Part shown: piece by piece, positions 1-64,000 of the stretch
Numbering within the stretch: position 1 is the first letter of the stretch
How the letters are laid out: the number at the start of each line of letters is the position of its first letter
Origin: Zoogloea sp. 1C4
Lineage (GTDB): Bacteria; Pseudomonadota; Gammaproteobacteria; Burkholderiales; Rhodocyclaceae
Assembly: GCF_009469605.1 (NCBI RefSeq)
Contig: NZ_SSXU01000007.1
Coordinates: 1-64,000 of the forward strand
Direction: 5' to 3'
DNA: 64,000 bases
Made by a program: the position numbers and the translations under genes
Notes under the pieces: model-generated
What the model saw: the letters and a program-made list of their open reading frames with translations, nothing else
What the model was told of the DNA's origin: nothing
Database searches by the model: none

Positions 1-499
1 GCTCCGAACCGTCGGCCGGATGCAGGCTCGCGTGCAGCGTCAGCTCGGCCCCGGGCAGAAACAGCGCGAAGGCGTAGTGATCGGCAGGCAGCTTGGCGTT
101 GGCGCGGGTCGAGACGCGCAGCCGGGAGGCGTCGGCCGCCACCACGCGCAAACCGTTCCAGCGCGCCGCATCGATCTGCGGCTGGGCCAGCGCCAGCAGG
201 TGCCGGCCGGCGAGCCGGAACAGCTCCGCTGAAAACCCCTTCCGCGCCTTGCTGAAGGCCTGCGCGCTGACCTCCCGACTGCGGACCGTCATGCCCTTCA
301 ACTGGCCGAACAAGGTGTCGAGTTCGGCCTGCACGCTGGCGCACATTCCGGACATCATCATCGCCGCGATGCGCGGCAAGGTCAGGTGGCGATCGCGGGT
401 GAAAGCGCCCGGGCGCAGGCGCACTTGATTGACCAGGGCGGGGTCGAGGAGGAACTTGGAGAACTCATCCAGCAGCGATTGGGGATCGAGTGTTTGAGT
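1..499 (-). CDS. IS4-family transposase, N-terminal part (cut by window edge)
   Basis: The frame reads QTLDPQSLLDEFSKFLLDPA, then a conserved block with SREVSAQAFSKARKGFSAEL, then VVAADASRLRVSTRANAKLP. The last block has the first Asp of an IS4-type DDE transposase catalytic domain. In this family the transposase catalyses cut-and-paste transposition. About 166 residues are visible and the rest lies outside the window. The frame opens right after a TGA at 500-502, and no ATG, GTG or TTG precedes the conserved region. Either an unusual start such as CTG is used, or the 5' end of the gene is damaged. An ATG at 501-503 is in a different frame and hits a stop after 12 codons. The family call is from recognised sequence pattern. 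Confidence 0.7.
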
Positions 500-599
500 T
501 CATACTGTCTATTTATCAATGACTTAACGGTATGAATTTTACCGAGAGTGGCGCGGGTTCACAAGGGGGTTGGCGTTAAGTTGGGAGCATTGCCTTAGC
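1..599 (-). mobile_element. IS4-family insertion sequence, partial (one end only)
   Basis: The transposase reading frame at 1-499 runs off the left edge. The non-coding stretch 500-599 should hold the terminal end of the element; the segment near 572-598 (GTTAAGTTGGGAGCATTGCC) is a plausible terminal repeat, but the other end is not in view, so the boundary is estimated. The mobile element starting at about 600 abuts it, so the IS lies beside or inside that element. Confidence 0.6.
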
Positions 600-665
600 A
601 CGGCCCGTGAGTAGAGCCCGAGGGAGGTTCGCATTACCCTTGCGGCAGACCTTCCGGAAAGGACC

Positions 666-686
666 CACGACCGCCGGCAGGTCGTG
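666..686. other. Hairpin downstream of the tail-Z-like gene
   Basis: CACGACC and GGTCGTG form a perfect 7-bp stem around a 7-nt loop, 19 bases past the stop of the last gene in the element operon. No T-run follows on the minus strand, so it is not a classical intrinsic terminator. It may stabilise the transcript end. Confidence 0.35.
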
Positions 687-704
687 CCATCTGCAGGTTC
701 AGAG

Positions 705-1583
705 TCACCGCGCCGACTGCATGGCCTGCCGGAAGGCGGTGTTGAAATTGCGGTTCCAGTCAGCAGCGAAGACCCGGCCGACCATCTGCGGCATGTCGAA
801 CCGCTTCCGGTACGTGCCGGCCCGAACGAACATCACCAGTGGCTTGATCTCGGCACCGTGGATGCCGGACTTCTCCCAGATGCCCGCCGGCAGGTTCTGG
901 CTTCGGCCATGAAGCCATGCGCCACGCCCGAACCAATGGCCGCGACCACGCGAGACAAAGTAGGCCTTGCCGGCGATCTCCACATAGTTGCGGCGCACCT
1001 TCTTTCCGCCTTGGCTCTTGACCATGTAGTCGGCGCCACCACCCGGGCGGCGGCGCTGGCGGATGTTCTCCCGCTTCGCCCGGCCCCGGTCCGTCTCGTT
1101 GGCCCGGAACCCTTGCTCTGCAAAGAGGCGAAGCACGGACATGATCTTGACCACCGACCCTTGAGACAGATTGCCGAACGCGTCTAGCGCGGCGCCAGCG
1201 CCAGGCACAACCATTTCACCGATGCCCAGCAGTCCGGCACGCCGAAGCGCACCCTCAAACTTCGTGAACGGGCGGGCACCGCCCGTGAAGTGGTGATTCA
1301 ACACCTTGGCGTAGGCGGTGCCCTTGCTTGGGGCATCGTACTGAATGCCAACGCCAATCCGGACGGACAGCGATTGCTTCGTGGCCGGTAGCACCTGAAT
1401 GGCCTGCTTGGTGACGTACGGCTTCGGCCTGTCGAATTGCTGCCCAAGTTCGGCATTCACTGCCGTGCGCGCAGCCTGCCCGGTCATCGTCAACGAGCGC
1501 GCGGCGACGAATGGGAGCTGCCGCTTCACAGACCGGATCTGCAGCAGCGCGGGGGAGAGATGGGCTTTCACGGTGATCTTCAT
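705..1583 (-). CDS. Phage minor tail protein Z-like
   Basis: 292 residues from the ATG at 1583, beginning MKITVKAHLSPALLQIRSVK. The frame is open further upstream, but that extension is low-complexity and antisense to other signals, so the MKITVK start is preferred. Ala/Arg-rich N-terminus, long basic middle, and a C-terminal block with VMFVRAGTYRKRFDMPQM and an FNTAFRQAM-like amphipathic end resemble lambda gpZ-type tail completion proteins, which join tail to head. This is judged by eye and the similarity is weak. It is the last gene of the element operon. It and the tape-measure gene are the only structural-type genes seen here. Confidence 0.5.
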   Translation of the reverse strand: MKITVKAHLSPALLQIRSVKRQLPFVAARSLTMTGQAARTAVNAELGQQFDRPKPYVTKQAIQVLPATKQSLSVRIGVGIQYDAPSKGTAYAKVLNHHFTGGARPFTKFEGALRRAGLLGIGEMVVPGAGAALDAFGNLSQGSVVKIMSVLRLFAEQGFRANETDRGRAKRENIRQRRRPGGGADYMVKSQGGKKVRRNYVEIAGKAYFVSRGRGHWFGRGAWLHGRSQNLPAGIWEKSGIHGAEIKPLVMFVRAGTYRKRFDMPQMVGRVFAADWNRNFNTAFRQAMQSAR

Positions 1584-1638
1584 TCTTGAGTGTCCATTCA
1601 AGGGGTGCGAGACATGAGGGAGGGCTGCCGAATCCAGA

Positions 1639-2109
1639 TCAGACCATGAAGGGGTGGGGCCGCCAGTCGGGGCAGGTCGCCCCGCCATCGTCCGGAAGCC
1701 GGCGCAGGGGGTGCCCGGGGGTGTAGGCGGGCGGAAGGTCCGGGCGACTCCCGCAGTAGCCGTCAGAAAGGCCGGGGCGGTGTCGGTGGGCGCAGGTTCG
1801 GCAAGCCGATTTGACGGGTGCTGTATGCGGCGCAGATTGCCCTTCAAGCCCACCCCCGGCCGGCTCGATAAATGACATTGAACTGCTATTTTCGTGACCT
1901 TCGACCCTAGACCTTTCAAAAACCGTCGGAACAGTCGGAACGGTCGGAACAGAGTCCGGAAACCCAATCGGGGCGCGGCTTTCGGCTGTTCCGACCTTTT
2001 CGGGATTTTGGGGTTTGTTCCGACCTGTCGAGTCGGAACAAGGGTGTTTTGCCTCATTTGTAGGCGTCATTTGGGTGGAATCGGCCACCAATTCAGCCCA
2101 GTCAATCAC
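1639..2109 (-). CDS. Cys-rich mobile-element protein of unknown function
   Basis: 156 residues. It starts with GTG at 2107-2109, overlapping the primase stop by 8 bases (translational coupling). The N-terminal half is polar and contains the tripeptide repeat VPTVPTVPT, encoded by three tandem GTCGGAAC-containing 9-mers on the opposite strand. The C-terminal half has a CRTC motif, a DGYCG motif and GATCPDW, giving four cysteines that could bind a metal. Similar short Cys-containing proteins follow primase genes in other integrated elements; this is recollection, not a search result. Function unknown. Confidence 0.55.
   Translation of the reverse strand: MIDWAELVADSTQMTPTNEAKHPCSDSTGRNKPQNPEKVGTAESRAPIGFPDSVPTVPTVPTVFERSRVEGHENSSSMSFIEPAGGGLEGQSAPHTAPVKSACRTCAHRHRPGLSDGYCGSRPDLPPAYTPGHPLRRLPDDGGATCPDWRPHPFMV
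1925..2039. repeat. Iteron-like cluster: six GTCGGAAC/GTTCCGAC octamers (candidate replication origin)
   Basis: GTCGGAAC occurs at 1925-1932, 1934-1941 and 1943-1950 (exact 9-bp spacing) and again at 2032-2039. The reverse complement GTTCCGAC occurs at 1988-1995 and 2017-2024. The last pair forms a perfect 10-bp inverted repeat (2015-2024/2032-2041, 7-nt loop). The cluster sits inside the gene just downstream of the primase. P4-type primases act on iterons, so an origin role is inferred. Confidence 0.55.
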
Positions 2110-5038
2110 CTTCCATCCCCCACCCGAGAACAGCCGGTTTTATGCAAAACAGGCGGCTCGTTCCGCCGGCTCCAGGCTCCCTTACCTTGACCGCAATGTT
2201 CTTGCCGTCGCCATGCTCAAGCAGTCCTGAATCCGTCAGCACCTTGACCACCTGTGCCGGGTCAAACCCGTTGCACAGCTCGCCCTTGAAGACAGCCGGA
2301 TAGATCAGGTACTCAAAGACGTGATCGGCTTCGTTCAGGCTTGCCGTGTCCTTCGTGGGGCGCTTCCAGCCGGCCCGGTTCATCGTCCGTGGCGCGTGCG
2401 TGTCGGAGATGCTGGGGCGTCTCCAATCCTCCAGGCGGGCGCCTGCGTGGGCCTGAATCCACGCCTGAACCTGTTCCACCATCTTGCGGGGCTCGCGGTT
2501 CTCTTCGCCCCCGAAGGCCTGCAGCCAGTCCTTGAACATCCGAAAAGCCGCCTTGACGGCCTCCCCCTGCGGCCAACCGGTCAGGCCCCATTCCGTAGCC
2601 TTCTCGCCTGCGTAGGCCACCGCGGCAAAGCGCGTCGCAGCCCGGATCGCCTGCCCGCCGGCTTTGTTCGACAGGGCGCGGGCCTCGAAGGCGCGGCGCA
2701 GCTCTTCGAACTGAGTGGGCATTGCGTCCCGCTCCCGGATCACGCGGCGGATGAACTCGGGGTACGCCGTGCCGTAGTGCTTGGCGGCGTTGCGCTGCAG
2801 GGTTTCAGAAAAGCGCGCCCCATCGGGGAGGCCGTGCAACACGTCCCAGCAGCCGAAGCCGGCGCCGGCATCGGCCGGCAGCTCGCAGAAGCGCACCTCC
2901 TGGCCGGCGTAGGCGCGTTCCTGGTTCTCTTCGAGGAACTGAGTCAGGCCGATTTCCCCGTTTGACTGGAAGAGCAGGGAGAAGGAGGCGGTTTCCCGCA
3001 GCCCCCCGGCGGCCTGCCCCCGGCCTTTGCCCTGACCGCTGGTCAGCATGTAGGCCGCTTGGGCCACGTCCCGCGGGTTGCCGGCCTGCTTGAGTTCATC
3101 AAGCAGGAGGGGGGCGTCACAGTGTCCGGCGGCCACGCCTTCAATCGCGGTAGCGGTCAGCAGCCAGGTGCGGCGGTAGGTGGCAGGGCCGCACAGGCTC
3201 GTCGCGGAGTAGAGCAAGGCGGACTTGCCCAGGCTCGAACCGCCGGCCCAATGGAAGCCGCCCGACACGTTCGGATGCAGCCAGCACAGGCCCCCGGCGA
3301 AGGCCGCCGACAGGGCGAACGTCAGCCGACTGTTGCCCACCGCCAGGGCGGCCACGTTGGCCCGCCAGTCGTCGAGGGTGCCGGCCTGCTTGAACTGGGC
3401 GTGTCCGCTGCCCTGTGCCGCGTGCAGCCACAGTTCAGCTCCTGGGGCGGCAAGCGGGTCGGCATCGCCGCCTAGGACGAAGGACCAGCGGCCAGGCTCG
3501 GAGCAGTCATCGTGCCAGCCGATGCGGCCCGTCAAGCGAGCGCGGGCAGGTGGCCGTGATCGGTTCACGTACATCTTCAGCAAGCCGCCCTTGTTGTCGC
3601 CAATGAACAGGCCCTGAGCGCGCAACAGGCGGGCCAGCGCGGCGCCGTCGCCTTCGAGCATTTCGTCAGGAACCAACACCCGGCGGCGCCTTCCGTCGTG
3701 GTCGTTGAAGGTGGCGAGACGCTGCCAGTTCTCACCCCGGGCATCGCGCACCTGGTGCGTGATCTCAAGCGGGGCGCACACGAACTGTTCGACGGTCTCC
3801 CAGCCTTCGCCGCGTCGTTCCACCTTCAGGCGATACACCCCGCGGCCGTCGGCGCCGTCGCGAAGCTCGAACACCTCGCCGCCGGTCGGTGCGGGCGCCG
3901 CCTTGGTCTTGGGCTTGCGGGGGCGCTTGGCGGGCTTCTCCGGTTCAACCGAAGGCGCAGCGGGGGCGGTTTCCGGGCCGCTGGTGGGCGTTTCGGCTTC
4001 GGGTGCAGGGATAGGCGCGGCATTGGGCGTTTCGTGTGCCTGCGGGGCCGGAATCGACGCTGCCGCGGCTTCGAGGATCGCCCGCACCGCATCAAGGCCG
4101 GCGAGGGCGTGCAGATCGTTGAAGTCGGTCGCGCGCTCGGGCCGATCCGGGCCGAACTCCGGCACCGCCACCACCCCGCCCACGGCACGGGCGGCGGCAT
4201 CGGCCTTGGTGCGGCCGGGATTGCCTGCGGTCTGGTGATCGTCGTCGGCACAGATGATGAAGCGCGCGCCGGGGTGGGCATCACGCAGGGCACGGGCCAC
4301 AGGCTCCAGACTGCCAGCGTCGAAAGCCACCGCCACCGGCCAGCCGGTGGCCTGGTGGATGCTGGCCGCGGTGGCGTAGCCCTCGGCCACGCACAGGGGC
4401 AGGCCTTCCGCCGGCTCGCCGATCAGATGGAACTTGCCCGCCTTCTCGCCGCCGGGCAGAAAGTCCTTGTCGCGGCCGTCGACCTTCTCCGCGTGGATCG
4501 CCTGCAGGCTGTGCAGGGTGCCCGACGGGCTGCGCATGGGCACCAGCAGGGCGTTGGGGATGCGGCGCCAGTCCTGCAGGTGATCGTCCCACTTGGGCCA
4601 GGTGCCCACCCGCAGGCCGAACGATGGCACCCCTTTCCGTTCCAGATAAGGGTGATCGTCCGGCGCCGGCTTGGCGCTGTTCCAGATCGCGTTCGCCTTG
4701 CGGCGAGCCTTGTCCCGCTTGGCCTTGGCTTCGGCCTCCCGTTCAGCCCGCTGGGCTTCCGTACGGGCGCGGGCGGCGGCTTCCTCTTCGGGGGTGAGCT
4801 GGCGGCCGATGTCGGCCCGCCAGTTCTCCCAGTCGAGACCGTCGCGGAAGTTCTGGAAGCCGCCGGCGGGGATGCCGTCCAGGTGGAGAAGGTAAGCCCC
4901 GTCATTCTTGCCCTTCGGACCGTTCGCCAGCTCGCAGCGGTGCAGCTTTCCGTCCGCATCAATGCGGTCCGGCAGGCGCAGGCCTCGAGCTTCGGCAGCG
5001 GTGCGGAACTGGGCAAGGATCGAGGTGGTATCGATCAT
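2102..5038 (-). CDS. Toprim/DUF927 primase-helicase of the mobile element
   Basis: 978 residues. The N-terminal part (about 1-330) has a Toprim-type domain: LCVAEGYATAASIHQATG carries the catalytic Glu and FIICADDDHQ the acidic triad. A Pro/Ala/Lys-rich linker follows (about 330-390). Then comes a DUF927-type ATPase domain with a Walker A-like GGSSLGKSALL (about residue 600) and a Walker B-like APLLLDELKQ. Such proteins prime and unwind DNA at the origin of satellites and plasmids. The ATG overlaps the stop of the upstream 225-aa gene (ATGA), and its own stop overlaps the next GTG start. It is expected to act on the iteron cluster just downstream. Confidence 0.85.
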   Translation of the reverse strand: MIDTTSILAQFRTAAEARGLRLPDRIDADGKLHRCELANGPKGKNDGAYLLHLDGIPAGGFQNFRDGLDWENWRADIGRQLTPEEEAAARARTEAQRAEREAEAKAKRDKARRKANAIWNSAKPAPDDHPYLERKGVPSFGLRVGTWPKWDDHLQDWRRIPNALLVPMRSPSGTLHSLQAIHAEKVDGRDKDFLPGGEKAGKFHLIGEPAEGLPLCVAEGYATAASIHQATGWPVAVAFDAGSLEPVARALRDAHPGARFIICADDDHQTAGNPGRTKADAAARAVGGVVAVPEFGPDRPERATDFNDLHALAGLDAVRAILEAAAASIPAPQAHETPNAAPIPAPEAETPTSGPETAPAAPSVEPEKPAKRPRKPKTKAAPAPTGGEVFELRDGADGRGVYRLKVERRGEGWETVEQFVCAPLEITHQVRDARGENWQRLATFNDHDGRRRRVLVPDEMLEGDGAALARLLRAQGLFIGDNKGGLLKMYVNRSRPPARARLTGRIGWHDDCSEPGRWSFVLGGDADPLAAPGAELWLHAAQGSGHAQFKQAGTLDDWRANVAALAVGNSRLTFALSAAFAGGLCWLHPNVSGGFHWAGGSSLGKSALLYSATSLCGPATYRRTWLLTATAIEGVAAGHCDAPLLLDELKQAGNPRDVAQAAYMLTSGQGKGRGQAAGGLRETASFSLLFQSNGEIGLTQFLEENQERAYAGQEVRFCELPADAGAGFGCWDVLHGLPDGARFSETLQRNAAKHYGTAYPEFIRRVIRERDAMPTQFEELRRAFEARALSNKAGGQAIRAATRFAAVAYAGEKATEWGLTGWPQGEAVKAAFRMFKDWLQAFGGEENREPRKMVEQVQAWIQAHAGARLEDWRRPSISDTHAPRTMNRAGWKRPTKDTASLNEADHVFEYLIYPAVFKGELCNGFDPAQVVKVLTDSGLLEHGDGKNIAVKVREPGAGGTSRLFCIKPAVLGWGMEGD

Positions 5039-5712
5039 TCCATCAGCCCCTCGAAAACGTTCGGCTGAACCGGAGCGCCTTGAACCGCCGCCATGCTCAT
5101 TCGGTGAAGGTCTGCATTGGTGAGCTGGTCAAGGCGAGCATTGAGCACATCCAGTCGCGCTGGAAAGCTCAGGCCCAAATCGATCACTTTGTGAATCACG
5201 GAAAGACGGCCGGTGTCGGTCGTGGCGTCTGCACATGCCAACGATTGCAGCCACTGACCTATGGGGTCAAAGCTCCAGTCATTTGGAAAGTCGGTGCCGC
5301 ACTGCCTGAAGAGCTTGAGTGCGGCAACCCCCAACACTTCGCCAAGGAAGTGCCCGGTTCCAAATTGGCGAACCGGGAACTCGTCCGGAAACATGGCCGG
5401 GTCAGGTAGCTGATCGAGGGGTGCAACCGTGCTATGGCCGATCCGGAAGCGAAGTACAGACCGCCATCTGGCGAGCAGGCGCACGGGCGTACCGACAGCT
5501 CGGCCGCCGGCTTCGGTGATGGAGATTGCACCCGACGGCGCCTGATTACGCTGAGCGGCACGAAAACCGATCGCATGAATCGATGTCTTCACCTGCGAAT
5601 GCATGCGTCTGCACGGAACGGTTCGAAACCTCGCCATTCGGCTGCAGGGCTTCACAACACGGCAGCTAGCTCGCACTTTGGGCCGATTGCCCCGCGGGTC
5701 ATCGTGGCTCAT
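5035..5712 (-). CDS. Unknown protein between tape measure and primase
   Basis: 225 residues with ATGA overlaps at both ends: start overlapping the tape-measure stop, stop overlapping the primase start. The N-terminal third is basic and Cys-containing (RASCRVVKPCSRMARFRTVP). The C-terminal two thirds are more ordinary globular sequence (DFPNDWSFDPIGQWLQSLAC). There is no signal peptide or clear membrane segment. I do not recognise a family. The overlapping architecture argues that it is translated and works with its neighbours. Confidence 0.6.
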   Translation of the reverse strand: MSHDDPRGNRPKVRASCRVVKPCSRMARFRTVPCRRMHSQVKTSIHAIGFRAAQRNQAPSGAISITEAGGRAVGTPVRLLARWRSVLRFRIGHSTVAPLDQLPDPAMFPDEFPVRQFGTGHFLGEVLGVAALKLFRQCGTDFPNDWSFDPIGQWLQSLACADATTDTGRLSVIHKVIDLGLSFPARLDVLNARLDQLTNADLHRMSMAAVQGAPVQPNVFEGLME

Positions 5713-8672
5713 CCCATCGCCCCCTTTGCCCGCCGGAGCGCATTCACAAGGGCCTGCGCATATTTTTCTTCTACTTGCAAGGGAAGGACGTTGCCGCCGT
5801 CCACAACCTCGACCCGAACCGTGCGCACAATGGTGTTCGTAGAGGCCTGAGGAATCTTGCCGGCGAGCTTGTCGGCGAGCGCCTGTACAGCCTCGTCCAG
5901 CGTTCTTCCGTACGTGTTCTGAACGTTGCCGTAGGCGTCGAAGAACTGCGGGGCGGCGGCTGTTGCCGCATCCTCAGTGACGCCAAGCCCTTTCAGCCTT
6001 TCTGTAACAGCTTTCGGAGTCGGCACGGCCATCGAGATCACGTCGCCACTACCGCCTTTCGCGAAGGCATCCTTGGCATTGGCCGCAGACTGAATGGCGG
6101 ATGCGGCAGACTGGTAACTCCCTGCAACTCTATCTGCTGCTGTGGCCGCTTCATCTGCAGCCGAGGAAAGGTCGCCGAACGTGGATTTCAGCTCCTGCGT
6201 TTCGTACGAAAGCGCCTTCATCCGATCCGCAACGAGTTCGTATTTCTGTGCCTCAAGCTCCTTCGCCTTGATGTTGGCGTCCATAACGGACAACTCGGCT
6301 TTCTTCGATTCGGTCAGCGGCCCCGATGCTTCGAGTTCAGCACGCTTCGCATTCGCGACCAGCAGCATGGCGTCCGCCTCCAGGCGCGCTGCCTGAGCCT
6401 GAGCTTCGCTGATCTGCAGCTCAATCCGCCAGACGGCAATCTGAGCTTCCGCAATGTCCTTCTCGTTGCCTCGCTGCTTGGCAATCTCCAGGATCGTGTT
6501 GGCCCGGTACAGATCGTTTTGAAGGGCAGACTGCTGCAGCCCGGACGCGGTTCGTTCGGCAGTCAGGTGGCGCTCTGCCGCTGCCGTGGCATCCGCCAGC
6601 GCATCCCGATACAGCAGCAGCGCCTTGGCCCGCTCTTCGTCGGCGGCTCGAAGCTCTTGGGCAACATTGATGCCCCGCGCATTCAAGGCAGAAAGCCGGC
6701 TGTACTCGGCCTCAGCAGCCTGCCAGGCATCACGCAATGCGTAGATCTGCTTGCTGTGGTCCGCGTATACCGATTGCGCGGCTTCGGCCTGCAAGGTGGC
6801 GGAATGGGCCGCGGCAGTCGCCTGAGTGGTCTTGTCAGCTTCGGCCTGCTTGGCAGCAATGGTCTTCTGAAGCTCATCGCGCAGCTTCTCTTTTGATTCA
6901 CTCAGCTTGCCGTCGCTGCCGCGCTCCTGTTCGAGGGCCGCCAGACGGGACTTAGAAATTTCCAGATCCGCCTTCACCTGATCGGATATCTTGCGCAGCC
7001 CGGCTTCGTGCTCCTTCGCGGCGTTCGTGGCCGCATCGAGCTTTTCCGCTTCGGTGCCGAAGGTGTCGGCGAATGCCTTCATCGAGGCAGCGCCCGCATC
7101 GTTGGCATCGGCTAGCGTCTTCAGATTGGCGATCTGCTTCGTGCTGGCCTTCTCGACCTCGGAGTAGGCGTTTTCGATCTTGAGCCAGTCGCCGGACGCT
7201 TCAGCGGCCTTCTTCCCGGATTCCTCTGCCGCCTTTCCAACCTCATCAAGCCCGGTGGCCGCGACCTTGGTGGAATTGCTGATCTTCTTTAGGCTTTGCT
7301 CAGTCTGAATGTCGATCTCGCCGAGTGCCTCTTTGGCCTGGTCGGAAAACCCCTTTAGGCCGAAGTCACCTGAAGCGATGGCGCCTGCGATCACGCCGAT
7401 TTTCTTGGCCGATGCCTCGAAGCCGACCGTCAGGACGCCAACGGCCTGCGTTGCAAGCCCGAGGCCTTGCGTGATCGCCTTGAAGACACCGCTGTCGCCG
7501 ATAACCTGCCAAGTCTCGGAGACCGCGTTCTTGAGCCGCGCCAGGTTGGCGACGAAGGTTTCGTTTTCGGCCTTGCCAACCCCGTACATTTCGGTCAGCC
7601 CCCGGGCAAGGGCCGGCAGCAGATCCTCAGCCAGTACGTTGCCTGACTCGACCATCTTGGACAGTTCCGCCACCGTCAGACTGGTGCCGTTCGCAGCGGC
7701 TTTGAGCGCGCCGGGCAGTGCCTCGCCGAGTTGCCCTTTCAGCTCCTCCATCTGGACCGTGCCCTTGCTCGCCATCTGATTGACGGCCATCAGGGCGCTA
7801 TTCGTTTCAGCGCTGCTCTTTCCCAGGGATGCCATTGCACCCGCCACAGCCTCGAAAACACGCCTTGCGCCGTCGCCCTCCAGGGCGGTGCCTTGGGTTG
7901 CGGCAAGCAATTGGGTGTAGCTTTTCGCCGCTTCTCGGGCATCGATGCCAAGGCGATTTGAGGCGCCGCGGATGTACTCCAGTTCGGCAGCCGCCGCCTG
8001 TGAGCTGCCCTTCAGTTGGGTGAGCGTACGAAGCAGGCTCTCTGCACCGGCATTGGCGGCGATGAAGTCTTTACCTGCCTGCATGGCGGCAAAAAGGCCA
8101 ACAAACTGACCCGCCATTGCAGTGACCTCACCCCGCAGACCCTTCGCTTGGCCTTCCATCCGATTCATCGCGGGAAGCGTGCCGTTCATCTCCGCTTCCA
8201 GGGCTGCGATCTTGGTCTGAGCTGCCGAGAAGGCCCGGTCAAAATCGGCGCCCGATACCTTGGCGTTGGCACCAAGTTTCAGCAGCGACTGCTGGATGTT
8301 GAGAATCTCTGCCTGAATGGCTTCGCTTCCGCGAATGCCTGCGGCCGAGAAGGCATCTGACAGGGCGCGCTTCGTCCGGGATGAGAACTCCTCAACCGCT
8401 CGGGCTTCTGCCTCGCGGAGACTGACCGCCCGTTTCATGGTTGACTCGGCCTCTGCGTAGGTCTTTCGCTCCGCGGCAAGTAGCTCCTGTGCGGCCATCC
8501 GCTGGCGCGTCTTGGACGCCTCGACGATGGCGGCGAGGCGGTCTTCTTCGCGGGCCGTCTCCGCAGCCTGTTTCCCGACATCCTCGACAGACTTGTCTAG
8601 CGCGTCGACCTTCTCGATACCCGTGACTTCGGCACGGATTTCAACACTGGTGGCGGTATCAGCGTTTGCCAT
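5709..8672 (-). CDS. Phage tail tape-measure protein
   Basis: 987 residues. Residues about 230-370 form the conserved tape-measure N-terminal region: RGASNRLGIDAREAAKSYTQ, GKSSAETNSALMAVNQMASK and GTVQMEELKGQLGEALPGAL. A hydrophobic stretch follows (about 410-450), then very long Ala/Glu/Lys-rich coiled-coil sequence (about 480-860), and a compact C-terminus. Tape-measure proteins set tail length during assembly and later pass through the tail tube. The gene overlaps the upstream 97-aa gene by 14 bp and the downstream gene by ATGA. Its position between an AlpA regulator and a primase, away from any capsid or tube genes, is unusual. Confidence 0.85.
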   Translation of the reverse strand: MANADTATSVEIRAEVTGIEKVDALDKSVEDVGKQAAETAREEDRLAAIVEASKTRQRMAAQELLAAERKTYAEAESTMKRAVSLREAEARAVEEFSSRTKRALSDAFSAAGIRGSEAIQAEILNIQQSLLKLGANAKVSGADFDRAFSAAQTKIAALEAEMNGTLPAMNRMEGQAKGLRGEVTAMAGQFVGLFAAMQAGKDFIAANAGAESLLRTLTQLKGSSQAAAAELEYIRGASNRLGIDAREAAKSYTQLLAATQGTALEGDGARRVFEAVAGAMASLGKSSAETNSALMAVNQMASKGTVQMEELKGQLGEALPGALKAAANGTSLTVAELSKMVESGNVLAEDLLPALARGLTEMYGVGKAENETFVANLARLKNAVSETWQVIGDSGVFKAITQGLGLATQAVGVLTVGFEASAKKIGVIAGAIASGDFGLKGFSDQAKEALGEIDIQTEQSLKKISNSTKVAATGLDEVGKAAEESGKKAAEASGDWLKIENAYSEVEKASTKQIANLKTLADANDAGAASMKAFADTFGTEAEKLDAATNAAKEHEAGLRKISDQVKADLEISKSRLAALEQERGSDGKLSESKEKLRDELQKTIAAKQAEADKTTQATAAAHSATLQAEAAQSVYADHSKQIYALRDAWQAAEAEYSRLSALNARGINVAQELRAADEERAKALLLYRDALADATAAAERHLTAERTASGLQQSALQNDLYRANTILEIAKQRGNEKDIAEAQIAVWRIELQISEAQAQAARLEADAMLLVANAKRAELEASGPLTESKKAELSVMDANIKAKELEAQKYELVADRMKALSYETQELKSTFGDLSSAADEAATAADRVAGSYQSAASAIQSAANAKDAFAKGGSGDVISMAVPTPKAVTERLKGLGVTEDAATAAAPQFFDAYGNVQNTYGRTLDEAVQALADKLAGKIPQASTNTIVRTVRVEVVDGGNVLPLQVEEKYAQALVNALRRAKGAMG

Positions 8673-8952
8673 GGCTGATCACCTCCACCAGTTTTTCTTG
8701 CCAGGCGTCGCCGAATTGCACCTTGAACGTGGCGGCGACTGTCATCGCAACCCGTTGGTGGTGAGCGGTCAGCGCGTCACCAATCACTACCTTCAAGGGT
8801 GACTCGGAGCCCTGAAGTTCAGCCGCGACATTCAGGACTTCGATCAGCAGATCGAGTGCGCAGGGCAATGAGTTGAACTCATCGACGTGGAAACGCAGTT
8901 TGACTGGGTTCTCACCGGACTTCGGTCGGACTGGCAGGTATATGACTTTCAT
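8659..8952 (-). CDS. Small unknown protein upstream of the tape measure
   Basis: 97 residues from an ATG two bases after the AlpA-like stop; its 3' end overlaps the tape-measure start by 14 bp. Acidic to neutral with a mixed alpha/beta look (KLRFHVDEFNSLPCALDLLI). No signal peptide or membrane segment. By position it could be a tail assembly chaperone or small regulator, but the sequence itself does not show which. Confidence 0.55.
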   Translation of the reverse strand: MKVIYLPVRPKSGENPVKLRFHVDEFNSLPCALDLLIEVLNVAAELQGSESPLKVVIGDALTAHHQRVAMTVAATFKVQFGDAWQEKLVEVISHGKR

Positions 8953-8953
8953 G

Positions 8954-9238
8954 TCACGCCCCCCCGTTCAGTGCTTTGCGAAGCTCGCCGACGTTCCAGG
9001 CGGTGACGCCATCGGAGAGACGTCGAGGCGAGGCAATCCGATTGGATTTCGACCAGCGCCAGATGGTGGCTGGTGATACCTGAAAAAGGGCGCAAACGAC
9101 CGGAAGGCGGACGTATGCAGAGTCGGGATAGGAGTCGAAGCCGGCCAGCGCCGGAGGGATCGTGGTAGCCGGCTGGGCGGGCACGTCCCTATCGATGGGC
9201 GCCGAGGCCGCAAGGCGCTGGGCTTTTCGCTGTTTCAT
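8954..9238 (-). CDS. AlpA-like helix-turn-helix regulator
   Basis: 94 residues from the ATG at 9238, chosen because GAGGAC lies about 8-13 bases upstream; longer in-frame starts exist at 9253 and 9289. The C-terminal half reads YVRLPVVCALFQVSPATIWR then WSKSNRIASPRRLSDGVTAW, the MerR-like winged helix-turn-helix layout of AlpA/excisionase proteins. In P4-like elements AlpA-type proteins activate the element operon or promote excision. It is the first gene of the coupled operon. Confidence 0.75.
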   Translation of the reverse strand: MKQRKAQRLAASAPIDRDVPAQPATTIPPALAGFDSYPDSAYVRLPVVCALFQVSPATIWRWSKSNRIASPRRLSDGVTAWNVGELRKALNGGA

Positions 9239-9261
9239 TTGCCATGTCCTCATGATGTTGA

Positions 9262-9310
9262 GGCATGGCGACCATTGATGATGTCCCATGCCTCTTGTTG
9301 AAAGGCATGG
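9262..9310. promoter_or_regulatory. GGCATGG/CCATGCC repeats upstream of the AlpA-led operon
   Basis: GGCATGG at 9262-9268 and 9304-9310, with the reverse complement CCATGCC at 9286-9292. The two direct copies are each preceded by TGTTGA and followed by CGA. The placement just upstream of the AlpA-like gene suggests operator sites, perhaps for AlpA itself. Inference from position only. Confidence 0.4.
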
Positions 9311-9330
9311 CGAGACTAGGAGACGCGTTT

Positions 9331-9351
9331 CAGGGTTTTCCGGTAACCCTG
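9331..9351. terminator. Hairpin just past the 378-aa cargo gene
   Basis: CAGGGTT and AACCCTG form a perfect 7-bp stem around a 7-nt loop, three bases beyond the stop of the cargo gene. The T-rich tail (ATTTT) follows on the plus strand, not the minus strand, so a terminator role for the minus-strand gene is uncertain. Confidence 0.3.
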
Positions 9352-9354
9352 ATT

Positions 9355-10491
9355 TTAGCCTCCACGTTTCTTCTTTCTCTTGTTGCTCAACGTGGTCTCA
9401 AAAGATCTGAATCCTGTTGGAGCTTTCGCGAGGTGGCCCGCGGCGGTGATCCACGACACTTCATGTTCGTTTATGTCGTAAACAACCCCCTTGCCCTTGT
9501 AGGCTTTCAGTTGATCCCATACTTGTCTCGCGGACGCCCCAGCGCCAATCGTGTCGAGTATTTCATCAACCAAACGCCAAAGGCCCCGCTCGTGACCACC
9601 GCTCTGATCGAAGTTCTTGACCCGTTCAATTTTTCGCGCCATGTCGCTCTCTCGTCGCATGAACTCGCGCTCTTGCTCTTCAAAGCGCAAACGCGCTAGT
9701 TCGGACTCCGCAGCCAACTCCGCCAGTTGGGCCAAGCGGAGAAGGTCGCGGGCGCGCCGCAGCTTCCCAAACCCGTATGACGAGTCTTGGCGACGCTTCT
9801 CGGATATCTCGGTTAGGAGCATTGAAAAGCGCCCGTCGTCCCGGCGGCTGATGTCTTCATCCATCGCTCGTTCCTCGACATCTTTAATCAGGTTCACGAG
9901 TATTTTTGCGGCAGCATGGGCCTGATCTGCAGCCAACAGTGCAAGAACGTCACTGTCCCCGATGTCCTTGCATTCCGGCCAAAACAGCCTCGCTGATTGA
10001 AGAACAGACGGAAACCGATCGGCGTACTGAAAAACCGATCTGCGGACTCCGTTAATTGATCGGGCCGCTCGTTGCATACCGTCTGTCCACACGGGCTCGT
10101 CGCTTGATGAGCTGACAACGCGGCCATGCTTGGAGAGCATGCCAAGCGCGGCATTAAAAGTACGATCGGCTTCCTCAAGGTCGCTCTGATAACTTGACCA
10201 AAGCCGACACCAGTCCGCCTCGATCAAGAGATGATGGAGGTCATCGAACAGCGGGTTAAAAGGCGGCGGCATATTCTTCCCTTGGACGTCAATCAGGCTT
10301 CCGCCCAGGTTGTCGCTGCCTTGACGGTTGTTCGAAAACCGCAGCGGTTGACGTTCGACAAACGAAAAATGGCTGCGAACGCGATACTTGAATTCGGCCG
10401 AAAATGAATCCAGCTCATCGCCAATATCTGCCTCATCTAGCTGGCGCCGCTTCTCCGCAAGCAGCCACTCTCTGCGTTTTCGGTTACTCAT
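9355..10491 (-). CDS. Unidentified 378-aa cargo protein of the mobile element
   Basis: Starts MSNRKRREWLLAEKRRQLDE. The N-terminus is highly charged. Residues about 75-200 look alpha-helical. A long charged helical or coiled-coil stretch follows (LLRLAQLAELAAESELARLR and on to REFMRRESDMARKIERV, about 245-285). The C-terminus is smaller and ends KRKKKRGG. No membrane segment, signal peptide or recognised catalytic motif. It lies between integrase and AlpA, the place where satellites and islands often carry accessory or defence cargo. Function unknown; I do not claim a defence role. Confidence 0.6.
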   Translation of the reverse strand: MSNRKRREWLLAEKRRQLDEADIGDELDSFSAEFKYRVRSHFSFVERQPLRFSNNRQGSDNLGGSLIDVQGKNMPPPFNPLFDDLHHLLIEADWCRLWSSYQSDLEEADRTFNAALGMLSKHGRVVSSSSDEPVWTDGMQRAARSINGVRRSVFQYADRFPSVLQSARLFWPECKDIGDSDVLALLAADQAHAAAKILVNLIKDVEERAMDEDISRRDDGRFSMLLTEISEKRRQDSSYGFGKLRRARDLLRLAQLAELAAESELARLRFEEQEREFMRRESDMARKIERVKNFDQSGGHERGLWRLVDEILDTIGAGASARQVWDQLKAYKGKGVVYDINEHEVSWITAAGHLAKAPTGFRSFETTLSNKRKKKRGG

Positions 10492-10605
10492 GCTGAGACG
10501 CCCCTTCCGGCGCCCTTCGAAAAGGTGCCGCGCCAGCGGGGCGAAGGTTTCCCCGTTTTCGGTTGGCCGACCTAGGCGCGGCGTTCTGCTCGGTTGATCC
10601 TCAAT

Positions 10606-11862
10606 TCAGGCGGCGCGGCCGTGTATCGGTACGACGTTTGCCCCGGCTTTCAACTGGTCGAGGAGGTCGGCCCACTGCTGCATCATTCGGCGACGGTCTT
10701 CAAGGTGCTCCGCGTGGTTGTAGGTCCGTCGAACCGCGTTTGCGTCGGCGTGGGCAAGCTGGCGCTCGATCCAATCCGATGGAAACCCCATTTCGTTCAG
10801 ACGCGTGCTGCCCGTGGTCCGGGTTGCGTGGGGGCTGTATTTGCCCGACCAGCCCAGCGTATGCAGCGCCTGGCGGAAGGATTCAACGGCCATCGGGCGG
10901 GCGCGATCGTCACGACCGGGGAATACGTGGGTCAGGTGCCCTGTGATGCCGTGCAGAGCGCGCAGGGTGGAAACGGCTTGAGCGGGCAAGGGGATTGTGT
11001 GCGGCTTGCGTTTCTTCATCCGTTCCGCAGGGATGCGCCATAGCGCGGCGTCGAGGTCGAATTCAGACCATTCCGCCTCTACGGCCTCAGACGGGCGGCA
11101 CAGGGTGAGCCACATCAACAGGAAGGCGCCGCGTGTTTCGTGGCGTCCGCCGTGCCCGTCCATGTCCCTGAAGAGCCGTCCGATCTCTTCCAGCTCCAAG
11201 GGGCGCTTATGCTGCGTCTTGTTGGCGGGCAGGGCCTTCCGCACCGGCTGTACCGGGTCGGTGTCGGCGCGCAGCGTTGAAATCGCCAGGTCGAACACGC
11301 TGGACATGGTGCGTTTCACTTCATCGGCAACGCTCGGCCCGTTTTTCCCGTGGGCGGTCTTCAGCACATCAAGAACATGGGCGGGCGTGATCTGCTTGAC
11401 TGGCAGCGCTCCTATCTTCGGGAAAACCACTCTGGCCAGGGTGTCGAGGCGGCGGGCCTTGGTGGTTTCCTCCCAGTCTCGCATTGCGACCCATTCACGG
11501 GCCACGACCTCGAAGGTGTTGTTGGCGTCCTGCTGCGCCCGGATCTTGTTGAGTTGGCGAGCGTGGGCGGGGTTAATGCCTTGCTTGACCAGCGCCCGGG
11601 CCTTGGCGCGCTCCTCGCGGGCTTCGGCCAGGGTGAAGCACCGGCCGGCACGGCGGGCTTCGGCCTCCTCGGGCGTTTCGCCAGTGGGGGCGGTCACGTA
11701 CTCGCCGACGGCGAACATGGACTCCTTGCCGTTCAGCTCGAAACGGTAGCGCCAGGCCTTCACGCCGTTGGGCTTCACCTCAAGCACCAGCCCGTTTCCA
11801 TCCGTGAGCTTGTAGGGCCGTTCCTTGGCTTTCGCGTTCCTGCACTGGGTATCGGTCAGCAA
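10606..11862 (-). CDS. P4-type tyrosine site-specific integrase
   Basis: 418 residues with a TTG start at 11862. The N-terminal DUF4102-type arm-binding domain reads LTDTQCRNAKAKERPYKLTD and GNGLVLEVKPNGVKAWRYRF. The C-terminal catalytic domain has the first Arg in LTLCRPSEAVEAEW, HATR (His/Arg pair) near residue 340, AHADANAVRRTYNHAEHLED with the His and the nucleophile Tyr. It catalyses integration and excision of the element. It is transcribed away from ychF into the element, which places the attachment site in 11863-11975. Confidence 0.92.
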   Translation of the reverse strand: MLTDTQCRNAKAKERPYKLTDGNGLVLEVKPNGVKAWRYRFELNGKESMFAVGEYVTAPTGETPEEAEARRAGRCFTLAEAREERAKARALVKQGINPAHARQLNKIRAQQDANNTFEVVAREWVAMRDWEETTKARRLDTLARVVFPKIGALPVKQITPAHVLDVLKTAHGKNGPSVADEVKRTMSSVFDLAISTLRADTDPVQPVRKALPANKTQHKRPLELEEIGRLFRDMDGHGGRHETRGAFLLMWLTLCRPSEAVEAEWSEFDLDAALWRIPAERMKKRKPHTIPLPAQAVSTLRALHGITGHLTHVFPGRDDRARPMAVESFRQALHTLGWSGKYSPHATRTTGSTRLNEMGFPSDWIERQLAHADANAVRRTYNHAEHLEDRRRMMQQWADLLDQLKAGANVVPIHGRAA

Positions 11863-11884
11863 GGCAAATACTCCTTTGTAGCTG

Positions 11885-11938
11885 TACCCGGCCTATTTTC
11901 CGGGTAAGAGTTTTTGTACCCGTGAACTTACCCGGTAA
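11885..11938. promoter_or_regulatory. TACCCGG repeat cluster upstream of the integrase
   Basis: TACCCGG at 11885-11891 and its complement CCGGGTA at 11900-11906 form an inverted repeat. Further partial copies are GTACCCG at 11916-11922 and the near-palindrome TTACCCGGTAA at 11928-11938. They lie directly upstream of the integrase start. They may be integrase arm sites, operators for autoregulation, or both. Confidence 0.45.
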
Positions 11939-11975
11939 ATGGTGAGATTCCAAGATGCGTCATGATACGCGGTGA

Positions 11976-12003
11976 AAATAAAAAACCCCGCAACAGCGGG
12001 GCT
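11976..12003 (-). terminator. Intrinsic terminator of ychF
   Basis: On the minus strand CCCCGC-TGTT-GCGGGG is followed by TTTTTTATTTT. It lies 50 bases past the ychF stop and marks the chromosomal side of the junction with the mobile element. Confidence 0.85.
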
Positions 12004-12053
12004 TTCTGGGGCTTTTGATACAGCGTGATCTGCTGTGATCTAAGGGTGCATGC

Positions 12054-13145
<1,092 letters not shown>

Positions 13146-13281
13146 GGAATTCCTTTGATGTTCAGAGGCTTCCGGCAAGCGTGCCGGAAAACCCGCTATT
13201 GTAAAGCGGCTTTCCGTTCATCCAAAGGGGGCTGGCGATTTGCCTTGCGCCGAACGTGCAGAACCTACGGTGTTCCCGTGT

Positions 13282-14991
13282 TCAGCGGACCAGCATCAGA
13301 TAGAGCAGCAGCAGGTTAAGCACGAGAGAGCCGGCGGCGAGCAGCTTGAGACCCAGCTGTGGATCGCGTTCGAGGAGCGGCGACTTGCGCGGGACGGCCA
13401 GGGGGCGGTGGGCGCCCCGTTCGAGGGCGAGCAGGAATTCTTCGGCGGTTTCGAAGCGGGCCTTCGGCTCGCGGGCGACGGCCTTGAGGAGCACCGCTTC
13501 GAGCCAGGCCGGGATGTCCGGCCGGTAGCGGGTGGGCGGTACGGGATCGCCGAACTTGGGGTGCTGGAAGGGTTCGATCTCGCCGTAGGGGTACTTGCGG
13601 GTGAGGAGCTCGTAGAGGGTGACGCCGACGGCGTAGAGGTCGGTCTGCTCGTTGGCCGCCACGGTCTTGGGGCCGTAGAGCTCGGGCGCCATGTAACTGG
13701 GGGTGCCGGGGTTGTTGATCTCCTCGAACTTCTGGCCGTCGGCCGAGCCGTCCGAGGCGGCGACGCCCAGATCGAGCACGCGCAGCCGGCCTTCGGTGTC
13801 GAGGTGCAGGTTGTCGGGCTTGATGTCCCGGTGGACGATGGACAGGCGGTGCAGGCTGGCGAGGCCCTTGAGGATGCGGGTGCCCAGCTCGGCCACCTCG
13901 CCGGCGCCGAAGCGGTGGCCGCCTTCGAGGCGGGCCTTGAGGGTGGCGCCCTCGTGCCAGCTCATCAGGTAGTACAGGTGGCTGCGCTCCGGGTGGTGAA
14001 TGACCTGGGGAAACCAGGCGTCGTTCACCCGCCGGGCGAGCCATTCCTCGTGGGCGAGGGCGGCGGCGGCTTCCTGGTCGCTGTGCTCGGGGCGCAGGGT
14101 CTTGAGCACGCGGGACTGGCCCCGGGCGTCACGCACACGGTAGAGCAGGGTGGCGACGGATTCGTGGAGCAGGGCGTCGACGGTGAGGCCGTCGATGGTC
14201 TGGCCGGGCTTCAGGCGCGGGGGCAGCGGCAGGCGGTGCAGGCGAGCGATGTTGTCGCGCAGGCGGTCGGGCGGGAGGGTGTCGATGCGCACCACCACGG
14301 CGGTGCAGTTGTCCTGGCTTCCGCCGTCTTCGGCGCCCATCGCCAGGCGGGCGGCGGCGTCCTGGGGATCGGCTTCGGCCTTCAGGATGTCGCGGATCCG
14401 GCGCTCTCCCAGCTGGCCCCACACGCCGTCGCTCATCAGCGCGAACACGTCACCGGCCTCCAGGTCGCCGTCGGCGTAATCCACCTGCACATGGGCATCG
14501 AGGCCCACCGCGCGGGACAGCACGTTCTTGAGCTCCGGGTGTTCCCACACGTGGTCGGTGGTGAGCTGCTCAAGGCGCTCGCCGCGCAGGCGGTAGATCC
14601 GGGTGTCGCCCACGTGGGCGAGGTAGAAGCGTCGGCCGCGCAGCACGATGGCCGACAGGGTGGTGGCCATCCCGGCGGTTTCGCGGGTGCGCGCGGCGTG
14701 GGCGACCAGCCAGCGATTGAGCGCGCCCAGCACCGTGTCGAGGGATTTGTTGATGGCCCAGGTGTCGGGCGTCGCGTAGTAGTCGGAGAGCAGCCCGCGG
14801 ACGGTGTATTCGGAGGCCTCGCGCCCGTTGGCGTGGCCGCCGACGCCATCGGCCACCACGGCCAGGATGCCCTTGGCCTCCAGCTCCGGGCCTTCGGGGG
14901 TGACTGCGCCGCAGAAATCCTCGTTGCGCGGCCGGGGGCCGGTGAGGGAGGAGTAGCCGAGGGATACGCGAAGGGGCGAGGCGGCGCTCAT
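13282..14991 (-). CDS. PP2C phosphatase fused to Ser/Thr protein kinase, nitrate cluster
   Basis: 569 residues in three parts. Residues about 1-240 are a PP2C phosphatase: GPRPRNEDFC, VVADGVGGHANG, VGDTRIYRLR, LMSDGVW and SQDNCTAVVV carry the metal-binding Asp residues. Residues about 265-530 are a Hanks-type kinase: Lys in SRVLKTLRPE, IVHRDIKPDNLHL catalytic loop, DLG in place of DFG, and an APE motif in TPSYMAPELYG. The C-terminus has one membrane helix (LKLLAAGSLVLNLLLLYLML). It is last in the nirB-like/transporter/kinase cluster. The same order with a nitrate transporter is known in Pseudomonas. It probably tunes nitrate assimilation by phosphorylation; the target is unknown. Confidence 0.9.
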   Translation of the reverse strand: MSAASPLRVSLGYSSLTGPRPRNEDFCGAVTPEGPELEAKGILAVVADGVGGHANGREASEYTVRGLLSDYYATPDTWAINKSLDTVLGALNRWLVAHAARTRETAGMATTLSAIVLRGRRFYLAHVGDTRIYRLRGERLEQLTTDHVWEHPELKNVLSRAVGLDAHVQVDYADGDLEAGDVFALMSDGVWGQLGERRIRDILKAEADPQDAAARLAMGAEDGGSQDNCTAVVVRIDTLPPDRLRDNIARLHRLPLPPRLKPGQTIDGLTVDALLHESVATLLYRVRDARGQSRVLKTLRPEHSDQEAAAALAHEEWLARRVNDAWFPQVIHHPERSHLYYLMSWHEGATLKARLEGGHRFGAGEVAELGTRILKGLASLHRLSIVHRDIKPDNLHLDTEGRLRVLDLGVAASDGSADGQKFEEINNPGTPSYMAPELYGPKTVAANEQTDLYAVGVTLYELLTRKYPYGEIEPFQHPKFGDPVPPTRYRPDIPAWLEAVLLKAVAREPKARFETAEEFLLALERGAHRPLAVPRKSPLLERDPQLGLKLLAAGSLVLNLLLLYLMLVR

Positions 14992-15104
14992 GGGGGCGTC
15001 CGGTCAGGATGAGAATGGTGCTGGCTGGATGAAGCGGCCGGGCCGGCGGTTGTCAGCGTACCGCATCGGCCCGGCGTGGTTCAGGCTTTACTACAGTTGG
15101 GGCC

Positions 15105-16319
15105 TCAGATGCGGGCGCCGGTGAGGTGCGGGGCACCCCAGGTGGTACGCCAGCGACGCTTGACCGCGGTGAGGCCGATCAGGGCGGCGATGGCCAGGGC
15201 GGCGAAGATCAGGAAGCCCGCCTGGTAGCTGCCGGTGGCCTGCTTGCTGTAGCCGAGGCTCGACGCCAGGTAGAAGCCACCCACGCCGCCGGCCATGCCG
15301 ACGAGGCCGGTCATCACGCCGATCTCCTTGCGGAAGCGCTGGGGCACCAGCTGGAACACGGCGCCGTTGCCCATGCCCAGGGACAGCATCGCGCAGACGA
15401 AGATCGCCAGGGCCTGCCAGGCTTCCGGCAGGCCGAAGCTGACGATGGTGAGGAAGATTGCGGCGAGGACGTACATCGCGGTGAGGCTCTTGATGCCACC
15501 GATGCGGTCGGCCACGTTGCCACCGATCGGACGCACCAGGCTGCCGGCAAACACGCAGGCGGCGGTGAAGAAGCCGGCCATCTTCGGATCAAGCCCGTAT
15601 TGGGTGTTGAAGTAGATGGTGAGGGACGAGGCCAGGCCGACGAAGCCGCCGAAGGTGACCGAGTAGAAGAACATGAACCACCAGGAATCCTTGTCGCGCA
15701 GCACGGCGAGGTATTCGGTGAGGGACTTGGCCGGCGGGCACTCGGGGGCGTCCTTGGCCATCATCAGATACAGCACGAAGACGATGCACAGGGGGATCAG
15801 GGCGAGGCCGAAGACATTCACCCAGCCGAAGGCGGCGGCGAGGCCGGGGCCGAACAGCGCAGCCAGCGCGGTGCCGGAGTTGCCGGCGCCGGCGATGCCC
15901 AGCGCAGTGCCCTGGTGCTCCGGCGGATACCAGCGGGAAGCCAGCGGCAGGGCCACGGCGAAGGCCGCGCCGGCCACGCCGAGGAAGAGGCCCAGCACCA
16001 GCACTTCGGTGTAGCTGTGGATGCCGAATTTCCAGGCCACGGCGAGGGCGGCGATCACGATGACCTGGCCGATGGCGCCGGCCTTCTTGGGCTTGAGGTG
16101 ATCAACGAGCACGCCCATCACGATGCGCAGCAGGGCCCCGGCGAGCACCGGCGTCGCGACCATCAGACCCTTCTGGGTGTGGTCGAGGGCCAGATCCTTG
16201 GCGATCTGCACGCCCAGCGGGCCGAGCAGCACCCACACCATGAAGGCGAGGTCGAAGTAGAGGAAAGCCGCCAGCAAGGTGGGCGTGTGGCCGGCTTTGA
16301 GGAATGATTTGCGGTCCAT
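15105..16319 (-). CDS. nasA: Nitrate/nitrite transporter, MFS family (NarK/NasA type)
   Basis: 404 residues with 12 predicted membrane segments. N-terminus LAAFLYFDLAFMVWVLLGPL and a nitrate-signature-like GAGNSGTALAALFGPGLA in helix 5; a second signature-like GMAGGVGGFYLASSLG lies in helix 11. Members import nitrate or exchange nitrate and nitrite at the inner membrane. It lies 187 bp downstream of the NirB-like gene and upstream of the PP2C-kinase, so assimilatory nitrate uptake is the likely job. The spacer holds a strong hairpin. Confidence 0.9.
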   Translation of the reverse strand: MDRKSFLKAGHTPTLLAAFLYFDLAFMVWVLLGPLGVQIAKDLALDHTQKGLMVATPVLAGALLRIVMGVLVDHLKPKKAGAIGQVIVIAALAVAWKFGIHSYTEVLVLGLFLGVAGAAFAVALPLASRWYPPEHQGTALGIAGAGNSGTALAALFGPGLAAAFGWVNVFGLALIPLCIVFVLYLMMAKDAPECPPAKSLTEYLAVLRDKDSWWFMFFYSVTFGGFVGLASSLTIYFNTQYGLDPKMAGFFTAACVFAGSLVRPIGGNVADRIGGIKSLTAMYVLAAIFLTIVSFGLPEAWQALAIFVCAMLSLGMGNGAVFQLVPQRFRKEIGVMTGLVGMAGGVGGFYLASSLGYSKQATGSYQAGFLIFAALAIAALIGLTAVKRRWRTTWGAPHLTGARI

Positions 16320-16410
16320 TTGAGGCTCCAGGAGTTGATTTGGGTTGGGGCGGCGCTGCGTGGGCGGTGCCTTGATCTGTTTCTGCGGTTGAATTCGGTG
16401 GGCACGTCAC

Positions 16411-16453
16411 GGGGGCGGTGGGGGGAGACCACCTGGAAGCGGACACCGCCCCC
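16411..16453. other. Long-stem hairpin in the nirB-like/transporter spacer
   Basis: GGGGGCGGTG (16411-16420) pairs perfectly with CACCGCCCCC (16444-16453), leaving a 23-nt loop. No T-run follows, so it is more likely an RNA processing or stability element within the operon mRNA than a terminator. Confidence 0.45.
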
Positions 16454-16506
16454 GGAACGTGATCTTCAAAGGCCGTTGCTGCCTGGGGCCTTGATGCGTC
16501 GTCGTG

Positions 16507-18507
16507 TCATGCGGGCCACGGATCCTTGTATCGCTGCCGCGCAAAGAGCAGCCGGCCGTGGAGTTCGCGGCGCAGGTTGGCGTCGTCGAGCACCTGGCGG
16601 CGGACGTGATCCAGCCCCACGCGATCGAGGAAGCGCCCGGCAGGTTCGAGGAAGAAGGCTTCCTCCCGGTAGAGCTGGATGAAGGCGCTGCTGTATTCGA
16701 GCACCTCGTCGTCATCCTTCACCTTGCAGACGATGCGTGCGATGGCGGTATCGCCGCCGATATGGAGCGCGTAGCCGGACGCCAGGCCGATCACGCCCAC
16801 ATCCTTGGCGGCCGATTGCGGGCAGTCGTGCTGGCAGGCTGACACGCCCAGCGCCAGGGGGTGGGGGCTGTCAAGGCCGTTGAGGAGCTTGCCGAGCCTG
16901 GCGCCGACGTCCGTGACGTGGGGCGTGCCGGCGCAGCGCGGATCCTGGCCGGAGCAGGGCTCAACCCGGGTTGTGCCGGCCGGGTGAGGATCGCCTGCGT
17001 GCTCGTCCAGCAGACGCCGCCGGGGATCGTCGATGGCCTCGTGGGGCCAGCTGGACTGGCAGTAGTAATCGAGCGCAGGACGGCAGGTGGCGCAGCCGTC
17101 GGGCGTCCTCCAGCCCAGAAAACGCTGGGCCTGGCCGGCGGACAGCAGCTTGTGCTCACGGATCGCCTGACGGACGTCGCCGTGGGTGAGATCGGTGCAG
17201 CCGCAGATCGGCCCATCCTGCGGCGCGGCGTGGGGGGGCTCGACCGTGGCGGGGGCGGGGCGGGGTTCGGTGGGCTCGACGTCGTCCAGATGCGTGTTGC
17301 CGAACATCAGGTGGTCGCGGAGCGCGCTCACGTCCTGCGCCTCTTTCAGGAGCTGGAAGTACCAGGCGCCATCCTTGGTGTCGCCGTAGAGCACCGCGCC
17401 CACCAGCTTGTCGTCCTTCAGCACGAGGCGCTTGTAGATGCCCACGCCCGGGTCGTGGAAGACGATGTCTTCGGTGCCCTCGGCGCCCGAGAAATCGCCG
17501 GCGGAGAACACGTCGATGCCGGTGACCTTGAGCTTGGTGCTGGTCACCGAGCCTTCGTAGCGGCCGATGCCGTGCATCGCCAGGTGGTTGGCGCACACCT
17601 TGGCCTGTTCGAAGAGCGGCGCCACCAGCCCGTAGGCGGTGCCCCGGTGGGCCGCACATTCGCCCACGGCGTAGATCGCCGGGTCGTAGGTCTGCAGGGT
17701 GTCGGTGACGACGATGCCGCGGTTGCAGTGGATGCCGGCCTTCTCGGCGAGCGCCACGTTGGGGCGGATGCCGGCGGCGAAGCACACCAGATCCGCCGGA
17801 ATGCTGGTGCCATCCTTGAACTTGACCGCGCAGACGCGGCCGGATTCGCCTTTGACCAGCTCGGCAGTCTGGGCCTGCATCCGGAACTTCATCCCCTTGG
17901 CTTCGAGGGCGGCCTGCAGCATCCTGCCGGCGGGACGGTCGAGCTGGCGGTCCATGATCCACGCCGCGTTGTGCAGCACCGTCACGTCCATGCCGCGCAG
18001 GGCAAGGCCGTTGGCGGCTTCCAGACCCAGCAGGCCGGCCCCGATCACAACGGCGTGGCGGTAGCGGGCCGCGGCGTCGATCATGGCGTCGGTGTCGTTG
18101 ATGTCCCGGTAGGAGATCACGCCGGGCAGGTCGCTGCCCGGGATCGGCGGCACGAAGGGTGTCGAGCCGGTGGCGAGGAGGAGGCGGTCGTAATCGACGG
18201 TGATGGGCACACCGTCCTTGCCGATGGCAGTGACTGCGCGGTTCTTGCGGTCGATGTCGGTGACGCGGGCGCCCAGGTGCAGCTTGATGCCGTTGTCGGC
18301 GTACCACTGCAGGTCGTTGAGGATGATGTCCTGAACGGTCATCTCGCCGGCGAGCACCGGGGAGAGCAGGATGCGGTTGTAGTTCGGATGGGGTTCTGCG
18401 CCAAACACGGTGATGTCGTACATCTCCGGGGCCAGCTTTCGCAGCTCTTCCAGGGTGCGGACGCCCGCCATCCCGTTGCCGACCATCACCAGTTTGAGTT
18501 TGCGCAT
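16507..18507 (-). CDS. nirB: NirB-like NADH:nitrite reductase large subunit, shortened catalytic domain
   Basis: 666 residues from MRKLKLVMVGNGMAGVRTLE; GGAGGAA precedes the ATG at 18507, and the longer open frame upstream is leader. Residues 1-400 are a FAD/NADH oxidoreductase with two Rossmann motifs (VGNGMAG and VIGAGLLGLEAA). Residues about 465-530 are a BFD-type [2Fe-2S] domain (CGCTDLTHGDVRQAI and CATCRP). The C-terminus matches only the second half of the siroheme/[4Fe-4S] domain (VSACQHDCPQSAAKDVGVIG, LEYSSAFIQLYREEAFFLEP). The first half, with the TGGQRID-like segment, is absent, and the first Cys pair is CSGQDPRC (C-X6-C, usually C-X5-C). Full NirB is about 800-850 residues. No nirD is in the window. 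It may be an electron-transfer protein rather than a full nitrite reductase. Confidence 0.8.
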   Translation of the reverse strand: MRKLKLVMVGNGMAGVRTLEELRKLAPEMYDITVFGAEPHPNYNRILLSPVLAGEMTVQDIILNDLQWYADNGIKLHLGARVTDIDRKNRAVTAIGKDGVPITVDYDRLLLATGSTPFVPPIPGSDLPGVISYRDINDTDAMIDAAARYRHAVVIGAGLLGLEAANGLALRGMDVTVLHNAAWIMDRQLDRPAGRMLQAALEAKGMKFRMQAQTAELVKGESGRVCAVKFKDGTSIPADLVCFAAGIRPNVALAEKAGIHCNRGIVVTDTLQTYDPAIYAVGECAAHRGTAYGLVAPLFEQAKVCANHLAMHGIGRYEGSVTSTKLKVTGIDVFSAGDFSGAEGTEDIVFHDPGVGIYKRLVLKDDKLVGAVLYGDTKDGAWYFQLLKEAQDVSALRDHLMFGNTHLDDVEPTEPRPAPATVEPPHAAPQDGPICGCTDLTHGDVRQAIREHKLLSAGQAQRFLGWRTPDGCATCRPALDYYCQSSWPHEAIDDPRRRLLDEHAGDPHPAGTTRVEPCSGQDPRCAGTPHVTDVGARLGKLLNGLDSPHPLALGVSACQHDCPQSAAKDVGVIGLASGYALHIGGDTAIARIVCKVKDDDEVLEYSSAFIQLYREEAFFLEPAGRFLDRVGLDHVRRQVLDDANLRRELHGRLLFARQRYKDPWPA

Positions 18508-18732
18508 GATTCCTCCGACGATTGATTCTCCCCGGGCCGGGCGCATGGGGCGCGCCGGAGCGGGCGTAAGCCTTGGGCAGGAGAGATCGTCGTTGATCGC
18601 GCGGTGGGGCCGCCGTTGGCCCGTGCGCGGCGCCGCGTCGCGGAGGACGGGCACCCTGGCACCTGGTGTCAGGTTGCGGGCGGTGCAGCAAAAGCTTTAT
18701 TGCCGCCGGCCCACATTCGATGGGTTACGCAT

Positions 18733-18748
18733 AGCAGCTATCGTGCCA
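18733..18748 (-). promoter_or_regulatory. Sigma-54 -24/-12 promoter of the nirB-like operon
   Basis: On the minus strand TGGCACGATAGCTGCT matches TGGCACG-N4-TTGCT with one change. GG and GC are exactly 10 bases apart, as sigma-54 requires. It predicts a leader of about 215 nt before the ATG at 18507. Confidence 0.65.
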
Positions 18749-18751
18749 TCA

Positions 18752-18777
18752 ACAAAAAACCCCTCTGGGCGGGGCTT
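18752..18777 (-). terminator. Intrinsic terminator of dsbB
   Basis: On the minus strand AAGCCCC-GCCCAGA-GGGGTT continues into TTTTG. It is about 77 bases past the dsbB stop and just upstream of the sigma-54 promoter of the next operon, separating the two transcripts. Confidence 0.75.
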
Positions 18778-18812
18778 TGGGTGATCCGGCAGGGGTGGCG
18801 GGTGGCCGAAAC

Positions 18813-18829
18813 TGCACCGCGCTGGTGCG
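18813..18829. promoter_or_regulatory. NtrC-type enhancer site
   Basis: TGCACC-GCGCT-GGTGCG matches the NtrC consensus TGCACC-N5-GGTGCA at 11 of 12 defined positions. It lies 65 bp upstream of the sigma-54 promoter at 18733-18748, a normal enhancer distance. Nitrogen limitation control of nitrate assimilation by NtrC is well known; its use here is inferred. Confidence 0.6.
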
Positions 18830-18853
18830 CCTGGCCCCGCGGTGGGGCGTGGT

Positions 18854-19357
18854 TCAGAAGGCGGATTTCTTGCGCCGCAGCAGATAGGCGGTGAGGCCAC
18901 CAAGGATGGCCGCGAAGACCAGGAAGGACCAGTTGGCGATGGTGAGGTGGAGGAAGGTCCAGTCCACCACCGAGCAGTCGCCGGCGCCGCGGAAGATCAT
19001 CGGCAGCGACGAGGCGAGGGGAAAGCTTTCGAGCATGTACTCGAGCCCCGGCCCGCATTCGGACACCGCCGGCGGGTACCACTGGATCCACGACTGCCGG
19101 GCCGCCACGCCCCCACCTGCAAGGGCTGCCACGGCCAGCAGCGCGGCGTAGCCGTTCTGCCCGCCATGACGCGGGTTGTGCAGCCCCGCCACCAGGCCGA
19201 TCACGCCGCACACGGCCAGGGCGTAGCGCTGCATGATGCACATCGGGCAGGGCTCGATGCCCTGAACGTGCTGAAGGTAAAGGCCGGCGGCGAGGAGGCC
19301 GGTGCAGACGGCAAACAGCGACAGGGCAAGAAGACGGAACGGCGCGCGGGAAGGCAT
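18854..19357 (-). CDS. dsbB: Disulfide bond formation protein DsbB
   Basis: 167 residues from MPSRAPFRLLALSLFAVCTG at 19357; an upstream in-frame Met gives a poorer N-terminus. Four membrane segments. The first periplasmic loop has CPMCIMQRYAL (the C-X2-C pair) and the second has SECGPGLEYML and AGDCSVVDW with the other two cysteines. It reoxidises DsbA and passes electrons to quinone in the inner membrane. Monocistronic by its own terminator downstream. Confidence 0.93.
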   Translation of the reverse strand: MPSRAPFRLLALSLFAVCTGLLAAGLYLQHVQGIEPCPMCIMQRYALAVCGVIGLVAGLHNPRHGGQNGYAALLAVAALAGGGVAARQSWIQWYPPAVSECGPGLEYMLESFPLASSLPMIFRGAGDCSVVDWTFLHLTIANWSFLVFAAILGGLTAYLLRRKKSAF

Positions 19358-19442
19358 CGGGATGTCGGGGTGAAACGGACCGGCCGCCATTGTAGCCGGC
19401 CCGAGCCCACCAGGGGCGTGGCGCGCTCCCCGGGCTGCGGGA

Positions 19443-20222
19443 TCAGCTCTTGCGGGCGAGGAACAGGGCCACCCGGGTGCCCGTATCCACCAGCGCCACG
19501 CCCTGCAGGGTGCGCAGGGTCGGGTCGTAGATGGCGATCCCTTCGAGGGTCTGGGTGCCGAAGGTGCAGGCGCCGCCCTGGAAGGTGAGGGACATCTGCA
19601 TCAGCGTCGTGTAGTTCTTGGTGGGGGCGATGCTGCCGATGAAGGCGCAGTCGGGCGAGAACGCCACGCCGCGCATGAGGCCGTCGGCGCGGATGGTGAG
19701 CACGGTGGTGCGATCGGTGCCGGCGTAGGCGCCGGTCACGTCGGCCATGCTGATCACCTGGGCCGTGGGCGGCCGGTAGGACGAGGTGAAGCTGAAGTTG
19801 CGGCTGGCGTCCACGTCGTAGGTGGCGCTGCCGTTGTAGTTGCCGGCGCCATCAAGCGTGCCGGCGATGGTGGTCATGGCGCTGGCGTGGCCTTCCCAGC
19901 TGAAATCCACGGCGCGCAGGCTCAGGCTGGAGGCCGTGCCGCTGGCGCTGCCGATGATCACGCCGCCGGTCGTGGCGGGGTCGGAGACTGCGCTGTAAAG
20001 CTGGTATGCGCGACCGTCCTCGAACAGGATGAGGCTCTGGCTGCGACCGGTGCTGGTCGTGCCGCGCCACAGGCCGACGTTCTGGGTGACGATCGGGGTC
20101 GGCGTCAGCGGGGGCTCCGTGGTGCTGGTGGAAGTGCTGGTTGATCCGCCGCCACCACCGCCACCGCCGCAGGCGGCGAGGGCGAGGCTGAGGGTTGCGG
20201 TCAGTATTTTCGAAGACTTCAT
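19443..20222 (-). CDS. Putative lipoprotein of unknown function, Gly/Ser/Thr linker
   Basis: 259 residues from the ATG at 20222 (a GTG codon directly upstream is also in frame). Signal MKSSKILTATLSLALAACGG has a lipobox with Cys at about residue 18, then a run of glycines and a Ser/Thr/Pro-rich linker (about 26-45). The mature part is rich in beta-strand patterns with Gly/Ser/Thr turns. No enzyme motif is seen. It is likely anchored in the outer membrane facing the periplasm or surface. I do not recognise a named family. Confidence 0.75.
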   Translation of the reverse strand: MKSSKILTATLSLALAACGGGGGGGGSTSTSTSTTEPPLTPTPIVTQNVGLWRGTTSTGRSQSLILFEDGRAYQLYSAVSDPATTGGVIIGSASGTASSLSLRAVDFSWEGHASAMTTIAGTLDGAGNYNGSATYDVDASRNFSFTSSYRPPTAQVISMADVTGAYAGTDRTTVLTIRADGLMRGVAFSPDCAFIGSIAPTKNYTTLMQMSLTFQGGACTFGTQTLEGIAIYDPTLRTLQGVALVDTGTRVALFLARKS

Positions 20223-20390
20223 CACGGCACTTCCAGTCTGGTGGGCATCCGACGATGGGTGCCCGTTTTGGGATTTTGTGTCTTCCTACAAAATGCCTGG
20301 CCCGGAGCGCATGTGCCGTGAGCGATTGGGCGTCGGAGGGGGATTTGTCATTGTTTGACACGACGCAGCCGGATTCTTGGGACTGAAAAC

Positions 20391-20416
20391 GGCAAAAGGG
20401 GCGCGAAGCCCCTTTT
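20391..20416 (-). terminator. Intrinsic terminator of argB
   Basis: AAAAGGGGC-TTCG-C-GCCCCTTTT on the minus strand, 33 bases past the argB stop. The stem is symmetric, so it may also stop transcription from the other side. Confidence 0.75.
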
Positions 20417-20449
20417 GATTCCTGCCGTGCGGGCCCCGGAGGGCCGCCC

Positions 20450-21879
<1,430 letters not shown>

Positions 21880-21936
21880 TCGTCAGTCTCCTTTTTCCGG
21901 TTGCGGTCCTGAGGGCGCCTGCCCTCTCTGAAACGT

Positions 21937-21965
21937 ATATAAGGTCGCCTCGGAGGCACTTCAAG
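21937..21965 (-). promoter_or_regulatory. Sigma-32 (heat shock) promoter of hsp20
   Basis: On the minus strand CTTGAAG (21959-21965) and CCTTATAT (21937-21944) are 14 bases apart. This matches CTTGAAA-N13-15-CCCCATNT with few changes and lies 58-86 bases upstream of the hsp20 ATG. Confidence 0.6.
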
Positions 21966-22014
21966 CCCTGTCCGGGGATAAACTCCGGGGCCCGAAAAAG
22001 GAGAAGGAATCGCC

Positions 22015-22227
22015 ATGGAATCGCGCCAGAACCCCGCCCCGACCAACATCTGCCCCGCCTGTGGCGCGGCATTCACCTGCGGGATGAATGCCGGCGAGAC
22101 GAGCTGCTGGTGTGCAGCCTTTCCGCCGATCCTGGCGGTGCCGGAGGACGAACAGACCGGCAGCTGCTACTGCCCGGACTGCCTGAAGAGGCGGATCGAC
22201 GTTGCCAAGTCTAGCCCGGCGCGCTGA
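22015..22227 (+). CDS. Cysteine-rich CWC family protein
   Basis: 70 residues starting MESRQNPAPTNICPACGAAF, preceded by AAAAGGAGAAGG. Cysteines occur as CPACG, TCGMNAG, SCWCAAFPP and CYCPDCLKRR, so about eight Cys that could bind zinc, with the CWC motif that names the family. Function unknown. Its last 17 bases overlap the end of the convergent nudB gene. Confidence 0.8.
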   Translation: MESRQNPAPTNICPACGAAFTCGMNAGETSCWCAAFPPILAVPEDEQTGSCYCPDCLKRRIDVAKSSPAR

Positions 22228-22666
22228 GGGCGCGGGCGACGAGCCGGATGGCGTCGCGGTTGGTCCACGAGAAGACCTTACCGGCGGCCTCGTCCCAGGG
22301 CAGCCAGCCGGCCGCGGTGTGCTCGTCCGGCGCGATGCGGACGGGCACGATGGCCGGCACGCACAGGCTGAAGACGTGCTCGGTATTGTGACTGACGCCA
22401 GGGGCGTAGCGCGCACGCCAGCGCTGGAGGATCGGAAAACGGTTGGCAAGCCGCCAGTCGACGAGCGCCTCGGGCGCGGCGTGGATACCGGTTTCCTCGG
22501 CCACTTCGCGCAGCGCGGTGTTGGCCAGGGCTTCGTCACCCTCGCGGCTGCCGGTGACCGACTGCCACAGGCCCGGGTTGCCGGCGCGTTCGAGCAGCAG
22601 CACGTCGAGCTGCGGCGTGTGGATCACCACCAGCACCGAGACGGGCTGCTTGAAGGCCGGGCTCAC
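22211..22666 (-). CDS. nudB: Dihydroneopterin triphosphate diphosphatase (Nudix), NudB
   Basis: 151 residues with a GTG start at 22666 that overlaps the barstar stop (GTGA). The Nudix box GSREGDEALANTALREVAEE is at about residues 39-58. The N-terminus QPVSVLVVIHTPQLDVLLLE and the C-terminal TNRDAIRLVARAL fit the NudB subgroup, which hydrolyses dihydroneopterin triphosphate in folate synthesis. In many betaproteobacteria nudB is near aspS and the fmdB/DUF502 genes, as here within 5 kb. Other Nudix substrates cannot be excluded. Confidence 0.85.
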   Translation of the reverse strand: MSPAFKQPVSVLVVIHTPQLDVLLLERAGNPGLWQSVTGSREGDEALANTALREVAEETGIHAAPEALVDWRLANRFPILQRWRARYAPGVSHNTEHVFSLCVPAIVPVRIAPDEHTAAGWLPWDEAAGKVFSWTNRDAIRLVARALSAPG

Positions 22667-23106
22667 TCCAGATCCTGCAGCCAGTCCATGTTGCCGGTGG
22701 CGGTGCCGACGAGGGTCCAGAAAGGGATGCTGTCTTCGCGCCAGGTGTCGGCGGCGTCCTGGAAGATCGACAGGGCCGTGGCGAAATCGGTGGGGCAGGC
22801 GGCGGCGAAGGTGTCAGCGTGGTCGAGGACGATCACGTAGCCATCGGCGGCCATCCACGACAGGTCGGTCAGGCAGTCGGCGAGGGCGTCCCAGTTGTGG
22901 CCGTACCAGTCGGGAAACGCCAGCGCCTCGCCAACCGCGGTGAGGAAGGCTTCCTTGGTGGTCACCCGCGAGAGGTCGATGCGGTGGATGGGGTATTCGA
23001 GGCTTTCGGCGGCTTCCTCGATGGCCAGGTCGGCGGCGTAGGGCATGCGGAAGATCCCGGCCCTTTCGGCCCGGGAGAGCAGTGAATGGAAATGCGGTGC
23101 GCTCAT
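22663..23106 (-). CDS. Barstar-family ribonuclease inhibitor
   Basis: 147 residues. Residues about 35-130 match barstar: YPIHRIDLSRVTTKEAFLTA, then FPDWYGHNWDALADCLTDLS with the helix that plugs the RNase active site. It lies 4 bp downstream of a secreted barnase-like RNase gene, so it most likely protects the cytoplasm from that enzyme. No signal peptide, as expected for an inhibitor kept inside the cell. Confidence 0.9.
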   Translation of the reverse strand: MSAPHFHSLLSRAERAGIFRMPYAADLAIEEAAESLEYPIHRIDLSRVTTKEAFLTAVGEALAFPDWYGHNWDALADCLTDLSWMAADGYVIVLDHADTFAAACPTDFATALSIFQDAADTWREDSIPFWTLVGTATGNMDWLQDLE

Positions 23107-23110
23107 GGCC

Positions 23111-23488
23111 TCACTCCCGGATTCGACGGAAGCTGCGGTAGTGGTCGTCGGAATAGTAGAACACCGTGGGCGGATTGCCGCCGCTGATGATGCGCCGGGC
23201 GCCGCGATCGCGGGAGCCGGGGGTGGTTACGGTGAACTCCCGGTAGTAGCCGCGGGCTGCGTCGGGCAGACGGCCTTCGCGGTTCTGGAAGGTGATGCCG
23301 TCGCGGCGGTAGGGGTAGGGGCCGCCCTGGTGGATCAGGGCCAGGGTTTCACGGGCCTCCCGGGGGAGCTCGGCCACCGGAATGTTGTTGATCCCGTTGC
23401 CCCGCCAGTCGAGGAAGTCGCGGGCGTGAGCGCTGCCGGCAACCAGCAGCGCGAAAATGAAGGCAAGGCGGAACAGGCGGGCAAGCAT
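23111..23488 (-). CDS. Secreted barnase-like guanyl-specific ribonuclease
   Basis: 125 residues. A signal peptide (MLARLFRLAFIFALLVAGSA, cleaved near AHA) precedes about 103 mature residues, the size of barnase. Catalytic elements are in place: the base Glu in YYREFTV, Arg residues in RDRGARRIISG, and the acid His in SDDHYRSFRRI near the C-terminus. It cleaves single-stranded RNA. It is followed directly by a barstar gene, making a toxin-antidote pair. Export suggests a role against competitors or in scavenging RNA. Confidence 0.9.
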   Translation of the reverse strand: MLARLFRLAFIFALLVAGSAHARDFLDWRGNGINNIPVAELPREARETLALIHQGGPYPYRRDGITFQNREGRLPDAARGYYREFTVTTPGSRDRGARRIISGGNPPTVFYYSDDHYRSFRRIRE

Positions 23489-23541
23489 GGCGATGGTGGC
23501 GGCGTGAAAACGACTATGCCGCCAGTTTAGCAGCCCGGGCG

Positions 23542-25158
23542 TCAGCTATGGATGCCGTACTTCTTGAGCAGGTTGTAGTAGTAGGCGGTGAGCGCAGGTA
23601 AGCGGCTGTTGCCCGGATCCTGCGCTCGGGCCCGTTCCATCATGTTGCGGGCCTGCTCGGCGAAGCGTTCGTTCCAGCCGCAGTGCTCGATATGCTTGAG
23701 CAGCGCCAGGGTGGCGTTGAACAGTACGTGGGTGTTGCCAGGCATGCGCCGGACGGCGCTCAGCATCAGTTGTACGGCGCCGTCGAAATCGCCGCTTTGA
23801 GCCTTGCGGGCGCCATCGGCGACGAGATCCTTGACCTCACCGTCGATCTGGCCGGCGAGCTGCTCGCCGAGAGCTTCTTTGCCCACGTCCTTCAGCATTG
23901 CCTTGGCTTTTTCCACGGCGCGCTCGTCCGGGGCGTTGCGCATGATGTCGAGGACGACCTCGGCGCCGTGGTCGTCCAGCTGGCTGGCGAAGCAGGCCCG
24001 GGCAAGCTCACCCTTGAGTTTCGGCGAGAGCAAGTGGGCCGCTCCTTGCTCTGCGAGGAGGGACTTGAGCGCCTCGCCGGCTTTCTGGGTGTCGCCCTTC
24101 TTGACGTGGACCAGAGCGCTGGAGAGGGTGGAGCAGTGACGTGTCTTGTCAATCCCGGCCATCGAACGCTCGAGATCGCGGATCGTTGCTTCGGCTTGCG
24201 CGGTGTCGCCCTTGCCGAGCTGGGCCTGGAGCAGGCGGACGTGGTCTTCCGGGTCGCGGAAATCGGAATACTTGCCCTTGCGTACCACCTCGCTGAGGAT
24301 TTTTTCGGCGCCTTCGTGATCGCCGGTTTCGATGGATAGTTCGCCCAGTCGGCGCAGACGGCCGATCCGGTGGGGTGATCGCGCGGTGGCGGTGGCCAGG
24401 ATGCTACGGGCGGATTCGAGATGGCCGGCAGCCTCGCGGGTGCGGGCGAGCCAGTCGTAGGCGTCCACGAAGAGGTCGTTCTCGCTGACCAGGGCCTGCA
24501 GCATGTCGGTGGCTTCGTCGTAGCGCTTCTGCATGTACAGCGTCTTGGCGAGGCCGAGTCGTGCCCAAGGCACGCTGCGGGTTTCGAGGATTCGTTCGTA
24601 GAGTTGCTGGGCCGTGTCGGCCTGGCCGCTGGCCACATGGAGCTCGGCTCGCAGGCGCAGAAAATCCAGCGCCCACTGGGAAAACCGGGTTTCGGCATCC
24701 GCGCAGTAGGTGATGGCGTCGGGCACGTTGCCTACCTCAATGAGTTTGTAGGCGGGAATGAAGGCGTCGCGCTTCTCAAGGGCCCGCAGGATTCGCTCGT
24801 GCAGCGTGTCGGCGGCCAGCGGTTTGAGGATGTAATCGTTGGGGGCCAGTTCGGCAGCGCTGACCACGCGTTCGTACTGGCGCTCTCCGGTGACCATGAT
24901 GAACAGGGTTGCCAGGGGAATGATGGCGTTGTGGCGCAGGTCTTCGAGCAGGTGCTGGCCGTCCTGGCCGTCACCGATGTGGTATTCGCACAGGATCAGA
25001 TCGAAACGACCATCGCGCAGCTTGCGCACGGCGACGCCAGCCGAGACAGCAAACTGGACCTTGGTGATGCCACTCATGTTGAGCATGTTGCGAAGCTGCG
25101 TCCGCATGTTCGGATTGGCTTCGACGATGAGGGCGGAGATGGTGTCGAGATCGATCAC
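23542..25158 (-). CDS. Response-regulator-like receiver domain fused to TPR repeats
   Basis: 538 residues from the GTG at 25158 (VIDLDTISALIVEANPNMRT); a TTG at 25200 would add 14 residues, and neither has a clear ribosome site. Residues about 8-130 are a receiver fold: ALIVEANPNMR, DLILCEYHIGDGQDG, TLFIMVTGE and DYILKPL with the conserved Lys. The expected phosphoacceptor Asp is Glu (CEYH). The rest (about 140-535) is alpha-helical TPR sequence, e.g. WARLGLAKTLYMQKRYDEAT. This family scaffolds protein-protein contacts. The Glu suggests a phosphorylation-independent or permanently active-like receiver. Confidence 0.8.
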   Translation of the reverse strand: MIDLDTISALIVEANPNMRTQLRNMLNMSGITKVQFAVSAGVAVRKLRDGRFDLILCEYHIGDGQDGQHLLEDLRHNAIIPLATLFIMVTGERQYERVVSAAELAPNDYILKPLAADTLHERILRALEKRDAFIPAYKLIEVGNVPDAITYCADAETRFSQWALDFLRLRAELHVASGQADTAQQLYERILETRSVPWARLGLAKTLYMQKRYDEATDMLQALVSENDLFVDAYDWLARTREAAGHLESARSILATATARSPHRIGRLRRLGELSIETGDHEGAEKILSEVVRKGKYSDFRDPEDHVRLLQAQLGKGDTAQAEATIRDLERSMAGIDKTRHCSTLSSALVHVKKGDTQKAGEALKSLLAEQGAAHLLSPKLKGELARACFASQLDDHGAEVVLDIMRNAPDERAVEKAKAMLKDVGKEALGEQLAGQIDGEVKDLVADGARKAQSGDFDGAVQLMLSAVRRMPGNTHVLFNATLALLKHIEHCGWNERFAEQARNMMERARAQDPGNSRLPALTAYYYNLLKKYGIHS

Positions 25159-25236
25159 GGGGGCTCGTAGGGCGGATGAGGTGCGCGGACATCCATGCAA
25201 ACGGCTGGAGAGGGCGATTCTTGATAGGCAAGCTCA

Positions 25237-25269
25237 ACAAAAAGGGGCAAACGGCGAACCGTTTGCCCC
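25237..25269 (-). terminator. Intrinsic terminator of the aspS operon
   Basis: On the minus strand GGGGCAAACGG-TTCG-CCGTTTGCCCC is followed by TTTTTGTTG. It lies 29 bases past the aspS stop. Confidence 0.85.
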
Positions 25270-25297
25270 GCTTTGGTGCAGCCTGACGGCGCGTCGA

Positions 25298-27088
25298 TCA
25301 GGCGGCCGGCGCTTCCGGGGTCTTGGCGCGCAGGCGGATGTGCAGTTCGCGCAGCTGCTTTTCGTCCACCGGCGACGGGGCGTCGGTGAGCAGGCACTGG
25401 GCGCGCTGGGTCTTGGGGAAGGCGATCACGTCGCGGATGGATTCGGCGCCGGTCATCATGGTGACGATGCGGTCGAGACCGAAGGCGAGGCCACCGTGCG
25501 GGGGTGCGCCGTACTTGAGCGCGTCGAGCAGGAAGCCGAACTTGGCCTGCTGTTCTTCCGGCCCGATGTTGAGGGCGGTGAAGACCTTCTCCTGCACGTC
25601 GGCGCGGTGGATACGCACGGAGCCGCCGCCGATTTCCCAGCCGTTGAGGGCCAGATCGTAGGCCTTGGCGAGGCACTTGCCCGGATCGGTGGTGAGCAGG
25701 TCGAGGTGCTCGTCCTTCGGGCTGGTGAAGGGGTGGTGGCAGGCGGTCCAGCGCTTGTCTTCGTCGTCGTATTCGAACATCGGGAAATCGACGACCCACA
25801 GGGGTTCCCAGGCCTTGCCGTTGACGAAGCCCTTCTCGTGGCCGAGCTTGATGCGCAGGGCGCCGAGGGCGTCGTTCACCACCTTGGTCTTGTCGGCGCC
25901 GAAGAAAATCAGGTCGCCGGACTGGGCGCCGGTGCGCTCGAGGATGGTGCGCAGGGCGGTTTCGTGGAGGTTCTTGACGATCGGCGACTGGAGGCCGGTT
26001 TCATTCACCTGGGTGACGTCATTCACCTTGATGTAGGCGAGGCCGCGGGCGCCGTAGATGCTGACGAACTTGGTGTATTCGTCGATCTCGCCACGGGTGA
26101 GGCTGGCGCCGCCCGGCACGCGCATGGCGGCAACACGGCCGCCCGAGGTGGCGGGGCCGCTGAAGACCTTGAAGGCCACGTCGGCCACGGCGTCGGTGAC
26201 GTCGGTGAGCTCAAGGGTGACGCGCATGTCGGGCTTGTCGGAGCCGAAGCGGGCCATGGCTTCCGCGTAGGTCATGCGCGGGAAGGGGTTGGGCAGCTCG
26301 ACGGCCAGCACTTCCTTGAAGACGGTGCGGATCATCTCTTCCATCATCGCCGTGATCTCGGCTTCGGTGAGGAAGGAGGTCTCGATATCGACCTGGGTGA
26401 ACTCCGGCTGGCGGTCGGCGCGCAGGTCTTCGTCGCGGAAGCACTTGACGATCTGGTAGTAGCGGTCGTAGCCGGCCACCATCAGCATCTGCTTGAAGAG
26501 CTGCGGCGACTGGGGCAGGGCGAAGAACTGGCCATCATGGACGCGGGACGGCACGAGGTAGTCGCGGGCGCCTTCCGGGGTGCTCTTGGTGAGCATCGGG
26601 GTTTCGATGTCGATGAAGCCCTGGGCGTCGAGGAAGCGACGGAAGGCCATGGCCGTGCGGTAGCGCAGGATCATGTTCTTCTGCATCTGCGGACGGCGCA
26701 GGTCGATGACGCGGTGGGTGAGGCGGGTGGTCTCGGAGAGGTTTTCCTCGTCGAGCTGGAACGGGGGCGTGGAGGAGGTGTTGAGCACCTCGATCTCGTG
26801 GCACAGCACCTCGATCTCGCCGGAGACGAGGTTGGTGTTCTCGGTGCCACCCGGGCGGCGACGCACCTTGCCGGTGATCTTCAGGACGAACTCGTTGCGG
26901 ACCGATTCGGCCACCTGGAACATGTCGGCACGGTCCGGATCGCACACCACCTGGACGAGACCTTCCCGGTCGCGCAGGTCGATGAAGATCACGCCGCCGT
27001 GGTCGCGCCGGCGGTGAACCCAGCCGCAGAGGGTGACGATCTGGTCGAGGTAGGCGGTCGATACGAGGCCGCAGTATTGAGTTCGCAT
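25298..27088 (-). CDS. aspS: Aspartyl-tRNA synthetase
   Basis: 596 residues, a normal bacterial length. OB-fold anticodon domain at the N-terminus ([20 protein letters not shown]), class II motif 2 [19 protein letters not shown], the bacterial GAD insertion in the middle, and motif 3 [16 protein letters not shown] near the C-terminus. It charges tRNA-Asp (and possibly tRNA-Asn) in the cytoplasm. It is last in an fmdB/DUF502/aspS operon with short spacers, followed by a strong terminator. Confidence 0.97.
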
Positions 27089-27140
27089 GATGGGGTCTTT
27101 ATTTCCTGGGAAAACGGAACGCGCCTGCCGGGCAGACGCG

Positions 27141-27779
27141 TTATTGATTCAGAAGGGCGGCGGCCGGCTTGAGTGCAGGTGGCCGGTTAGATGGCGGCGG
27201 TGAGACCACGCCCATCGAGATGATGTACTTGAGGGCTTCATCGACGCTCATGTCGAGTTCGATGGCATCCTTGCGGGGCAGCATCAGGAAGAAGCCCGAT
27301 GTGGGGTTGGGCGTGGTGGGCACGTACACGCTGACGAAGTCGTTGCCCAGATGGTGCGCCGCATCGCCGCCGGGGGAGCCAGTCTGGAAGCCGATGGTCC
27401 ACATGCCTTCGCGGGGATACTGGATGAGCAGCGCCTTGCGGAAAGCCTGGCCATTGCTCGACAGCAGGGTGTCGGACACCTGCTTGACGCTGTAGTAGAT
27501 CGACTTGACCACCGGGATGCGCGACAGCAGGCTTTCCCAGAAGCGCACCATCCGCTGGCCGACGAAGTTGGCCGCGGCAAGGCCGGTGGCGACGATCACG
27601 ACCAGCGAGACGACCACCCCGATCCCCGGCACGTGGAAGCCCAGGAGGGCGTCCGGCCGGAAGGTGGGCGGAACCAGCAGCAGGATCTGGTCGAGGGTCG
27701 TGATGATCCACGCCAGCACCACGAAGGTGATGACGAGCGGAATCCAGATCAGCAGGCCGGTTACGAAGTATTTTTTCAT
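27141..27779 (-). CDS. DUF502 family inner-membrane protein
   Basis: 212 residues with two N-terminal membrane helices ([20 protein letters not shown] and [18 protein letters not shown]), then a soluble part with [20 protein letters not shown] and a [20 protein letters not shown] segment. Conserved next to aspS in betaproteobacteria; biochemical role unknown. It lies 25 bp downstream of the FmdB-like gene and 52 bp upstream of aspS. Confidence 0.88.
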
Positions 27780-27804
27780 TCAGCGGTGGTCGGGCGCGTG
27801 GGGA

Positions 27805-28071
27805 TCAGTGGCACGCGCAACTGCCGCCGCAGGGAGTGGGTGCGGGAGATTCGGATTTGGCTGCTTCCGTCTTGGGGCTGGCGCCGGAGCCGCCCTTGAA
27901 GTCGGTGGCATACCAGCCGTTGCCCTTGAGCTGGAAGCCGGCCGCAGAGATCTGCTTGGCGTAGGCTTCTGCGCCACAGGCGGGGCAGACGGTGAGCGGG
28001 GCATCGCTCATTTTCTGAAGGTGATCTTTTTGATGGCCGCAGGCGCTGCAGCGATACTCGTAGATGGGCAT
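27805..28071 (-). CDS. FmdB-type zinc ribbon protein
   Basis: 88 residues: MPIYEYRCSACGHQKDHLQK, then TVCPACGAEAY, giving two CxxC knuckles that bind zinc. A Gly/Ser/Lys-rich tail ends GGSCACH. Members are putative regulatory or metal-binding small proteins of unknown mechanism. First gene of the operon leading to aspS. Confidence 0.88.
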   Translation of the reverse strand: MPIYEYRCSACGHQKDHLQKMSDAPLTVCPACGAEAYAKQISAAGFQLKGNGWYATDFKGGSGASPKTEAAKSESPAPTPCGGSCACH

Positions 28072-28188
28072 GACGAGCTCCGGAAAGTCGATTGGGACGA
28101 AGTTTAGCGCATCGCAACATCGGGCGAAACAAGCCCGCTACGGCGCAAATGGGGGCGAACCAGCCTGTTTCAAGCGCTGGCGCGGAGC

Positions 28189-29037
28189 TCAGAGCATTCC
28201 GAGGTAAGCGGTGGTGAGCGAAGCGCCCCAGAACAGGGCCAGCAGACCCGCCGCCGCGAGGTAGGGGCCGAAGGGGATGGGAATCTCCCGGCCATGCTGG
28301 CGCAGGACGATCAGACCGATGCCGACGACCGCGCCGACCACCGACGACAGCAGGATGGTGAGCGGCAGGATCTGCCAGCCCAGCCAGGCACCGATGGCGG
28401 CGAGGAGCTTGAAATCCCCGTAGCCCATGCCTTCCTTGCCGGTAACGAGCTTGAACAGCCAGAAGACCGTCCAGAGCGACAGATAGCCGGCCGTGGCACC
28501 GACGACGGCGCTCTGCAGATCGGTGAAGGTGCCGCCGATGTTGAGAAGCAGGCCCAGCCACAGCAGCGGCAGGGTGATGCTGTCGGGCAGGAGCTGGGTG
28601 TCGAGGTCGATGAAGCTGAGGGCGATCATCGCCCACACGAAGATCAGCGCGCCGGCGGCCTGCAGCCCGAAGCCGAAGTGGAAGGCCGCAAAACCCGACG
28701 CCACGGCGCAGAACAGTTCGATGAGCGGATAACGCGGGCTGATCGGCCCGCTGCAGTGACGGCAGCGGCCGCGTAGCAGGACGTAGCTGACCACCGGGAT
28801 GTTTTCGACGGCGCTGATCCCGTGGCCGCAGTGGGGGCAGCGGGAGCGCGGCGTGGCGAGGTTGAAGCGCGGCTGCTCGTCGGGGGATTCACCCCGCAGG
28901 CTGGCCGCCTCGGCGAGCCACTCGCGCTCCATCATCACCGGCAGGCGGTGGATGACGACGTTCAGAAAACTGCCGACAAACAGGCCGAGCAGCGTGCAGG
29001 TGGCCGTGAAGACCAGCGGGTCCGCAAAGACTTCCAT
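28189..29037 (-). CDS. pilD: Type IV prepilin peptidase / N-methyltransferase PilD
   Basis: 282 residues, eight membrane helices. The cytoplasmic zinc loop has RCPHCGHG and GRCRHCSGPISPRYPLIE (two CxxC). Aspartyl protease residues are in SFIDLDTQLLPD and GYGDFKLLAAIG. It cleaves leader peptides of pilin-like proteins and methylates the new N-terminus. Last gene of a pilB-pilC-pilD transcript, 18 bp after pilC. Confidence 0.95.
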   Translation of the reverse strand: MEVFADPLVFTATCTLLGLFVGSFLNVVIHRLPVMMEREWLAEAASLRGESPDEQPRFNLATPRSRCPHCGHGISAVENIPVVSYVLLRGRCRHCSGPISPRYPLIELFCAVASGFAAFHFGFGLQAAGALIFVWAMIALSFIDLDTQLLPDSITLPLLWLGLLLNIGGTFTDLQSAVVGATAGYLSLWTVFWLFKLVTGKEGMGYGDFKLLAAIGAWLGWQILPLTILLSSVVGAVVGIGLIVLRQHGREIPIPFGPYLAAAGLLALFWGASLTTAYLGML

Positions 29038-29055
29038 GATGGGCGCCAGCTGGCG

Positions 29056-30297
29056 TCAGGAGACCACGGCGCCGATCTTGAAGATCGGGAGGTACATGGC
29101 GACGACCAGGCCGCCGATCACGACACCGAGGAACACCATGATGATCGGTTCGAGCAGCTGGCTGAGACCGGCAACGGCGTCGTCCACCTCGCGTTCGAAG
29201 AAGTCGGCGACCTTGCTCAGCATGGAGTCGAGCTGACCGGATTCCTCGCCGATGGACACCATCTGGACGACCATGGTCGGGAAGACCAGCACGTTCTGCA
29301 TGGCGACGGTGAGGCTCGTGCCGGTGCTCACGTCGGACTGGATCTGCTTGGTGGCCTGCCGGTATACGACGTTGCCTGCAGCGCCACCGACCGAGTCGAG
29401 GGCTTCGACGAGCGGGACGCCGGCGGCGAACATCGTTGCCAGGGTGCGCGTCCAGCGGGCGATGGTGGCCTTGCGGACGACTTCGCCGATGACCGGGATC
29501 TGCAGGACGATCCGGTCGACGGCGATCTGCATGGGTACCGAGTGCTTGTAGGCATACGATATTCCAATGACTGTGCCCAGGATGATGCCGAAAACGATAT
29601 ACCAGTACGACACGAAGAAGTCGGAGATGGCGATGACCATCATCGTCGGGGCGGGCAGGTCGGCGCCAAAGCTGGAGAACACCTTCTTGAATTCAGGGAC
29701 CACGAACAGCATCATCACCGAAACCACCAGCGCGGCCACGACCACCACGGCCACCGGGTAGAACATCGCGGATTTGATCTTGCTCTTGATGGCAAGAATC
29801 TTTTCCTTGTAGGTGGCGAGGCGGTCGAGCAGGGAATCGAGGATGCCGGCCTGTTCGCCAGCGGCGACCAGGTTGCAGAACAGGGCGTCGAAGTGGGCCG
29901 GGTGGCGGCGGAAGGCCTGGGACAGGCTGCTGCCGGTCTCCACATTGGCGCGGACATCGTTGAGCAGACGGGCCAGGGACGGATTGCCACAGCCCTTGAT
30001 GGCGATGTCGAAGGATTGCAGCAGGGGCACGCCGGAACGCATCATCGTGGCGAGCTGGCGGGTGAACAGCGCGATGTCCTTGTCCGTGATGGAACGGCCG
30101 CGGGAGAAGGCCTGCTTGCGGATCTTCTGGGTGAGGATGCCCTGGCGGCGCAGAACGGTCTGGACGACGGTTTCCGTCGTCGCGCGCATTTCGCCACGGA
30201 TGATCTTGCCGGTCTTGTCCTTGCCTTCCCAGACGAACAGGTGTTCGCGGGCGACGTTCGTGGTGCGGGCAGGGGTCTTCTTGGGTGCAGTGGCCAT
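29056..30297 (-). CDS. pilC: Type IV pilus inner-membrane platform protein PilC
   Basis: 413 residues from the ATG at 30297 (a TTG in frame precedes it). Two GspF/PilC domains (about 75-200 and 280-400), with QLATMMRSGVPLLQSFDIAI and later TRTLATMFAAGVPLVEALDS, and three membrane helices including SAMFYPVAVVVVAALVVSVM. It anchors the PilB motor in the inner membrane. It lies 22 bp after pilB. Confidence 0.95.
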   Translation of the reverse strand: MATAPKKTPARTTNVAREHLFVWEGKDKTGKIIRGEMRATTETVVQTVLRRQGILTQKIRKQAFSRGRSITDKDIALFTRQLATMMRSGVPLLQSFDIAIKGCGNPSLARLLNDVRANVETGSSLSQAFRRHPAHFDALFCNLVAAGEQAGILDSLLDRLATYKEKILAIKSKIKSAMFYPVAVVVVAALVVSVMMLFVVPEFKKVFSSFGADLPAPTMMVIAISDFFVSYWYIVFGIILGTVIGISYAYKHSVPMQIAVDRIVLQIPVIGEVVRKATIARWTRTLATMFAAGVPLVEALDSVGGAAGNVVYRQATKQIQSDVSTGTSLTVAMQNVLVFPTMVVQMVSIGEESGQLDSMLSKVADFFEREVDDAVAGLSQLLEPIIMVFLGVVIGGLVVAMYLPIFKIGAVVS

Positions 30298-30319
30298 CAA
30301 ATATTTCCGCGTGAAGCGA

Positions 30320-32035
30320 TCACTCGTTCGTGCAAGCGAGGACTTCGGTCAGAGAGGTGACCCCTTGCTTCACTTTCAGCAGTCCGGACTGGCGCAGATC
30401 CCGGACGCCCTCGATCTGGGCCTGGGCAGCGATGTCCATCGAGTTGCCGTTCGTCATGATTATACGTGCGATCTCTTCCGAGATCGGCATCACCTGGTAA
30501 ATGCCCAGCCGCCCCTTGTAACCTGAGCCCTTGCAGCGTTCGCAGCCCTTGGGGCCGTAGGGCTGCCATGTGCCGTCGATGTCTTCTTCCGCAAAACCGG
30601 CGGAAATCAGGGCTTCGATCGGGATGTCGACCGGCTGCTTGCAGGTGCATAGCCGGCGAGCGAGTCGCTGCGCCGTGATCATGATCACCGACGATGCGAT
30701 ATTGAACGGCGCGACGCCCATATTCTTTAGGCGTTCGAGGGTCGACGGGGCGTCGTTGGTGTGGAGGGTGGACAGCACCAGGTGACCAGTCTGGGCCGCC
30801 TTGACCGAAATTTCGGCGGTTTCGAGGTCGCGGATTTCGCCGACCATGATCACGTCCGGATCCTGGCGCAGGAAGGCGCGCAGGGCCGACGCGAAGGTGA
30901 GGCCGGCTTTCTCGTTGACGTTAACCTGGTTTACGCCCGGCAGGTTGATTTCGGCCGGATCTTCGGCGGTGCTGATGTTGACGCCGGGCTTGTTGAGGAT
31001 GTTGAGACAAGTGTAGAGCGACACCGTCTTGCCGCTACCGGTCGGGCCGGTGACGAGCACCATGCCGTACGGGCGGGACACCGCGTCGAGGAGGGCGGCC
31101 TTTTGATCGGGCTCGTAGCCGAGGGCGTCGACGCCCAGCATGGCGGAGGTCGGATCGAGGATCCGCATCACGATCTTTTCGCCGTGCAGGGTGGGCAGCG
31201 TCGAGACCCGGAAGTCGATGGACTTGTTCTTTGACAGCACCAGCTTCATCCGGCCGTCCTGGGGGACGCGCTTCTCGGAGATGTCGAGGCGGGAGATGAC
31301 CTTGATCCGGGCGGCGATCTTTTCCTTGAGCACCAGCGGCGGCTGGGCGATCTCGCGCAGGATGCCGTCGGTGCGGAAGCGGATGCGGTAGTACTTCTCG
31401 TAGGGCTCGAAGTGGATGTCCGAGGCACCTTCGTTGATGGCGTCGATCAGCAGCTTCTGGATGAAGCGCACGACCGGTGCGTCGTCCACCTCGGAGGCGC
31501 TTTCCTCGATCACCGGCGCATCCGCCAGGCCGTCCTGGCCCAGCAGATCCATGTCGAACTCTTCGCCGGTGAGATCCTTCAGCGCGGTCGAAGCGCTTTC
31601 GGACAGGCGCTCGACGAGGGCGATGAGCTTGGGTGCCTCGACCACCACCGGGTCGACGGCCAGGCCGGTCTGGAAGCGGATTTCGTCGAGGATGCGCAGG
31701 TTCGACGGGTCGGCCAGGGCCAGGGCCAGGCGGTTGCCGCGGCGGCCGAGGGCGACGACCTGATGCTTGAGCATCAGCTTGCGGTCGATGGCGTCGATTG
31801 CCAGGTGGGACTGTTCGAAGGCGGCGAGATCGAGCGCCGGGGTACCGAAGGTGTCGGCCGCAAAGCGCGCCACGTCATTGGCACTCATCAGCCCCCGATT
31901 GATGACTTCGAGGACGAAATCATTGGGGTTTCCCGATCCGGACGTGCACTGCAGGGCCTCGGCTTCGAGAAGCCGGCCATGTTGTACGAGAGCGCGGGCG
32001 AGGCCGCTCAGCGCGGCTTGGGGAGTGGCTGACAT
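30320..32035 (-). CDS. pilB: Type IV pilus assembly ATPase PilB
   Basis: 571 residues. N-terminal MshEN-type domain (about 1-150). The ATPase core has Walker A GPTGSGKTVSLYTCLN, the Asp box, Walker B DPDVIMVGEIRDLETAEIS and the His box TGHLVLSTLHTNDAPSTLER. The C-terminal zinc knuckle has RRLCTCKQPVD and GCERCKGSGYKGR. It powers pilus extension at the cytoplasmic face. First gene of pilBCD. Major pilin genes are not in the window. Confidence 0.96.
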   Translation of the reverse strand: MSATPQAALSGLARALVQHGRLLEAEALQCTSGSGNPNDFVLEVINRGLMSANDVARFAADTFGTPALDLAAFEQSHLAIDAIDRKLMLKHQVVALGRRGNRLALALADPSNLRILDEIRFQTGLAVDPVVVEAPKLIALVERLSESASTALKDLTGEEFDMDLLGQDGLADAPVIEESASEVDDAPVVRFIQKLLIDAINEGASDIHFEPYEKYYRIRFRTDGILREIAQPPLVLKEKIAARIKVISRLDISEKRVPQDGRMKLVLSKNKSIDFRVSTLPTLHGEKIVMRILDPTSAMLGVDALGYEPDQKAALLDAVSRPYGMVLVTGPTGSGKTVSLYTCLNILNKPGVNISTAEDPAEINLPGVNQVNVNEKAGLTFASALRAFLRQDPDVIMVGEIRDLETAEISVKAAQTGHLVLSTLHTNDAPSTLERLKNMGVAPFNIASSVIMITAQRLARRLCTCKQPVDIPIEALISAGFAEEDIDGTWQPYGPKGCERCKGSGYKGRLGIYQVMPISEEIARIIMTNGNSMDIAAQAQIEGVRDLRQSGLLKVKQGVTSLTEVLACTNE

Positions 32036-32119
32036 GCCTGAGCGTCTGTGAGGGTGATCGGCCTTGAACGTGCCCGGATCATGCCGTCAGGTCGAGGGCT
32101 TGTAAAGCCGCGACACGCT

Positions 32120-33400
32120 TTATGGCGACTTTTTCGCAGCAGAGCGGAATATTCGCACGTTCTTGATGCGACGGTCCTCGGCCTGGACCACCTCGATCGG
32201 AATGCCGGCGATCTTGACCGACACGCCGGCCTCGGGAATGTCCTGCAGGTGTTCGAGCAGCAGGCCGTTCAGTGTCTTGGGGCCGTCGACCGGCAGGTTG
32301 AGGCCCAGCCGGCGGTTGAGGTTGCGCAGGTGCTGGCTGCCATCGACGATCACGCTGCCGTCCTCGCGCCAGGTGAGCTTGTCGGCGGCGTCCGGCGCGC
32401 TGGTGGTGAACTTGCCGATGAGCTCCTCGATGATGTCTTCGAGGGTGACGAGACCGAGGAGCTCGCCGTATTCATCCACCACCAGCCCGAGGCGCTCGCG
32501 GTTCTCCTGGAAGAACTGCAGCTGGGAATACACCGGCGTGCTGGCCGGGATGAAATACGGCCTGGACAGCATGCCGCGGATGTCGGCGGCGGACAGGCTG
32601 TGGTCGAGGGTCTGGCCGAGGATGCGGCGGACGTGGAGGATGCCGATCACCGCGTTCATCTCGCCGTCGAACACCGGCAGGCGGGTGTGGTAGCAGGTGG
32701 CGAGGTGGCCCTGGATGACGTCGATGGGTTCGGCGATGTTGACCGCCTCGATCTGGCTGCGCGGCATCATCACGTCCTCGACGGTGATGTCCTCGAGCTC
32801 GAACAGATTGACCAGGATGCTGCGGTGCTTGGGTGGGATGAAGGCACCGGATTCGAGCACCATCGTGCGAAGCTCTTCGGTGGACAGGCTGTGGGCGTCC
32901 TCGTTGCCGTTCGGAGAGAGGTGCAGCAGACGCAGGAGCCCCGCAACGAACAGATTGACGAACCACACCACGAAATAAAGGCTCTTGAGCAGCCCTGACA
33001 GAGGATAGCTGACGAAGCAGGCGAGCCGGTTGGCGTGGTTGGCGCCGATCACCTTGGGGGTGATCTCGGCGAAGACCAGGATCAGGAAAGTGACCGCCAG
33101 CGTGCTTACGCCGAGCACCCATTCCTCGCTGCCGAAGAGCTGGATCGTGATGACGCTGACCAGCGTTGCCGCAGCGGCGTTCACGAGGTTGTTGAAGAGC
33201 AGGATGATGCCCAGCAGCTTGTCGGTCTGGTCCAGCAGATCGAGGGCCAAGCGGGCGCCCCGGGAGCCCTGATTTGCGGCGGAGCGCAGCCGATAGCGGT
33301 TGGCCGCCATCATGGCCGTTTCGGCCATCGAGAAGAAACCGGAAAGCGCCAGCAGCGCGACGAGGATCGCCGACTGGGCCGAAAGGGGAATGGCGTCCAA
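32120..33400 (-). CDS. CNNM/CorC-HlyC family membrane protein with CBS domains
   Basis: 426 residues with a TTG start. N-terminal DUF21 (CNNM) membrane domain with about four helices (LVALLALSGFFSMAETAMMA; FVSYPLSGLLKSLYFVVWFV). Two CBS domains follow (about 205-330; VMMPRSQIEAVNI, VDEYGELLGLVTLEDIIEEL), then a CorC_HlyC domain. Related proteins export Mg2+ or Co2+. The precise ion is not shown by sequence. Divergence from the UPF0053 family norm is not evident. Confidence 0.88.
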   Translation of the reverse strand: MDAIPLSAQSAILVALLALSGFFSMAETAMMAANRYRLRSAANQGSRGARLALDLLDQTDKLLGIILLFNNLVNAAAATLVSVITIQLFGSEEWVLGVSTLAVTFLILVFAEITPKVIGANHANRLACFVSYPLSGLLKSLYFVVWFVNLFVAGLLRLLHLSPNGNEDAHSLSTEELRTMVLESGAFIPPKHRSILVNLFELEDITVEDVMMPRSQIEAVNIAEPIDVIQGHLATCYHTRLPVFDGEMNAVIGILHVRRILGQTLDHSLSAADIRGMLSRPYFIPASTPVYSQLQFFQENRERLGLVVDEYGELLGLVTLEDIIEELIGKFTTSAPDAADKLTWREDGSVIVDGSQHLRNLNRRLGLNLPVDGPKTLNGLLLEHLQDIPEAGVSVKIAGIPIEVVQAEDRRIKNVRIFRSAAKKSP

Positions 33401-33456
33401 GCGGAGCGGGATCGGTTGGGGAACCCGGCCGAGTATTCAGGCCGGGTCGGGCCTTG

Positions 33457-34284
33457 TCAAGCCGCGCGGCCCAGGAGCACCTCGGCCACGAAGCGGCTGC
33501 CCACGTAGGCGAGCATCAGCGCGATGAAACCGGCGAGCGTCCAGTATTGCGCCTTCTTGCCACGCCAGCCCTGGAAATGCCGGCCCACCAGCAGGCTGCC
33601 GAAGATCAGCCACGAGATGATCGCGAAAACCGTCTTGTGATCGAGCCGGAAGGCCTTGCCGAACAGCGCCTCGGAGAACAGCACGCCGGAGCCCACGGTG
33701 AGGGTGAGCAGCACGAAGGCGATGCCGATCAGGCGGAAAAGCAGGGTTTCCATCGTCAGCAGCGGCGGCAGCGCGGCGAAGGCGCGGGTGAGGTGGGCGC
33801 CGTGCAGCCGGCGCTCGGCGACGGACATCAGCATGGCGTGGAGGGCCGCCAGGGTGAACAGGCTGTAGGCCAGCATCGCAACCACGAAGTGGGCGCGGAA
33901 CAGCGGGGCGCTGGCGTTCTCGAGCACGTGGGCGCCGGGGAAGAAGGCAGGCAGCAGCGAACAGACGGCGGCGACGGGCATGCCAAGGGTCTGCAGGCCC
34001 TCGAGCCGGGCATAGAGGCTCTCGATCCAGTAGAACAGGATCGCCAGCCACAGCATGAGCGACAGGGCGAGGCTGAAACCGAAGTGGATGCCCTCGGCCG
34101 AGAAGAAGGTGCTGTTGAGCGCAAGCCCGTGGGCGACGAGGGCCACGAGCATCAGCACGCGCTCCTTGGGCTGCAGGCCCTGGCGCGGGGCGGAGGTCGG
34201 CGCGATCCAGCGGGTGTGCCAGAAATGCACGCCAAGCAGCGCGTACAGGGAGGCGGGGAGGAGATGAAGTAGAATCGCGGGCAT
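33457..34284 (-). CDS. CcsA-like cytochrome c assembly / inner-membrane YpjD-type protein
   Basis: 275 residues, eight predicted helices. The heme-handling-like histidines are seen in HVLENASAPLFRAHFVVAML and FRLDHKTVFAIISWLIFGSL. It lies back to back with ffh, a conserved betaproteobacterial neighbourhood, so it is the YpjD/CcsA-like paralogue and not the main CcsB, which is encoded at 39587-40726. It probably has a role in heme or cytochrome handling; not proven. Confidence 0.85.
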   Translation of the reverse strand: MPAILLHLLPASLYALLGVHFWHTRWIAPTSAPRQGLQPKERVLMLVALVAHGLALNSTFFSAEGIHFGFSLALSLMLWLAILFYWIESLYARLEGLQTLGMPVAAVCSLLPAFFPGAHVLENASAPLFRAHFVVAMLAYSLFTLAALHAMLMSVAERRLHGAHLTRAFAALPPLLTMETLLFRLIGIAFVLLTLTVGSGVLFSEALFGKAFRLDHKTVFAIISWLIFGSLLVGRHFQGWRGKKAQYWTLAGFIALMLAYVGSRFVAEVLLGRAA

Positions 34285-34322
34285 CTTCGAAGTTTACCCC
34301 AAGCCCTCGGCTACAAACCATC

Positions 34323-35684
34323 ATGCTGGATAACCTCACGACGCGACTTGCCAAAGTCGTAAAAACCCTTCGCGGCCAGGCTCGCCTGACCGAAGACAAC
34401 ATCCAGGACGCCCTGCGCGAAGTGCGCATGGCGCTGCTGGAGGCCGACGTGGCCTTGCCGGTGGTGAAGGATTTCATCGCCCGGGTGAAGGAAAAGGCCG
34501 TCGGCACCGAGGTGATCAGCTCCCTCACCCCCGGCCAGGCGCTGGTGGGCGTGGTGCACCGCGAACTCACCGACCTGATGGGCGGCGCCCACACGGGGCT
34601 CAATCTGGCCACCCAGCCGCCGGCGATAATCCTGATGGCCGGCCTGCAGGGCGCGGGCAAGACCACCACCACCGGCAAGCTCGGCAAGATGCTCACCGAG
34701 CGGATGAAGAAGAAGGTACTCACGGTCTCCACCGACATCTACCGCCCGGCGGCCATCGCCCAGCTGCAGACGGTGGCCCAGCAGGCGGGCATCGAGTTCT
34801 TCCCCTCCACGCCCGACCAGAAGCCGGTGGACATCGCCCTGGCCGCCGTCGATTACGCCCGCCGTCACTACTTCGACGTGCTGCTCGTCGATACCGCCGG
34901 CCGGCTCGCCATCGACCAGGTGATGATGGAGGAGATCCAGGCCCTCCACGCCACGGTCAAGCCGATCGAAACCCTGTTCGTCGTCGATGCGATGCTCGGC
35001 CAGGATGCGGTGAACACCGCCCGCGCGTTCAACGACGCGCTGCCGCTCACCGGCGTGGTGCTCACCAAGCTCGACGGCGATGCCCGCGGCGGTGCGGCGC
35101 TGTCGGTGCGCCACGTCACCGGCAAGCCGCTCAAGTTTGCCGGCGTCGGCGAAAAGCTCGCCGGGCTCGAGGAGTTCCACCCCGAGCGGATGGCCAGCCG
35201 GATCCTCGGCATGGGCGACATCCTGTCGCTGGTGGAAGACGCCCGTCGCGGTGTGGATGAGGAGAAGGCCAAGGAGTTCGCCCAGAAGCTCAAGAGCGGC
35301 AAGGGCTTCGACCTCAACGACTTCAAGGACCAGCTCGGCCAGATGAAGAAGATGGGCGGCCTTTCCAGTCTGCTCGACAAGCTGCCGGCCCAGTTTGCCC
35401 AGGCCGCGGGACAGCTCCAGGGCGGTGTCGAAGACAAGGCGGTGCGCCGCATCGAGGGCATCATCAACTCGATGACCCCGCTCGAACGCGCCAAGCCGGA
35501 GCTCCTCAAGGCCTCCCGCAAGCGTCGGATTGCCGCCGGCGCGGGCGTGACGGTGCAGGAGGTCAACCGCCTGCTGAGCCAGTTCGAGCAGACCCAGAAG
35601 ATGATGAAGCAGTTCTCCAAGGGCGGCATGCAGAAGATGATGCGGGCCATGAAGGGCCTGATGCCCGGCGGCGGCCTGCGCTGA
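34323..35684 (+). CDS. ffh: Signal recognition particle protein Ffh
   Basis: 453 residues. NG GTPase domain with P-loop GLQGAGKTTTTGKLGK (about 107), DTAGRLAID and TKLDGDARGGAAL; then a Met-rich M domain at the C-terminus (MMKQFSKGGMQKMMRAMKGL) that binds 4.5S RNA and signal sequences. It directs membrane proteins to SecYEG co-translationally. Divergent from the CcsA-like gene. Confidence 0.97.
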   Translation: MLDNLTTRLAKVVKTLRGQARLTEDNIQDALREVRMALLEADVALPVVKDFIARVKEKAVGTEVISSLTPGQALVGVVHRELTDLMGGAHTGLNLATQPPAIILMAGLQGAGKTTTTGKLGKMLTERMKKKVLTVSTDIYRPAAIAQLQTVAQQAGIEFFPSTPDQKPVDIALAAVDYARRHYFDVLLVDTAGRLAIDQVMMEEIQALHATVKPIETLFVVDAMLGQDAVNTARAFNDALPLTGVVLTKLDGDARGGAALSVRHVTGKPLKFAGVGEKLAGLEEFHPERMASRILGMGDILSLVEDARRGVDEEKAKEFAQKLKSGKGFDLNDFKDQLGQMKKMGGLSSLLDKLPAQFAQAAGQLQGGVEDKAVRRIEGIINSMTPLERAKPELLKASRKRRIAAGAGVTVQEVNRLLSQFEQTQKMMKQFSKGGMQKMMRAMKGLMPGGGLR

Positions 35685-35756
35685 TTGCCGGCCGGCTCCG
35701 CCCGGGGCCGGCTAATCCTGTTTGCCGCTGACACGCGGCCGTGGGAGGTGAAGCCG

Positions 35757-37250
35757 ATGAAGTCCGACGACGATCGCTGGCGGCTCGCCGTCGAGGCTTC
35801 GGGCGACGCCCTGTGGGACTGGCTGCCCGCGGAGGGCCGCATCTTCTCGTCGCCCAGGCTTGGCGAACTCCTCGGCCTGCCCGAGCCCACGGGCGCCATC
35901 GACTGGCGCAGCCATCTCCATCCGGACGACCGCGACAGCGTGCTCGCCAGCCTCGAAGAATGCCTTGGCGAGGCAGCTACGGGGTTCGACGCGGAGTTCC
36001 GGCTGCGCTGCCGGAAAGGTCGGCATCGCTGGTTCTCCGCCCGCGGCGGGGTGGTGGCGCGGGATGCGGCGGGTGCGGCGGAGCGCTTCGTGTGCGTGCT
36101 GCGCGATGTCACCCTTGCCCGCGAACAGCGCGAAACCCTGCAGGCGTCCGAGCGCCTGTGGCAGTTTGCCCTCGAAGGCCATGGCGACGCCCTGTGGGAC
36201 TGGACCCTCGACACCGGGATGATCAACATCAGCCCGTCCTTCCGCGCCATCACCGGATGGCCGGACGGCGCCGCGCTGCGGGGCAACGACATCTGGCCCG
36301 AACGCATCCATCCGGAAGATCTGCGCAAGGCGATGGCGGCCTTCAACGCCCACCTGTCGGGCGGACGGCCGATGACCGAGGTGGAGTTCCGCCTGCTGGT
36401 GAGTGACGGCACCTACCGCTGGGTGGCGCTGCGCGGCAAGGTCATGGAGCGCGACGCCCTCGGCCGGCCGTCGCGGATGATCGGCACCGTGCGCGACGTG
36501 CATGATCACTACCTCAGCATCGCCCGCGAGAAGCGCCAGGAGCGCGAGCTGGCCCGCGCCGCGCACCTGATCCACCTGGGCGAGATGGCCTCGGTGTTGT
36601 CCCACGAACTCAACCAGCCGCTCACCGCCCTGCGCAATTTCTCTGGAGTGGCCCTGCGCCGTCTCGAGGAACTGGGCCCGGCCGGCAATCGCATCGCCGA
36701 ACCCCTCAAGATGATCTCCGAGCAGGCCATGCGGGCGGGCGACATCGTGCATCGGGTGCGCGGCTTCGTGCGCCGGGGCGGGCTCAAGTCGGCGCCGGTG
36801 GCGATGAACAAGGTGGTGCAGAGCGTCGTCCGCTTTGCCGAGTTCGAGGCCCGGGCCCACGCGGTGCAGTTGCTGCTCCAGCTGGCCGAGCCGCTGCCCC
36901 TGGTCAATGGGGATCAGGTGCAACTCGAACAGGTGCTGAGCAACCTCGTCAAGAACGCCATCGACGCCATGAGCGCCGTGCCCTGCTCACGCGACCTTGT
37001 GATTCGCACTCAGGTCGACCACGATGGAATGGTCGAGGTGGCGGTAATCGATTGCGGCGAGGGGCTCGCCGAATCCGTGCGGCAGGACCCTTTCGCCCCC
37101 TTCGCCACGACCAAGCAGGATGGGGTCGGGCTGGGTCTGGCGATCTGTCGCACGATCATCGAGAACCATGGTGGACGAATGTGGGTCGAATCCAGTGATG
37201 CGCAGGGTACGACCTTCTGCTTTGCCTTGCCGTCGATGCCTGCCGCCTGA
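35757..37250 (+). CDS. PAS-domain sensor histidine kinase (FixL/TodS-like)
   Basis: 497 residues from the ATG at 35757, chosen for the GGGAGGTG ribosome site 6-13 bases upstream. Two PAS/PAC units with a repeated SGDALWDW/HGDALWDW motif (residues about 5-130 and 140-260). Then a HisKA region with the phospho-His in VLSHELNQPLTALRNFSGVA, N box EQVLSNLVKNAIDAM, and G boxes VIDCGEGLAES and GVGLGLAICRTIIENHGG. No membrane helix, so it senses a cytoplasmic signal; no heme-type PAS was identified. It pairs with the FixJ-type regulator 63 bp downstream. Confidence 0.9.
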   Translation: MKSDDDRWRLAVEASGDALWDWLPAEGRIFSSPRLGELLGLPEPTGAIDWRSHLHPDDRDSVLASLEECLGEAATGFDAEFRLRCRKGRHRWFSARGGVVARDAAGAAERFVCVLRDVTLAREQRETLQASERLWQFALEGHGDALWDWTLDTGMINISPSFRAITGWPDGAALRGNDIWPERIHPEDLRKAMAAFNAHLSGGRPMTEVEFRLLVSDGTYRWVALRGKVMERDALGRPSRMIGTVRDVHDHYLSIAREKRQERELARAAHLIHLGEMASVLSHELNQPLTALRNFSGVALRRLEELGPAGNRIAEPLKMISEQAMRAGDIVHRVRGFVRRGGLKSAPVAMNKVVQSVVRFAEFEARAHAVQLLLQLAEPLPLVNGDQVQLEQVLSNLVKNAIDAMSAVPCSRDLVIRTQVDHDGMVEVAVIDCGEGLAESVRQDPFAPFATTKQDGVGLGLAICRTIIENHGGRMWVESSDAQGTTFCFALPSMPAA

Positions 37251-37313
37251 GCGGGCACAAAAAAAGAAGCGTCACCAAACAAGAATAATGAGACACCTGG
37301 CAGGAGACAAATC

Positions 37314-37931
37314 ATGGACGCGCCGCTCGTGTGCGTGGTGGATGACGATGATGCCGTCAGACTCTCCATCGGCCTTTTGATCGAAACCCTTGGCTTGCCG
37401 GTGCGCAGTTTCGCCAGCGCACTGGATGTACTCGAAGACTCTGAAGTGCTGGCAAGAGCCCACTGCCTCGTCCTGGACGTGCGCATGCCCGGGCTCTCGG
37501 GCGTTGGCCTGCAGGAGCGCCTGGTCCGCCTCGCCCATACGGCGCCGATCATCTTCGTATCCGGGCATGGCGACGTGCCGATGGTGGCGCGGGCGATGCG
37601 CGATGGCGCCTTCGACTTCCTCCAGAAGCCCTTCAACGAGCAGGTCCTCCTCGACCGCGTCCAGGAAGCGGTGCAGCTGGCGGCCCGGCGGCGTCGCCTG
37701 GATGCCAGACGGGCCGACATCCAGCGACGCCTCGACACCCTCACCCTGCGCGAGCGGGACGTGATGGAAGGGATGGTCGCCGGTCGGCTCAACAAGCAGA
37801 TCGCCGAAGACCTCGGCATCAGCATGAAGACCGTCGAACAGCACCGGGCCCGGGTGATGGAAAAGCTGGAGGCCGACTCCCTGGCCGCGCTGGTGCGTGT
37901 GGTGGTGTGTGCGGAGCGGGACGACAGCTGA
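37314..37931 (+). CDS. FixJ-family two-component response regulator
   Basis: 205 residues. Receiver domain with acidic pocket VVDDDDAV, phospho-Asp in CLVLDVRMPGLSGV, Thr/Ser and Lys in FVSGHGDVPMV and DFLQKPF. LuxR-type HTH at the C-terminus (LTLRERDVMEGMVAGRLNKQ and ISMKTVEQHRARVMEKLEAD). It is the likely partner of the PAS kinase upstream. Its targets are not known; the next gene downstream encodes a phasin. Confidence 0.92.
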   Translation: MDAPLVCVVDDDDAVRLSIGLLIETLGLPVRSFASALDVLEDSEVLARAHCLVLDVRMPGLSGVGLQERLVRLAHTAPIIFVSGHGDVPMVARAMRDGAFDFLQKPFNEQVLLDRVQEAVQLAARRRRLDARRADIQRRLDTLTLRERDVMEGMVAGRLNKQIAEDLGISMKTVEQHRARVMEKLEADSLAALVRVVVCAERDDS

Positions 37932-38033
37932 ACCCGGGGTTGGGTCTCCTCAGGGTTTTCCCGGATGCGCGAAGGGGAAACGCCGGATTTGGTGGAAACA
38001 CCTTATTTGGCAGAATCCACCCCGTTAGCTGAC

Positions 38034-38045
38034 GCTGCATTGCAC
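38034..38045. promoter_or_regulatory. Candidate PhaR operator upstream of the phasin gene
   Basis: GCTGCATTGCAC is a partly symmetric TGC/GCA-rich site of the kind PhaR repressors bind in PHA-producing bacteria. It lies about 70 bases upstream of the phasin start. Only one copy was noticed and the match to a consensus was judged by eye. Confidence 0.35.
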
Positions 38046-38114
38046 AAAAAATGACGGGTGGAGGAGACTTCCGTCCTGATGCAGACCGGTGCCCCGATCA
38101 ATAAAGGAGAATCT

Positions 38115-38663
38115 ATGTCGACGCAATTCGGTCCGTTTCAGGACGCCACGCTGGAAAACCTGATCGAGCTGGGCCAGACCCTGGCAACGCAGGTCGAGAA
38201 GATCACCCGTCTGCAGGTCGAGACTGGCCTCGAGTCGTCCCGTGAAGCCATGGCCGCCACGCAGGCCCTGCTCGCCGTGAAGGATCCGGAAGGTCTCGCC
38301 AGCTGGCAGGCCACCTACCTCCAGCCGAATTTCGATCGCGCCGCCGACACCGCCCGCCAGCAGTACGCGGTGCTGATGGAGACCCGCGAGATTCTCGCCG
38401 ACGCCGTCAAGCAATCCACCGCCGACGCGACCCGCCAGATCCAGGGCAACCTGGACCGCCTGGCCGAGGGCGCGCCCGAAGGCTTTGCGCCGCTGTTCCA
38501 GGCCATCCGCAAGGGCCTCGACACCCATAACGCGGCTTTCGAATCGTTCACCAAGGTGGCGGACCAGCTCGGCGGCATCGCCGAAGCCAATCTGCAGGCC
38601 ATCAAGGAAGCCGCGGTGCCGGCGCCCAAGGCGCGCAGCGCGGCAAAGCGCAAGGTGGCCTGA
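38115..38663 (+). CDS. Phasin (PHA granule-associated protein)
   Basis: 182 residues from the ATG at 38115 behind AAAGGAGA. All-helical with heptad-like Ala/Leu/Glu pattern (LENLIELGQTLATQVEKITR; GGIAEANLQAIKEAA) and a basic Ala/Lys tail (KARSAAKRKVA). It coats the surface of polyhydroxybutyrate granules in the cytoplasm. It has its own terminator and is 11 kb from phaC, but PhaR (53607) should control it as in other species. Confidence 0.92.
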   Translation: MSTQFGPFQDATLENLIELGQTLATQVEKITRLQVETGLESSREAMAATQALLAVKDPEGLASWQATYLQPNFDRAADTARQQYAVLMETREILADAVKQSTADATRQIQGNLDRLAEGAPEGFAPLFQAIRKGLDTHNAAFESFTKVADQLGGIAEANLQAIKEAAVPAPKARSAAKRKVA

Positions 38664-38696
38664 CGCGCCTCGCAAACACAGGGTTCAAGGGTATTT

Positions 38697-38727
38697 GGCC
38701 GCATCCTTCGGGGTGCGGCCATTTTTT
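38697..38727 (+). terminator. Intrinsic terminator of the phasin gene
   Basis: GGCCGCATCC-TTCG-GGGTGCGGCC followed by ATTTTTTT, 33 bases past the phasin stop. Confidence 0.9.
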
Positions 38728-38762
38728 TGTATGCGCGGCGCTTCGCGCTACCATCGCGCCCC

Positions 38763-39602
38763 ATGACCCACGACGATGATCTTCACGCCCGGGCCTGGCG
38801 GGCCCTGATGAATCCTGCGCCGGATGAAAAATCGGCGCTCACCCACCGCCTTCACGATGACTGGTGCGCCGGCCGGATCGGCGTTCCGCAGGCCAGCCCC
38901 GCGCCGGTGCTGGCGGTGGACGACCCCGGACGCCCCGAGCGGCCCGAGCTCATCGCCCACACCTCGGTGCCCCGCCGCAAGCCGAATACGCCGGAAGGCC
39001 ACGCGGCGCTGCTGCATGCCATCGCCCACATCGAGTTCAACGCCATCAACCTGGCGCTGGATTGCGTCTATCGCTTCCGCGATCTGCCGGCGGATTTCTA
39101 TGGCGGGTGGCTGCAGGTAGCGGCCGAGGAGGCCTATCACTTCGGGCTGGTGTGCGATCGGCTGGGCGCTCTGGGCCACGCCTACGGAGATTTCCCCGCC
39201 CATCGGGGGCTGTGGGACATGGCGGTGAAGACCGCCGACGACCCGCTCGCCCGGATGGCGCTGGTGCCGCGGGTGCTGGAAGCGCGGGGGCTGGACGCCA
39301 CGCCGCCCATCGTGGCCGGGCTCAGGCGCATCGGCGACGAGGCGACGATCGGTGTGCTCGACATCATCCTGCGCGACGAGATCGGCCACGTGGCGCTGGG
39401 CGACCGGTGGTTCCGGCATTTCTGCGCGGAGCGCGGGCTGGACCCGGAGCCGACCTATCTGGCGCTGATGACCGACTTTGACGCGCCCTGGCCGCCCAAG
39501 CCCTTGAACGTCGAAGCCCGCCGGAAGGCGGGCTTCAGTGAGGCCGAGATCGCCCGGCTGGAAGGCGGCAGGCCGCGCCGCGAGGCTCAGAGCGAGCCGT
39601 AG
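38763..39602 (+). CDS. DUF455 ferritin-like family protein
   Basis: 279 residues. The central region has the ferritin-like Glu/His pattern: HAIAHIEFNAINLALDCVYR, VAAEEAYHFGLVCDRL, and ILRDEIGHVALGDRWF (EExxH/ExxxH residues that could bind two metals). In this family a metal-dependent oxidoreductase role is suggested but not proven. Its 3' end overlaps the convergent ccsB gene by 16 bp. Confidence 0.85.
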   Translation: MTHDDDLHARAWRALMNPAPDEKSALTHRLHDDWCAGRIGVPQASPAPVLAVDDPGRPERPELIAHTSVPRRKPNTPEGHAALLHAIAHIEFNAINLALDCVYRFRDLPADFYGGWLQVAAEEAYHFGLVCDRLGALGHAYGDFPAHRGLWDMAVKTADDPLARMALVPRVLEARGLDATPPIVAGLRRIGDEATIGVLDIILRDEIGHVALGDRWFRHFCAERGLDPEPTYLALMTDFDAPWPPKPLNVEARRKAGFSEAEIARLEGGRPRREAQSEP

Positions 39603-40726
39603 GAATGCAGGCCTGACAGGAACATATTGACGCCCACGAAGGCGAAGGCGGTGACGACGAGGCCTATCACCGCCCACCAGGCCAGCATCGCGCCGCGCAG
39701 GCCCTTGGTCAGGCGCACGTGCAGCCAGGCGGCGTAGTTGAGCCACACGATGAAGGCCCAGGTTTCCTTCGGGTCCCACTGCCAGTAGGTGCCCCATGCT
39801 TCGGCTGCCCACAGGGCGCCGAGGATGGTGGCGATGGTGAAGAAGGCGAAGCCGATGGCGATGGCCTTGTACATCACGTCGTCGAGCACTTCGGGGGCGG
39901 GCAGGCGGCTGGCGAGGATGCCCTTGCGTACCAGTAGGTCGGCGACGCCGATCATCGCCGCCAGCGCGAAGGCGCCGTAGCCGATGAAGTTGGCGGGCAC
40001 ATGCACTTTCATCCAGTAGCTCTGCAACGCGGGGATCAGCGGCTGGATCTCCTGGGCCTCGCGGGAGAAGGTGTACCACAGCAGGAAGGCCACCGCCGCC
40101 GAGATCACCAGCAGCACGAAGGCGCCCATCCGCCGGGTGGCGTAGCGGCCTTCGTAGTAGAGGTAGAGCAGGGCGGTGATCAGCGAGAACAGCACGAAGA
40201 CTTCGTAGAGGTTGCTGATGGGGATGTGGCCCACGTCGGTGCCGATCAGGTAGCTCTCGTACCAGCGCACGAAGAGGCCGGTGGTGCCCATCGTGGCGGC
40301 GCTCCAGGTGAGGGCCGAGCCGGTCTTCTCGGCGAAGTCGGAGCGGGCCAGCAGGCCCAGCCAGTAGGCGCCGGTGGCGATGAAGACCAGCGCGCTCATC
40401 CACATGATCGCCGTCTGGCTGGAGATGAGGTACTTGAGGAAGAACACCTTCTCGGCCCGGGCGAGATCGCCCTGATACAGGCTGATGCTGGCGAGCGCCA
40501 GCGCCGTCGATACCGCCAGGAAGAGCCGGAAAGGCTTCCAGGCCCAGCCGATGGCGGCGATCGCCGGCACGGTGAGCACGAGGATCAGCTTCTCGTAGAT
40601 GTCCATGAAGCCGCCGTACTGGCGCAGGGCAAAGGCCGCGCCACCCGCCAGGGCGAGGGCGAACAGCCAGTCGCCGGGGCTCGTGCGGCGGAGCAGGGCG
40701 CTGTTTTCGGTGTGGGCAATGTCCAT
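39587..40726 (-). CDS. ccsB: Cytochrome c biogenesis protein CcsB (ResC-like)
   Basis: 379 residues with about eight to ten membrane helices. The tryptophan-rich heme-binding WWD motif is seen as WAAEAWGTYWQWDPKETWAF (about residue 305), and conserved His in KVHVPANFIGYGA and NYAAWLHVRL. It moves heme to the outside of the inner membrane for attachment to apocytochromes, working with ResB. It lies 32 bp downstream of resB. Confidence 0.94.
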   Translation of the reverse strand: MDIAHTENSALLRRTSPGDWLFALALAGGAAFALRQYGGFMDIYEKLILVLTVPAIAAIGWAWKPFRLFLAVSTALALASISLYQGDLARAEKVFFLKYLISSQTAIMWMSALVFIATGAYWLGLLARSDFAEKTGSALTWSAATMGTTGLFVRWYESYLIGTDVGHIPISNLYEVFVLFSLITALLYLYYEGRYATRRMGAFVLLVISAAVAFLLWYTFSREAQEIQPLIPALQSYWMKVHVPANFIGYGAFALAAMIGVADLLVRKGILASRLPAPEVLDDVMYKAIAIGFAFFTIATILGALWAAEAWGTYWQWDPKETWAFIVWLNYAAWLHVRLTKGLRGAMLAWWAVIGLVVTAFAFVGVNMFLSGLHSYGSL

Positions 40727-40758
40727 GAATGGGCCTCGTGGAAACGATTGGGGGCCGG

Positions 40759-42792
40759 TCAGGCCGGTGTTGCAGGGTTGAGGGCGGCGGCGAGGCCGTC
40801 CCGATGGCGCCGGAAGGATTCTTCCACGTCCATCGACTTGCGGTTGGAGCTGAGGGCGATGAGCGCCTCACCCGAGTCTTTGATCAGCACGAAGAGCCGA
40901 CGTTCGCGGATGTAGAGCATCGCGAACACGCCCAGCACCAGCAGCAGCGAGCCGAAGTAGACGATCGGCTTGCCCGGCGAGCGGGTGACCTGCAGCACGG
41001 TGGCGCGCACCTCGTCGAAACCCGCCAGCTGGAAGAACACCGGCGCGCCGTAGTGCAGGCTGTCGCTGGTGGCGTTGAGGGTGTCGCGCACCAGCCGGCC
41101 AGCGGCGCCGTCCAGCGTGATGGCGGGCAGGCCGGCGTCGGCGCGGGCCAGCTTCCAGGCTTCCCAGGTGGCGCCTTCGAGGATCTTGATGAAGACATCG
41201 GCGGCCTTGTCGCGCTCGGCTTCGGGGATGGTGCTCTCGATGAACTTGCCGAGGCTCTCGAAACCGCCGATGGCGAAGAGCTCCAGCGTCTTGCGGGTGG
41301 TTTCTTCCATCCGGCTGCGCACCGAGGCGTCCATCTGGCCCACGGCGGTGGCGGCAAAGCGCCGGGCGAGTTCGGCGTGGCGGGATTTGTCGATCAGCTG
41401 GCGGCGGATCATGAACCAGCTGTCGGGCTTGCCGTCGGCGTCCATCGGGATGCGCATGAAGCGGAACTGGGCGGAGGGCGAATCGCGCATGCCCGAGAGC
41501 ATGTACCAGGCGCCGTCCTGCTGGATGGGCTGCATGTAGGTCTGGTATTCGCGGGCCTGGCCGGCGGAATCCCGCAGCTTGTACTGGAAGCTCGGGCCGA
41601 CGTTCTGCATGTCCTTTTTGGTGGGTGACTTGGCGCCGCTGCCCAGGTGCTTTTCTAGGCTGGCCATGGTGCCGCCTTCGGCAGGCTGGTCGCTGGCCAT
41701 GTTCTCGATGTTGAAGGCGCGGAAGCTGCCGAGCTCGAGAGTGTGGTCGAGGCCGGCGGTGGTCACCTTGACGGAGTCGCCGATGGCGCCTTCGAGCGGA
41801 AAGTCGGTGCCGGCGCCGGGGCGCAGGTCATGGGCGACGAGCTTGAGCTTTGTTCCGCCGTCCTCGAAGCTCGCCTGATACATCATCACGCCGTCGAACT
41901 CGAAGGGCTTGTTCACCTCGATGGTCTTCTCGACGGATTTGCCGCTGGCGTTGTCGGTGATGATGATGTCGCTGGCGAAGCGCTTGGGCATCCCGCTTTC
42001 GTAATGATCCAGATGGAACTTCTTGAGGGACACGCTGAAGGGCAGATCCTGCAGCAGGATGCCGTCCTGCACGTTGAGCACCGCCACGTTGGCGCTCTTG
42101 CCCTCGGGGATGAAGACGTTGCCGCGGAAGCTCCAGTTGTCGAGCCCGAGCCGGCTTTCGGGGCCGATGTCGGAGATCAGCTGGTTGCCAGATGTGACCA
42201 CCTTGCCGCCCATCGCCATCTGCGCCTTGAGGGGCAGGTTGCCGTCGAGCAGGCCGCCGAGACAGATCAGCACGATGGCGGAGTGGGCCAGGAAGTAGCC
42301 GATGCGTGACCAGCTGCCCTGCTTGGCGGCAAGGAGCACGCCGTCGCCACGGGCATTGCTGCGGGCGGTGAAACCGGCGCGGGTGAGGTAGGCGCTGGCG
42401 AGGGCCTGGGCCTCGGCGGTGGGCAGCGCGCAGGGCACCCGGTCGTGGTGCTGGAACTGGGCGAGGGAGTTTTCCTTGGCGTGCTCGCGGAAGCTGCGCA
42501 TGTCGAGCAGCATCGGCCGGGTCTGGCGGACGATGCAGACGCTGGTGGAGATCACCAGGAAAGCCAGGATGGTGAGGAACCAGACGGAGTTATAGACCGC
42601 GTAGAGGCCGAGCTTCTCGAAGATCGGGAACCAGAACGGGCCGAACTGGTTGAGGTAGTTGTTGTAGGGCTCGTTCTGCTTGAGCACCGTCCCGATGATG
42701 GAGGCGATCCCGAGGATCGTCAGCAGGCTGATCGCGAAGCGCATCGAACTGAGCAGTTCGTAGAGTGCGCGGGAGTTGCTGCGGTATCGCAT
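40759..42792 (-). CDS. resB: Cytochrome c biogenesis protein ResB
   Basis: 677 residues from MRYRSNSRALYELLSSMRFA at 42792; the longer frame upstream is leader. Four membrane helices: three in the N-terminal 250 residues (AISLLTILGIASIIGTVLKQ; VWFLTILAFLVISTSVCIV; HSAIVLICLGGLLDGN) and one near the C-terminus (PIVYFGSLLLVLGVFAML), with a large periplasmic domain between. It forms the System II heme lyase with CcsB. The cytochrome c4 gene just upstream is a likely client. Confidence 0.94.
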   Translation of the reverse strand: MRYRSNSRALYELLSSMRFAISLLTILGIASIIGTVLKQNEPYNNYLNQFGPFWFPIFEKLGLYAVYNSVWFLTILAFLVISTSVCIVRQTRPMLLDMRSFREHAKENSLAQFQHHDRVPCALPTAEAQALASAYLTRAGFTARSNARGDGVLLAAKQGSWSRIGYFLAHSAIVLICLGGLLDGNLPLKAQMAMGGKVVTSGNQLISDIGPESRLGLDNWSFRGNVFIPEGKSANVAVLNVQDGILLQDLPFSVSLKKFHLDHYESGMPKRFASDIIITDNASGKSVEKTIEVNKPFEFDGVMMYQASFEDGGTKLKLVAHDLRPGAGTDFPLEGAIGDSVKVTTAGLDHTLELGSFRAFNIENMASDQPAEGGTMASLEKHLGSGAKSPTKKDMQNVGPSFQYKLRDSAGQAREYQTYMQPIQQDGAWYMLSGMRDSPSAQFRFMRIPMDADGKPDSWFMIRRQLIDKSRHAELARRFAATAVGQMDASVRSRMEETTRKTLELFAIGGFESLGKFIESTIPEAERDKAADVFIKILEGATWEAWKLARADAGLPAITLDGAAGRLVRDTLNATSDSLHYGAPVFFQLAGFDEVRATVLQVTRSPGKPIVYFGSLLLVLGVFAMLYIRERRLFVLIKDSGEALIALSSNRKSMDVEESFRRHRDGLAAALNPATPA

Positions 42793-42861
42793 GGGTGGTG
42801 TCGGGCGGAAGAACGGGGAAGAACGGTCGGGACCGGCATTGCCGGTCGCGGATTGCAATGG

Positions 42862-42889
42862 AAAAGGGGTGGCCGAAACCACCCCTTTT
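42862..42889 (-). terminator. Intrinsic terminator between cytochrome c4 and resB
   Basis: AAAAGGGGTGG-TTTCGG-CCACCCCTTTT on the minus strand, 35 bases past the cytochrome stop and 70 bases before the resB ATG. The stem has A/T flanks on both sides. Confidence 0.75.
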
Positions 42890-42923
42890 CTTATAGCTGC
42901 CTGGCGCTGGGACGCGCCTTGAC

Positions 42924-43559
42924 TCAGCGCAAGCCGGCCGCGTAGTCGGCGACGGCCTTGATTTCCGGATCGGTCATCTTGAGGGCGATGGTGCGCATCA
43001 TCTTGGCCGGATCGTTGGCACGCTCGCCGGCACGGAAGGCCTTCAGCTGGGCTTCGGTGTAGTCGGCGAACTGGCCGGCCAGACGCGGGTACTGGGCGGG
43101 CAGGCCGGCACCGGCCGGGCCGTGACAGGCCGCACAGGCCGGGATGCCGCGCTTCAGGTCGCCGGCGCGCCACAGGCGCTGGCCGAGCTCGATGGAGGCC
43201 TTGTTCTTGGCGGCTTCGGGATTCAGCTTCTGGCCGGCGAAGTAGGCGGCGAGGCCCTTCATGTCATCGGCGGAGAGCGCTGCAACCATGCCACCCATCA
43301 CGGCGTTGGCACGTTCGGCCGGCTTGCCACCTTCGCTCTTGAAGTTGGTCAGCTGCTTGTAGAGGTATTCCGCATGCTGGCCTGCGAGTTTCGGGTTTGC
43401 GGGGATCTGGCTGTTGCCGTCGGTGCCGTGGCAGGCACCGCAAACCTGTTCTGCAGTCTGTTTGGCCTTGGCCAGGTCAGGCTGGGTAGCAGCCTTGTCT
43501 TGGGCCTGAACCGCGCCAGTGGCCAGAAGCAGCGAAAGCAGCAGGGAACGCTTGATCAT
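42924..43559 (-). CDS. Diheme cytochrome c4
   Basis: 211 residues from [20 protein letters not shown] (signal peptide, cleaved near AQA). Two heme sites: [12 protein letters not shown] and [12 protein letters not shown]. Each has a distal Met region ([26 protein letters not shown]). This is the internal-repeat arrangement of cytochrome c4, a periplasmic electron carrier to terminal oxidases or nitrite and nitrate enzymes. It lies upstream of its maturation genes resB-ccsB. Confidence 0.93.
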
Positions 43560-43668
43560 GATGTCCTCGGAAGCCAAGAATGTGGATGTCTCAAACCTGC
43601 TATTCTATAGCAATTCCAGCCATTTGCGCGATGCAACGACACTGCTTCGTGCCCGCCAGTTCCGCCCC

Positions 43669-44277
43669 ATGTCCCTCTTCAGAAACGCCCAGTTCGAAAT
43701 CTCCATTGCCAAGCCGAGCGGCCTGCCGCCGCCGAACGGGCCGGAGGTCGCCTTTGCCGGCCGCTCCAACGCCGGTAAATCCAGCGCGATCAATACCCTG
43801 GCCAACCACACCCGGCTCGCCTTCGTCTCCAAGACGCCGGGCCGCACCCAGCTGATCAACTTCTTCCGCCTGCAGAACGGCGCGGTGCTGGTGGATCTGC
43901 CGGGCTATGGCTATGCCGAGGTGCCCGAGGCCGTGCGCCGCCAGTGGCAGCACCTGCTCGAGGACTACCTCACCAAGCGGCCCAATCTGGTGGGGCTGGT
44001 GCTGATCATGGATTCGCGCCATCCGCTGAAAGACCGCGACCGCGTGATGATCGGCTGGTTTGCTCCCAGCGGGCGGCCGATCCACTGCCTGCTCACCAAG
44101 AGCGACAAGCTCACCCGCAGCGAGGGGGCCGCCACCCTGGCAGCGGTGCGCAAGGAGCTCGCGGCCTACGGCGAGCAGGTGACGGTGCAGCTCTTCTCCA
44201 GTCTCAAGAAGACGGGCATGGAGGAGGTCGAGCGCGTCGTTGGCTCGTGGCTGACGCCCGATCCTGACATGCTTTGA
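43669..44277 (+). CDS. engB: Ribosome biogenesis GTPase EngB (YsxC/YihA)
   Basis: 202 residues from [20 protein letters not shown] at 43669; the frame is open upstream but this is the family's usual start. G1 [17 protein letters not shown]2 region [12 protein letters not shown]3 [12 protein letters not shown]4 [10 protein letters not shown]. Needed for 50S subunit assembly. Divergent from the cytochrome c4 gene, the usual place for engB in betaproteobacteria. Confidence 0.95.
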
Positions 44278-44434
44278 CATTCCGGGCCGCCGAAGCGCGG
44301 CGGTGCGTGAAATGACACCGGATTCCGGGAGGGATTCTGTGCTATCAATGGCAATCCCCCGCGCGCTGCCCCCGCCGCTCGAGTCGACGGCGCATGTCGG
44401 CGGGGAATTTTCCGTTTCCACTTTCCGATCTGCC

Positions 44435-45874
44435 ATGGAACTCCAACCCGTCATTCTCTCCGGTGGCTCCGGCACCCGCCTGTGGCCGCTTTCCCGCGAA
44501 CAGTACCCGAAGCAGCTGCTGGCCCTGGTGGGCGACGAGACGATGCTGCAGGCCACGGCCGGGCGGCTTGCCGGCTTCAAGGGGCGTTTGCCGGTCGCCC
44601 AGGCGCCGATCGTCGTGTGCAACGAGGAATACCGCTTCGTCACCGCCGAGCAGCTGCGCTCGGTGGGCCGCAGCAGCCGCAACATCGTGCTCGAACCCGT
44701 CGGCCGCAATACCGCGCCGGCCCTGGCCCTGGCTGCGCTCGCCGTGGCGGAAGCCGACCCGGTGCTGCTGGTGATGCCCGCCGACCACGTGATCCGTGAC
44801 CTCGCCGGCTTCCAGGCCGCCATCGACGCCGGCATCCCCGCCGCGCTGGATGGCGCCATCGTCACCTTCGGCATCGTCCCGGATCGCGCCGAGACCGGCT
44901 ACGGCTACATCCGCTTCGGCGCCGAGCGCCCCGACGGTAGCAAGGCCATCGCCGCCTTCGTCGAAAAGCCCGACGCCGCCACCGCCCAGCGCTATCTGGA
45001 TAGCGGCGAATACCTCTGGAACAGCGGCCTCTTCATGGTGCGTGCCAGCACCTGGCTCAAGGCCCTCGCGGCGCTGCAGCCCGCCATGGCCAAGGCCTGC
45101 GACGCCGCCTGGCAGGGCGGGGCGCGGGACGCGGATTTCGTGCGGGTGGATAAGGATGCCTTTGTGGCCTGCCCGTCGGATTCCATCGACTACGCGGTGA
45201 TGGAAAAGCTCGCCGGTGCCACCGATCTGGGCATTCCCGGCTGCGTCGTGCCCATGAGCGCCGGCTGGTCCGACGTGGGCGCCTGGGATGCGCTGTGGGA
45301 CATCGCCGACAAGGACGGCAGCGGCAACGTAGCCCGGGGCGACGTGCTGTTTGAAGACAGCCGCAACACCCTCGTCTATGCCCAGGACCGCATGGTCGCC
45401 TGCGTCGGTCTGGACGACACGGTGGTCGTCGAAACCCCGGACGCCGTGCTTGTCGCCCGCAAGGACAAGACCCAGAACGTCAAGCAGATCGTCGCCGCGC
45501 TCAAGCTCGAAAAGCGCAGCCAGGCCTCGGCCCACCGCAAGATCCACCGTCCGTGGGGCTGGTACGACTCCATCGACGCCGGCGCGCGCTTCCAGGTGAA
45601 GCGCATCGTCGTCAATCCCGGCGCGCGCCTCAGCCTGCAGATGCACCACCACCGGGCCGAGCACTGGATCGTCGTGAAGGGCACCGCCGAAGTCACCAAC
45701 GGCGAGAAGACCTTCCTGCTGGGCGAGAACGAATCGACCTACATCCCGCTGGGCCACGTGCATCGGCTGGCCAACCCGGGCAAGCTGCCCCTCGAGATCA
45801 TCGAGGTACAGTCGGGCAGCTATCTGGGCGAGGACGACATCGTCCGGTTTGAGGACACCTACGGGCGGGGTTGA
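44435..45874 (+). CDS. manC: Mannose-1-phosphate guanylyltransferase / mannose-6-phosphate isomerase
   Basis: 479 residues from MELQPVILSGGSGTRLWPLS at 44435. N-terminal GDP-mannose pyrophosphorylase domain (signature GGSGTRLWPLSREQYPKQLL; FVEKPD near residue 175), then a C-terminal cupin isomerase domain with HRPWGWYDSIDAGARFQVKR and LSLQMHHHRAEHWIVVKGTA, where His and Glu bind metal. It makes GDP-mannose for exopolysaccharide or LPS. No sugar genes surround it here; the EPS locus at 60.8 kb could use its product. Confidence 0.95.
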   Translation: MELQPVILSGGSGTRLWPLSREQYPKQLLALVGDETMLQATAGRLAGFKGRLPVAQAPIVVCNEEYRFVTAEQLRSVGRSSRNIVLEPVGRNTAPALALAALAVAEADPVLLVMPADHVIRDLAGFQAAIDAGIPAALDGAIVTFGIVPDRAETGYGYIRFGAERPDGSKAIAAFVEKPDAATAQRYLDSGEYLWNSGLFMVRASTWLKALAALQPAMAKACDAAWQGGARDADFVRVDKDAFVACPSDSIDYAVMEKLAGATDLGIPGCVVPMSAGWSDVGAWDALWDIADKDGSGNVARGDVLFEDSRNTLVYAQDRMVACVGLDDTVVVETPDAVLVARKDKTQNVKQIVAALKLEKRSQASAHRKIHRPWGWYDSIDAGARFQVKRIVVNPGARLSLQMHHHRAEHWIVVKGTAEVTNGEKTFLLGENESTYIPLGHVHRLANPGKLPLEIIEVQSGSYLGEDDIVRFEDTYGRG

Positions 45875-45898
45875 GGCAGAAAGGGCGGGGCTGGCTGT

Positions 45899-46417
45899 TC
45901 AGGCCGGCCTGGCCACGAAGCCGAAGCGGCTTGCCACTTCGGTCTGCCGGATGCGCCCGACGGGCAGCGTCTGGCCAGCCCAGGCAAGGCTGAGCGGGGC
46001 GTCGGCGGATTCGAGGTCGCCATCCAGATGGGCGCAGAAGGCGGCCAGATCCCGGTCGTCCAGCAGGCCGATGCCGTGCTCGGTGGCGAGCAGCAGGCTG
46101 CCTTCCTCGTCGAACCATGCCCCAGAAACCGCCGCGACCGGCTTGCCGGTGTGGGTTTCGAGGCGATCCGGCGCCGCGAGGTGCAGGATCGTCGGGGTGT
46201 AATCCAGATTCACGAAAACCTGCTGCGGCCCGTTCTGGAAGAACCAGCGGCCGTCGGCGGTGGCTTCGAAGTTGCGATTGATGAAGCCGCGCAGGCCCGG
46301 ATGGCGGATCGGGCCTTCGGGCACGCACCATTCGCCGCGGCGCGACAGCCGCAGCCAGCCGGTGCACGACGGCACGTTGGGCCACTTGGCGAGGGCCTGC
46401 CGGACGGCTTCATCCAT
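45899..46417 (-). CDS. Conserved hypothetical protein upstream-adjacent to manC
   Basis: 172 residues. N-terminal MDEAVRQALAKWPNVPSCTG and the block GLRGFINRNFEATADGRWFF-QNGPQQVFVNLDYTP look like a betaproteobacterial family of unknown function that I have seen annotated as DUF2946-like; I am not sure of the number. No signal peptide or membrane helix. Soluble cytoplasmic protein, encoded convergently to manC. Confidence 0.7.
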   Translation of the reverse strand: MDEAVRQALAKWPNVPSCTGWLRLSRRGEWCVPEGPIRHPGLRGFINRNFEATADGRWFFQNGPQQVFVNLDYTPTILHLAAPDRLETHTGKPVAAVSGAWFDEEGSLLLATEHGIGLLDDRDLAAFCAHLDGDLESADAPLSLAWAGQTLPVGRIRQTEVASRFGFVARPA

Positions 46418-46435
46418 GGTGTCGCTCCGCGACTG

Positions 46436-47236
46436 TTACCAGAGCTTCCACCAGGCCTGGGGCTCGGCTTCCGTGCCCTTGCCGGTGAAATAACGGCTGT
46501 TCGGGAAGTTCTGGCGCATCACCCGCTCGGCGTCCTTGCGTAGATCCGGCATGTTGAGGGCGTCGTAGCTCTGCACCAGCAGGAACAGCGCCTCTTCAAC
46601 GGCCGGTGACTGGGGGAAATCCTTGATCGTCGCCTGGGCCCGGTTGGCCGCCGCCACGTAGGCGCCGCGCTTGTAGTAATAGCGCGCCACGTGCACTTCA
46701 TGGTTGGCCAGCGCATTGACCAGATAGCGCATGCGCAGCTGGGCGTCCGGCGTGTATTTGCTGTCCGGGAAGCGCTGGCTGAGTTCCTTGAAGGTGGCGA
46801 AGGCTTCGCGGGTCGCCTTCGGGTCGCGCTCGGACAGATCCTGGTTGGCGAGGGTGCCCAGCATGCCCAGGTCTTCGTTGAAGTAGGCGAGGCCCTTCAG
46901 GTAGTAGGCGTAATCAACGTTGGCGTGGTTGGGGTGCAGCTTGATGAAGCGGTCGCAGGCGGCGACGGCAGAGACCTGCTCGCCCGACTTGTAGTAGGCG
47001 TAGGCCACCTCGAGCTGGGATTGCTGGGCGTAGCGACCGTAGGGGTAGCGTGCCTCGAGCTTCTCGAACATCTTGATGGCGCGCTCCCAGGCGCCATCGT
47101 TCATGGAATCCTTGGCTTCGGAATAGAGCTTTTGGGCGTTCCAGCCGACGGTTTCGTCGACCTGGTCGGGGAGGCCGCAGCCGGCGAGCAGCAGCACGCC
47201 GACAAGCGTTAAACTACGCAGGGTGAAATGCGCCAT
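46436..47236 (-). CDS. bamD: Outer membrane assembly lipoprotein BamD
   Basis: 266 residues. Lipoprotein signal LTLVGVLLLAGCGLPDQVDE with Cys at residue 20. Five TPR-like repeats follow, including LYSEAKDSMNDGAWERAIKM, YGRYAQQSQLEVAYAYYKSG and HVARYYYKRGAYVAAANRAQ. It is an essential part of the BAM complex that folds outer-membrane barrels. Its start codon region overlaps that of the divergent rluD gene. Confidence 0.95.
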   Translation of the reverse strand: MAHFTLRSLTLVGVLLLAGCGLPDQVDETVGWNAQKLYSEAKDSMNDGAWERAIKMFEKLEARYPYGRYAQQSQLEVAYAYYKSGEQVSAVAACDRFIKLHPNHANVDYAYYLKGLAYFNEDLGMLGTLANQDLSERDPKATREAFATFKELSQRFPDSKYTPDAQLRMRYLVNALANHEVHVARYYYKRGAYVAAANRAQATIKDFPQSPAVEEALFLLVQSYDALNMPDLRKDAERVMRQNFPNSRYFTGKGTEAEPQAWWKLW

Positions 47237-48233
47237 CGAAAACTCATTGGAAGAAGACTGGCTCGATTATAGCCCAGTCGATCCTTCCCATTCCCCCTCG
47301 TCCGCGAGCCCCGTCCCACTGCGCGAATCGATCCCCGATGATTGCGCGGGAATGCGCGTCGACCAGGCCCTTGCCCGGCTTTTTCCCGAGCATTCCCGAA
47401 GCCGCCTGCAGTCCTGGCTGAAGTCCGGCCGGATCACCATCAACGGCGCCTCGCCCGACTCCAAGACCAAGGTCTGGGGCGGCGAAACCGTGGCGGTGAG
47501 CCCCGAGCCCTCCGAGGCGATGCTCGCCGAGCAGGCCGAGGACATCCCGCTGCAGGTGATCTTCGAGGACGACACCGTGATCGTCATCGACAAGCCGGTG
47601 GGGCTGGTCGTCCATCCGGGCAGCGGAAACTGGTCCGGCACCCTGCTCAATGCGCTGCTGCATCACGGCGCTGGTTTCCGGGATCTGCCCCGGGCGGGCA
47701 TCGTCCATCGTCTCGACAAGGACACCAGCGGCCTGCTGGTGGTCGCCAAGACGCTCGAAGCTCAGACCGATCTGGTGCGCCAGCTCCAGGCCCGCACCGT
47801 CAAGCGCCACTATCTGGCGCTAGTGCACGGCGAGCCGCAGCCTTCCGGCGAGGTCAATGCGCCCATCGGCCGCCATCCGGTGCAGCGCACCAAGATGGCG
47901 GTCGTGCCCGGTGGCCGCGAGGCGCTCACCCGTTACCGCGTGATCGAACGTTTCGCCCGCGCCACCCTGGTCGAATGCGAACTCGCCACCGGCCGCACTC
48001 ACCAGATCCGCGTCCACATGGCCCACATCGGCCACCCGCTGGTGGGCGACGCCACCTACGGCAAGGCGAAGAGCGCCGATCCGCGGCTCGACGCCTTTCC
48101 GCGTCAGGCGTTGCACGCGTGGCAGCTCGGCCTGATCCACCCGAAAACCGGTGAAGCCTGCCGCTGGCAGACACCGCTGCCGGCGGATTTCGACGGGCTG
48201 CTTGAAACCCTGCGTGGAAACGCCAAGCCATGA
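47223..48233 (+). CDS. rluD: 23S rRNA pseudouridine synthase RluD
   Basis: 336 residues with a GTG start at 47223. This puts 14 bp inside the divergent bamD gene, so a later start closer to the MRVDQALARLFPEHSRSRL S4 domain (47352) is possible. Catalytic motif with the Asp: GIVHRLDKDTSGLLVVAKT (about residue 165). C-terminal GRTHQIRVHMAHIGHPLVGD. It makes pseudouridines 1911/1915/1917 in helix 69. The order bamD-rluD-pgeF is typical. Confidence 0.94.
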   Translation: MKCAIENSLEEDWLDYSPVDPSHSPSSASPVPLRESIPDDCAGMRVDQALARLFPEHSRSRLQSWLKSGRITINGASPDSKTKVWGGETVAVSPEPSEAMLAEQAEDIPLQVIFEDDTVIVIDKPVGLVVHPGSGNWSGTLLNALLHHGAGFRDLPRAGIVHRLDKDTSGLLVVAKTLEAQTDLVRQLQARTVKRHYLALVHGEPQPSGEVNAPIGRHPVQRTKMAVVPGGREALTRYRVIERFARATLVECELATGRTHQIRVHMAHIGHPLVGDATYGKAKSADPRLDAFPRQALHAWQLGLIHPKTGEACRWQTPLPADFDGLLETLRGNAKP

Positions 48234-48961
48234 GCGACGCCTGGATCGTCCCCGACTGGCCTGCGCCTGCCGGGGTGCGGGCCCTCTCGACCACCCGCGC
48301 CGGCGGCGTGAGCGTGGCGCCTTACGACAGCCTCAACCTCGGCACCCACGTGGGCGACGATCCGGCAAACGTGGCCGCCAACCGGGCGCAAGTCCGGCGC
48401 ATCGTGCCGTCCGAGCCTGCGTGGCTCAATCAGGTGCATGGCACGGCGGTGGTCGACGCCGCGGCGGTGGATGGCGTGCCGGACGCCGACGCGTCGGTGA
48501 GCCGCACGCCCGGCGCGGTGTGTGTGGTGATGACCGCCGACTGCCTGCCCGTGCTGCTGTGCGACCGGGCCGGTAGCGTGGTGGGCGCGGCCCATGCCGG
48601 CTGGCGCGGGCTCCATGGCGGGGTGATCGAGGCCACCGTTGCGGCGATGCAGGTGGCGCCGGCGGATGTGATCGCCTGGCTTGGCCCGGCCATCGGCCCG
48701 ACGGCCTTCGAGGTGGGCGATGAGGTGCGGGCGGCTTTCGTGGCTACCGATGCCATTGCCGACGCTGCCTTCAAGCCGGCCGGCCAGCCTGGAAAGTGGC
48801 TCGCCGACATCTATCTGCTGGCTCGTCAGCGGCTGGCGGCGCTGGGCGTCACGGCGGTTTACGGTGGCGATTGCTGCACGGTTTCCGAGTCGCGGCGCTT
48901 CTTCTCCTATCGTCGGGATGGCGTCACCGGACGCATGGCCTCGCTCGTCTGGCTTGCCTGA
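48230..48961 (+). CDS. pgeF: Peptidoglycan editing factor PgeF (YfiH, DUF152/laccase-domain)
   Basis: 243 residues; ATGA overlap with the rluD stop. Metal and active-site motifs: QVHGTAVVDA, VVMTADCLPVLLCDRAGSVV and GAAHAGWRGLHGGV. In E. coli the protein edits misincorporated amino acids in peptidoglycan stem peptides; related proteins have purine nucleosidase-type or laccase activity reported. Co-transcribed with rluD. Confidence 0.93.
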   Translation: MSDAWIVPDWPAPAGVRALSTTRAGGVSVAPYDSLNLGTHVGDDPANVAANRAQVRRIVPSEPAWLNQVHGTAVVDAAAVDGVPDADASVSRTPGAVCVVMTADCLPVLLCDRAGSVVGAAHAGWRGLHGGVIEATVAAMQVAPADVIAWLGPAIGPTAFEVGDEVRAAFVATDAIADAAFKPAGQPGKWLADIYLLARQRLAALGVTAVYGGDCCTVSESRRFFSYRRDGVTGRMASLVWLA

Positions 48962-49012
48962 GCCGTCGCCCGCCGTGACTGGCGGTATACTTCCCGGCCC
49001 TTTTTGATTCGA

Positions 49013-49816
49013 ATGACCATGACGCCCCTCGCCTGGATTGTCGTAATGAGTTTTGCCGGCGGGCTGTTGAGCGTGGCGGTGGCATCCGTTCTCGCCTTCA
49101 CGGCCCGACCTACCTGGGTGCCGGTGCTGATCAGCTATGCCATCGGCGCGCTGCTCGGCGCAGCCTTTCTCGAAGTGCTGCCCCATGCCATCGAGGCCGC
49201 CGAAAGCCCCGAGAAGGCCGCGATGAACGTGCTGGCCGGGATCATGCTGTTCTTCGTGCTCGAAAAACTGGTGCTGTGGCGCCACTGTCATGACGAAGGC
49301 TGCCAGGGGCACGAGCCCCATGATCACCATGGCCACGGCGGCCATGAACACGACCACGGCCGCAGCGGCCTGCTCATCCTGATCGGCGACACCTTCCACA
49401 ACTTCGTCGATGGCGTGTTGATCGCCGCAGCCTTCGTCGAGAGCACGCCCCTCGGGATCGTCACCGCGCTGGCGATCATCGCCCACGAGATTCCCCAGGA
49501 AGTCGGCGATTTCGTGATCCTGCTGCACTCCGGCTACAGCAAGACTCGCGCGCTGGTGTTCAACCTGCTGTCGAGCCTGGCCACACTGGTGGGGGGCATC
49601 CTGGCCTATGTGGCGCTATCCCACATGCAATCACTGGTGCCGGTGTTTCTCGCGCTGGCCGCCGCGAGTATGATCTACGTCGCGGTAGCCGATCTCATTC
49701 CAGGCCTGCACAAACGAACGGAATTGCGCGCCACCGCACAGCAGGTATTATTGATCGCCGCCGGCATTGCCTCGATCGTCCTCGCTCACCCCCTCGCGGA
49801 GAGCGCGCTCGGCTGA
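49013..49816 (+). CDS. ZIP-family metal transporter
   Basis: 267 residues from the ATG at 49013; another in-frame ATG is at 49019 and a TTG at 49004. Eight membrane helices. A His-rich loop between helices 3 and 4 (CHDEGCQGHEPHDHHGHGGH) binds metal. Signature His residues are in GDTFHNFVDGVLIAAAF and ALAIIAHEIPQEVGDF. Family members import zinc or iron. Which metal is not shown. Its 3' end overlaps a small convergent membrane-protein gene. Confidence 0.93.
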   Translation: MTMTPLAWIVVMSFAGGLLSVAVASVLAFTARPTWVPVLISYAIGALLGAAFLEVLPHAIEAAESPEKAAMNVLAGIMLFFVLEKLVLWRHCHDEGCQGHEPHDHHGHGGHEHDHGRSGLLILIGDTFHNFVDGVLIAAAFVESTPLGIVTALAIIAHEIPQEVGDFVILLHSGYSKTRALVFNLLSSLATLVGGILAYVALSHMQSLVPVFLALAAASMIYVAVADLIPGLHKRTELRATAQQVLLIAAGIASIVLAHPLAESALG

Positions 49817-49972
49817 TCTTCGGCGGCGGGCAGGCGTACCAAACAGCCAGAGAAACAGGGAGAGCGGCGCAAGGCCATAGAAGAAAAAAGTCAGCACCCC
49901 ACCCACGATGGTGGTCTCCGCTGCGGTAGCAAGCAGCGCGACGTAAAGCCAGGCGATAGCAACGATATACAT
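49748..49972 (-). CDS. Small membrane protein of unknown function
   Basis: 74 residues with two membrane helices (YIVAIAWLYVALLATAAE; GGVLTFFFYGLAPLSLFLWL) and a charged, Arg-rich tail. Similar small proteins with a two-helix hairpin and Arg-rich tail occur in related betaproteobacteria by my recollection. Overlaps the ZIP gene end by 69 bp on the opposite strand, so the last third could be fortuitous. Function unknown. Confidence 0.65.
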   Translation of the reverse strand: MYIVAIAWLYVALLATAAETTIVGGVLTFFFYGLAPLSLFLWLFGTPARRRRSAERALREGVSEDDRGNAGGDQ

Positions 49973-50105
49973 ACCCGAATTCTACTCGGCGCGACGAGGC
50001 CGGGGTGAAGTGCGGCTTGGTGCGAACGCACCCCGGCAAACGGGGTGATTCCGCCGGCTGACGATGAGTCGGGCGCGCGTCCGACGACACAACGAGGAGA
50101 GCTGG

Positions 50106-51845
50106 ATGTCCGTTACACCCGAGCAGTCTGCCGAAGCGTTGCAAGGCATGTTCAAGTTCGGCCAGTCGATGGCTGCGAATTTTTTCGATTTCCTCTCCAA
50201 GCAGGGCGCCGCGTTCCAGCAGGTTGCCCCCGCCCAGGTGCCGCAGCTGCCGCTGCCCGAGGCCGAGGAACTCGCCCGGCTCCAGAAGGAACTCGCCGAA
50301 TCCCACGCCCGCCTGTGGGCCCACATGTCCCAGGTCAAGCCGGGTGAGCCCGCCGAGCCGCTGGTCAAGCCGCCCGCCGGTGACCGCCGCTTCAACGCGC
50401 CCGAGTGGTCGTCCAGTCCGGTCTACGATTACATCCGCCAGGCTTATCTGCTCAACGCCGATTACCTCGCCAAGGTGGCCGACGCGCTGCCGGTGGCTGA
50501 CGGCCGCACCAAGGCCCGGATGCAGTACCTCACCCGTCAGTACATCGACGCGATGGCCCCGTCCAATTTTGCGGCCACCAACCCCGAGTTCATCCAGTCG
50601 GCGCTTGAGACCAAGGGCGAGAGCATCACCCAGGGCATCAAGAACCTGATCGGCGACATGGAGAAGGGCCGCATCTCGATGACCGACGACTCGGCCTTCG
50701 AGATCGGCCGCAACCTGGCCACCACGCCGGGTTCGGTGATCTACGAGAACGAGCTGATCCAGCTCATCCAGTACGCGCCCCTGACCGAACAGGTCTATAA
50801 AACGCCGCTGCTGATCGTGCCGCCGTGCATCAACAAGTTCTACATCATGGATCTGCAGCCGGCCAATTCGCTGGTGCGCTTCATCGTGGAGCAGGGCTTC
50901 ACGGTGTTCCTGGTGTCCTGGAAGAACACCAAGGAGTCCGAAGCCCACTTCGGCTGGGACGACTACCTCGAGAAGGGCCCGATCACCGCCCTGCAGGTCG
51001 TGCGCGACGTCACCAAGGTGGACAAGCCCAACGTGCTCGGCTTCTGTGTCGGCGGCACCATCCTGTCGTCCTCGCTGGCAGTGCTGCGCGGCAAGGGTGA
51101 AGACCCGGCCGAGAGCCTCACGCTGATGACCACCCTGCTCGATTTTTCCGACGCCGGCGAGATCGGCTGCCTGGTGGACGAAGCGTCGGTGGCCGCCCGC
51201 GAGGCCTCCATCGGCCGCGGTGGCGTGTTCTCCGGCCGCGAACTCGCCCAGGTGTTCTCCAGCCTGCGTGCCAACGATCTGATCTGGCAGTACGTGGTCG
51301 GCAACTACCTCAAGGGCAAGACGCCCGAGGCCTTCGATCTGCTGTACTGGAACTCCGACAGCACCAACCTCTCCGGCCCGTTCATCGCCTGGTACCTGCG
51401 CAACATGTACCTCGAGAACAACCTGCGCGTGCCGGGCAAGCTCGAGATGCTGGGCGTCAAGGTGGACATGGGCAAGGTCGATCTGCCGGCCTACCTGCTC
51501 GCCACCCGCGAAGACCACATCGTGCCCTGGACCAGCGCCTACCTGGTGCGCCAGATCCTCGGCGGCGAGACCACCTTCGTGCTGGGCGCCAGCGGCCACA
51601 TCGCCGGCGCCATCAACCCGGCTTCGAAGAACCGCCGCAGCTACTGGACCAGCGATTCCACCGCTTCGGTGCCGGAAGAATGGCTCGAAACCGCTGCCGA
51701 ACAAAAGGGCAGCTGGTGGCTGCACTGGGCCGAATGGCTCAAGCAGCGCAGCGGCGAGATGATCGCTGCCCGCAACAAGCCGGGCAACACGAAATACAAG
51801 GTGATCGAAGCGGCGCCCGGGCGTTACGTCAAGGAAACCGTCTGA
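50106..51845 (+). CDS. phaC: Poly(3-hydroxyalkanoate) synthase, class I
   Basis: 579 residues from the ATG at 50106 behind GAGGAGAG. Catalytic lipase-box-like VLGFCVGGTILSSSLAVL (Cys nucleophile, about residue 317), Asp in LLATREDHIVPWTSAYLVRQ, and His in GASGHIAGAINP. The N-terminal 100 residues are the phasin-like/DUF domain of class I enzymes. It polymerises hydroxyacyl-CoA into granules. First of a phaC-phaB-phaB-phaR group; no phaA thiolase is next to it. Confidence 0.96.
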   Translation: MSVTPEQSAEALQGMFKFGQSMAANFFDFLSKQGAAFQQVAPAQVPQLPLPEAEELARLQKELAESHARLWAHMSQVKPGEPAEPLVKPPAGDRRFNAPEWSSSPVYDYIRQAYLLNADYLAKVADALPVADGRTKARMQYLTRQYIDAMAPSNFAATNPEFIQSALETKGESITQGIKNLIGDMEKGRISMTDDSAFEIGRNLATTPGSVIYENELIQLIQYAPLTEQVYKTPLLIVPPCINKFYIMDLQPANSLVRFIVEQGFTVFLVSWKNTKESEAHFGWDDYLEKGPITALQVVRDVTKVDKPNVLGFCVGGTILSSSLAVLRGKGEDPAESLTLMTTLLDFSDAGEIGCLVDEASVAAREASIGRGGVFSGRELAQVFSSLRANDLIWQYVVGNYLKGKTPEAFDLLYWNSDSTNLSGPFIAWYLRNMYLENNLRVPGKLEMLGVKVDMGKVDLPAYLLATREDHIVPWTSAYLVRQILGGETTFVLGASGHIAGAINPASKNRRSYWTSDSTASVPEEWLETAAEQKGSWWLHWAEWLKQRSGEMIAARNKPGNTKYKVIEAAPGRYVKETV

Positions 51846-51856
51846 TCACACTGCAG

Positions 51857-51884
51857 CACCCCCTCGGGGCTTGATCCCCGGGGG
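51857..51884 (+). terminator. Probable terminator or attenuator after phaC
   Basis: CCCCCTCGGGG and CCCCGGGGG make a long G/C hairpin 11 bases past the phaC stop, followed by AGAAAATC and an A-run, not a T-run. It may cut transcription between phaC and phaB partly. Confidence 0.4.
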
Positions 51885-51978
51885 AGAAAATCAAAAAAAA
51901 GGTCGGCAGCGAGAGGAATAACGGGGGGCGTTGCCGATTTCAGCTTACCCCCGCACTCACACTTTGAGGGAGAGAGAC

Positions 51979-52719
51979 ATGGCACGTGTAGCACTGGTTA
52001 CTGGCGGTATGGGCGGTCTGGGCGAATCGATCTGCATCAAGCTGGCCGCGCTCGGATACAAGGTCGTCACCACCCACTCGCCGGGCAACGCCAAGGCGGC
52101 CGAATGGCTGCAGACGATGAACAACATGGGCTACGGCTTCAAGGCCTACCCCTGCGATGTCGCCGATTTCGACTCGTGCAAGGCCTGCGTCGAGCAGATC
52201 ACCGCCGACATCGGCCCCGTGGATGTGCTGGTCAACAACGCCGGCATCACCCGCGACATGACCTTCAAGCGCATGACCAAGGCCGACTGGGATGCCGTCA
52301 TCCACACCAACCTCGACAGCGTCTTCAACATGACCAAGCAGGTCATGGACGGCATGGTCGAGCGCAAGTGGGGCCGCGTCATCAACGTCTCCTCGCTCAA
52401 CGGCATCAAGGGCGCTTTCGGTCAGACCAACTACGCTGCGGCCAAGGCCGGCATGCATGGTTTCACCAAGTCCCTGGCCCTCGAAACCGCCAAGTCCGGC
52501 GTGACCGTCAACACCATCTCCCCGGGTTACATCGGTACCAAGATGGTTCTGGCGATCCCGCAGGAAGTCCTCGAAACCAAGATCCTGCCCCAGATCCCGA
52601 TGAGCCGTCTCGGCAAGCCGGAAGAAATCGCGGGGCTGATTGCCTATCTCGCCTCAGATGAAGCGGCATTCGTGACCGGTGCCAACATCTCTATCAACGG
52701 CGGGCAGCATATGTTCTAA
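51979..52719 (+). CDS. phaB: Acetoacetyl-CoA reductase PhaB (SDR family), copy 1
   Basis: 246 residues from the ATG at 51979 behind GAGGGAGAGAG. Short-chain dehydrogenase: VALVTGGMGGLGESI (NADPH site), NNAG at about residue 87, catalytic Ser in INVSSLNGIKGAF and Tyr/Lys in QTNYAAAKAG. It reduces acetoacetyl-CoA to (R)-3-hydroxybutyryl-CoA for PHB. Close to a second phaB copy 38 bp downstream. Confidence 0.94.
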   Translation: MARVALVTGGMGGLGESICIKLAALGYKVVTTHSPGNAKAAEWLQTMNNMGYGFKAYPCDVADFDSCKACVEQITADIGPVDVLVNNAGITRDMTFKRMTKADWDAVIHTNLDSVFNMTKQVMDGMVERKWGRVINVSSLNGIKGAFGQTNYAAAKAGMHGFTKSLALETAKSGVTVNTISPGYIGTKMVLAIPQEVLETKILPQIPMSRLGKPEEIAGLIAYLASDEAAFVTGANISINGGQHMF

Positions 52720-52757
52720 TAAGCTTTTCGCACCGCAACAAAAGAAGGAAAGTAAAA

Positions 52758-53498
52758 ATGTCTCAACGCATCGCCCTTGTAACTGGTGCCGTCGGTGGCC
52801 TTGGCACCGCTATCTGTAAATCCCTTGCCGCTGCGGGCGTCCGCGTGGTCGGGAATTTCTTCCCTGGCGATCCCGCCAAGGACGCCTGGGTTGAAGCTCG
52901 CAAGGCGGAAGGCCTCGATATCCCGCTGTACGGTTTCGACGTCTCCGACTACGAGCAGTGCAAGGCGGCCGTTGAGGCGATCACCAACGAAGTCGGCCCG
53001 ATCGACATCCTGGTGAACAACGCCGGCATCACCCGCGACAAGTTCTTCCCGAAGATGGAAAAGGGCCAGTGGGATGCGGTCATCGCGACCAACCTCACCA
53101 GCCTCTTCAACGTGACCCACACCATTTCCCCGAAGATGGCGGAACGTGGCTGGGGCCGCATCATCAACATCTCCTCGGTGAACGGCGTCAAGGGTCAGGC
53201 TGGTCAGACCAACTACTCCGCCGCCAAGGCTGGCGTGATCGGTTTCTCCAAGGCGCTGGCTGCTGAGCTGGCCACCAAGGGTGTGACCTGCAACGCCATC
53301 GCCCCGGGCTACATCGGCACCGACATGGTCATGGCGATCAAGGAAGAAGTCCGCAACGCCATCATCGACACCGTGCCGGTCAAGCGTCTTGGCAAGCCGG
53401 AAGAAATCGGCGCTGCCGTGGTCTACCTGGCTTCCGAGCTGGCTGGCTACGTCACCGGTGCCACCCTGAACGTGAATGGCGGCCTGTACTACCAGTAA
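52758..53498 (+). CDS. phaB: Acetoacetyl-CoA reductase PhaB (SDR family), copy 2
   Basis: 246 residues. Same length and motifs as copy 1 (VTGAVGGLGTAICKSL; NNAGITRDKFFPKMEKGQWD; INISSVNGVKGQAGQTNYSA), but clearly diverged: the two proteins differ through the N-terminal third and agree best around NNAGITRD and the C-terminus. It could use a different acyl chain or cofactor. RBS AAGAAGGAAAG. The following hairpin terminates the unit before phaR. Confidence 0.93.
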   Translation: MSQRIALVTGAVGGLGTAICKSLAAAGVRVVGNFFPGDPAKDAWVEARKAEGLDIPLYGFDVSDYEQCKAAVEAITNEVGPIDILVNNAGITRDKFFPKMEKGQWDAVIATNLTSLFNVTHTISPKMAERGWGRIINISSVNGVKGQAGQTNYSAAKAGVIGFSKALAAELATKGVTCNAIAPGYIGTDMVMAIKEEVRNAIIDTVPVKRLGKPEEIGAAVVYLASELAGYVTGATLNVNGGLYYQ

Positions 53499-53519
53499 TA
53501 GGCTGCAACAAGCGTCACG

Positions 53520-53549
53520 AGGCCCCGCCGCATGGCGGGGCTTTTTTTT
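53520..53549 (+). terminator. Intrinsic terminator of the phaCBB unit
   Basis: GGCCCCGCC-GCAT-GGCGGGGC followed by TTTTTTTT, 22 bases past the second phaB stop. Confidence 0.95.
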
Positions 53550-53606
53550 GCGCACCGCAGTATAATCTCGGAAGGCGAAACTATCGCCACCGAGGAGAAA
53601 ACACAG

Positions 53607-54215
53607 ATGGCCGATCAGATTCGCCTGATAAAAAAGTACCCAAACCGCCGCCTTTACGACACGCAAACCAGTTCCTACATCACGCTCGCAGACGTGAAGG
53701 AACTCGTTCTTGACCATGGCATTTTCCAGGTTGTCGACGCCAAGACCGGCGAAGACCTGACCCGCAACATCCTCCTGCAGATCATCCTCGAAGAGGAAGC
53801 CGGCGGGGCGCCGATGTTCACCAGCGATCTGCTGTCCCAGATGATCCGCTTCTATGGCAATGCCATGCAGGGGATGATGGGCAAGTACCTGGAAAACAAC
53901 ATCAAGGCCTTCACCGACATGCAGGCCAAGCTCCAGGATCAGGTCCGCTCCGTGTATGGTGAAAACGCCACTGTGAGCCAGGATCTGTGGGCGCAGTTCC
54001 TGAACTTCCAGGGTCCTGCCATGCAAAGCATGATGGGCGCCTACATGGAGCAATCCAAGAAGATGTACGCCCAGATGCAGGAGCAACTCGACAGCCAGAC
54101 GCGCAACCTGTTCTCCGGCTTCCAGTTTCCGACCTTCGGTGCGCCGGGCTTCAACCCGGAGAAGGGTGAGGCGCCGGGTTCCGGCGGTGATCCCAGCGAC
54201 GCCACCAAGAAGTGA
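53607..54215 (+). CDS. phaR: PHA synthesis repressor PhaR
   Basis: 202 residues from MADQIRLIKKYPNRRLYDTQ at 53607 (frame open upstream). The N-terminal PHB_acc_N domain (LIKKYPNRRLYDTQTSSYIT) is the DNA-binding part; the PHB_acc region follows (LTRNILLQIILEEE), then a Met/Gln-rich helical tail. It senses PHA granules and represses phasin and its own gene. It has its own promoter region after the terminator. Confidence 0.95.
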   Translation: MADQIRLIKKYPNRRLYDTQTSSYITLADVKELVLDHGIFQVVDAKTGEDLTRNILLQIILEEEAGGAPMFTSDLLSQMIRFYGNAMQGMMGKYLENNIKAFTDMQAKLQDQVRSVYGENATVSQDLWAQFLNFQGPAMQSMMGAYMEQSKKMYAQMQEQLDSQTRNLFSGFQFPTFGAPGFNPEKGEAPGSGGDPSDATKK

Positions 54216-54275
54216 TGTCCCGGGCCGCGCACTCGTCGCGGCCCTTGTGTTTTATCCACCGGTTTTTCCTGACGC

Positions 54276-55607
54276 ATGACCCAATCCAGCAAGCAGGGCG
54301 CCGCCCCGAAAGTCGGCTTCGTTTCCCTTGGCTGCCCCAAGGCCCTGGTCGATTCCGAACACATCCTCACCCGTCTGCGGGCCGAGGGCTACGAGATCTC
54401 GCCGTCGTATGAAGGCTCCGATCTGGTGGTCATCAACACCTGCGGCTTCATCGACGCCGCGGTAGAGGAATCCCTCGACGCCATCGGCGAAGCCCTCAAC
54501 GAGAACGGCAAGGTCATCGTTACCGGCTGCCTCGGCGCCAAGGAGGACGTGGTGATGGCTGCCCACCCGCAAGTGCTGGCGGTCACCGGCCCCCACGCCA
54601 CCGAACAGGTCATGCAGGAAGTGCACAAGCACCTGCCCAAGCCCCACGATCCGTTCATCGACCTGCTGCCGCCCCAGGGCGTCAAGCTCACGCCCAATCA
54701 CTACGCGTACCTCAAGATTTCCGAAGGCTGCAACCACCGCTGCACCTTCTGCATCATCCCGTCGCTGCGCGGCGATCTCGTCAGCCGCCCGATCGGCGAC
54801 GTGATGCGCGAGGCCGAGAACCTCGTCAATGCCGGCGTGAAGGAGCTGCTGGTCGTCTCCCAGGACACCTCCGCCTACGGCGTCGACGTGAAGTACCGCA
54901 CCGGCTTCTGGGGCGGCAAGCCCATGCGCACCAAGCTCTACGACCTGTGCAACGCCCTGGGCGACCTGGGCGTATGGGTGCGCCTGCACTACGTTTACCC
55001 GTACCCCAGCGTGGACGACATCATCCCGCTGATGGCCGAGGGCAAGATCCTGCCGTACCTCGACGTGCCCTTCCAGCACGCCAGCCCGCGCATCCTGAAG
55101 GCCATGAAGCGCCCGGCCAGCTCCGAGAACAACCTCGAGCGCATCCGCCGCTGGCGCGAGATCTGCCCCGATCTCACCATCCGCTCCACCTTCATCACCG
55201 GCTTCCCCGGCGAAACCGATGCCGATTTTGAGGAGCTGCTGCAGTTCCTCGAAGAAGCCAAGCTCGACCGCGTGGGTGCCTTTGCTTACTCGCCGGTCGA
55301 AGGCGCCGCCGCCAATGAGCTGGCCGATCCGGTGCCGGAAGAAATCCGCGAAGAGCGCCGCATCCAGCTGATGGAATTCCAGGAAGACATCTCCACCGAG
55401 CGCCTCGAGCGCTTCATCGGCCGCGAGATGACCGTCCTGGTGGACGAGATCGACGAGGAGGGCGCGCTGGCCCGTTCGCCGGGCGATGCCCCCGACATCG
55501 ACGGCCTGGTCATCATCCCGGCTGGCGAGAACCTCGAGCCCGGCGAGTTCGCCCGCGTCCGCATCACCGACTGCGACGTCCACGACCTGTACGCCGAGCC
55601 GATCTGA
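54276..55607 (+). CDS. rimO: Ribosomal protein S12 methylthiotransferase RimO
   Basis: 443 residues. N-terminal MTTase domain with three Fe-S cysteines ([50 protein letters not shown]). Radical SAM motif [24 protein letters not shown] domain at the C-terminus. It methylthiolates Asp89 of S12. Monocistronic, 60 bp after phaR. Confidence 0.97.
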
Positions 55608-55619
55608 CCCTCGGACCCC

Positions 55620-55701
55620 TGTAGGTCGGACTGTAGGTCGGACTTCAGTCCGACAACACTGTCCGATATGAGCACGATGTCGGACTGAAGTCCGACCTAC
55701 A
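55620..55701. repeat. REP-like palindromic element between rimO and the patatin gene
   Basis: The 13-mer TGTAGGTCGGACT appears at 55620-55632 and 55632-55644. A 24-bp arm (55632-55655) is the perfect reverse complement of 55678-55701. Each arm is itself a near palindrome of GTCGGACT-NN-AGTCCGAC. The loop is 22 bp. This resembles REP/BIME elements spread by RAYT transposases. No second locus copy was noticed in this window. Confidence 0.7.
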
Positions 55702-55735
55702 GGGAATCGCCAACCGTTTCGTCACCCGGACACCC

Positions 55736-56647
<912 letters not shown>

Positions 56648-56674
56648 AATCCGTCCTTCGCCGGGAGGCGTTCC

Positions 56675-58081
56675 ATGAATGTCCTGATCGAAACCCTGCG
56701 TGCGATCGTCGGCGAGCCCCATTGCCTGGTGGCGGACGCCGACAAAGCCCCCTATCTCACCGACTGGCGCGGCCGCTACACCGGCACCGCGTCGGCCGTC
56801 GCCCTGCCTGCCGATACGGCCGAGGTGTCCGCCGTGGTGCGTGCCTGCGCCGACGCCGGCTGCGCCATCGTGCCCCAGGGCGGCAACACCGGCCTGTGCG
56901 GCGGCGCCACGCCGCTGGCTGGCAGTGCGGCGGTGGTGGTCAATCTCTCACGGCTGCGCCGGGTGCGGCGGGTTGATCCAGCCAACAACGCCATTGTCGT
57001 CGAGGCCGGCGTCACCCTGGCGGCCGTGCAGGCCGCGGCGGAAGACGCCGACCGGCTGTTTCCGCTCTCCCTGGCCAGCGAAGGCAGCTGCGAGGTGGGT
57101 GGGTTCATCTCCACCAACGCCGGTGGCGTGCAGGTGCTGCGCTACGGCAACGCCCGCGAGCTGGTGCTCGGGCTGGAGGTGGTGCTCCCAGACGGGCAGA
57201 TCTGGGACGGCCTTCGGTCGCTGCGCAAGGACAACACGGGCTACGACCTCAAGCAGCTTTTCATCGGTGCGGAAGGTACGCTAGGCATCGTCACCGCGGC
57301 GAGCCTCAAGCTCTTCCCGCGTCTGCGGGCGTCCGCCACGGCCTGGCTGGCGATCGCCGATCCGGCCGCGGCGGTCGACCTGCTCGGCCGGCTGCGTGCG
57401 GTGGCCGGCGATCGCGTCACCGCCTTTGAGCTGGTCAGCCGGCAGTCGCTGGATCTGGTGCTCCAGCACATCCCCGGTGCGCGCGATCCGCTCGCCGATG
57501 CGTATCCCTGGTATGTGCTCGTCGAGCTGACCGACACCCGCATCGACGCGGGCCTTGAGGCGCTGCTTGAAGAAGAGGTGGGGCAGGGCGTCGATGCGGG
57601 GCTGATCCTCGACGGTACCATTGCCGCCAGCGCCACCCAGGCCGCCGCTCTGTGGGCCCTGCGCGAGAACATCTCCGAAGCCCAGAAGCGCGAAGGCGTG
57701 AGCATCAAGCACGACATCTCGGTGCCGGTCAGCGAAATTCCCCGCTTCATCGCCCTCGCCGGAGAACGTCTCGAAGCCGCCTACCCGGGCCTGCGCATCG
57801 TGTGCTTCGGCCATCTGGGCGATGGCAACCTGCACTACAACCAGTCGCGGCCATTGAAGGGCGAGAACGGCGCCTTCATCGAGCGCACCGCCGAGGTCAA
57901 TCGGATCGTCCACGGCCTCGCAGCCGAGCTGGGCGGGTCGATTTCTGCCGAGCATGGCATCGGCCAGTTGAAGCGCGATATTCTCATGTTCTACAAGCCC
58001 CCGATCGAGCTTGAGATGATGAAGATCCTCAAGCGCGCCTTCGATCCGGAAGGGCGCATGAATCCGGGAAAATTACTCTGA
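56675..58081 (+). CDS. FAD-linked oxidase, GlcD / D-2-hydroxyglutarate dehydrogenase-like
   Basis: 468 residues. FAD-binding (PCMH) domain: VPQGGNTGLCGGATPLAGSA and CEVGGFISTNAGGVQVLRYG. C-terminal oxidase domain with FGHLGDGNLHYNQ and GGSISAEHGIGQLKR. It oxidises a D-2-hydroxy acid, passing electrons to an acceptor; the exact substrate (D-2-hydroxyglutarate, D-lactate, glycolate) is not shown. 27 bp after the patatin gene, so co-transcribed. Confidence 0.9.
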   Translation: MNVLIETLRAIVGEPHCLVADADKAPYLTDWRGRYTGTASAVALPADTAEVSAVVRACADAGCAIVPQGGNTGLCGGATPLAGSAAVVVNLSRLRRVRRVDPANNAIVVEAGVTLAAVQAAAEDADRLFPLSLASEGSCEVGGFISTNAGGVQVLRYGNARELVLGLEVVLPDGQIWDGLRSLRKDNTGYDLKQLFIGAEGTLGIVTAASLKLFPRLRASATAWLAIADPAAAVDLLGRLRAVAGDRVTAFELVSRQSLDLVLQHIPGARDPLADAYPWYVLVELTDTRIDAGLEALLEEEVGQGVDAGLILDGTIAASATQAAALWALRENISEAQKREGVSIKHDISVPVSEIPRFIALAGERLEAAYPGLRIVCFGHLGDGNLHYNQSRPLKGENGAFIERTAEVNRIVHGLAAELGGSISAEHGIGQLKRDILMFYKPPIELEMMKILKRAFDPEGRMNPGKLL

Positions 58082-58157
58082 TGTGACGCAGTGCACGGGC
58101 GATATGTGAGCGATATCTCATTGATATTTCTAGGCTCAAAATGGGCATTGGCGTATT

Positions 58158-58176
58158 TGTCGGAATTTTTGACACA
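58158..58176. promoter_or_regulatory. Enhancer-like element shared by the PEP-CTERM and EPS promoters
   Basis: TGTCGGAATTTTTGACACA, 60 bp upstream of the sigma-54 promoter at 58237-58251. It has 16/19 identity with TGTCGGAAAATTTTACACA at 60487-60505, and the spacing to the promoter is within 1 bp of that site. TGTC...GACA dyad symmetry fits a dimeric enhancer-binding protein, as with PrsR. The published consensus is not recalled precisely. Confidence 0.65.
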
Positions 58177-58236
58177 TCCTGAAAAGCGCCACCCGCGTTT
58201 TTTTTAAGCTCATGAATTTAAAAAAAATTAACTGTC

Positions 58237-58251
58237 TGGCACGTAACCTGC
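58237..58251 (+). promoter_or_regulatory. Sigma-54 promoter of the PEP-CTERM gene
   Basis: TGGCACGTAACCTGC matches TGGCACG-N4-TTGC with one change, with GG and GC 10 bases apart. It predicts an mRNA start near 58263, about 100 nt upstream of the ATG. Confidence 0.7.
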
Positions 58252-58362
58252 TTCTTTTTGAGCTGGAAACAGATTTTGATGTGGCGCCAGTTCGCCGTGC
58301 GTTCAAGACGCGGCCAGCCCCAGCAATCTGAACCTAAGGTTCATTACAAGGAGATTCAACTC

Positions 58363-59178
58363 ATGAAGAAATCGGCTCTGCTCGTCGCCGTTGCGCTGGG
58401 TGCTCTCAGCGCTGGCGCCAACGCCGCGGTGTACTCCACCACCTTTGAAGGCCTCAACGGCAACTTCCTCATCAACAACTTCGGCACCGACATGCCGGGC
58501 GCCACCCCCACGCTGCCGGATGCGGATCACACCTTCAATGTGTCGCTGACCAACGTCAACGGCAAGGTCACCATCGAAGTCCCGGTTGCCGGCATCTACG
58601 ACATCTACGCCAAGGCTGGCTCCAGTTCCGTCATCGATTTCGACGGCGTGGTCGGTCCCGACCTGGGCGTGGCTTATGCTGCAAACACCAAGATCGGCAC
58701 GGGCCCGCTGGCCGTCACCGGCGTCAGCACCAGCCTGCTCGAGTTCAACTTCAATGGCACCAACGCCACCACGCTCAAGCTGGACGGCGTGAGCCAGGCG
58801 ATTCCGTACACCACCGGCAGCCTCACCGTCACCGGTGCTGCTGCGACCTCCCTGTTCGGCACCCTGCTGGGCCTGGGCGGCTTCCTGGGCGGCGCAGTCT
58901 CCGGCACCGTCGATATCCTCTATCAGGTCTATCAAGACCGTATCGACTTCGCCATCGACGAGACCAACCTGGTTGGCGGCAGCTTCGAAAACGCGCTGCT
59001 GGTGCTGGACAACATGCCTGCCGGCACCATCCCGGGCAAGGGTGCTGGTGACCGCAATGGCATCATCGACGGCACCTTCGCCACCAATGGCGTGCTTTAC
59101 GCCGTTCCGGAACCCGCCTCGATGGCGCTGCTGGGCCTCGGCATGGCTGGTCTGGCTGCCGTGCGTCGCCGCAAGTAA
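58363..59178 (+). CDS. PEP-CTERM sorting-signal exoprotein
   Basis: 271 residues from the ATG at 58363 behind AAGGAG. Signal peptide MKKSALLVAVALGALSAGAN (cut near ANA). Mature body is Gly/Thr/Asn-rich, with a hydrophobic stretch (SLFGTLLGLGGFLGG) at about 165. The C-terminus has AVPEPASMALLGLGMAGLAA then VRRRK: the VPEP motif, a membrane helix and an Arg cluster. Exosortase (not in the window) recognises it and exports or anchors it to the cell surface. Such proteins help bind EPS in flocs. Confidence 0.95.
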   Translation: MKKSALLVAVALGALSAGANAAVYSTTFEGLNGNFLINNFGTDMPGATPTLPDADHTFNVSLTNVNGKVTIEVPVAGIYDIYAKAGSSSVIDFDGVVGPDLGVAYAANTKIGTGPLAVTGVSTSLLEFNFNGTNATTLKLDGVSQAIPYTTGSLTVTGAAATSLFGTLLGLGGFLGGAVSGTVDILYQVYQDRIDFAIDETNLVGGSFENALLVLDNMPAGTIPGKGAGDRNGIIDGTFATNGVLYAVPEPASMALLGLGMAGLAAVRRRK

Positions 59179-59220
59179 GCCGCTTCGCTGCACCGGCTTG
59201 TCCGGTGCGGTATGCGTGAT

Positions 59221-59249
59221 CAAACGGCAACCGTCAGGTTGCCGTTTGT
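59221..59249 (+). terminator. Terminator of the PEP-CTERM gene
   Basis: CAAACGGCAACC-GTCA-GGTTGCCGTTTG, a 12-bp perfect stem, 42 bases past the stop; the tail (TGCTTT) is weak. A smaller hairpin (GCACCGG/CCGGTGC, near 59190) precedes it. Confidence 0.65.
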
Positions 59250-59354
59250 GCTTTATGTGGGGCTGGGCGGGCTGGATGGGTGTTTTTTTTAGCAAAATGC
59301 AGAAAAGGGTTTACAGCCTCCTGAAGCATGTCTATAATGCGCTTCTCGTTGCAC

Positions 59355-59430
<76 letters not shown>

Positions 59431-59450
59431 AACGACTTGCAGTAAATAGG

Positions 59451-59526
59451 GTCCCCATCGTCTAGAGGCCTAGGACACCGCCCTTTCACGGCGATAACCG
59501 GGGTTCGAATCCCCGTGGGGACGCCA
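59451..59526 (+). tRNA. tRNA-Glu (TTC), copy 1
   Basis: 76 nt with CCA encoded. Acceptor GTCCCCA; anticodon loop CTTTCAC gives TTC; T-loop TTCGAAT. Identical to the other two Glu copies in this cluster. Confidence 0.97.
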
Positions 59527-59594
59527 GGATCAAACGTCCTGCAGCAATGCAGGCAGTCGCAACCAAGACCGGGTTGTGACGGCAGTTAAAGTGC

Positions 59595-59671
59595 GGAGTG
59601 GTAGTTCAGTCGGTTAGAATACCGGCCTGTCACGCCGGGGGTCGCGGGTTCGAGTCCCGTCCACTCCGCCA
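59595..59671 (+). tRNA. tRNA-Asp (GTC), copy 1
   Basis: 77 nt. Acceptor GGAGTGG pairs with CCACTCC and G73 discriminator, CCA encoded. Anticodon loop CTGTCAC gives GTC. The spacer from tRNA-Glu has a CCTGCA-GCAA-TGCAGG hairpin (59538-59553). Confidence 0.97.
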
Positions 59672-59717
59672 CCAACAGAAACGAAGAAGGCTCTGCTTTC
59701 TTTGGGCTGTAATAGCA

Positions 59718-59793
59718 GTCCCCATCGTCTAGAGGCCTAGGACACCGCCCTTTCACGGCGATAACCGGGGTTCGAATCCCCGTGGGGACGCCA
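59718..59793 (+). tRNA. tRNA-Glu (TTC), copy 2
   Basis: 76 nt, identical to copy 1 (acceptor GTCCCCA, anticodon TTC, CCA encoded). It stands between the two Ala-Glu-Asp units. Confidence 0.97.
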
Positions 59794-59833
59794 CTTTCGC
59801 CAGGAGTGGTCAAGCTAGTAGTTGTTGTGTTGT

Positions 59834-59909
<76 letters not shown>

Positions 59910-59926
59910 AACAACCGAATACACAG

Positions 59927-60002
59927 GTCCCCATCGTCTAGAGGCCTAGGACACCGCCCTTTCACGGCGATAACCGGGGTTCGAATCCCCGTGGGGACGC
60001 CA
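59927..60002 (+). tRNA. tRNA-Glu (TTC), copy 3
   Basis: 76 nt, identical to copies 1 and 2. Spacer to the next tRNA-Asp is homologous to the first Glu-Asp spacer. Confidence 0.97.
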
Positions 60003-60069
60003 GGATCAAGCGTCCTGCAGCAATGCAGGCAGTTGCAGCCAAGCCCGGCTGTGACAGCAGTCAAAGCGC

Positions 60070-60146
60070 GGAGTGGTAGTTCAGTCGGTTAGAATACCGG
60101 CCTGTCACGCCGGGGGTCGCGGGTTCGAGTCCCGTCCACTCCGCCA
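60070..60146 (+). tRNA. tRNA-Asp (GTC), copy 2
   Basis: 77 nt, identical to copy 1. Last gene of the cluster; an intrinsic terminator follows 10 bases later. Confidence 0.97.
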
Positions 60147-60156
60147 GTCATTTCAA

Positions 60157-60186
60157 AAGCCTCGCAGATCCTGCGAGGCTTTTTTG
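60157..60186 (+). terminator. Intrinsic terminator of the tRNA cluster
   Basis: AAGCCTCGCAG-ATC-CTGCGAGGCTT followed by TTTTG. Confidence 0.9.
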
Positions 60187-60486
60187 CGTTGGTTTCCTGA
60201 GTTTAGTGGCCTGTGGTTGTCGGCTTCTCCCTCCCCTTGTTTCCGTTGTGTGCCGCTGTGCCCATTCCTTTGCTAGTGGCGCTGGCGTGTGCCTGTTCAG
60301 GCTGGGCTGGGGTGTCTGGGCGGCAAGTGTGCCCGGGAATCTCATTGTTTGTGAGGTATGCCAAATCATTTTCGCGGAGGTCGGGTGGTGCTGACCTTTG
60401 GCCTTCGCAGTGCTGTACTCGGCTGATCGCTGCTGTGTAGCCTTCAGCGTACGGCGTGGCTGCACTGCCGCTTCGGAATGGTGAAG

Positions 60487-60505
60487 TGTCGGAAAATTTT
60501 ACACA
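60487..60505. promoter_or_regulatory. Enhancer-like element upstream of the EPS operon
   Basis: TGTCGGAAAATTTTACACA, 16/19 identical to the element at 58158-58176 upstream of the PEP-CTERM gene. The distance from its last base to the -24 TGG is 60 bp, as against 61 there. It overlaps the palindrome at 60496-60516. Confidence 0.65.
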
Positions 60506-60564
60506 CATTGTAAAATAGTGAAAAATGCATATTTTAATCCACTGATTTAACTGGGTTTTGATTT

Positions 60565-60579
60565 TGGCCTGATTATTGC
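60565..60579 (+). promoter_or_regulatory. Sigma-54 promoter of the EPS operon
   Basis: TGGCCTGATTATTGC matches TGGCACG-N4-TTGC with two changes in the first block; the invariant GG and GC are 10 bases apart. Predicted leader about 250 nt. Confidence 0.6.
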
Positions 60580-60764
60580 TTAAGCATTGCGGTGCGACAT
60601 GATTTTGCAATTGTGTGAAGAGTCGTCAAACACGGGTCGCGTTTGGCATTGTTTTAACGTTGTTGTGTGAAATTACCTGTCCGTCGACGGCGGGCTTTGT
60701 AAAATACTGAAATATGTTGGTCGGGTTGCATCTGTATGCTCCCTGTTGTTCAAGTCGGTGCTGT

Positions 60765-60777
60765 GGCGGTGGCGTAC
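60765..60777 (+). promoter_or_regulatory. ops-like element in the EPS leader
   Basis: GGCGGTGGCGTAC resembles the RfaH/ops element GGCGGTAGCGTG (one or two changes, including A7). It lies in the predicted leader, 67 bases before the first EPS gene, where ops elements sit in long polysaccharide operons. Confidence 0.35.
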
Positions 60778-60843
60778 GACGTTCCGTGGTGTGCAATCAA
60801 GTTTGCGTGGGCGTAAGCGCCTGCCAATAAAAGGCTGATTCGA

Positions 60844-62346
60844 ATGTTATCGATGTCGTTGTTCCTGCTGGGTCTGATTGTTTCCGCTGTGGCGGTTTAC
60901 TACAGCATCCAGGCCTCCCATCGCTTCGGGGTTGTCGATCAGCCCGGTGGTCACAAGGCGCACGACACCGTGACGCCTTTTGTGGGTGGGGTGGGCATCC
61001 TCGCGGCCATGCTCACGGGCGGCTACGTTGTCAGCCAGTATTTCCCGTCCTTCGGAGATCGGATCTACGTGTTGCTTGGTGGCGTGCTCGTTCTGTTCAT
61101 CACGGGTTTTGCCGACGACATCCTGCAGCTCAACTACAAGATCCGCTTCGGCATCCAGGCTGCCGTGGGTCTGGCCATGGTGTTTCTGGGGGGGGTCGAG
61201 ATTTCCGATCTCGGGCAGCTGCTCTCGGGTGATCTCCTCTCCCTGGGTTATCTCGCTGTCCCGATCACCCTGCTGGCCACCATCGGCGCCATCAACGCCC
61301 TCAACATGATCGATGGGATCGACGGGCTTTCCGGTTCCCTGTCCATCGTCAGTCTTCTGCTGATTGCTCTGGCCGTTTATATCTCGGGCGATCCGGCCTA
61401 CTTTTCGTTGATCGTGATCATCGCCGGCGGGGTGGCGGGCTTTCTGTGCTTCAACCTGCGTTACCTGGGCTGGCGTCGCGCACGATGCTTCATGGGTGAC
61501 AACGGCAGCATGCAGCTTGGCTTCGTGTTTGCCTGGCTCCTCTCCGATCTTTCCCAGTCAAACGAGAGCGTTCGTGCCATCACCCCCATCACCACCCTGT
61601 GGCTGTTTGCGGTGCCGCTGATTGATACCCTGTGCGTCATGCTGCGACGCATGTGGATGGGGCGCTCCCCCTTCCATGCCGACCGCAACCATCTGCATCA
61701 CCTCTTCCTGCGGGCCGGTTTCCGGGTGCAGGATGCCGTGCTGGTGCTGGCGCTGGTGCAATTCTGCTTTGGGGCTATCGGCCTGCTGGGCATGTATGCC
61801 GGCGTAGACGAGCTGGTGATGCTGGCGGCCTTCCTGGTCGTGTTTGCGGTGTGCTTCTTCATCGTGCTGCGCCCGTGGCGGCTGGTGCCGCTGCTGCGGC
61901 GCATCCACCGGTCGCTCGGCATGACGTCCGTCCATGCCGTGGGTGTGCATGTGGCCGGCCTGCCGGAGCACAAGCTGGGTTCGTTTGCCGATATGCTCAA
62001 CCGCTGCATCGGCCCCCATGTGGATTTCCGTTTCCGCGCCTACCACACCGAGGGTAACGCAGGCCCCGCCTGCTATGGCGTGATCCAGCTCCTTGGTGAC
62101 GACCAGGATCTCACTCAGGCTCACATCAGCCGCATCATTGCCGTGCTGCGCCGAGAAGTCGGGCGCGAACCCGGCGTGAAGGTCCGCCAGTTTGTAGACC
62201 GGAAGGAAACCCACGACCGCCGCGTCGGCGCAAAGTATCGGCGCAGCGAACGCCGGGCGGGCGACCGCCGCTCTACCGGCAACGCCGCGCTGATCTATCG
62301 TCTTGACAGCGCGGCGGGCGAGCCCAGCGTTGTCGCGCACGGGTGA
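60844..62346 (+). CDS. WecA/MraY-family undecaprenyl-phosphate sugar-1-phosphate transferase, extended
   Basis: 500 residues. The N-terminal 340 residues are a polytopic glycosyltransferase 4 domain: VVDQPGGHKAHDTVTPFVGG, DDILQLNYKIRFGIQ, INALNMIDGIDGLSGSLSIV, RCFMGDNGSMQLGFVFAWLL and HADRNHLHHLF. It starts EPS repeat-unit assembly on undecaprenyl phosphate. WecA is about 365 residues; the extra 150-residue C-terminal part is soluble and ends in an Arg-rich run (RRVGAKYRRSERRAGDRRS). Behind a sigma-54 promoter and ops-like element. First gene of the EPS operon in the window. Confidence 0.9.
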   Translation: MLSMSLFLLGLIVSAVAVYYSIQASHRFGVVDQPGGHKAHDTVTPFVGGVGILAAMLTGGYVVSQYFPSFGDRIYVLLGGVLVLFITGFADDILQLNYKIRFGIQAAVGLAMVFLGGVEISDLGQLLSGDLLSLGYLAVPITLLATIGAINALNMIDGIDGLSGSLSIVSLLLIALAVYISGDPAYFSLIVIIAGGVAGFLCFNLRYLGWRRARCFMGDNGSMQLGFVFAWLLSDLSQSNESVRAITPITTLWLFAVPLIDTLCVMLRRMWMGRSPFHADRNHLHHLFLRAGFRVQDAVLVLALVQFCFGAIGLLGMYAGVDELVMLAAFLVVFAVCFFIVLRPWRLVPLLRRIHRSLGMTSVHAVGVHVAGLPEHKLGSFADMLNRCIGPHVDFRFRAYHTEGNAGPACYGVIQLLGDDQDLTQAHISRIIAVLRREVGREPGVKVRQFVDRKETHDRRVGAKYRRSERRAGDRRSTGNAALIYRLDSAAGEPSVVAHG

Positions 62347-62359
62347 GGGGTAGATAGTC

Positions 62360-62797
62360 TTGTACGACCGCATCCTAGTTGTATGCACGGGCAACATCTG
62401 CCGTAGCCCCGTAGCTGAATATCTGCTTCGCGATGCCCTTTTGCGTTCCGGCCGCAAGCCAGAAGTGGCTTCGGCCGGCGTTGGTGCGCTGGTGGGTGAT
62501 CCTGCCCACGAAACCGCAACCGCCATGATGGCCGCCAGGGGCATTGATCTTGCGCCGCACCGGGCGCAGCAGGCCGATGTGGCTCTGTGCCGCTGGGCCG
62601 AGCTCGTGCTGGTGATGGAAAGCCACCATCGTGAGGCGCTCACCGACATCGATCCCGCTGTTCGCGGCAAGACCTTCCTGCTGGGGCACTGGGGCAAGTT
62701 TGAAATCCCCGACCCTTACAGGCGGGCCCAGACCGTATGGGATGAGGCTGTAGGCCTCATCGACCGTGGCGTGACCGAATGGTCCCGGCGACTGTAA
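62360..62797 (+). CDS. wzb: Low-molecular-weight protein-tyrosine phosphatase (Wzb-like)
   Basis: 145 residues with a TTG start at 62360, 13 bases after the previous stop. Active-site loop VVCTGNICRSPVAEYLL (C-X5-R) and the acidic loop EIPDPYRRA. Removes phosphate from the Wzc-type tyrosine autokinase that drives polysaccharide export. No better in-frame start is seen. Same operon as the WecA-like gene. Confidence 0.92.
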   Translation: MYDRILVVCTGNICRSPVAEYLLRDALLRSGRKPEVASAGVGALVGDPAHETATAMMAARGIDLAPHRAQQADVALCRWAELVLVMESHHREALTDIDPAVRGKTFLLGHWGKFEIPDPYRRAQTVWDEAVGLIDRGVTEWSRRL

Positions 62798-62903
62798 GGC
62801 CAATCTCAACTATCGTGTCCAATGTGTGTCTTGTGCCCTATGACGTTAACAGGGCTCAACTATCATTCGGGGTACTGTTCAAACACAATCAGTCAGGGCA
62901 TCC

Positions 62904-64000
62904 ATGATCACTATTCCTGATGGAGCATTCGCTCCCTCCATGCCTGCCAAGTCGCGTATTGCCAGCAGCCTGCTGCTGGCTGTTGTGTGCGCGAGTCTGG
63001 GCGCATGTGCCGTTGTTCCCGGTGACAAGGCCTATGGCCTGCGTGACCAGCAATCGTCCATCAAGCTCCCGGTGCGGCAATCAGAAGCCGCCGAGCCTGC
63101 GCCCGAGAACGTCAGCATTAAGCCCATCACGGCTGAGCTGATCATCGAGCAAATGAAGCTCGCCGCCGCTGAACGCCCGACGGCCACCTCCACAAATATG
63201 AACGGCCGCGCCCCCAAGGGTAGTGTGATGCCCCCCGCGCCCGACTACAAGGTGGCTCCGGGCGATGTGCTCACTATCATCGTTTGGGATCACCCTGAGC
63301 TCACCACCCCTGCCGGCCAATATCGTGCGGCTGACCAAGCCGGCACGGTAGTCAACGAAGATGGCACCATTTACTACCCTTATGTGGGTACGCTGCAGGT
63401 GACTGGCAAGACCACCCGCCAGATCCGCGACATGCTGGTTCGTAGCCTTGCCAAGTACATTGAAAAAGTCCAGCTAGATGTGCGGGTTGCAGCCTTCCGC
63501 AGCCAGCGCGTTTACGTCGTTGGCGAAGTGACCAAGCCCGGCTTGCTGCCCATCACCGATGTACCCATGACTGTGCTGGAGGCCGTCAACCAGGCCGGCG
63601 GCTTTGGCCCTGAGGCCGATCACAGCCGCGTGCTTCTTACTCGCAAGGGGACGACGTACCGCGTGGATATCCAGGCCATGTACGAAAACGGCGCCACCGA
63701 GCAGAACGCTCTGCTCGAGACCGGCGACATCCTCAATGTGCAGGATCGTAGCTTCAACAAGATCTTTGTGCTGGGTGCAGTGCAGAAGCCGGGTTCACTG
63801 GTCATGACCAAGAAGCGCTCCACCCTGGCCGAGGCGTTGGCCGATTCGGGCTACATCGCCCAAGAGCAAGCCAATCCCAAGTGGATCTACGTGATGCGCG
63901 GCGGCAGTGACACACCAGAGCTCTTCCATCTGGACGGCAGCTCTCCCGACGCGATGCTGCTGGCCGACCGCTTCACCCTCAAGCCGCGCGACATCGTTTA
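62904..64000 (+). CDS. wza: Polysaccharide export outer-membrane lipoprotein (Wza-like), partial
   Basis: Open from the ATG at 62904 to the right edge (365 complete codons); another start at 62940 would give a shorter, more usual lipoprotein signal. Lipobox SLLLAVVCASLGACAVVPGD (Cys at 35). Poly_export domain YKVAPGDVLTIIVWDHPELT, then SLBB-type repeats (VYVVGEVTKPGLLPITDVPM; IFVLGAVQKPGSLVM). Forms the outer-membrane pore for EPS. The rest lies beyond the window. Confidence 0.92.
   Translation, partial: MITIPDGAFAPSMPAKSRIASSLLLAVVCASLGACAVVPGDKAYGLRDQQSSIKLPVRQSEAAEPAPENVSIKPITAELIIEQMKLAAAERPTATSTNMNGRAPKGSVMPPAPDYKVAPGDVLTIIVWDHPELTTPAGQYRAADQAGTVVNEDGTIYYPYVGTLQVTGKTTRQIRDMLVRSLAKYIEKVQLDVRVAAFRSQRVYVVGEVTKPGLLPITDVPMTVLEAVNQAGGFGPEADHSRVLLTRKGTTYRVDIQAMYENGATEQNALLETGDILNVQDRSFNKIFVLGAVQKPGSLVMTKKRSTLAEALADSGYIAQEQANPKWIYVMRGGSDTPELFHLDGSSPDAMLLADRFTLKPRDIV

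What the first reader, a model, noticed from the sequence alone, without database searches (positions are those of the whole stretch)
600..11960. Satellite-like element that couples phage tail genes to its own primase
Seen: alpA-like, 97-aa gene, tape measure, 225-aa gene, primase and Cys-rich gene form one run with overlaps or 1-14 bp junctions (8954 to 2109), followed by a tail-Z-like gene. No capsid, portal, terminase, tail tube, baseplate or lysis gene is present. Known: P4-like satellites carry integrase, AlpA and primase; capsid-modifying satellites carry head genes. Inference: this element may alter or supply the tail length determinant of a helper phage, a strategy I do not recall as a described satellite type. 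Alternatively it is a decayed prophage, but the tight couplings and intact frames argue against decay.
Basis: partly seen in the sequence, partly recalled or inferred. Interest (0 to 1): 0.78.

Follow-up and report, generated by a model that had tools for sequence, protein, structure and literature searches.

The report
Phage satellite with its own tail-ruler
A satellite-like DNA element in the chromosome of a Zoogloea bacterium carries its own copy of the protein that sets phage tail length but no recognised gene for making a phage head; this fits a strategy first shown in 2026 for cholera phage satellites, seen here in a different kind of element that seems to have taken up tail-ruler genes more than once.

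Summary
Window 593-12073 carries integrase, a weakly AlpA-like gene, a 97-aa gene, a 987-aa tape measure protein (TMP), a Toprim+DUF927 primase, a Cys-rich gene and a gene annotated as minor tail protein. I linked the rest through a target duplication and a repeat of the ychF 3' end: about 18 kb between ychF and tatC, with no recognised capsid, portal, large terminase, tail-tube or lysis gene. The backbone recurs in Zoogloea: 5 of 13 readable primase loci carry a TMP, of three divergent types. One relative with both att ends (Z. dura, 20.7 kb) has TMP and no capsid among the genes scanned; others add a capsid gene. Best reading: a P4/PICI-like satellite that puts its own TMP into a helper's tail. 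This is no longer undescribed: Vibrio cholerae PLEs do it experimentally (PMC12987554, March 2026), and that paper shows putative tmp genes in cf-PICIs. New here: a different backbone, TMP exchange with prophages, a small gene before TMP seen only in satellite-like loci, and mosaic TMP N-termini. Excision and a helper are untested, and the copy shows wear.

The parts
1..592 (-). end of an IS with part of a transposase-like frame (2-424; named by its look, no profile search); contig edge, inserted in the element
   Evidence: six left and six right IS ends in the genome pair by eye through flanking repeats of at least 8 bp; this one pairs with contig C90
593..602 (.). target duplication of the IS, CCTTAGCACG if the IS ends at 592
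   Evidence: the same bases precede the left IS end on C90
705..1583 (-). gene annotated as minor tail protein (292 aa)
   Evidence: phrog_1924 5.9e-47; relatives in 52 of 50,697 phage records; in two of them it lies between Rz and terS; structure model useless
1639..2109 (-). Cys-rich protein, conserved backbone gene after the primase
   Evidence: tblastn hits of 44-65% identity in 11 of the 14 other close primase loci; two of the other three end inside the primase
2102..5038 (-). Toprim + DUF927 primase-helicase (978 aa)
   Evidence: 84-87% to G013, G000 C20 and G017 C63; 31.9% over 88% of the query in phage record phiAH14b
5035..5712 (-). 225-aa frame; real gene probably its 3' 119-151 codons; backbone gene
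   Evidence: L110 has a 68% relative over 151 aa directly before the primase, with no TMP
5709..8672 (-). tape measure protein, 987 aa
   Evidence: PF20155 2.2e-25, phrog_2335 9.2e-43; 66% to Z. dura and 73% to G019 C127, 55% over 930 aa to a prophage-type TMP of 1170 aa
8659..8952 (-). 97-aa gene overlapping the TMP start by 14 bp; candidate TMP partner or chaperone
   Evidence: family of small genes directly before TMP in five other satellite-like loci, none in the prophage regions fetched; no match in phage records; link to the L065 member is indirect
8954..9289 (-). AlpA/excisionase-like HTH regulator (weak match)
   Evidence: phrog_66 0.0013, HTH_17 0.0035; 65% to the corresponding gene of the C20 element
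9355..10491 (-). 378-aa gene of unknown function after the integrase
   Evidence: no Pfam match, no PHROG below 0.4, no PADLOC match; weak relative at the same place in G010
10606..11862 (-). tyrosine integrase
   Evidence: PF00589 1.9e-22; 91% and 87% relatives beside ychF in G010 and G001
12051..12073 (.). attachment repeat at the 3' end of ychF
   Evidence: 21 of 23 bases repeated at C42:2281 next to tatC; G010 has an exact 18-bp repeat at the same two places (on two contigs); G022 has ychF next to tatC

Best explanation
It is an integrated phage satellite with a P4/PICI-like backbone (tyrosine integrase, AlpA-like regulator, own Toprim-DUF927 primase, serine resolvase at the far end). When a helper phage is induced or infects, the satellite excises from ychF, replicates with its own primase, and relies on the helper for capsid, packaging enzyme, tail tube, tail tip and lysis. 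It supplies its own tape measure protein, with the small gene before it and perhaps the minor tail protein, so that its particles get chimeric tails of satellite-set length and a satellite TMP for DNA delivery. Shown here: anatomy, boundaries, recurrence, relatedness to prophage-type TMPs, selection. Inferred: excision, helper dependence, incorporation of the TMP into tails, shorter tails.
For: Linked element of about 18 kb with no recognised head, portal, large-terminase, tail-tube or lysis gene. Same backbone with TMP in Z. dura, with att repeats at both ends (95 nt, 94%) and no capsid among the genes scanned. TMP in 5 of 13 readable primase loci of the genus. The TMPs are divergent: the G005 and G003 C65 proteins match phrog_12706 best, though also phrog_2335, and the G015 C484 protein is of lambda type, PF09718. 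The G017 C14 TMP is closer to a prophage-type TMP (68% over 770 aa) than to any satellite TMP (54% at most), which points to separate uptake or exchange. TMP frames are open over full length; dN/dS about 0.14-0.31, dS near saturation. The window TMP is 55% identical over 930 aa to the 1170-aa TMP of a tail gene region beside a related satellite in one IMG/VR contig. [quoted passage not shown] PLE satellites work this way by experiment: tmp deletion cuts PLE11 transduction about 99.9%, tails 10 nm shorter (PMC12987554 section 8).
Against: No experiment. No helper prophage with a clearly related TMP is in this genome: the only other PF20155 place is below the cut-off. TMP is absent from 8 of 13 readable relatives, so the backbone does not need it. 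An IS is inserted and the DUF3987 gene on C90 is frameshifted, so this copy may be worn. The 97-aa protein has no recognisable chaperone fold. The minor tail annotation is weakened by its place in phages. TMP lies upstream of the primase; in the other four TMP-bearing primase loci it lies downstream. The AH14a/AH14b particles seen were tailless and no lytic growth was observed (PMC4936722), so they say nothing on tails.
Confidence: 0.6

Rival explanations
1. Anti-phage interference: the satellite TMP, with the 97-aa protein, acts mainly as a decoy that poisons tail assembly of infecting phages, protecting the host, rather than being built into satellite particles.
For: Tail-assembly inhibition is a known defence carried by PICIs and P4-like satellites (Tai; PMC11364771 passages) and by PLE11 (Rta). 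TMP is accessory in this family (8 of 13 readable loci lack it), and the Z. dura element carries IetAS defence genes.
Against: A decoy need not keep almost the whole length; the satellite TMPs compared are 774-1144 aa. G017 C14 and G015 C65 carry TMP beside a capsid gene, a particle-building set. Rta is an 80-aa protein, not a TMP.
Confidence: 0.18
2. Remnant of a prophage or of a capsid-bearing satellite that lost head genes, now inert apart from integrase and primase.
For: IS insertion and frameshifted DUF3987; relatives with a capsid gene exist (G017 C14, G015 C65, G020).
Against: TMP and primase frames open, with dN/dS 0.14-0.31 and 0.14-0.17; a terS-like gene, small gene, TMP order without a capsid match occurs in two other genomes (G011, G005); TMP types differ between elements.
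Confidence: 0.14
3. Integrative island without phage-based transfer; TMP is a passenger from recombination with prophages.
For: Backbone without a recognised TMP or capsid gene at 7 of 13 readable primase loci; I did not look for a pac or cos site.
Against: The structural cargo is repeatedly of one class (TMP, terS-like, capsid, protease), in tight gene order; AH14b with the same core genes is packaged in phage capsids (PMC4936722).
Confidence: 0.08

Closest known systems
Vibrio cholerae PLE satellites (chimeric tails; PMC12987554, 2026)
   Same: Satellite-encoded TMP with other tail genes, PLE11 particles using ICP1 capsid proteins; satellite TMP shorter than the phage TMP it is compared with (987 vs 1170 aa here; a difference of 95 aa in PLE11/ICP1).
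   Different: Different host and backbone genes as far as seen; no PLE sequence was compared. The small gene here is not recognisably a TAC; no baseplate hub gene was recognised. Not tested experimentally.
cf-PICIs, capsid-forming PICIs (Alqurainy et al., recalled; tmp-bearing examples named in the Extended Data Fig. 10 legend of PMC12987554)
   Same: Integrase, AlpA-like regulator and primase (recalled for cf-PICIs); the G017 C14 and G015 C65 relatives carry a capsid gene plus TMP.
   Different: No capsid gene recognised in the window element or among the Z. dura genes scanned.
AH14b of Pseudomonas sp. ANT_H14 (PMC4936722)
   Same: Integrase 38%, AlpA-like gene, Toprim and DUF927 genes (39% and 28%) in similar order; 16.8 kb; lacks a complete structural gene set; carries a tail assembly gene (TAPI) like the helper's.
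   Different: No TMP annotated; primase in two genes; no DUF3987 or resolvase annotated. Its particles were seen without tails.
P4-like satellites
   Same: Integrase, AlpA, large primase-helicase; helper-supplied particles (inferred here).
   Different: P4 uses P2 tails and a capsid-size protein, Sid (recalled); here a TMP. No Sid-like gene was looked for.

Membership tests
P4/PICI-like phage satellite | Integrase, AlpA-type regulator and own primase in one integrated element with att ends | tested here: met
   AlpA match weak
P4/PICI-like phage satellite | No complete set of structural genes | tested here: met
   for the genes called in window, C90 and C42; about 112 codons of DUF3987 and the IS interior not assembled
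P4/PICI-like phage satellite | Helper-dependent packaging and transfer | not testable with these tools
   needs an induction experiment
Tail-modifying satellite (PLE type) | Satellite-encoded TMP | tested here: met
   PF20155, phrog_2335
Tail-modifying satellite (PLE type) | Recognisable tail assembly chaperone with TMP | tested here: inconclusive
   97-aa gene in the right place, but no convincing profile or fold match; the IMG/VR relative L108 has Phage_TAC_4 and DUF1799 before TMP
Tail-modifying satellite (PLE type) | Satellite TMP present in satellite particles, helper TMP absent | not testable with these tools
   needs mass spectrometry of particles
PLE | Common descent with V. cholerae PLEs | not tested
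   no PLE sequence was fetched or compared
cf-PICI | Own capsid genes | tested here: not met
   none recognised in the linked element; present in relatives G017 C14, G015 C65, G020
Intact or decayed tailed prophage | Terminase, portal, capsid and tail modules or their remains in collinear order | tested here: not met
   only TMP and a minor tail gene recognised; intergenic remains were not searched

The most novel reading that the evidence does not exclude
These satellites carry a dedicated tail-capture cassette: a small protein family, found here only in satellite-like loci, stands directly before a TMP whose first 84-157 residues are a swappable module joined to bodies taken from different phages. 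The small protein plus the N-terminal module would be the selector that makes helper tail tubes assemble on the satellite's TMP instead of the helper's own, the step left unexplained for PLEs.
Probability: 0.25. Interest if true: 0.78.

Novelty: new variant of a known kind. Interest (0 to 1): 0.58.

Why it matters
Satellites were long known to remodel heads; own tail rulers were shown by experiment only in 2026, in one Vibrio family. These elements suggest the same solution on a different backbone, with divergent TMPs, exchange with prophage TMPs, and head genes as a separate optional cargo. They give a natural series (no TMP; TMP only; TMP plus capsid; capsid only) in one environmental genus, in which the benefit of a private TMP, and how it is chosen over the helper's, can be tested directly.

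Tried and rejected
Rejected: decayed prophage as first choice (open, selected frames; recurring order). Rejected: 'capsid genes are just beyond the window' (none recognised among the C90 and C42 genes). Not supported: 97-aa gene = classical TAC; a moderate model (pLDDT 77) gave no match with E <= 0.001 in PDB or BFVD, and tblastn in 50,697 phage records gave none for it or for the L064 relative. Led nowhere: structure of the minor tail protein (pLDDT 31, not used for a search); viral-contig scans with TMP and minor tail protein; PADLOC for three window and three C90 genes. Literature: 'phage satellite' + 'tape measure' gave 7 papers; 'capsid-forming' + PICI + tail + satellite 11; satellite / tape measure protein / chimeric tail, two of three terms, 43, 15 listed; Zoogloea + prophage + satellite 0. 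Preprints and most closed journals are not covered.

Results against my reading: W and L061, a TMP from an ordinary tail gene region, also share N-terminal similarity (31% over 81 aa; z 8.4), so that module is not exclusive to satellites. The rule 'closest small-protein partner is also closest N-terminal partner' holds for 5 of 6 loci and fails for L069. W97 against the L065 member does not beat its shuffles (36 against a maximum of 39). L062 and L063 have unrelated small genes before TMP and were left out of the family; in L009 and L114 the small gene and TMP do not overlap (gaps of 61 and 30 bp). The W/L069 N-terminal match is clear when N-termini are compared alone, but full-length BLAST with composition adjustment does not report it.
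Full report
Setting. The window is the first 64 kb of contig C118 of a 140-contig genome. Window position 1 is a contig end inside an IS.

Observation. The genes of the finding are present on the minus strand with the matches listed under parts. The run from AlpA-like to Cys-rich gene has a gap of 1 bp and overlaps of 14, 4, 4 and 8 bp, then a 55-bp gap to the minor tail gene. The 225-aa frame is likely shorter than drawn: only its last 151 residues are conserved. The relative of the minor tail gene lies between Rz and terS in the two phages that I looked at.

The missing left part. The IS right end lies at about window 592. Six left and six right IS ends in the genome pair, by eye, through flanking repeats of at least 8 bp; the window end pairs with contig C90. 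C90 (4.2 kb) holds small genes and the 5' part of a DUF3987 gene related to the same module of Z. dura. That gene is repeated in the genome, which probably broke the assembly: its 3' parts lie at the starts of C42 and C48 and a second 5' part at C20. C42 is the other end of the window's element: after a resolvase it carries a repeat of the ychF 3' end (21 of 23 bases) and then tatC. G010 shows the same layout on two contigs (integrase 91% identical beside ychF; resolvase beside tatC; an exact 18-bp repeat), and in G022 ychF lies directly beside tatC. The visible parts sum to about 18 kb without the IS. The C90 to C42 link is inferred, not read; with C48 instead, the genes seen would be a DUF3987 piece, two small genes and a resolvase, again without a structural gene by their look (the C48 genes were not scanned). 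The 12 genes called on C90 and on C42 up to the resolvase gave no structural PHROG at E up to 0.01.

Recurrence. Primase relatives in 23 genomes of the genus give 15 close loci in my grouping of its rows. Two (G015 C323, C644) end inside the primase, and G015 C484 begins inside it, so it may belong to one of them. Of the 13 in which the stretch after the primase can be read, five have a TMP: window, G011, G005, G017 C14 and G015 C484. Eight do not: G000 C20, G013, G017 C63, G010, G008, G003 C82, G003 C51 and G020, the last having a capsid gene; the largest other frame called between primase and DUF3987 in these is 368 aa. In G010 and G008 the stretch before the primase, where the window has its TMP, is not fully readable. 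Four weaker primase loci that I fetched (L120-L123) show no TMP match; a fifth (G005 C7) was not fetched. TMP cassettes with other backbone remains: G015 C65 (integrase, other primase, capsid, TMP; repeats at a tRNA-Pro), G003 C65 (TMP plus the DUF3987 module), and one IMG/VR contig. G019 C127 and G006 C129 have TMP with a protease, and in G019 a capsid gene, but no integrase was seen. G017 C14 is bounded by a 49-bp repeat of a tRNA-His end and carries a major head gene (PF25209 3e-45; phrog_4523 2.4e-94). Z. dura is bounded by a 95-nt repeat (94%) after tRNA-Arg and has primase, a terS-like gene (phrog_57 1.5e-9), TMP and IetAS, but no capsid among the genes scanned.

TMP relationships. The window-type TMPs match TMP_3 and phrog_2335; those of G005 and G003 C65 match phrog_12706 best (and also phrog_2335) and align with the window protein only over short stretches; that of G015 C484 is lambda-type, PF09718, followed by an HK97-gp10-like gene. 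The G017 C14 TMP is 68% identical over 770 aa to a prophage-type TMP and at most 54% to any satellite TMP. So TMPs were probably taken up or exchanged more than once. In the IMG/VR contig a satellite with Phage_TAC_4, DUF1799 and a 774-aa TMP lies beside a tail gene region on the opposite strand with a 1170-aa TMP; I take this for a prophage, but read only half of the contig. The window TMP is 55% identical to that TMP over 930 aa and lacks about 130 residues at the N-terminal side. Outside the genus relatives are few: 5 of 61 genomes sampled from the family (E up to 1e-3) and 7 of 369 from the class (E up to 1e-12), the query genome included both times. One family hit (G056, 37%) runs over almost the whole length; the other nine cover about 150-360 residues. 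Of the six class hits I fetched the surroundings of five: L135 and L136 show a capsid match, L138 a weak one (E 3e-4), L134 and L137 other phage-like genes but no capsid match. dN/dS for TMP pairs is 0.14-0.31, with dS near saturation; for primase pairs 0.14-0.17.

Small gene and N-terminal module. The 97-aa protein belongs to a family of small proteins encoded directly before TMP in five other satellite-like loci. A profile built from these six found no further member among the window and 142 fetched loci, apart from duplicate copies of the same places, and tblastn with two of them in phage records found none. TMP bodies and N-termini are mosaic: window and L069 share the first 84 residues (40%) but, with composition adjustment, only a C-terminal stretch of the body; L069 and L114 share a 901-column body match (60%) but not the N-terminus; L009 and L114 share the first 157 residues (64%) and otherwise only a weak C-terminal stretch. 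The best small-protein partner is also the best N-terminal partner in 5 of 6 loci. This suggests, but does not show, that the small protein acts with the TMP N-terminus. A TMP of an ordinary tail gene region (L061) also resembles the window N-terminus (31% over 81 aa).

Known work. PMC12987554 (section 8 read in full, other passages) shows PLE TMP in satellite particles, shorter tails, and loss of transduction on tmp deletion; [quoted passage not shown] 10 legend names tmp genes in PLE-like elements and cf-PICIs. [quoted passage not shown] tails were not seen on those particles. PMC11364771 (passages) describes tail assembly inhibition as a defence in PICIs and P4-like satellites, the basis of the main rival.

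Verdict. A real, recurring, satellite-like element with a private tail ruler. The strategy has a 2026 precedent; I did not find this family in the library searched. Function in particles remains untested.

Noticed in passing
G000 contig C20:1-11254 (L100): Second element of the same backbone in this genome (primase 86-87% to the window's), without a TMP or capsid match.
   Followed up: partly
L009 17567-20999 (Z. dura element): IetA/IetS anti-phage defence genes as cargo of the relative satellite.
   Followed up: partly
L117 1741-4766 (G015 C484): Lambda-type tape measure gene directly followed by an HK97-gp10-like gene, after the same primase.
   Followed up: partly
L108 and L142 (IMG/VR contig, 52.9 kb): Satellite with TAC, DUF1799 and a 774-aa TMP next to a tail gene region with a 1170-aa TMP on the opposite strand: possible satellite and helper side by side.
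   Followed up: partly
L065 14665-15795, L064 10528-11634, L115 11834-12940: Satellite capsid genes of 368-376 aa matching only the C-terminal half of a fused major head/protease family; in L115 no TMP was found.
   Followed up: partly
window 1639-2109 and relatives: Cys-rich gene after the primase is conserved in the family; its last 48-49 residues are 75-78% identical even in two more distant elements (L121, L122).
   Followed up: partly
L143, L144 (phages LESphi2 and U8): Relatives of the window's 'minor tail' gene lie between the Rz spanin and terminase small subunit genes, an odd place for a tail gene.
   Followed up: no
window 59355-60146: Seven tRNA genes in a row (Ala, Glu, Asp, Glu, Ala, Glu, Asp), apparently a duplicated array.
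   Followed up: no
region downstream of ychF in Zoogloea genomes: The sequence after ychF differs between species (tatC, other genes, or an element), suggesting an insertion hotspot.
   Followed up: partly
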